A stretch of DNA of 21,763 bases, from IMG/VR virus record IMGVR_UViG_3300031232_000035, positions 1 to 21,763 of that record. One strand, 5' to 3'. The stretch comes from a virus. Below the pieces are notes generated by a model. That model was not told where the DNA came from. It did no database searches and saw nothing but the letters and a program-made list of their open reading frames with translations. A program made the translations under genes and the position numbers. Shown here piece by piece: positions 1-21,763 of the stretch; positions within the stretch are counted from its first letter, which is position 1, and each line of letters begins with the position of its first letter.

Positions 1-1
1 T

Positions 2-472
2 GGTGGGTCGTTCGTCATCAACGGCAAGATCGTGCATCCCAACCTGAAGGCGGTCGGCATCGAGACCCACTGCGCCGGCCGACTGCGCTTCAAGGATGGC
101 GTCTGGCGCTGGGGCGAGAACGACGGCAAGGGCTGGGTCGCGAAGGGCGCTCCGATCCCGACTAACGAGGTCGAGCCGCTCGCGCCGATGCAGAACGTCT
201 ACGGGTTCCACAAGCCGACCGCGTACCAGCTCCACATGCTCGACCTACTCGAGGCCGACCTCGCGCTTACGATCAGGTTGCTGACGGACCCGGGATGGAG
301 CGTGAAGCCGAACCCGCCCGACCAGTACCCCCGCTGGGTTCCACAGCTGCGCAAGGGCGCCCCGGTGCTCGGGCACGTCCACCTCAATCCGACCGACCGA
401 GAAGACCCAGGTCCAGAGCTGTGCGCTCGCGCGGCCAAGATCCCGTGGTTCACCAAGCCCGGCAACGTGTAG
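2..472 (+). CDS. Hypothetical protein, 5'-truncated by the window edge
   Basis: This reading frame is open from base 2 to the TAG at 470-472, so the gene starts outside the window; 156 residues are visible. An in-frame GTG at 32 is possible, but no Shine-Dalgarno precedes it and the frame continues upstream, so I treat it as internal. The visible part is rich in Trp and Pro, with repeated W/G segments (VWRWGENDGKGW) and a C-terminal tail ending PWFTKPGNV. I see no membrane segment, signal peptide or catalytic motif and do not recognise a family. It lies upstream of other small unknown genes on the same strand, so it probably belongs to the same phage transcription unit. I am fairly sure it is a real gene because the frame is long and co-directional with its neighbours; its function is unknown. 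Confidence 0.6.
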   Translation, partial: GGSFVINGKIVHPNLKAVGIETHCAGRLRFKDGVWRWGENDGKGWVAKGAPIPTNEVEPLAPMQNVYGFHKPTAYQLHMLDLLEADLALTIRLLTDPGWSVKPNPPDQYPRWVPQLRKGAPVLGHVHLNPTDREDPGPELCARAAKIPWFTKPGNV

Positions 473-475
473 AGT
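470..475 (+). promoter_or_regulatory. Possible -10 box (TAGAGT) for a leaderless gene
   Basis: TAGAGT fits TAnnnT and is separated by 6 nt from the ATG at 482, which has no Shine-Dalgarno. Transcription would start at or very near the ATG. I see no convincing -35, and the box overlaps the stop codon of the gene before it, so chance is quite possible. It resembles the better-supported sites at 4764 and 8530. Confidence 0.25.
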
Positions 476-481
476 CAGCCC

Positions 482-838
482 ATGGCAGGATCAAACAACA
501 CGGTAGAGCTGATGGGCGAGCTGCGGCGGACCCGCGTCAACGGCGGTCAACATCAGCTGCCGCTGCTGCGCACGATCGCGGACCTGGCTGACCTCCTGAT
601 CCGCGAGAAGAAGGTCAGGCAGGCTGACGGCGACGTCGTCATCCCGCTGGACGGTGTGACTGCACGCAGCCTCGTGATCGTCACGCCGTCACCGATCAGC
701 TACCGGCTCAACGGGTCCACAGTTGACACGCTCTGCGGATCCATCACGATCCTGTTTGACACCGCCGTCACCAGCCTCACCGTCCGCAACGACGACGCCA
801 ACAAGGACGTCACGGTCGAGGTGTGGATCGCCACGTAG
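482..838 (+). CDS. Hypothetical small beta-rich phage protein
   Basis: The product is 118 residues. The N-terminal ~45 residues look helical (ADLADLLIREKK), and the remainder alternates hydrophobic and polar residues as beta strands do (VVIPLDGVTARSLVIVT, ITILFDTAVTSLTVRN), ending VTVEVWIAT. Such a C-terminal beta-sandwich pattern is common in small phage virion or decoration proteins, but I cannot name a family and this is inference from composition only. The ATG at 482 is 9 nt after the preceding stop and has no recognisable Shine-Dalgarno; a TAGAGT box just upstream might give a leaderless message, otherwise translation re-initiates after the upstream gene. No cysteine cluster, signal peptide or membrane span is apparent. 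Confidence 0.6.
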   Translation: MAGSNNTVELMGELRRTRVNGGQHQLPLLRTIADLADLLIREKKVRQADGDVVIPLDGVTARSLVIVTPSPISYRLNGSTVDTLCGSITILFDTAVTSLTVRNDDANKDVTVEVWIAT

Positions 839-860
839 AAGGAGAACCAGAGGAGAAGTC

Positions 861-1034
861 ATGCTAGCCATCGTCCTGAACTTCGACACCGACATCCGCC
901 AGCGCGCTCACGCCGAGCTGCAGATCGACACGCCCGCGTGGCGCGATCTGATGGTCGGCGAGCAGCTGGTCAAGCTCGCGCCGTTCGTTAGCGCCCAGGT
1001 GGCGCGCGACGCTCAGCGAAAGCAGGTCGCATGA
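861..1034 (+). CDS. Hypothetical small protein (57 aa)
   Basis: I place the start at the ATG at 861 because a strong purine-rich Shine-Dalgarno (AGGAG at 851-855) precedes it; the frame is open further upstream but without such a signal. The 57-residue product begins MLAIVLNFDTDIRQRAHAEL and is a mix of short helices with a basic C-terminus. No family is recognisable. Its stop overlaps the next start (ATGA at 1031-1034), which suggests translational coupling with the zinc-knuckle gene that follows. The coding call rests on the ribosome binding site, the overlap and co-direction with neighbours. Confidence 0.6.
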   Translation: MLAIVLNFDTDIRQRAHAELQIDTPAWRDLMVGEQLVKLAPFVSAQVARDAQRKQVA

Positions 1035-1321
1035 CGAAGCAGGACTTTTGGTCGCAGCTCGGGGAGGGCAAGGCTTCACGCGTCCTGGTCCCTGAAACTG
1101 CAAGGCGTCCGGCCACCCGGACGCGGATCGTGCGCGCGGCACCGTGGAGTCACTACGCCGGCTACGACGAGCGTAGCGGGGGGCGACCGCGGTGCCGCGC
1201 GCAGGGCTGCGGCAAGGCGTTGCGGAAAGACCAGCCGTTCGCCTGCAGCCCGAAGTGCGAGGCGCTCGTTCGTGACGAGGTCCAGGCGATGCTGCGCGCG
1301 ATCACCGGGAAGGCAGCATGA
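1031..1321 (+). CDS. Small zinc-knuckle-like protein
   Basis: The 96-residue product has a basic N-terminal half (RRPATRTRIVR) and then a four-cysteine pattern, CRAQGCGKAL followed by FACSPKC, that is CX4C...CX3C, with the CGK and F-x-C-S turns typical of small zinc ribbons or knuckles. This suggests a structural zinc site and perhaps nucleic acid binding, which is family knowledge applied by inference. The start overlaps the previous stop (ATGA) and its stop overlaps the next start (ATGA at 1318), so it sits in a coupled run of genes. No catalytic residues (for instance HNH histidines) are visible, so I do not call it a nuclease. Function unknown. Confidence 0.65.
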   Translation: MTKQDFWSQLGEGKASRVLVPETARRPATRTRIVRAAPWSHYAGYDERSGGRPRCRAQGCGKALRKDQPFACSPKCEALVRDEVQAMLRAITGKAA

Positions 1322-1653
1322 CCGGGCGTCTCGGCCCCCTCGAGTTCATCGACGCCGCTACAGCGCCGGTCGATAACGCCGAACAGCGCGAACCTGACCC
1401 GGCCGAGAAGGCTGGCATGGAGCGCCTGGTTCATGCGTTCGGCGCGAAGCAGGTCGGCGACGGCCGTCGCTCGGATTCGATCTTCCGCCGACTCCACAGT
1501 GAGCTCTCCAACGTCGCGCGCGGCAACGGCGGGACCAGCGTGGTTCCTGCAGCTCAGCGAACGACGGGCGACAGCCGGCTACCTCGCTCGGGATCCCGCT
1601 TCGAGATGGTACGGGACTGGGACCTGGACACGAAGCCAAAGAGGCCGGCGTGA
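1318..1653 (+). CDS. Hypothetical protein, likely disordered
   Basis: The 111-residue product starts at an ATGA overlap with the zinc-knuckle gene and ends at a GTGA overlap with queC (stop 1651-1653, next start 1650). Composition is Arg, Ala, Ser, Gly and Asp rich with few hydrophobic stretches apart from a short helix (EKAGMERLVHAFGAKQV), so much of it may be disordered. I recognise no domain. The main support is position: it closes the gap between two coupled genes with overlaps on both sides. Reading frames on the other strand here are longer (1358-1846) but would be the only minus-strand genes in the window and lack start signals. Confidence 0.55.
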   Translation: MTGRLGPLEFIDAATAPVDNAEQREPDPAEKAGMERLVHAFGAKQVGDGRRSDSIFRRLHSELSNVARGNGGTSVVPAAQRTTGDSRLPRSGSRFEMVRDWDLDTKPKRPA

Positions 1654-2354
1654 CCCGATCGGTCGTGCTCGTGTCTGGCGGGCTCGACTCCGCGGTCGTG
1701 CTTGCCATGGCGATCGAGGCAGGCCACGAGGTGTTCCCGTTCCACGTCCAGTACGGCCAGAAGAACGCGCGCGAGCTGCTGTCGGCCAAGGCACTGGTCG
1801 CGTTCTTCAGCCTGTACGACCGGCTTAGGGTCGTCACTGTGGACATGCAGATCCGCGGGTCAGCGCTGACCGACGAAGCCGTCGAGGTTCCGAGCGCGCA
1901 GGCTGACGGCGTCCCGGCGACCTACGTCCCGGCGCGCAACACATTCATGCTCGGTCTGGCAGCATCGTTTGCCGAGAGCGTGAGCGCGAGCAGGATCTGG
2001 GTCGGTTTCAACCAGCTCGAGGACGTCTACACGCCCGCCGGCCGCGCGAGCGGCGTCAGGTTCGCGAACCGCGTGAGCAGCGTCGGCTACCCGGACTGCA
2101 GCGACGAGTTCGTAGACGCGATGAACGACCTGCTCAAGCTCGGGATGCGCCGGCCGGCAAAGGTCGTCGCCCCCATCATCGACATGACCAAGAGCGAGAT
2201 CATCCGCGAGGCGCTGTGGCTGCAGGTCCCGATCGCGCTCACGTGGTCGTGCTACGCCGGCGGCGCCGCGCCGTGCGGTCGATGCGATGCCTGCCGCGCC
2301 CGCGTTGCTGCGTTCGCATCGCTCTGTAAGCCAGACCCGGCTCAACTCACGTAA
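1650..2354 (+). CDS. queC: QueC-like 7-cyano-7-deazaguanine (preQ0) synthase
   Basis: The 234-residue product is an N-type ATP pyrophosphatase of the QueC family, which uses ATP and ammonia to turn 7-carboxy-7-deazaguanine into preQ0. The PP-loop SGGLDS is at residues 9-14; YVPARNT and YPDC, both family hallmarks, follow. Near the C-terminus Cys201, Cys209, Cys212 and Cys215 (pattern C-x7-CGRCDAC) match the structural zinc site. Length is usual for the family. An oddity is a stretch of roughly 20 residues (TPAGRASGVRFANRVSS) between GFNQLED and YPDC, where ordinary QueC proteins have only a short GxxxxDYSG link. The start is the GTG at 1650, overlapping the previous stop. In phages, QueC usually feeds preQ0 or its derivatives into DNA to block restriction; no QueD, QueE, FolE or DpdA-like gene is in this window, so partners must lie elsewhere or come from the host. 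Confidence 0.92.
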   Translation: MTRSVVLVSGGLDSAVVLAMAIEAGHEVFPFHVQYGQKNARELLSAKALVAFFSLYDRLRVVTVDMQIRGSALTDEAVEVPSAQADGVPATYVPARNTFMLGLAASFAESVSASRIWVGFNQLEDVYTPAGRASGVRFANRVSSVGYPDCSDEFVDAMNDLLKLGMRRPAKVVAPIIDMTKSEIIREALWLQVPIALTWSCYAGGAAPCGRCDACRARVAAFASLCKPDPAQLT

Positions 2355-2358
2355 CTGG

Positions 2359-2387
2359 TTGACAGCACATGGCCCAGGTTCTACGCT
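2359..2387 (+). promoter_or_regulatory. Sigma-70-type promoter upstream of the lysine-rich gene
   Basis: A perfect -35 box TTGACA (2359-2364) is followed by exactly 17 nt and a -10 box TACGCT (2382-2387), which fits TAnnnT. It lies in the 75-nt gap after queC and would drive the basic-protein gene at 2430 with a leader of roughly 35 nt carrying a Shine-Dalgarno. This is the best full promoter I find in the window. Confidence 0.65.
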
Positions 2388-2429
2388 CGCGTCAAGACCT
2401 GCAGAAGGTCATCAACCAGGAGAAGACGC

Positions 2430-2660
2430 ATGAAGACGATCAGCGAGTTCGAGATGTTCGGTGGCAAAGGTGGCGGCAAGGGCAAGAAGGGCGGTGGCAA
2501 GAAGAAGGGTGCCAAGAAGGGCGCCAAGAAGCCGCCCGCCAAGAAGGGTGGCGGCAAGAAGGCGAAGGCCGGTGCCAAGAAGCCCCCGGCCAAGAAGGCG
2601 AAGAAGGCCGGTCCAAAGAAGCCCCCGGCCGCCAAGAAGCCGGCCAAGCTCCTCAACTAG
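2430..2660 (+). CDS. Lysine-rich histone H1-like basic protein (internal-protein candidate)
   Basis: The 76-residue product is about 37 percent lysine (about 28 residues), with glycine-, alanine- and proline-rich spacing built from GGGKK, GAKK and KKPPAKK units, like the C-terminal tail of histone H1 and bacterial H1-like proteins. Such tails bind and condense DNA by charge, so a role in DNA compaction or packaging is a reasonable inference. Residues 1-10, MKTISEFEMF, are quite different from the rest and could be a targeting tag. The start follows AGGAG in the right position, and a TTGACA-N17-TACGCT promoter lies upstream, so it seems to be expressed on its own. Lysine is encoded almost only by AAG. 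Because the sequence is low in complexity, other frames are also open here; the start signals decide in favour of this frame. Confidence 0.8.
   Translation: MKTISEFEMFGGKGGGKGKKGGGKKKGAKKGAKKPPAKKGGGKKAKAGAKKPPAKKAKKAGPKKPPAAKKPAKLLN
2465..2650 (+). repeat. Low-complexity imperfect repeat encoding Lys/Gly/Pro units
   Basis: Short units such as GGCAAGAAG, GCCAAGAAG and AAGCCSCCSGCCAAGAAG recur imperfectly through most of the basic-protein gene and produce the GKK, AKK and KKPPAKK protein repeats. Such tracts can expand or contract by replication slippage, so related phages probably differ in copy number here. Confidence 0.7.
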
Positions 2661-2677
2661 TCCGGCGGCGGCAGCTC

Positions 2678-2703
2678 CTGGTTGATGGCGCCTCCATAAC
2701 CAG
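2678..2703 (+). other. Stem-loop after the lysine-rich gene (terminator or RNA element)
   Basis: CTGGTT (2678-2683) pairs with AACCAG (2698-2703) and ATGG (2685-2688) pairs with CCAT (2694-2697), leaving one bulged G and a 5-nt loop: ten base pairs in all. It starts 18 nt after the stop codon. There is no T-run behind it, so it may be an attenuator or mRNA 3'-end stabiliser rather than a classical intrinsic terminator. A smaller CCGG/CCGG hairpin follows at 2704-2718. Confidence 0.5.
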
Positions 2704-2739
2704 CCGGTCTCGTGCCGGGAACATACTGGAGGCAACGTT

Positions 2740-3024
2740 TTGATCGTCGTGACCCTGTCCAAGCTTCGCTTGTCGATCGAAGGTCATGCGGTCGGCGGCA
2801 GAGGCGCCAGCTGGCTCCGTGCCTGCGCTGCCGTGTCCGCTGTTGCGTTCATGCTCAAGCCTCGGCAGGCCCGCAAGACGGTGCCAGGCTCTGCAGCGTT
2901 CGATCTGTACCAGCATGCCGGCCCGCGACGTGAGCCTGGTGAGCTCGACGCTCGTGCACTGGCTACGCTGCGGCAGCTCGCGCGCACCTACCCTGACCAC
3001 GTCAAGATCAAGGTGACTACGTGA
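2740..3024 (+). CDS. Hypothetical protein upstream of terminase
   Basis: The 94-residue product starts at TTG (2740), chosen because GGAGG at 2728-2732 stands 7 nt before it; the stop overlaps the terminase start (GTGA, 3021-3024). The sequence begins MIVVTLSKLRLSIEGHAVGG, has a short hydrophobic patch (WLRACAAVSAVAFML, about residues 25-39) too short and interrupted to be a confident membrane span, and ends with a helical segment and a basic tail. Its position immediately before the large subunit is where many phages place the small terminase, but I see no helix-turn-helix clear enough to claim that. Function unknown. Confidence 0.55.
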   Translation: MIVVTLSKLRLSIEGHAVGGRGASWLRACAAVSAVAFMLKPRQARKTVPGSAAFDLYQHAGPRREPGELDARALATLRQLARTYPDHVKIKVTT

Positions 3025-4760
3025 TCGTCTGCGCCCTGTCGACCAGTGCCCTCGCGCAGAAGATCCTCCTGTTCGTCGAGAACTTCTCGAACATGGAGTT
3101 CTACTCGTACCAGCGATTGCCGGCGCTGCGGATCATCGAGAGCCTGCTGCGGAACGACGGCGACGTGATCACCTGCCTGTTCTCGCGCCAGTCTGGCAAG
3201 TCGAACATGCTCGCCGCGCTCGGCGCGGGCCTGACCGTCATCCTGCCGGTGTTGGCCCGGACGTTCCCGGATGATGAGCGGCTCGCGCGGCTCGACACGT
3301 GGGGCTCAGGTCGGGGCATCCAGATCGGCATCTTCGGCCCGAACCAGGAGAGCACCGGTCCGATCTACGAGCGCATGCGCGAGATCGTGATGTCCGAGCA
3401 CGCGCAGGAGATCTGTGCGGACCCCGAGATCTCCGTGCACCTCGTCCAGTCGCGCGGCGACAGCTTGCAGTGGAACACCGGCGCACGCGTTCGAGCGAAG
3501 ACGGCCAACGAAGGCGCGTTCGTCGAGGGCAAGACCTACCACCTGGTCATCATCGACGAGGCGCAGAAGGTGCTTGGCGCCAAGGTCCGCAAGGAGATCT
3601 CGCCGATGCTCGCCGCGACCAACGGCACGATGGTCAAGATCGGAACGGCGTGGATGAGCCGCGGCGGCTTCCATCTCGACATCCAGACCAACATCCTGGT
3701 GCAGAAGAACGGCGGCAAGCAGAACCACTTCGAGTTCGACTACGAGATCGTCATCCGCGAGAAGCGCGCGCTGTACGACCGGCAGAAGCGCAGCTACGAC
3801 CAGTACCAGCAGCAGATGGCAGACCTGCGCGCTGGTCGCCGCAAGGAACCGCCGGCGGCCAACCTCCGTACGGTCGTTCCTGACGCCACCCACCTGTCCT
3901 ACGAGAAGTGGCTGACGGGCGAGATCCGGCGGCTCGGCGGGACGCACAGCGAGGAGTTCAAGATGAACTTCAAGCTCGCGTGGCAGGAGTCGCGGCAGAT
4001 CGCGTTCACGGACGACGAGCTGACACGCGGCGCGATGCCCAACGTCGAGATGGTGTCGAGCCAGCGCCGCGGCGTCATCGTCGCCGGCCTCGACATCGCC
4101 AAGTCGAACGACAGCACCGTGCTCACCGTGACCGAGGTCGACTTCTCGATCCCGATCCACGAGGCGGACGTCAGCCGCGCGCAGACCACGCCGGTCGACG
4201 TCCACTACATCAAGAGGATCCTCGGTTGGAAGGAGCTGCAGGGATCGTTCGAGAACCTCCAGTACGGAGGCATCGTCGACTTCCTGTCTGGCTTCGCGGT
4301 CCAGCGCCTCGTGGGCGATAGCACCGGCATGGGCGATCCTGTGATGGAGCGGCTCGAGGTTCTGCTGGCTCCGCTCGCCATTGAGGTTGTTCCGTTCCGC
4401 TACGGGACCGCCAGCAAGAGCGACCTCTACAAGTATTATCTCCAGGAGTTCAAGAGCGGGCGCATCCAGTACCCTGCGGGCGAGCTGACGCAGGACTCGA
4501 TCGAGTTCCGGCACTTCATCGAGCAGCACAGCGACCTCGTGCGCGAATATGTGGGCAGCTACCTGTCGTGCTCAGCTTCAGAGGAGTCGCTGCACGACGA
4601 CTACCCGGACAGCAGCGCGCTCGCGGTGTGGGCCTCGCGGGACATCATGACCGCGCGCGAGCTGCCGTCGATGGAGGTCTCCGGCTTCGGCGCTGTCGGC
4701 GTGACCAGGTTCGGCAGCGGCGGACCGTCCCGCTTGGAGCGCTACCGTAGGCACCGCTGA
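3021..4760 (+). CDS. terL: Terminase large subunit (packaging ATPase-nuclease)
   Basis: The 579-residue product is the motor that cuts and pumps DNA into the prohead through the portal. The ATPase half shows an adenine-binding-type YSYQRLPALR region (about 29-38), a terminase-style Walker A SRQSGKS (55-61), a Walker B LVIIDEAQ (175-182) and the coupling motif GTAW (208-211). The RNase H-like nuclease half shows the acidic strand GLDIAKSNDST (Asp358), a second acid in VGDSTGMGDP (Asp433) and a third cluster HDDYPDSSALAVWA (Asp526-530). All core motifs are intact, and length is usual. The GTG start at 3021 overlaps the preceding stop. The portal lies 1.3 kb downstream, separated by small genes including a second lysine-rich protein. 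The identification is firm; the headful or cohesive-end packaging type cannot be told from the sequence alone. Confidence 0.95.
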   Translation: MIVCALSTSALAQKILLFVENFSNMEFYSYQRLPALRIIESLLRNDGDVITCLFSRQSGKSNMLAALGAGLTVILPVLARTFPDDERLARLDTWGSGRGIQIGIFGPNQESTGPIYERMREIVMSEHAQEICADPEISVHLVQSRGDSLQWNTGARVRAKTANEGAFVEGKTYHLVIIDEAQKVLGAKVRKEISPMLAATNGTMVKIGTAWMSRGGFHLDIQTNILVQKNGGKQNHFEFDYEIVIREKRALYDRQKRSYDQYQQQMADLRAGRRKEPPAANLRTVVPDATHLSYEKWLTGEIRRLGGTHSEEFKMNFKLAWQESRQIAFTDDELTRGAMPNVEMVSSQRRGVIVAGLDIAKSNDSTVLTVTEVDFSIPIHEADVSRAQTTPVDVHYIKRILGWKELQGSFENLQYGGIVDFLSGFAVQRLVGDSTGMGDPVMERLEVLLAPLAIEVVPFRYGTASKSDLYKYYLQEFKSGRIQYPAGELTQDSIEFRHFIEQHSDLVREYVGSYLSCSASEESLHDDYPDSSALAVWASRDIMTARELPSMEVSGFGAVGVTRFGSGGPSRLERYRRHR

Positions 4761-4763
4761 GCG

Positions 4764-4772
4764 TGGTAGCGT
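4764..4772 (+). promoter_or_regulatory. Extended -10 promoter (TGGTAGCGT), leaderless
   Basis: TGGTAGCGT fits the extended -10 form TGnTAnnnT and lies 3 nt after the terminase stop codon. Exactly 7 nt separate the box from the ATG at 4780, so the transcript should begin at or next to the start codon. No -35 is evident. The same element and the same 7-nt spacing recur at 8530-8546. Confidence 0.45.
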
Positions 4773-4779
4773 GAGGCCC

Positions 4780-5037
4780 ATGGGCGGATCATCAAAAAGT
4801 TCTGGCAGCAAGTCGAAGGGCCATCCAAAGCCAGGCGGCCACTCGAAGCTCGGCAAGAAGTCCGGTCCAAAGAAGCCGCCCAAGCCCAAGAAAGATCCCA
4901 AGAAGCCGAAGGAACCAAAGAAGAAAGGTGCGAAGAAACCACCGAAGAAAAAGGCGCACGGCGGCGGTGGAACGCATCACGGTGGAAGCACCGGGATCCT
5001 GAAAGCCGTCGGTCGCGTTGTCAAAGAAGCCAGCTAG
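4780..5037 (+). CDS. Second lysine-rich histone-like protein
   Basis: From the ATG at 4780 the product is 85 residues with about 25 lysines. A Ser/Gly/Lys start is followed by a Lys-Pro tract (KKPPKPKKDPKKPKEPKKK, about residues 31-49), a Gly/His stretch (GGGGTHHGG) and a short amphipathic basic helix at the C-terminus (GILKAVGRVVKEAS). It shares the GPKKPP and GAKKPP units with the basic protein at 2430, so the two may be related or have similar roles in DNA binding. A GTG at 4771 is also in frame, but it overlaps the likely -10 box and has no Shine-Dalgarno, so I prefer 4780, probably as a leaderless message. Both AAG and AAA lysine codons are used, unlike the first protein. DNA condensation is inference from composition. 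Confidence 0.75.
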   Translation: MGGSSKSSGSKSKGHPKPGGHSKLGKKSGPKKPPKPKKDPKKPKEPKKKGAKKPPKKKAHGGGGTHHGGSTGILKAVGRVVKEAS

Positions 5038-5048
5038 GGAGGTGACCC

Positions 5049-5366
5049 GTGAAGTTCGGACGCAACAAGCTCAAGCCCACCATGAACGAAGCCCAGAAGA
5101 ACATCGTCGCGCGTGGTGACGACAACCCGCCGCGGCGCGGTACGTTCCTGACCCCGCTCCTCACCAACAGCCAGTTCGACGACCCGACCGGATCAGCCGT
5201 GCGCGGCACGCGCCCCGAGATCGCCGATCAGCTGGTCAACGGCGTCAAGTCGGCGACGCAGATGGCCAACATCCCATCGGACGAGAAAGACGACGTCGGC
5301 CGGTTTGACCTGCGCAACTTTGCGCGAGGTGCGGACCGGACCGGCGGGACGTCTCGCATCAAGTGA
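5049..5366 (+). CDS. Hypothetical protein between terminase and portal
   Basis: The 105-residue product uses a GTG start at 5049 preceded by one of the best ribosome binding sites in the window (AGGGAGGTGA at 5036-5045, partly inside the previous stop). It begins MKFGRNKLKPTMNEAQKNI and is polar throughout, with no hydrophobic core typical of a membrane protein and no cysteines. The middle (QFDDPTGSAVRG) and the end (ARGADRTGGTSRIK) look flexible. Its stop overlaps the next start (GTGA at 5363-5366). No family recognised; small conserved genes in this location are often minor virion or packaging-associated proteins, but that is only context. Confidence 0.6.
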   Translation: MKFGRNKLKPTMNEAQKNIVARGDDNPPRRGTFLTPLLTNSQFDDPTGSAVRGTRPEIADQLVNGVKSATQMANIPSDEKDDVGRFDLRNFARGADRTGGTSRIK

Positions 5367-5746
5367 TCCTCCGCTGGCACGACCACGACGTCGACCTCGT
5401 CCGGCTTGCAGGCTGGCGCGGCCGGCTGCTGCTCTGGTTGTTACAGCGATGGCTGACACGGTGGCTCGTGCGTGGACAGCTTCCGATCATGGAAGACTCG
5501 CCAGCTCAGCCGACCGTAGAGATTGACCCGATCGCATACCGGCGCTACGCCGCGGTTCCCGCGCCGGACGCCCCGCCGGCCGAGCCTGAGTCTACGAGCC
5601 TGGACCGCCTGAGCGCCGCCAACGCCAATCCTCGAGCTGGTCGATACGCGTACAAATCGAGCCGTCGGTTTGCGAGCCCCGAAGGCGACTTCGACAAACT
5701 GTCGGAGTCAGACCCAACCCCTGTGATGAAAAAGCCGAAGAGGTAG
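5363..5746 (+). CDS. Hypothetical protein with an N-terminal amphipathic hydrophobic helix
   Basis: The 127-residue product starts at a GTG overlapping the previous stop. Residues about 11-37 (LVRLAGWRGRLLLWLLQRWL and following) form a Leu/Trp/Arg-rich amphipathic helix that could lie on a membrane or pack against another protein. The remainder is Pro/Ala/Ser rich and likely disordered, ending with a basic tail (PVMKKPKR). No catalytic motif or cysteine pattern is present. The next gene starts 2 nt after its stop codon, with an AGAGG Shine-Dalgarno overlapping the end of this gene. I cannot assign a function; a minor structural or membrane-associated role are both possible. Confidence 0.55.
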   Translation: MILRWHDHDVDLVRLAGWRGRLLLWLLQRWLTRWLVRGQLPIMEDSPAQPTVEIDPIAYRRYAAVPAPDAPPAEPESTSLDRLSAANANPRAGRYAYKSSRRFASPEGDFDKLSESDPTPVMKKPKR

Positions 5747-5748
5747 CC

Positions 5749-6039
5749 ATGGCCGAGCCCGTCCCGCCACCGCCCGTGTTCACCGTGATCAGCCGCGAGG
5801 TCGCACGGCGCAAGCCGGCCTCGATCGACGACGCCGGCCGCGAGGTTCCAGCTGTCGGCTTCGCCACGTCGTTCTCTCGGATCAACATGAGCCAGTCCAA
5901 AGCCGTCGCCATCCCGATCATGGACCTGGCGCCTATCACGCCGCCGCATCTCGTCCACAAGGTGATGCGAAGCCGCGTGACCTACCTGGTCCTGATCCTC
6001 GTCGCTGCAGCCGCTGCCTGGGCGCTGGTGGCTTCCTAG
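5749..6039 (+). CDS. Small tail-anchored membrane protein, unknown function
   Basis: The 96-residue product has a soluble N-terminal part (residues 1-70, Pro-rich at the start) and one clear hydrophobic segment at the extreme C-terminus (YLVLILVAAAAAWALVAS, about 79-96), preceded by positive residues (HKVMRSR). This is the arrangement of a C-tail-anchored inner membrane protein with the N-terminal domain inside the cell, by the positive-inside rule. AGAGG at 5740-5744 acts as Shine-Dalgarno for the ATG at 5749. Its stop codon directly abuts the portal start at 6040. Lysis proteins sometimes look like this, but a lone gene between terminase and portal is not a lysis cassette, so I leave the role open. 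Confidence 0.6.
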   Translation: MAEPVPPPPVFTVISREVARRKPASIDDAGREVPAVGFATSFSRINMSQSKAVAIPIMDLAPITPPHLVHKVMRSRVTYLVLILVAAAAAWALVAS

Positions 6040-8055
6040 ATGTCGCAGACGTTCCTCAGCCAGTCCGTCCCCGGCCCAAGCGCGCTCGGCACGTTTTCGC
6101 GCTCGGTCGATCCCCAGCAGCTGCAGACGTACCTCGCCCTCGAGCAGGCCGAGATCCTGCGTCTGCGCCGCTACAACGAGTTTTGGCGCTTCTACCTCGG
6201 CCAGCACTGGCAGTTCACGCGTGAGGGCGGAGAGCCGCTCGTCACGGTCAACTACTGCCGGCGGATCGTGAACAAGATCTGCGACTGGATGATCGGCAAG
6301 GGCATGCAGGTGACCGTGCCTGCGCCGCTCATGAACTTGACGCTCCCTGTGCTCGAAGAGGTCTGGAAGTACAACAACGAGCAGGAGTGGCTACGCGCTG
6401 CGTCCATCACCGGGTCTGTTACCGGCGACGCTTTCGCGCTCGTGACCTACGAGGACGCAACGGTGCAGGCGCGACGGATGAATCCGCACACGCAGGGCAG
6501 GATCCGTCTCCAGCTCCTCGGCAGCGAGCAGGTGTTCCCGACCTGGGACCCGCTCAACAAGGACACGCTGCTGCAGGTCCGCATCGAGACGCTCTACTAC
6601 GACAGCGCGGCGAGCAAGTCGATGCAGGAGCAGTCGAACACGCAACAGCGCCACCTCCATGTTCTGCGGTTCACGCAGATCATCACGCCAGAGAAGATCA
6701 TCGAGCAGTTCCAGGGTGGCGACCCGACGATTCGGGACAACGTGCTCGGCGAGATCGCGCTCATCCACATCCCAAACCAGATCGTGCCCGGCGAGTATTA
6801 CGGGCTCAGCGACATCGACGGGTTGACGAACATCAACCGAGAGATCAACGAGAAGTACACGGACGTCAGCGACATCATCAACTACCACGCGGCGCCGGTG
6901 ACTGTGATCTTCGGCGCGAAGGCCGGCAACCTCGAGCGCAGCGCCAAGCAGGTGTGGAGCGGGCTGCCGGCGGACGCCAAGGTGCAGCAGCTTGAGCTGT
7001 CGACCAACCTTCAGCAGCCGATCGACTACATCAAGATGGTCCGCGAGGTGTTCATGGAGCTGTCGAACGTGCCCGAGCAGTCGCTCGGCCGCGAGCAGAC
7101 CATCAGCAACACGTCGGGCGTTGCGCTCGCGATCCAGTACCAGCCGCTTGTCGAGCTTGTCGAGCGCAAGTCTCCGCAGTTCTGCCGCGGCATCCAGGAG
7201 ATCAACTACTACATCCTCCGCATCAAGGAGATCGTCGATCGGTCGTTCAAGCTGCCGACGGACCTGTGCAGCAACTGCGGCGGCAAGATCGCCGAGATGG
7301 AGTACCCGGACGGCACGATCCGCCGGCGTTGCTTCATGGTTGACCCGCAGACGTTCGACTTCATGGATCCGGCGAACGTCAAGGTGAAGTACATCCGCCT
7401 GCACAGCTTCGGCCCGTCTGTGAGCGAGGGGCCGGCTCACCAGGTGATGTCCGAGCACAACACGACCGCGCCAAGCGAATGGGACCCCGCGAAGTCGAAG
7501 GATGCAGAGGCCAAGCACGCCGCTGACCAGAAGGCGCTGACACCACCCGCCCCGCCGGCCGAGCCCGGTCAGCCGCCTGCTCCAAAGCCGCCGACGCCGC
7601 CATACGAGCCACCGCAGATGCACGACGTCCAGTTGCCGCCGGAGCCCGAGACGATCACGGTGCAGCGGGCGAAGATCGATCCCAACACCGGGGCCGTTGT
7701 CGCGGACGGCCCGCCGCAGACCATCCAGGTCGTGTGGACCGAGTGCGAGGCGCCGAACTACCTCAACCCGTTCGACACGACGGTCAAGCTCAAGCCGACC
7801 TTGCCCAAGGACAAGGCGCTCGAGATCGCGTACCACACGCTCCTCAAGACCGCGGGTGCGGTGAGCTCGGACTGGATTCGCGAGCACACCGATGACATCG
7901 AGAACCCGGCCGAAGAAAAGAAGCGGTGTGACGCAGAGCGTACCCAGATGGCCGCGCTGACGGCGAAGGCCGGCGGACATTCCGCGGTCCCGCCTCCGAA
8001 GGGCATCAGCCAGCCGAAGGCACAGGACGAAGACCCGACCAAGTCTCAGACGTAG
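6040..8055 (+). CDS. Portal protein (SPP1 gp6/DUF935-like)
   Basis: The 671-residue product is the dodecameric portal at the DNA entry vertex, the docking site of the terminase. The N-terminal region (about 35-130) has the family's FWRFYLGQHW and VNYCRRIVNKICDWMIGKG features, followed by a central clip/stem-like region with INREINEKYTDVSDIINYH (about 265-283), and ISNTSGVALAIQYQPLVELV (about 357-376). Two oddities: residues 410-431 hold a CSNCGG...RRRC cysteine cluster resembling a zinc ribbon, and about residues 495-545 form a proline-rich linker (PPAPPAEPGQPPAPKPPTPP) before a C-terminal domain. The protein is longer than the usual ~450-500 residues, owing to these parts. The ATG directly follows the previous stop without a clear Shine-Dalgarno, so translation is probably coupled. 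Family assignment is strong; the precise subfamily is not certain. Confidence 0.88.
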   Translation: MSQTFLSQSVPGPSALGTFSRSVDPQQLQTYLALEQAEILRLRRYNEFWRFYLGQHWQFTREGGEPLVTVNYCRRIVNKICDWMIGKGMQVTVPAPLMNLTLPVLEEVWKYNNEQEWLRAASITGSVTGDAFALVTYEDATVQARRMNPHTQGRIRLQLLGSEQVFPTWDPLNKDTLLQVRIETLYYDSAASKSMQEQSNTQQRHLHVLRFTQIITPEKIIEQFQGGDPTIRDNVLGEIALIHIPNQIVPGEYYGLSDIDGLTNINREINEKYTDVSDIINYHAAPVTVIFGAKAGNLERSAKQVWSGLPADAKVQQLELSTNLQQPIDYIKMVREVFMELSNVPEQSLGREQTISNTSGVALAIQYQPLVELVERKSPQFCRGIQEINYYILRIKEIVDRSFKLPTDLCSNCGGKIAEMEYPDGTIRRRCFMVDPQTFDFMDPANVKVKYIRLHSFGPSVSEGPAHQVMSEHNTTAPSEWDPAKSKDAEAKHAADQKALTPPAPPAEPGQPPAPKPPTPPYEPPQMHDVQLPPEPETITVQRAKIDPNTGAVVADGPPQTIQVVWTECEAPNYLNPFDTTVKLKPTLPKDKALEIAYHTLLKTAGAVSSDWIREHTDDIENPAEEKKRCDAERTQMAALTAKAGGHSAVPPPKGISQPKAQDEDPTKSQT

Positions 8056-8058
8056 ACG

Positions 8059-8067
8059 TGGTAGGCT
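8059..8067 (+). promoter_or_regulatory. Extended -10 promoter (TGGTAGGCT)
   Basis: TGGTAGGCT stands 3 nt after the portal stop codon and fits TGnTAnnnT. No good -35 is seen at 16-18 nt. It would drive the gene at 8119 with a ~45-nt leader containing a GCAA-tetraloop hairpin and an AAGGAG Shine-Dalgarno. The gap location and similarity to the other TGGTAnnnT sites support it. Confidence 0.45.
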
Positions 8068-8080
8068 CACGGAACGGTGA

Positions 8081-8094
8081 CAGGGGCAACCCTG
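8081..8094 (+). other. GNRA-tetraloop hairpin in a 5' leader
   Basis: CAGGG (8081-8085) and CCCTG (8090-8094) close a GCAA tetraloop, a very stable RNA hairpin form. It lies between the -10 box at 8062 and the Shine-Dalgarno at 8107, so it may protect the 5' end of the message or tune translation. It is short, so chance is possible. Confidence 0.4.
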
Positions 8095-8118
8095 GCCGGG
8101 CTTAACAAGGAGATCCCG

Positions 8119-8529
8119 ATGTCCCGTTTCACGAACCAGAATCTTCGGTCCATCTACAACACCGGCAACCGCGACAAGCTGCGCGACACGCTGAACGCGG
8201 TCGACGGCTTTGTGGGCGATGCCGCCTCGATCGGCGTGCCGCCTGTCGTGACGTCCGGCGCGATCGATCCGCTGCGCAAGGTGACGCGGCTGTCGGTCAC
8301 CGGCACGACCGCATTCACGCTGGCTGACGGCACCATCCCCGGCCAGCGCGTCGTCGCGCGGGTCTCGGTCTCTGCCAGCACGCCCAACGGCTCGGTCACG
8401 CCGGCTCACACTGACGGCACGTACACCAGCGTCAACACGATGAGCGTCGTGGGGACCTCGGTCGAGCTGATCTGGAACGGGACCGGCTGGGCGCTTGGGT
8501 TCGTTTCCGGCACGCTGACGATCACCTAG
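8119..8529 (+). CDS. Beta-rich small virion protein, probable decoration/head protein
   Basis: The ATG at 8119 is chosen because AAGGAG (8107-8112) precedes it; an upstream in-frame GTG at 8077 would read through the leader hairpin and has no Shine-Dalgarno. The 136-residue product has a helical start (MSRFTNQNLRSIYNTGNRDKL) and then alternating strands with Thr/Ser/Val, ending VELIWNGTGWALGFVSGTLT. The strand pattern ending in WNGTGW is seen in many phage surface or stabilisation domains, so a head decoration or minor capsid role is inferred from pattern and position between portal and capsid genes, not from a named family. It has its own promoter-like element, which suggests high expression and fits a virion component. 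Confidence 0.65.
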   Translation: MSRFTNQNLRSIYNTGNRDKLRDTLNAVDGFVGDAASIGVPPVVTSGAIDPLRKVTRLSVTGTTAFTLADGTIPGQRVVARVSVSASTPNGSVTPAHTDGTYTSVNTMSVVGTSVELIWNGTGWALGFVSGTLTIT

Positions 8530-8538
8530 TGGTACGCT
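8530..8538 (+). promoter_or_regulatory. Extended -10 promoter (TGGTACGCT), leaderless
   Basis: TGGTACGCT directly follows the stop codon at 8527-8529. Seven nt separate it from the ATG at 8546, as at 4764-4780, so transcription should begin at the start codon. The ATG has no Shine-Dalgarno, which agrees with a leaderless message. No -35 is evident. Confidence 0.45.
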
Positions 8539-8545
8539 GCGTGGC

Positions 8546-8869
8546 ATGTCCACCTTCATGCCATCGATCGTCGCGCGCACGCTCGGCGTCGGCGACCGCG
8601 CCACTGTGATCGAGCAGCCGGGCAACCCGGCAACCGTCGTCGACCCTCGAGCGGTGAACGACGAGCGCAACCCGATCTTTTTTGCTACCGCCGAGAACAA
8701 GGTGGCTCCGTGGCTCGAGAAGATCCGCGCGAGCAAGCCCTACAAGGTGCTGCCGGGCGGCCGACTGGTTCATCGCGGCGAGCAGCCCCTCACGGCTCCT
8801 CACATGCCGCGTCAAGTCTCGCTCGGCCACGACAGCAACCTCAACACGTCGTCTGGCCGGCACCTCTGA
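8546..8869 (+). CDS. Hypothetical protein in the head gene cluster
   Basis: The 107-residue product starts at an ATG with no Shine-Dalgarno but with an extended -10 exactly 7 nt upstream. Sequence features are modest: an N-terminal half with VIEQPGNPATVVDPRAVN, a central helix (NKVAPWLEKIRASK) and a basic, Gly/His/Ser-rich C-terminus (RQVSLGHDSNLNTSSGRHL). No domain, cysteine cluster or membrane segment is visible. The stop overlaps the next start (TGATG at 8867-8871). It is probably a small virion or assembly protein because of its position between portal and scaffold, but that is inference from neighbours only. Confidence 0.55.
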   Translation: MSTFMPSIVARTLGVGDRATVIEQPGNPATVVDPRAVNDERNPIFFATAENKVAPWLEKIRASKPYKVLPGGRLVHRGEQPLTAPHMPRQVSLGHDSNLNTSSGRHL

Positions 8870-9057
8870 TGAGCCGCCCTTCCCAAGGCGAAACCGGCGG
8901 TGTCGGGTCGATCTACAGCGCGCGGCTCAGCGAGCGTCACACGCCGTCCGCAAAGTGCGCCAAGACGCCGGCTGGCCGCGCGTACGTCAAGCGGATGCAG
9001 GCCAGCCGCGATGTCCACAAGGACGTCCCGGTCAAGGCCAAACCGACCCGCAAGTAG
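8869..9057 (+). CDS. Small protein sharing the GSIYSA motif with its neighbour
   Basis: Starting at ATG 8869, overlapping the previous stop by one base, this gene encodes 62 residues. Residues about 5-22 (QGETGGVGSIYSARLSER) are nearly the same as a segment of the gene at 9143 (QGEVGGAGSIYSAQLNER), so the two proteins share a short conserved unit. The remainder is basic (KCAKTPAGRAYVKRMQASRD and a KAKPTRK tail). I recognise no family. The shared motif, repeated in two adjacent genes, suggests that both bind the same partner, possibly a capsid component, and supports both being real genes. The overlap suggests translational coupling. Confidence 0.65.
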   Translation: MSRPSQGETGGVGSIYSARLSERHTPSAKCAKTPAGRAYVKRMQASRDVHKDVPVKAKPTRK

Positions 9058-9065
9058 CGTCGCGC

Positions 9066-9094
9066 TGGACTTCGGGGGTCCACACAGTTAGGCT
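9066..9094 (+). promoter_or_regulatory. Hairpin followed by a -10-like box before the gene at 9143
   Basis: TGGAC (9066-9070) can pair with GTCCA (9078-9082), and TAGGCT (9089-9094, TAnnnT) follows. The same TAGGCT hexamer occurs in the promoter at 8059. The leader then runs to AAGGAG (9129-9134) and the ATG at 9143. Here there is no TGn extension and no good -35, so this site is weaker than the others. Confidence 0.3.
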
Positions 9095-9142
9095 GCCTTG
9101 TAAGACATCGTTCGGTGTCAACGTCAACAAGGAGAACCTGAC

Positions 9143-9418
9143 ATGGCAAGTGGAACAAATCGTATGGCGACCGGCGTGGGCGCCGCCGCCAGCCAGAGCG
9201 TCGACGCGACCGAGGACGGTACGACCGGTGAGACCGGCCCGAACTCGTCCCAGGGCGAGGTCGGCGGCGCCGGCTCGATCTACAGCGCTCAGCTCAACGA
9301 GCGCCCCAACATCTCCAACCCGCGCAACCAGGGGCCGGTTCGGAACCCGTCCATGCTCGGCCGCGCGTCGATGCCGGTCGTCACGGCGTCGCAGCGCCAC
9401 ACGGGCAAGATCAGCTAG
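9143..9418 (+). CDS. Small protein with GSIYSA motif, head gene cluster
   Basis: The 91-residue product begins MASGTNRMATGVGAAASQ, is Gly/Ser/Thr/Asn rich and likely flexible, and contains QGEVGGAGSIYSAQLNER at about residues 37-54, closely matching the upstream neighbour. It ends VVTASQRHTGKIS. AAGGAG at 9129-9134 is 8 nt before the ATG, a strong ribosome binding site, so the protein is probably made in quantity. No enzyme motif is visible. Position before the scaffold and capsid genes and a good Shine-Dalgarno suggest a virion or assembly component; the exact role is unknown. Confidence 0.65.
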   Translation: MASGTNRMATGVGAAASQSVDATEDGTTGETGPNSSQGEVGGAGSIYSAQLNERPNISNPRNQGPVRNPSMLGRASMPVVTASQRHTGKIS

Positions 9419-9454
9419 CCGCTGACCAGCCAGCAACCCCGGTAAGCACAGCAC

Positions 9455-10669
9455 ATGACCACCCCCAATATCGACCCCAACGCGCCCGCGGTCACCGTGA
9501 CCGCAATCGAAGCCCCCATCGCGCCCCTCACCATGCCCCAGCAAGTGCCGGCCCCTCAGCCAACCATCCAACCGGTCACGCCCGTCACCTACACCGCGCA
9601 GGACATCGAGCGTGCTCGTGAGCAAGAGAAGGCGAAGTTGTACACGCGCCAGAAGGAGCTGGCCGACGAGCTGGCCGCGCTCAAGGCTGCCACCAAGCAG
9701 TCGACTGCAACCGCCGAGCAGACGCCGTCCCCCGAGCTTGTCGAGCTGCGGCAGACCATGCAGCAGATGGCTCAGCAGGTGAGCCAGCTGACCGCGACCA
9801 ACGCGCAGGAGGCAGCAGCCCGGCGCACCGCCGAGCTGACCCTGTTCATGAACCAGCGGATCACCGCCTATCAGGCGGCGGGTCACGGCCTCGTGATGCG
9901 GATGATCGGCGGCGTCGACGAGCAGTCGATCGAGGCGAGCATCGTCGCGTCGGCTCAGGAGTACGCAGCGATCGTTGCGACCATCCAGCCGGCCGCGCCG
10001 CAGCAGCACCCGATCACGGTCCAGGTTCAGGCCACGCCAGCGGCGAGCTACGGCTTCCCTAGCGTGCCCAACGCCCAGTCCGTGGCTTCCTACGATCCGG
10101 GCCAACAGAACTTCATCGAGCAGGTCAACGTAAACACGACGCCTGACGCGGTTCGCAACGGCGACTACGCGAAGAACCGCCCCCAGATCATGGCGTCGCT
10201 CAGATCCCAGACCAGCGGGATCGCCGGCTCGATGAGCAACGCGCCTCGGTACATGCCGACGCCCGGCCAGCTGCCACCGAGCACTTGGCAGAACGTCCAG
10301 CAACCGCAGGCGTTGCCGACGCCACAGGTGCAGGCCCCGCAGTATCAGCAGCCGCAGCAATTCGCGCAGCCGCAGATGCCGCAGGTCGCGCCGCCCCAAT
10401 ACATCCAGCAGCCGGCCGTCCAGCTGCCGCAGTACCCGCAACCGCAGCAGCCCGGGATCGACGTCGCTTCCATCCGCGCTCATGCGATCTCGACCGTCAC
10501 CCAGCACCTCGCGAACCCTGGTTCCGCGCCGCCGGCTCCGCTGCCGAACGGCCGCACCCCGGGCACGCACGCTGAGTACGCCAACCGCAACGGTGTCACG
10601 GGCGCCCCCAACGGCGCTCCGGTTCAGGCCAGCTTCAACGGCCAGAACCCGATGATCCGCAACTCGTAG
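9455..10669 (+). CDS. Scaffold-like capsid assembly protein
   Basis: The 404-residue product stands immediately upstream of the major capsid gene, where scaffolds are normally found. It has a Pro/Thr-rich start, a predicted coiled-coil stretch at about residues 49-130 (IERAREQEKAKLYTRQKELA, then ELVELRQTMQQMAQQVSQL), and a long Pro/Gln-rich low-complexity region at about 270-335 (repeated QPQQ, APQYQQ). Acidic/helical plus disordered composition without a catalytic triad is typical of scaffolding proteins, so I infer that role; family identity is not shown by a motif. There is no obvious Shine-Dalgarno before the ATG at 9455. Many minus-strand frames are open across it because of codon bias. 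Alternatives are a minor virion protein or a scaffold fused to another function. Confidence 0.65.
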   Translation: MTTPNIDPNAPAVTVTAIEAPIAPLTMPQQVPAPQPTIQPVTPVTYTAQDIERAREQEKAKLYTRQKELADELAALKAATKQSTATAEQTPSPELVELRQTMQQMAQQVSQLTATNAQEAAARRTAELTLFMNQRITAYQAAGHGLVMRMIGGVDEQSIEASIVASAQEYAAIVATIQPAAPQQHPITVQVQATPAASYGFPSVPNAQSVASYDPGQQNFIEQVNVNTTPDAVRNGDYAKNRPQIMASLRSQTSGIAGSMSNAPRYMPTPGQLPPSTWQNVQQPQALPTPQVQAPQYQQPQQFAQPQMPQVAPPQYIQQPAVQLPQYPQPQQPGIDVASIRAHAISTVTQHLANPGSAPPAPLPNGRTPGTHAEYANRNGVTGAPNGAPVQASFNGQNPMIRNS

Positions 10670-10727
10670 AAGATCGATCCGACTTCGGTCCCACCCTCAT
10701 CAACAACGACCTCACGGAGTTCACAAG

Positions 10728-11711
10728 ATGCCAAGCGTTCTGAACACTGCGGTGGCAAACGGAGTCGGGTTCAACCAACTCCTCGATGCCACACGCGACG
10801 TCTTCTCGGCCGAGATCTGGTTCTCGGCGCTTCCGGTCCTGAAATGGGACCAGTTCACCACCAAGAAGACCGAACTCGGGGTTCAGGCTGGAAAGACGAT
10901 CCAGATCCCCAAGTACGGCAACATCAAGCGCGGCGGTAAGCTGAGCGAGGGCGTGCGCATGAAGACGCAGCCCATGTCGCTCAGCTCGCAGAGCGTCACG
11001 GTGTCCGAATACGGCAACGCGGTCGGCTTCAGCGAGTTCCTGCTGCAGACTTCGTTCTACGACCAGCTGTCAGCGGCGAGCCTCCTGCTCGGCCGCGACA
11101 TGGCGGTCGTGCTCGACACCGAGCTGCGCAACGTCGGCGTCAACGGCGTCAACGTGGTCTACGGCGGCAAGAAGGGGTCGCGCACCGCCGTGACCTCCTC
11201 TGACGTGTTCTCCACCGTCGTCGTGAAGGACGCGGTCGAGACGCTCGAGACCAACAACGCTCCGAAGTGGGCCGGGGACCACTACATCTGCTTCGCGCAC
11301 CCGCACCAGATGCGCGGTCTGCGCGATGACAACGACTGGATCAACGCGTCGCTCTACTCGGGCGCCGAGCAGATCTACACCGGCGAGGTCGGCCGCTACG
11401 AGGACGTCCGGTTCATCAGCACGACGGTCATGCCGAACGGCGCGAACGGCGCCATCGACGCCACGACCGGCGACTTCGTCGACATCGGGTTCTCTCAGCC
11501 GCTCGCCAACGGGACGGCCGGCAACGTGACCACGATCTACCAGGCGGTGTTCTTCGGCGAGTACGCCGTTGGCAATGCCACGGCGCTGCCCGTCGAGATG
11601 CGCGACAACGGTGTCCAGGACTTCGGCCGCGAGCACGGCCTGGCCTGGTACGCGATCTTCGGCCAGGGAGCGCTGGAAACCAACAACCTCGTGGTCGCCG
11701 AGACCGCGTAA
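10728..11711 (+). CDS. Major capsid protein, N4-gp56-like (HK97 fold)
   Basis: The 327-residue product forms the capsid shell. Family signs in order are the N-terminal arm with FSAEIWFSALPVLKWDQF, the E-loop-like region QAGKTIQIPKYGNIKRGGKL (about 53-72), the spine helix with LGRDMAVVLDTELRNVG (about 120-136), the peptidase-like HPHQMRGLRDDNDW segment (about 189-202) followed by YTGEVGRYEDVRFISTT, and the C-terminal AWYAIFGQGALETNN (about 306-320). These resemble the N4-gp56 family of HK97-fold capsid proteins. ACGGAG at 10713-10718 serves as Shine-Dalgarno. Length matches the family. The gene follows the scaffold candidate and precedes the head-tail genes as expected. No prohead protease is seen nearby, so maturation cleavage, if it occurs, depends on a gene elsewhere. 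Confidence 0.88.
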   Translation: MPSVLNTAVANGVGFNQLLDATRDVFSAEIWFSALPVLKWDQFTTKKTELGVQAGKTIQIPKYGNIKRGGKLSEGVRMKTQPMSLSSQSVTVSEYGNAVGFSEFLLQTSFYDQLSAASLLLGRDMAVVLDTELRNVGVNGVNVVYGGKKGSRTAVTSSDVFSTVVVKDAVETLETNNAPKWAGDHYICFAHPHQMRGLRDDNDWINASLYSGAEQIYTGEVGRYEDVRFISTTVMPNGANGAIDATTGDFVDIGFSQPLANGTAGNVTTIYQAVFFGEYAVGNATALPVEMRDNGVQDFGREHGLAWYAIFGQGALETNNLVVAETA

Positions 11712-11726
11712 GAGAGGAGCGAGAAC

Positions 11727-12476
11727 ATGACCCAGCAAACGATCTACTACGGTCTCCCCCGCCCGCCGCACCCCGGCGTCAACAACTCGATGCTGCAGGA
11801 CGGTCCAATCGTCTGCGACATCTACGACGCCATGGCCAACGCCGACACCGCCGTCCTGACGTTGCCGGTCATCGGCGATTTGTCGATGGCGCCTCGCGAC
11901 GTTCAGGTCTACCGGCACACCGGTGGAGACGTCACGTCTGCGGCGAGCGCGACCTTCGCGCTCAACAACGGCGCCACCCTGCAGTTCCAGATCGATCCGA
12001 ACAGCAAGGCGGACTCGACCCAGCGCGGCCAGGTCCAGCTCAACCACACGCTGGTCGGGCTCACGAACGGCTCGGCGACCGCGGCGCAGATCGCGGCCAG
12101 CATCAACGGTGACGTCAACCTGCAGCCGTACATCCGTGCGGTCGCTGGTTTGACGGCCAACGCTGTCACGCTGTTCCCGATGCTCTCGGCGCCGTTCCTG
12201 TTCAAGTCGACCAACATCCCGGCGGCCCAGCAGTTCGCCGCGCTCGAGGGCAGCCAGGTCCCTCAGTTCACGATCACCGGCGGGACCGCAGCCAACCTGC
12301 TCGCGTTCCCCGCGGGCTTCGTCGGGTACAACACCCGGTCGTACGTCTCGCAGACGATCGGCCTCGCCGGCGTGACCGGGTTCTCGTACGCGTACAACGC
12401 GACGACGCGCGCGCTGACGTTGACCAACACGACGGGCGGCGCGGTCAACCGCGTCTCCATGCTCGTCTGGATGTAA
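11727..12476 (+). CDS. Probable head-surface or minor virion protein
   Basis: The 249-residue product has a strong Shine-Dalgarno (GAGAGGAGC just after the capsid stop) and sits directly behind the major capsid gene. After a Pro/Tyr N-terminus (TIYYGLPRPPHPGVNN) most of it alternates beta strands and turns (TFALNNGATLQFQIDP, FTITGGTAANLLAFPAGF, YNATTRALTLTNTTGG), ending MLVWM. The last ~60 residues with repeated Thr/Gly turns recall a beta-sandwich tip. No family is recognisable to me. Decoration or head-fibre protein is the best guess from place and composition; a neck protein is the alternative. Confidence 0.65.
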   Translation: MTQQTIYYGLPRPPHPGVNNSMLQDGPIVCDIYDAMANADTAVLTLPVIGDLSMAPRDVQVYRHTGGDVTSAASATFALNNGATLQFQIDPNSKADSTQRGQVQLNHTLVGLTNGSATAAQIAASINGDVNLQPYIRAVAGLTANAVTLFPMLSAPFLFKSTNIPAAQQFAALEGSQVPQFTITGGTAANLLAFPAGFVGYNTRSYVSQTIGLAGVTGFSYAYNATTRALTLTNTTGGAVNRVSMLVWM

Positions 12477-12482
12477 ACCAGC

Positions 12483-12947
12483 ATGGCCAGGAACAACACG
12501 ACCAAGCCCGATGTGGCTGTCGCACCGTCAGGCTACCAGGCGGCTGGATTGCCTGTGGACGCGGTGCCCGTGGCCACGTCGGAGATCACGCGGGACAAGG
12601 ATCGCGCACCCGATGCCCCGCCTCAATCGGACGTCGGTCCGGCGCAGACACCGGAGACCCCGATGCCACCGCCGGTCGACGAGGTCGCCCTGCTGCTCGA
12701 CCACGAGCCAACCAGGAGCGAGCTGACGCGTGAGCGCGCGGTCATCCACGAGAGCGACGTCGTCGTGATCGAGGAGGCCGAGCCTGAGCCTGTCATCGTT
12801 CACGCGGTTCCGACCGACGTGTACGTGACGCCTCGGCTGACGCAGAACTGCCGGATCGGCGGCGAGTGGTACTCGTTCAACGCGGGAACGCGCACCAAGG
12901 TCTCCAGCGACATCGTCGACCACCTCAAGCGCGCCGGGGTCATCTAG
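12483..12947 (+). CDS. Hypothetical head-tail region protein, two-part
   Basis: The 154-residue product splits into an N-terminal ~110 residues that are Pro/Glu/Asp/Val rich and probably disordered (PDAPPQSDVGPAQTPETPMP) and a compact C-terminal ~40 residues (NCRIGGEWYSFNAGTRTKVS, then DIVDHLKRAGVI). The C-terminal end has the small SH3-like feel of short phage proteins that end in a helix followed by Gly and a hydrophobic pair, as also seen in the gene at 15615 (LLERGDLVKEI). No Shine-Dalgarno is evident; the ATG is 6 nt after the previous stop, so re-initiation is likely. A linker or adaptor that ties parts of the head together is possible but unproven. Confidence 0.6.
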   Translation: MARNNTTKPDVAVAPSGYQAAGLPVDAVPVATSEITRDKDRAPDAPPQSDVGPAQTPETPMPPPVDEVALLLDHEPTRSELTRERAVIHESDVVVIEEAEPEPVIVHAVPTDVYVTPRLTQNCRIGGEWYSFNAGTRTKVSSDIVDHLKRAGVI

Positions 12948-12950
12948 CCC

Positions 12951-14432
12951 ATGCCGATCCCCTCTGATCTGGTGTCACAGCTTCGCCGCCGTCTGAAGGA
13001 CGAGCGGGCCGGGCGAAACTCGTTCCGGTTTCTGTGCACCGATCAGAGCGCCACAGACTGCACGCTCACGATCACGCGCGGTGGCTTGCTGACCACGTTG
13101 CCGATCAACGCTCGGCAAGCTCTCGCGCTGTCGCTCGACCTGTCGGACCCGACCTATGGGACGGTTCGCCAGCTCGTCGACTTCATGAACGTGCAGCCTG
13201 GCTACCTGGTCGAGGTCGATCGCGACTTCGAGCCTGACCACCCAGCAGCCGACCTCGTGCTGCACGGTCCTGCAAGCTGCCTCGGCGGAGCTGTTCCAAT
13301 TCGGTGTCACCTCTACTCGGACGCCGAACTCGAAGAGTTCCTCCGCACCGCCTGTCACCGGCACAACATCCGGTACACCCCCGCAACCGTTCCTGCAGAG
13401 GAAGAGACGTTCGTCCTGATGCTTGCACAGTCGGAGGCGTACCGGTCGCTCGCCGGCGATGCGGCGAAGCGCGCGAACATGGAGTACACGAGCACCGAGC
13501 TGCTCGAGATGGCGGAGGCGCTCGAGTACACGTACAAGGGGGACCGCACCCGCCAGCTCCGCGTGATCCCCGTTGCCACGCCGCTCGACCAGTCGGATAC
13601 CGGCCGAGGCGAGGTCATCACGACCGCTGTCTACCGGCGCTCGATGCGCACGGGCTGGATGGGGCCGATCGGCGCAGCCCTTGAGCCCATCCCGGTTGTC
13701 TTGAGCGTGGAGGACCGGGACATCGAAGACACCAAGGTCACGCTGCGTTGGACGCGGAGCCGCGAGCAGCAGTTCTACGCGTACGAGCTGTGGCGCGACA
13801 CGCGACCGATGATCGAGCGCCCGCCAGACGTCTCGACCATGACGGACGTTCCCGAGGTGCTGCGGGACAACACCAAGAGGGTCTACACCGCCAAGCTCGC
13901 CATGCGGTCCGCTGGCCCGCACTCGATCCGCGAGCGCGTCGGCACGATCGCCATCCTGTCTGAGCAGGGCGGCCAGACGATCAACGGGTTCACAGACACC
14001 GGCTACACGAACCAGAACCCTCGCGGTCTTGGCCCGGCGACCGCACCGCCCCTCGAGCCCAACACGACCTACTACTACCGGATGTTCGTGATCGGTCTGA
14101 ACGACGTGTTCACCGGCAGCAACGAGGTCGTCGTGACGACGAAGTCGATGCGCCCTCTGTTCGCGTCGCTCAACGCGCTCACGCCGACAGCAGGTCCATC
14201 CGGGACCGTGTGCACGCTCAGGGGCACCGGATTCGTTGCCGGCATGCCGGCGAAGTTCGGCGACAAGGACATCGTGGTCACCGTGATCGACTTGACCACC
14301 GCCGTCTTCGTCGTTCCGACGTTCATCAACCAGGTCAACTTCGTCGGCCTGCGCTACGACATCGTCATCCAAGATCCGGTGACGGGGCTGATCGACGTGC
14401 TGGGCAACGGGTTCCAGCTCAACGCCTCATGA
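12951..14432 (+). CDS. Neck/connector protein with FN3-like and IPT/TIG-like domains
   Basis: The 493-residue product appears to have three parts. Residues 1 to ~225 resemble head-tail connector proteins, with LRRRLKDE near the N-terminus, YSDAELEEFLRTA (about 122-134) and LAQSEAYRSLAGDAAKRA (about 153-170). Residues ~245-400 look like a fibronectin-III-type module with an insertion (KVTLRWTRSREQQFYAYELW at the start, NTTYYYRMFVIGLNDVFTGS near the end). Residues ~401-493 resemble an IPT/TIG Ig-like module (LTPTAGPSGTVCTLRGTGF, then a strand-rich end). Ig-type modules on phage heads and necks often bind carbohydrate or act as whiskers. The ATG follows the previous stop by 3 nt without a Shine-Dalgarno; the stop overlaps the next start (ATGA). 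Domain calls are by eye, and the first part is the most certain. Confidence 0.7.
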   Translation: MPIPSDLVSQLRRRLKDERAGRNSFRFLCTDQSATDCTLTITRGGLLTTLPINARQALALSLDLSDPTYGTVRQLVDFMNVQPGYLVEVDRDFEPDHPAADLVLHGPASCLGGAVPIRCHLYSDAELEEFLRTACHRHNIRYTPATVPAEEETFVLMLAQSEAYRSLAGDAAKRANMEYTSTELLEMAEALEYTYKGDRTRQLRVIPVATPLDQSDTGRGEVITTAVYRRSMRTGWMGPIGAALEPIPVVLSVEDRDIEDTKVTLRWTRSREQQFYAYELWRDTRPMIERPPDVSTMTDVPEVLRDNTKRVYTAKLAMRSAGPHSIRERVGTIAILSEQGGQTINGFTDTGYTNQNPRGLGPATAPPLEPNTTYYYRMFVIGLNDVFTGSNEVVVTTKSMRPLFASLNALTPTAGPSGTVCTLRGTGFVAGMPAKFGDKDIVVTVIDLTTAVFVVPTFINQVNFVGLRYDIVIQDPVTGLIDVLGNGFQLNAS

Positions 14433-14881
14433 TCGAGATCGAGCTGACGGGCGTCGAGGAGTTCAAGTCGAACGCCCGGCGGCTGCGCGGCAAGCTCGCC
14501 AAGCTCGGCGACGACGCGGCAAAGGCGTGCGCGGACAAGACGGTTGAATGGCTGCGTAACTCGATCCTGACCCGGTCGCTGAACCTGCAGCCGCTCAGCG
14601 CTCTGTACGCAGCGCGCAAAGGCATCGACAACCCGATCTTGGTCGTCACGCGCGACTACATCGACTCGATGATGGTCAGGCGTTCACCAGAGGCGAATGG
14701 CTGGGCTGTTGACCTGGCCACAGACGAGTTGCGCTCCCTGGCTCAATGGCTCGAGTTCGGCACCCGCACGATGCCGCCGCGCCCGCACTTCCGGCCGGCT
14801 GCGGACTACGCGATGACCCAGATCGCACCAGAGGTCGGGCGCGTCACGCTGATGCGAATCGCAGAGGAGCTAGCCAAGTGA
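14429..14881 (+). CDS. HK97-gp10-like neck/tail-completion protein
   Basis: Start at ATG 14429, overlapping the previous stop (ATGA), gives 150 residues. It begins with a strand-like MIEIELTGVEEFKSNARRL, followed by helices, and near the C-terminus carries the family signature WLEFGTRTMPPRPHFRPAAD (about 107-126), typical of HK97 gp10-type proteins that close the head-tail joint or line the neck. The stop (14879-14881) overlaps the GTG start of the next gene, and GAGGAG for that gene lies inside this one, so the pair is probably coupled. Length fits the family. This is one of the firmer calls among the neck genes. Confidence 0.82.
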   Translation: MIEIELTGVEEFKSNARRLRGKLAKLGDDAAKACADKTVEWLRNSILTRSLNLQPLSALYAARKGIDNPILVVTRDYIDSMMVRRSPEANGWAVDLATDELRSLAQWLEFGTRTMPPRPHFRPAADYAMTQIAPEVGRVTLMRIAEELAK

Positions 14882-15606
14882 TCGGACTCAACACGGATGT
14901 CGGCATCGCCGCGGCACTGACAGGCGTCAGCCCGGCCAAGATCCCGCAGACGACCCTCGCCGCGCTCGGGTTCCCAACCACACTGTACAGCGCCCGGCTG
15001 GAGAACATCCCGTCCGTCAAGGTCGGCCAGCGCGAGCTGCGCACAGGCGGCATCCCGACGCGCGTTCCTGTCTACAGGTTCGGCATGATCGGGCAGCGGA
15101 AGATCGAGGCGTGGCCGTCCATCAGCTATGAGACGGTCGGCTTGCGCTACGACCCAGGGCCTCGCCGGCCTCACTACAGGGACGCGATCTCCACCGAGGT
15201 CGCCGGCTCGCACGTCACTGCAACCTCTCCGATGGGCAACCAGGTGTCCGGCGCTACGCTGCGCCGCGTGCGTCCGCATCCTGAGCCGTACGTCATCCAG
15301 TACCAGATCGACCTGTGGGGCATGCAGAACGACCCTGTGATGCTGATGGTCGCCAGCGTGCTCGAGGCGTTGCCCCCGCGTGGTGGCATCTCGGTGCTGT
15401 GGGCAGACGGCGCCCCCCAGTTCTTGCAGCTCAACCTCGTCACGTCCCTCAACGTCGACGACCCGGAGCCGCAGCTGACCGGCGAGCAGCAGCGCGGCTG
15501 GCACTGGTCCATGACCTACGACATCGAGACCTGGATGGACAACACGCTGGCCACGGTCCTCCATCGCACGATCACCGACCCGACGTTCAACTTCACCAAG
15601 CAGTAG
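14878..15606 (+). CDS. Probable tail terminator or sheath-adjacent neck protein
   Basis: The GTG at 14878 is preceded by GAGGAG at good spacing and overlaps the previous stop; the frame is open further upstream but inside the gp10-like gene. The 242-residue product has alternating strands and helices, with PVYRFGMIGQRKIEAWPSIS (about 62-81) and a C-terminal region PYVIQYQIDLWGMQNDPVML (about 139-158) typical of the small alpha/beta fold of tail terminators, whose YxIDLW-like strand is followed by a helix. Its place between gp10-like protein and the sheath is where terminators usually lie. The family match is by pattern and position; a different connector is possible. Confidence 0.6.
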   Translation: MIGLNTDVGIAAALTGVSPAKIPQTTLAALGFPTTLYSARLENIPSVKVGQRELRTGGIPTRVPVYRFGMIGQRKIEAWPSISYETVGLRYDPGPRRPHYRDAISTEVAGSHVTATSPMGNQVSGATLRRVRPHPEPYVIQYQIDLWGMQNDPVMLMVASVLEALPPRGGISVLWADGAPQFLQLNLVTSLNVDDPEPQLTGEQQRGWHWSMTYDIETWMDNTLATVLHRTITDPTFNFTKQ

Positions 15607-15614
15607 GAGCGAAA

Positions 15615-15890
15615 ATGATCATCATCAACCAGACCAACCGGGCGCTCTCGGTCGACTTCGCGACGGTCGACGGCGCGCTGCGTGGCGGCATGCTCATGCC
15701 GTTCGGACACAGGAACGAAGCCGGTGAGCTCGACGACCGCTGCGAGTGCACGGACGCTGATCTCAAGCAGCCGACGTTCGCCGGCCTTCTCGAGCGCGGT
15801 GATCTCGTCAAGGAAATCCCTGCTCCTGTCAAGAATGTAGCGGCTGCACCTGCAGCTGCGGTACCATCCGCGAAACCCAACAAGGCATAG
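15615..15890 (+). CDS. Hypothetical protein upstream of tail sheath
   Basis: Start at ATG 15615 follows TAGGAGC (15604-15610), a good ribosome binding site, rather than the upstream open frame through the preceding gene. The 91-residue product has a compact first ~70 residues (IIINQTNRALSVDFATVDG, then LKQPTFAGLLERGDLVKEI) and an Ala/Pro/Lys tail (AAAPAAAVPSAKPNKA) that is likely flexible. The end of the compact part resembles that of the gene at 12483. No family recognised; by position it may be a small neck or sheath-assembly accessory. Confidence 0.65.
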   Translation: MIIINQTNRALSVDFATVDGALRGGMLMPFGHRNEAGELDDRCECTDADLKQPTFAGLLERGDLVKEIPAPVKNVAAAPAAAVPSAKPNKA

Positions 15891-15905
15891 TCAGGAGACC
15901 ATCCC

Positions 15906-17672
15906 GTGCCCAACTACCGTTCACCTGGTCTGTACTTCGAGGAGCCGCAAAGCTCGCCCACGCTCGTCACCGCCGCCCCCACCGATGTTGGTGCGATGCT
16001 CGGCGCAGCCACCAAGGGGCCGCCGAACAGGCCGGTCCGCATCACGTCGCTCGACCAGTTCTTCCGGGCGTTCGGCACGTACTTCACCGGGTCGTACCTG
16101 GCACATGGCGCTCGCCAGTTCTTCGAGAACGGCGGCACCGCGTTGTGGGTGAGCCGCGTGATCGGAGCGAGCGGCAGCGTGGTTGCAGCCCGCCAGCTGT
16201 CGAACACCACGCCATCCAGCACCATCCTGCTCGGCGCGTTCTCGGTCGGATCACACGGCAACCTGCTGAGCTGTGACGTCGACCGGGTGAATCCTGTCGT
16301 CGGCGCGCTCGCGACCAGCCTCGGCACAGGCGCCGTGACGTCTGCGGTGCTGAGCGACGTCCGCCAGCTCTATGTCGGCGCGACGATCAACATCCTCAAC
16401 ACGACCAACCTCCGGGTCACCATCACAGGGATCGATCCGACGTCCAAGACGGTGTTCTTCCCGTCGCGCGCGCCGAGCGGCGCGATCACCGCGGCCGGCT
16501 CGACCGTCACGCTCGAGGAGTTCTCGATCACCGTGCTGCGCCAAGGCGTCGTCTCCGAGACGATCCCGGCGGTCGGCGGCATGGCGATGGACCCGACGGC
16601 CGGCAACAAGTATTTCAAGAACGTCATCAACAACAACGACCCGTTCCGCGAGATCGTGGTTACGACCGACAACCTGCTGGCCAACAGCAACACGGTCGAT
16701 CCGCGTCCGGCCAACGACACGGTTCCCGTGCTGTTCGCTGCCGGCGCTGATGGAACGGCGGTCGCCGAAGCCGACATCGTCGGGACCGTCGGCCCCCCAG
16801 GCACCGGATACTTCGCCTTCGATTCGGTCAACGAAGCGTCGATGCTCGCTGCACCTGGCTGGTCAACTGCGGTCTCGAACGCCGGCTTGATCAACTACCT
16901 CGAAGCACGGCTCAGCACCAAGATGTGGGGCATCATCGACGCGCCGAGCGGTCTGACGCCGGCCGGTGCGATCACGTACGTGCAGAGCACAGCGCAGCTG
17001 TTCTCGGCCAACGTCTCGATCTACTACCCGTGGATTCAGCAGGTCGACCCGACCTTCCCAGGCACGCCGAGCGTCCAGAACCTGTTCCCGCCAAGCGGCG
17101 CGGTCATGGGCATGGCAGCTCGCACCGCCTCCAAGTTCGGCGTCCAGCGTGCGCCAGCCGGCACCGAGAAGGGTCGGCTGACCAACGTGACCACGGTGGA
17201 GCGCAAGCTCCTCCAGGCTGACACTGACATCCTCAACCCAGCAGGTATCAACGCCATTCTGGCGCTCGACGGCAAGGGTGTGTGCGTGATGGGTGCTCGC
17301 ACGCTCGCCAAGGGCGACTTCCTCTACGTCAACGTGCGCCGGGTGTTCAACTACATCGAGGCGTCGCTCAAGCAGTCGTACGACGTCATCCTGTTCGAGG
17401 AGAACGACGAGCGGACCCGGTCGTGGATCGAGCGTGGCATCACGTCGTTCCTCAACCAGGAGTGGCGCAACCGCCGGCTCAAGGGCAAGACCGCCTCGGC
17501 CGCGTTCACCGTGAAGTGCAACGAGGACAACAACCCGGCCAGCACGCAGGCGGCGGGCCAGCTGTTCACGGACATCGGGCTTGCGGTCGCTAACCCGGCC
17601 GAGTTCGTCATCTTCCGGCTGTTCCGAGACCAGCGCGAGGCACAGGCCGAGCTGGCGGCGGCTGGTCTCTAA
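15906..17672 (+). CDS. Contractile tail sheath protein
   Basis: The 588-residue product forms the contractile outer tail. It starts with the family's N-terminal SPGLYFEE (about 6-13) and ATKGPPNRPVRITSLDQFFRAFG (about 36-58), has an inserted beta-rich surface part in the middle, and ends with the sheath core: RRVFNYIEASLKQSYDVILF (about 479-498), FLNQEWRNRRLKGKTASAAF (about 516-535), CNEDNNP and a closing VIFRLFRDQREAQAEL. These C-terminal motifs are diagnostic for phage tail sheaths. A GTG start at 15906 is preceded by CAGGAGACC. The tail tube gene follows after 24 nt with its own GGACAGGAG site, as in most myoviruses. Length is within the usual range. Confidence 0.95.
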   Translation: MPNYRSPGLYFEEPQSSPTLVTAAPTDVGAMLGAATKGPPNRPVRITSLDQFFRAFGTYFTGSYLAHGARQFFENGGTALWVSRVIGASGSVVAARQLSNTTPSSTILLGAFSVGSHGNLLSCDVDRVNPVVGALATSLGTGAVTSAVLSDVRQLYVGATINILNTTNLRVTITGIDPTSKTVFFPSRAPSGAITAAGSTVTLEEFSITVLRQGVVSETIPAVGGMAMDPTAGNKYFKNVINNNDPFREIVVTTDNLLANSNTVDPRPANDTVPVLFAAGADGTAVAEADIVGTVGPPGTGYFAFDSVNEASMLAAPGWSTAVSNAGLINYLEARLSTKMWGIIDAPSGLTPAGAITYVQSTAQLFSANVSIYYPWIQQVDPTFPGTPSVQNLFPPSGAVMGMAARTASKFGVQRAPAGTEKGRLTNVTTVERKLLQADTDILNPAGINAILALDGKGVCVMGARTLAKGDFLYVNVRRVFNYIEASLKQSYDVILFEENDERTRSWIERGITSFLNQEWRNRRLKGKTASAAFTVKCNEDNNPASTQAAGQLFTDIGLAVANPAEFVIFRLFRDQREAQAELAAAGL

Positions 17673-17696
17673 CCCCAGGCAGGACAGGAGAGCAAC

Positions 17697-18170
17697 ATGC
17701 CTCGCTCAAGTATCGAAGACCCCCTCAAGAACTCCAACTTCCTCGTCGAAGTCGATGGCTTCGCGAAGGCCGGCTGCACCGAGGTCACCGGGCTCAGCCG
17801 CAAGACCGAGGTCATCAAGTACCGCGAAGGCGGCGACAACGCACAGCCGCGTCTCAGCGCCGGTACCACCGACTTCGATCCGATCGTCATCAAGCGCGGC
17901 ATCTTGCCGGCGACACAGAACGGGGTCGATGACTTCCGCCTGTGGCTGCAGCAGGTGCACAACGTCCAGGCCGTGCGCGCCCAGTCGAAGGACTACCGTC
18001 GCGACCTCGACATCCGCGTGCCCAACCGCGACGGCTCGACCGGTGCGCTGTACCGGATCTACAACGCGTGGCCGAGCGACTGGAAGGGTGGCGACCTCAA
18101 CGCCATGAACAACGACACCTGGATCGAGGAGCTGACGCTGCAGAACGAAGGTGTCGAGCGCGTCCTCTAG
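17697..18170 (+). CDS. Tail tube protein, T4 gp19-like
   Basis: The 157-residue product makes the inner tube of the tail through which DNA passes. Family features include NFLVEVDGFAKAGCTEVTGL (about 12-31), a KYREGGDN turn (about 42-49), VIKRGILP (about 65-72) and the closing LTLQNEGVERVL. These match the T4 gp19-type tube family (length about 150-170). It directly follows the sheath with a strong Shine-Dalgarno (GGACAGGAG before ATG 17697), the universal sheath-tube order. After its stop lies a terminator-like hairpin, which suggests that sheath and tube are the last genes of one transcription unit. Confidence 0.95.
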   Translation: MPRSSIEDPLKNSNFLVEVDGFAKAGCTEVTGLSRKTEVIKYREGGDNAQPRLSAGTTDFDPIVIKRGILPATQNGVDDFRLWLQQVHNVQAVRAQSKDYRRDLDIRVPNRDGSTGALYRIYNAWPSDWKGGDLNAMNNDTWIEELTLQNEGVERVL

Positions 18171-18202
18171 CCCAGGTCAATTCGCCGGCGAGGCATGAAC
18201 AG

Positions 18203-18235
18203 ACGACGGCGCCTCGCGAGGGCGCCATCGGTCGT
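18203..18235 (+). terminator. Terminator-like hairpin after the tail tube gene
   Basis: GGCGCC (18208-18213) pairs with GGCGCC (18221-18226), and the flanking ACGAC (18203-18207) pairs with GTCGT (18231-18235) across a 4-nt bulge. The stem is GC-rich, and TTCT follows directly (18235-18238), though there is no long T-run. It lies 32 nt after the tube stop and just before a -10 box, so a terminator is plausible. Confidence 0.5.
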
Positions 18236-18247
18236 TCTGGGGCGCCG

Positions 18248-18256
18248 TGGTACGAT
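18248..18256 (+). promoter_or_regulatory. Extended -10 promoter (TGGTACGAT)
   Basis: TGGTACGAT fits TGnTAnnnT, is 12 nt after the terminator-like hairpin and 22 nt before the chaperone ATG at 18279, leaving room for the GAAAGG Shine-Dalgarno at 18266-18271. It belongs to the set at 4764, 8059 and 8530. No -35 is clear. Confidence 0.5.
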
Positions 18257-18278
18257 GCTCTCAACGAAAGGCCCACCA

Positions 18279-19136
18279 ATGTACGCACCATCGCAGATCG
18301 CTCTGGCAGAGAACGAGTTCGAGCTTCGCTTCAACGACGACGGCTCCGTCGCCAGCAGGTACCAGCTCGTGGACGTCCGCGGCGAGCTTGAGTTGCCGAT
18401 CGGCTTCTCGGTCGGCGACGTTTTCCATCGCGAGGCGTCGATCGCCCCAATGACCGGCATCGAGGAGGACATGCTCACCGGTGACCACGGCGACCCGATG
18501 ATTCGGATCGTCGCATCGTGTGTGACCCGCCTCGGGCCGATCGAGGTGCGATACGACGACCGTTCGACCGAGACGCGCCGTTCTATGCTTGAGGCGGTCA
18601 AGAAGCTGACGATCGCCGACATCACGTTTCTGCTGTTCGCGATCCGGCGTCGGTCGTTCGTCACGGGCAACGACTACAAGTTCAGCGTCCTTTGCCGGAA
18701 CAAGCGGTGCAAGAACCGCCAGCACAACCACAGGGTCGATCTGGGATCCCTCAACATCCGGCCGGCTCCGTCTAACGTTGCTCGCATCTATGAGTACAGG
18801 CTGCCTGTCACCGGCAAGGTGGTTCGCTTCGGCATGCCCGGGTCCAACGACATCGATCGCCTGATCGCGCTGCAGAAGCAACACGAGGAGGATCGCGCCA
18901 GCGTCGAGCTGTACGCCTCGATCATCGATGTTGACGGCGCCAAGCTCAAGTCGTACCTCGACACGAAGATGTGGCCGCTGGACGACCGCGACTCGCTCCG
19001 CGGCGAGATGTCCGACAAGGTCAACTACGGGATCGACGTCAAGGTCGACGTCGCCGACTGCCCCGGCTGTGGCAGCACGATGGAGGTGGGAATCGACATC
19101 AAGCCGGGTTTTTTCCGACCCACGCTGAGCCGCTGA
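18279..19136 (+). CDS. Tail assembly chaperone, upstream (zero-frame) product
   Basis: The 285-residue product sits between tail tube and tape measure, the position of tail assembly chaperones. I choose the ATG at 18279 because GAAAGG (18266-18271) precedes it; an in-frame ATG at 18195 would translate the terminator-like hairpin and the promoter. The protein starts with strands (LAENEFELRFNDDGSV), has helical parts, and carries four cysteines in two pairs, CRNKRC (139, 144) and CPGC (261, 264), which could form a split zinc ribbon; baseplate-related proteins of T4-like phages placed here sometimes have similar pairs. A TTTTTTC slip site near the end (19109-19115) would let some ribosomes enter the -1 frame. 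The zero-frame end is FFRPTLSR. Length is greater than usual for such chaperones, so a baseplate-type protein is the alternative. Confidence 0.75.
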   Translation: MYAPSQIALAENEFELRFNDDGSVASRYQLVDVRGELELPIGFSVGDVFHREASIAPMTGIEEDMLTGDHGDPMIRIVASCVTRLGPIEVRYDDRSTETRRSMLEAVKKLTIADITFLLFAIRRRSFVTGNDYKFSVLCRNKRCKNRQHNHRVDLGSLNIRPAPSNVARIYEYRLPVTGKVVRFGMPGSNDIDRLIALQKQHEEDRASVELYASIIDVDGAKLKSYLDTKMWPLDDRDSLRGEMSDKVNYGIDVKVDVADCPGCGSTMEVGIDIKPGFFRPTLSR

Positions 19137-19315
19137 CGGTTGGACGAACCAGCGACGGCGTGGAGATACAGCTCTCGGCCTTCATGCAGGACTGCACGGT
19201 CATCAGCCGTGAGTGGCGCTGGCCGCCGAGCGAGATCAAGAAGATGACGATCCTAGAGCGCGAGAACCTGGTCAACCTCGCGATCCTGTACGACCAACGA
19301 AGGCGCAACAGATGA
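18279..19315 (+). CDS. Tail assembly chaperone, -1 frameshift extension product
   Basis: If ribosomes slip back one base at TTTTTTC (19109-19115), the zero-frame protein (279 residues to the slip) continues for 66 more residues in the -1 frame and stops at 19313-19315, giving about 345 residues. The extension (PTHAEPLTVGRTSDGVEIQL at its start; ISREWRWPPSEIKKMTILER further on) has good composition and no other start signal: there is no Shine-Dalgarno and no suitable ATG at its head, so frameshifting is the natural way to express it. Its stop overlaps the tape measure start (ATGA at 19312-19315). In many tailed phages the analogous G/GT pair is made by such a slip and both forms load the tape measure. 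The joined coordinates are 18279-19115 then 19115-19315. Confidence 0.72.
19109..19115 (+). promoter_or_regulatory. Programmed -1 frameshift slippery heptamer TTTTTTC
   Basis: Read in the zero frame the bases are T TTT TTC, a perfect X XXY YYZ heptamer in which both tRNAs can re-pair after slipping back one base. The zero frame stops 21 nt later and the -1 frame runs to the tape measure start. A hairpin follows at 19131-19154. Confidence 0.78.
19131..19154 (+). other. Hairpin downstream of the slip site
   Basis: CGCTG (19131-19135) pairs with CAGCG (19150-19154) and GTT (19139-19141) with AAC (19147-19149), with a 3-nt bulge and a 5-nt loop. It begins 15 nt after the heptamer, a little farther than the usual 5-9 nt for a stimulatory structure, so its effect on frameshifting is uncertain. 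Confidence 0.4.
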
Positions 19316-21477
19316 ACATGGGATTCGGCCTGGTTTTCAACGCTGCAACCAGCGGCGTCGAGCGCGGCATCGGCCGGATCGAGGGCATGCTCGGTGACCT
19401 GTCGGGCACCGTGGCAGCTGTCGGCAGCGAGCTTCGCGAGACGTTCGAGCACAGCTTCGGCTTGCTGGTGAAGACCGGCAAGTCGCTGATCGACACGTCT
19501 GCAGAGGTCGAGCATGCCGTCCAGGAGATGGCGTTCGCCTACCGCGACATGAAGGACGTCAACGCGTTCGAGCACGTCAAGGAGCAGGTCTCCGACGCGT
19601 CGCTCTACTCGATGCAGACCCAGAAGGAGCTGCACGACATGGTCGCGATGATGAAGCAGGTCAACAACGTCGACATCTTCAGCCCGCGTGTTCAGCAAGA
19701 GGTCGACAAAACGAACTTGGCGATCAAGAACAGCGCCGTGCTGCTGTCGGAGGTCGGCTTGGCGGCGAGATCAGACGTCGGTTTGCAGGCCGGGATCTTC
19801 GCGCTGATGAACGGTCACATGAAGCGAGCCGCCATGATGCTGCGGCCGATCGCCGCTCACCTGGACGACTACGACAAGGCGCTTGCCGGCGTCACCGACA
19901 ACACCGAGAAGTGGGCGAAGCTGGTCCCGCTGCTCGCTCGCGACTTCGGTGACCTGACGAACTACCTGATGGACACGTGGCCATACCTGAGCAACCAGAT
20001 CAAGGACGTCCAGCAGAAGCTGTGGTCGACGCTCGGGACGCCGATGATGAACGCGCTCAAGGGTCCGCTGCACGAGTTCCTCGACTACTTCACGAAGCCC
20101 GGCGAGGGTCTGCTGACGCACGAGAACATCCACAAGCTCGACGCGATGGCTGCTGCGTTCGGCGACATCGGCAGGTTCATCGCGACCACGGCGACGTACC
20201 TTGGTGGGCTGGCTCGGCACATGTTCGAGTTCACGATGGCTCACCCGAACCTGATCAAGATCGTCGGGGCTGTCACAGCGATCATCGGCGCCGCAGCCGG
20301 TCTTGGCGCGGCGATCGTGGCGATCAAGCTCGGCGTCATGTCCGTCGCCTTCGCGTTCAGCGGGCTGTTCACCACGATGCTGCCCGTGGCTATCCTGGTC
20401 GGCGTGCTTGCCGGCGCCGTCTACATGCTCGCGAAGTGGGCCGTGAACGGCGAGGGTGTGGCCGACACAATGGAGCGGATTGGTATGGTGCTGTCGGCCG
20501 TGTGGGAGGGCCTCTCCAACATCAACAACGGCATGGCTACCCTGTCCGAGAGCACGGTGAACGCGCTGGACGACAAGGGGCTCACTGGCGTCACGACCAC
20601 CCTCCTGCAGACCGGCTACAGGGTGAAGAAGATGTTCGAGTCCCTGTGGGAGGGCTTGAAGGAGGCGTTCGGCCCCGGCGGCTTCGCGCACGAGTCGCTT
20701 CTCTTCTTGAGCGACCAAGTCAAGAACCTCATGGGCGACGTCGGCGACACGATGGGCCTGACGGCCACGGGCGCAAGCATCGACTGGTCGAACGCGGGCT
20801 CGGCGATCGCCGGCGTGATCAGCACGATCGTCGGCGCGTTCGGCTACGGGTTCGGCCTCATCGTGCGGGCGATCGACTTCTCGGTGATCGCCATCGGCTA
20901 CCTGATCGACGGGCTCGGCTCTGTCAAGCAGGGCATGAACGGTCTCGAGCAGGAGGCACATCCGCTGCTCAAGACGCTTCGAGAGATCAAAGGAATCTGG
21001 GACTGGTACAACGACCAGGGCGACTACGAGCCCGGTGACCAGGGCACGCTGTCCGACAAGGGATCCGGCTCAGGCGCCGGCGGATACGACAACGTCGGCC
21101 AGTACACCAAGTGGATGCAGCGCAAGGTCAGCGCGATGCAAACGGGCATGCAGCGCCCGGCCGCGAAGCAGGTTGCTGACCTCTACAACCCGGACGATCG
21201 GACCGAGTTCGAGAAGAAGAACGACGCGCTGATCATGAGCGGTGATGCCGCGGGCCTGCTGTCCGGCGTCAACCCGAGCCAGTGGTTGAAGAACCAGGAC
21301 CAGATCAGCGGGACCTCGACGAAGGCGCTCGAGGAGCGGCTCGCGAAGTACCACGAGGCGATCCTGCAGGTGGCGAGGTCGCCGATCGCCGTGTACATGG
21401 ACGGCCAGCTCGTCGGCCAGGCCATGGACAGGAACCAGGCCCACATGGACGAGCGAACAGGTAGGATGGGAAAATAG
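19312..21477 (+). CDS. Tail tape measure protein
   Basis: From the ATG at 19312, overlapping the frameshift product's stop (ATGA) and preceded by GAAGG (19299-19303), the product is 721 residues. The frame is open upstream, but only through the chaperone extension. The first ~300 residues are mostly helical (VEHAVQEMAFAYRDMKDVNA, LYSMQTQKELHDMVAMMKQV). Hydrophobic helices lie at about residues 317-380 (IVGAVTAIIGAAAGLGAAIV and following) and 499-538 (IAGVISTIVGAFGYGFGLIV), typical of tape measures that thread the tube and later reach the host membrane. The tail of the protein is polar. By the rule of about 0.15 nm per residue this would set a tail of roughly 110 nm. No lysozyme or peptidase motif is visible in it. 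Confidence 0.9.
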   Translation: MNMGFGLVFNAATSGVERGIGRIEGMLGDLSGTVAAVGSELRETFEHSFGLLVKTGKSLIDTSAEVEHAVQEMAFAYRDMKDVNAFEHVKEQVSDASLYSMQTQKELHDMVAMMKQVNNVDIFSPRVQQEVDKTNLAIKNSAVLLSEVGLAARSDVGLQAGIFALMNGHMKRAAMMLRPIAAHLDDYDKALAGVTDNTEKWAKLVPLLARDFGDLTNYLMDTWPYLSNQIKDVQQKLWSTLGTPMMNALKGPLHEFLDYFTKPGEGLLTHENIHKLDAMAAAFGDIGRFIATTATYLGGLARHMFEFTMAHPNLIKIVGAVTAIIGAAAGLGAAIVAIKLGVMSVAFAFSGLFTTMLPVAILVGVLAGAVYMLAKWAVNGEGVADTMERIGMVLSAVWEGLSNINNGMATLSESTVNALDDKGLTGVTTTLLQTGYRVKKMFESLWEGLKEAFGPGGFAHESLLFLSDQVKNLMGDVGDTMGLTATGASIDWSNAGSAIAGVISTIVGAFGYGFGLIVRAIDFSVIAIGYLIDGLGSVKQGMNGLEQEAHPLLKTLREIKGIWDWYNDQGDYEPGDQGTLSDKGSGSGAGGYDNVGQYTKWMQRKVSAMQTGMQRPAAKQVADLYNPDDRTEFEKKNDALIMSGDAAGLLSGVNPSQWLKNQDQISGTSTKALEERLAKYHEAILQVARSPIAVYMDGQLVGQAMDRNQAHMDERTGRMGK

Positions 21478-21479
21478 CC

Positions 21480-21763
21480 ATGGCCAACGACCCCAATCCG
21501 TTTCCGTTCTCACAGTTCCTGGACGGCGGCCAGGTGTCCGGGCTTGCCGTGCAGCTCTCGCACGGCCGGATCGTCCTGCCCAAGGTTCGGAACGTCCACA
21601 CGTTCATGTTCAACCCCACCGAGGTCAAGACCAACCACAAGTGGAAATGGGGCAAGCACTCCGTCGTCGGCCACAGCCACAACATCCTGTCTGGTGGCAG
21701 CGGCGAGGACGAGCCGATCACCTTCACCCTCCTCATCGACGGCGACCGCGGTCGCAGCGACCG
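21480..21763 (+). CDS. Baseplate protein, CIS-tube/LysM type (3'-truncated by window edge)
   Basis: An ATG at 21480, 2 nt after the tape measure stop, opens a frame that runs off the window; 94 residues are visible. The key segment is VHTFMFNPTEVKTNHKWKWG (about 40-59) followed by a GHSHNILSGGSGEDEPITFT stretch (about 64-83) and LLIDGDRGRS. The pattern F-x-FNPTE, a glycine-rich turn, then a strand ending in LxxDG fits the N-terminal domain of baseplate tube-adaptor proteins of contractile systems, often followed by a LysM domain, as in T4 gp53-like baseplate proteins. Position directly after the tape measure agrees. No strong Shine-Dalgarno is evident; a purine-rich GGGAAAATAG precedes the ATG. 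Confidence 0.65.
   Translation, partial: MANDPNPFPFSQFLDGGQVSGLAVQLSHGRIVLPKVRNVHTFMFNPTEVKTNHKWKWGKHSVVGHSHNILSGGSGEDEPITFTLLIDGDRGRSD

Follow-up and report, generated by a model that had tools for sequence, protein, structure and literature searches.

Predicted programmed -1 frameshifting at T TTT TTC in a T4 gp26-type tail assembly chaperone gene of an IMG/VR virus record

Among the tail assembly chaperones described in phages is lambda G/GT, in which a short form and a -1 frameshifted long form are encoded before the tape measure gene, and T4 has been listed as the exception to this G-T frameshifting (2016 review, PMC5009743). The T4-like tail assembly chaperones gp26 and gp51 are the subject of Vladimirov, Gautam and Davidson 2022 (doi 10.1016/j.virol.2021.11.003), and PMC12846349 attributes to this work poly-T -1 signals in the TAC-N genes of T4-like phages. 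A GTTTTT motif has also been reported in other myophages (PMC12846349). In some T4-like phages, according to the published view cited in PMC10885494, there is a short gene together with a separate fused long gene. Descriptions of such chaperones in T4-like phages thus exist, and some of these chaperones have a poly-T slippery site.

In the present study, a locus of this kind was analysed in IMG/VR record IMGVR_UViG_3300031232_000035. The whole stretch, from position 1 to 21,763 (21,763 bases), is called the window here; it has a GC content of 65% and is probably a fragment. Pfam and PHROGs matches on the + strand give the gene order of a contractile-tail module, that is sheath, tube, chaperone and tape measure. 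The tail sheath gene (15906..17672; PF17482 E 6e-11, PHROG 23 E 1e-53) is followed by a tail tube gene of the T4 gp19 type (17697..18170; PF06841 E 7e-32), and the tape measure protein gene is found at 19312..21477 (PHROG 58 tape measure E 2.5e-6). The chaperone gene, with its zero frame at 18279..19136, sits between the tube and tape measure genes, as in the G/GT-type layout.

The zero-frame gene encodes a protein of 285 residues, which the profile, Pfam and the predicted fold identify as a short tail assembly chaperone (TAC-N) of the T4 gp26 type. A profile of 44 relatives, from which the window was left out, found this protein at E 3.5e-30 (next fragment E 2.4) and matched T4 gp26 at E 5e-13. 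The match to Pfam PF12322 (T4_baseplate) had an E of 0.0041 and 17.3 bits, below the cut-off of 24.5, and the same Pfam family was matched by every one of the 35 sequences in the wider alignment. Judged from its sequence, the protein belongs to the T4 gp26 family (T4_baseplate) as a distant member. The C-terminal Phe-Phe and the two cysteine pairs that mark this family are both found in it. The pairs, C139/C144 and C261/C264 (span 18693..19070), had already been pointed out in an earlier, sequence-only reading of this DNA; they are real and are a family-wide feature, with C139 invariant and C144 and C261 almost invariant in 35 sequences, and all four invariant across five sequences. These pairs are probably metal-binding. 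The sequence-only reading had also considered the upstream protein unusually large, a description that is not borne out within its own family, since the members range from about 210 to 295 residues and carry the same two pairs, so that neither the size nor the cysteines are odd.

The AlphaFold2 model of the 285-aa protein (pLDDT 85.7) matches models of viral baseplate hub (assembly) proteins, with a best E of 5e-17. Among solved structures, YqbN (3klu) and the HK97 tail chaperone gp13 (2ob9) came at the top of the VIA comparison, both with middling scores (Z 6.0 for YqbN; Z 5.0 over 97 residues at 3.8 A for gp13), and Foldseek gave gp13 an E of 0.32 with a probability of 0.72. Sequence searches against solved structures returned nothing useful for this locus.

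Towards its 3' end the gene has a slippery site in the correct phase, and the shifted frame runs on without a stop as far as the tape measure gene. The heptamer T TTT TTC occupies 19109..19115, and frame 0 reads GGT TTT TTC CGA across it, which is the -1 phase; its end is separated by 18 nt (six codons) from the zero-frame stop TGA (19134..19136). The -1 frame extension (19112..19315) continues for 66 codons past the heptamer to a TGA at 19313-19315, and this stop forms an ATGA overlap with the ATG of the tape measure gene at 19312-19314. The predicted shifted product would have 345 aa in total. Phase, open frame and overlap had been proposed in the same earlier reading, and all were confirmed by the sequence.

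On both strands of the 21.8-kb window, TTTTTTC occurs once, and the bare heptamer is not rare, as at least one copy was seen in 34 of 100 shuffles. In 12 genes of the window, however, TTT accounts for 7 of 169 Phe codons and T-ending codons for 325 of 4620, and the phased heptamer is expected by chance at about 4e-6 per codon, or about 4e-5 when the final 10 codons of a single gene are considered. Of 11 further window genes, 6 kept the -1 frame open for more than 60 codons past their stop; such a length is unremarkable in this genome of 65% GC, so an open -1 frame alone proves nothing. The extension was tested separately. With a profile built from the extensions of relatives, the window left out, the -1 frame of the window came out on top among 425 six-frame fragments (E 0.0012; next fragment E 6), and the aligned part lies at 19160..19288. 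On this sequence comparison, the extension of the window is homologous to the extension domain of the relatives, called the T domain here. DUF6760 was considered as a name for this domain and dropped, since there was no Pfam match and nothing was found in the literature.

For each relative, the direction of the shift was taken as the frame holding its T domain, and the site was tabulated afterwards. Among viral contigs, genome contigs and phages, the search for close relatives gave only a twin with 99.95% identity, and the comparison of the heptamer covered remote relatives, where it proved to be kept wherever the extension is -1. In the tabulated loci with a -1 extension, window included, phased T TTT TTY was present in 13/13, preceded by a codon for G, S, N, D or H that always ended in T. 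In the loci with a +1 extension it was present in 0/31, and TTT C stood at the same place in 26; two further +1 loci fell outside the site definition. Furthermore, relatives of Synechococcus phage Bellamy gp26 in IMG/VR had the phased heptamer in 80/80, with its first base 10 nt before the stop in every case and with TCT (41 loci), AGT (37) or GGT (2) as the preceding codon. From codon usage, the chance of a phased heptamer in a Ser-Phe-Phe locus of the Bellamy type is about 0.12, a per-locus value which must not be multiplied over the 80 loci because these are related.

On the protein tree, the directions can be explained by two changes (mean after shuffling 12.2), just one of which is forced by well-supported branches. 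The window groups with Bacteroides-type -1 relatives with a support of 93/81, its exact position being unsure because of long branches. We consider it somewhat probable that the site has been fixed at the Phe-Phe end and that the direction has switched between -1 and +1 once or twice, tracking the phase of the T run (T TTT TTY for -1 and TTT C for +1), with proteins that are the same in kind.

A T-domain homologue in the +1 frame was observed in the Streptomyces phages BRock (L003), LuckySocke (L005), GiJojo (L013) and pSt2308 (L014), and likewise in GXN1 (L004), SP-15 (L008) and LIS04 (L009). Traced upstream, each of these seven extensions passes the zero-frame stop and reaches a TTT C (or TTT A) site, and their deposited annotation is a short separate gene or none. 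In the +1 loci without TTT C (L123, L126, L128, L132, L135 and L009), the sites are TTA TTT A, TTA TTC A, TTT TTT A and TTT TTT T, and the shift perhaps takes place downstream at CCC A. Small genes after gene 26 were also noted, namely KVP40.0327 (L015 3822-3989), Bellamy gp11 (L016 3699-3869) and one in Atu_ph07 (L017 3890-4013); as all three are the -1 continuation of a phased T TTT TTC, they are probably parts of a frameshifted long form.

T4 gp26 and gp51 belong to the same protein family as the window gene, and the T domain is shared with the end of gp51. The two T4 proteins are paralogues (E 1.7e-6), and a profile of T4-like extensions finds the T domain at the end of gp51 with an E of 8e-6, against 0.25 for the best of 500 shuffles; when the T-domain profile from all relatives is used on gp51, shuffles score equally well. 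A gp26 paralogue ending in a T domain agrees with the published two-gene arrangement described above. The window differs from T4 in having one locus with overlapping frames, whereas T4 has gene 51 on the strand opposite to gene 26, with a long paralogue made in frame as its product. The C-terminus of T4 gp26 is EFF, coded TTC TTT G, which differs from the -1 heptamer. In the 21.8-kb window, a second full-length paralogue with an in-frame T domain is absent, the family profile giving one match, and a further copy could lie outside this probable fragment.

The T4-like cyanophages and KVP40 are like the window in that their gene 26 carries T TTT TTC at its 3' end and the T domain follows in the -1 frame. 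Unlike the window, they have two annotated genes, low GC and mostly no stable stem-loop, and one codon instead of six lies between the site and the stop. Relatives of the SP-15/GXN1/BRock type have homologous N and T parts, and their site likewise falls at the terminal Phe-Phe (or Leu-Phe), but they carry the extension in the +1 frame, in most cases with TTT C as the site. With lambda G/GT, the window shares the layout and the presumed mechanism, but its N part is about twice as long and has cysteine pairs, and Pfam and PHROGs gave no match of the window protein to a lambda-type chaperone family. The likeness to lambda G/GT that had been suggested for this locus holds for the layout; the upstream protein itself is a chaperone of the T4 gp26 type, with a size normal for its family, and not an oversized gpG. 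The lambda heptamer also differs from T TTT TTC. The gene is placed as T4 gp26 type, not lambda G, and would represent one more lineage among the T4-type chaperones that retains frameshifting.

A predicted RNA stem-loop of 44 nt (19120..19163), a possible stimulator, begins 4 nt past the heptamer. The hairpin described previously at 19131-19154 exists, but it is merely the tip of this larger structure, which comes nearer to the heptamer. The 50 nt from 19116 to 19165 have a folding energy of -23.3 kcal/mol (z -3.8; 0/200 shuffles as stable), and along the gene only 1/328 windows was equally stable. The role of the stem-loop is unsure, since it is unremarkable when windows of 75-100 nt are used and since a comparable stable structure is missing in most -1 relatives; a stem-loop as a general trait of the -1 relatives is thus not supported. 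In addition, a Shine-Dalgarno-like element, GGAGGTGGG, was observed within the gene at 19082-19090, about 20 nt upstream of the heptamer. Its duplex with CACCUCCUU has an energy of -13.8 kcal/mol, and no start codon was found at a fitting distance from it. An effective Shine-Dalgarno stimulator has a spacing of 10-14 nt; the spacing here exceeds this range, and the element was rejected as a frameshift stimulator.

It is very probable, in our opinion, that programmed -1 frameshifting at T TTT TTC lets this locus produce a tail assembly chaperone of the T4 gp26/gp51 type in two lengths; the frameshift and the long chaperone had been proposed in the sequence-only reading. The phase, position and overlap are as in frameshifted tail chaperones, the phased heptamer is improbable by chance in this genome, and the extension is homologous to those of the relatives, in which T TTT TTY goes with the -1 loci and the cyanophage-type loci and is missing from the +1 loci. 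The gene order and the presence of a stable stem-loop at the site also favour frameshifting, and the lack of a stem-loop in most -1 relatives speaks against it. The majority of ribosomes would produce the 285-aa short form. A minority would slip at the heptamer, where the two Phe tRNAs would re-pair one base back, from TTT TTC to TTT TTT, probably assisted by the stem-loop; these ribosomes would read the -1 frame and give the 345-aa form carrying the added T domain. On the analogy of lambda, the part shared by both forms would serve to coat the tape measure protein, and the T domain, present in few copies, would bring in the tube subunits.

The extension could instead be a separate small gene, re-initiated after the zero-frame stop at GTG 19160 or ATG 19184. 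Both codons are in frame and leave room for this explanation; the previous claim that the extension has no start signal is almost correct, in that neither codon has a Shine-Dalgarno sequence at proper spacing. Furthermore, the homologous stretch is annotated as a gene of its own in KVP40, Bellamy and BRock. Re-initiation nevertheless fails to explain why the phased heptamer is kept with the -1 extension and missing with the +1 extension, and in several relatives the stretch from the site to the domain lacks any ATG, GTG or TTG; we therefore regard it as unlikely. Transcriptional slippage in the T6 run, instead of ribosomal frameshifting, would also give a longer form. Slippage at such runs is known in bacteria and a six-T run exists here, but six T are short for efficient slippage, and the direction in the relatives tracks the phase of the run against the codons, which a polymerase would not sense, so this explanation appears highly improbable. 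Even less credence is given to a coincidence of heptamer and open -1 frame with the 285-aa protein as the sole product. The commonness of the bare heptamer and of open -1 frames in this GC-rich genome would allow it, while the low chance of a phased heptamer at the 3' end, the homology of the extension to the T domains of relatives and the like arrangement in these relatives all oppose it. Both transcriptional slippage and coincidence are less likely than re-initiation.

The -1/+1 split at one site within one chaperone family may be new. In the literature searched, the full text of Vladimirov et al. 2022 aside, no account of such a split was found, and this is only weak evidence of novelty. 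The split offers a natural comparison for the evolution of the direction of ribosome slippage. In the deposited genomes of KVP40, T4-like cyanophages, SP-15, BRock and others, the shifted part is annotated separately or omitted.

Some other features were seen elsewhere in the window. A homologue of QueC, from the 7-deazaguanine pathway, is encoded at 1650-2354 (Pfam E 5e-58), which hints at modification of the phage DNA or at host queuosine salvage. Two small proteins dominated by Lys, Gly, Ala and Pro and alike in make-up are encoded at 2430-2660 and 4771-5037, and they flank a large ORF at 3021-4760. At about 8865-9425, two adjacent ORFs contain the motif GSIYSARLSER / GSIYSAQLNER and are perhaps a duplicated small gene.
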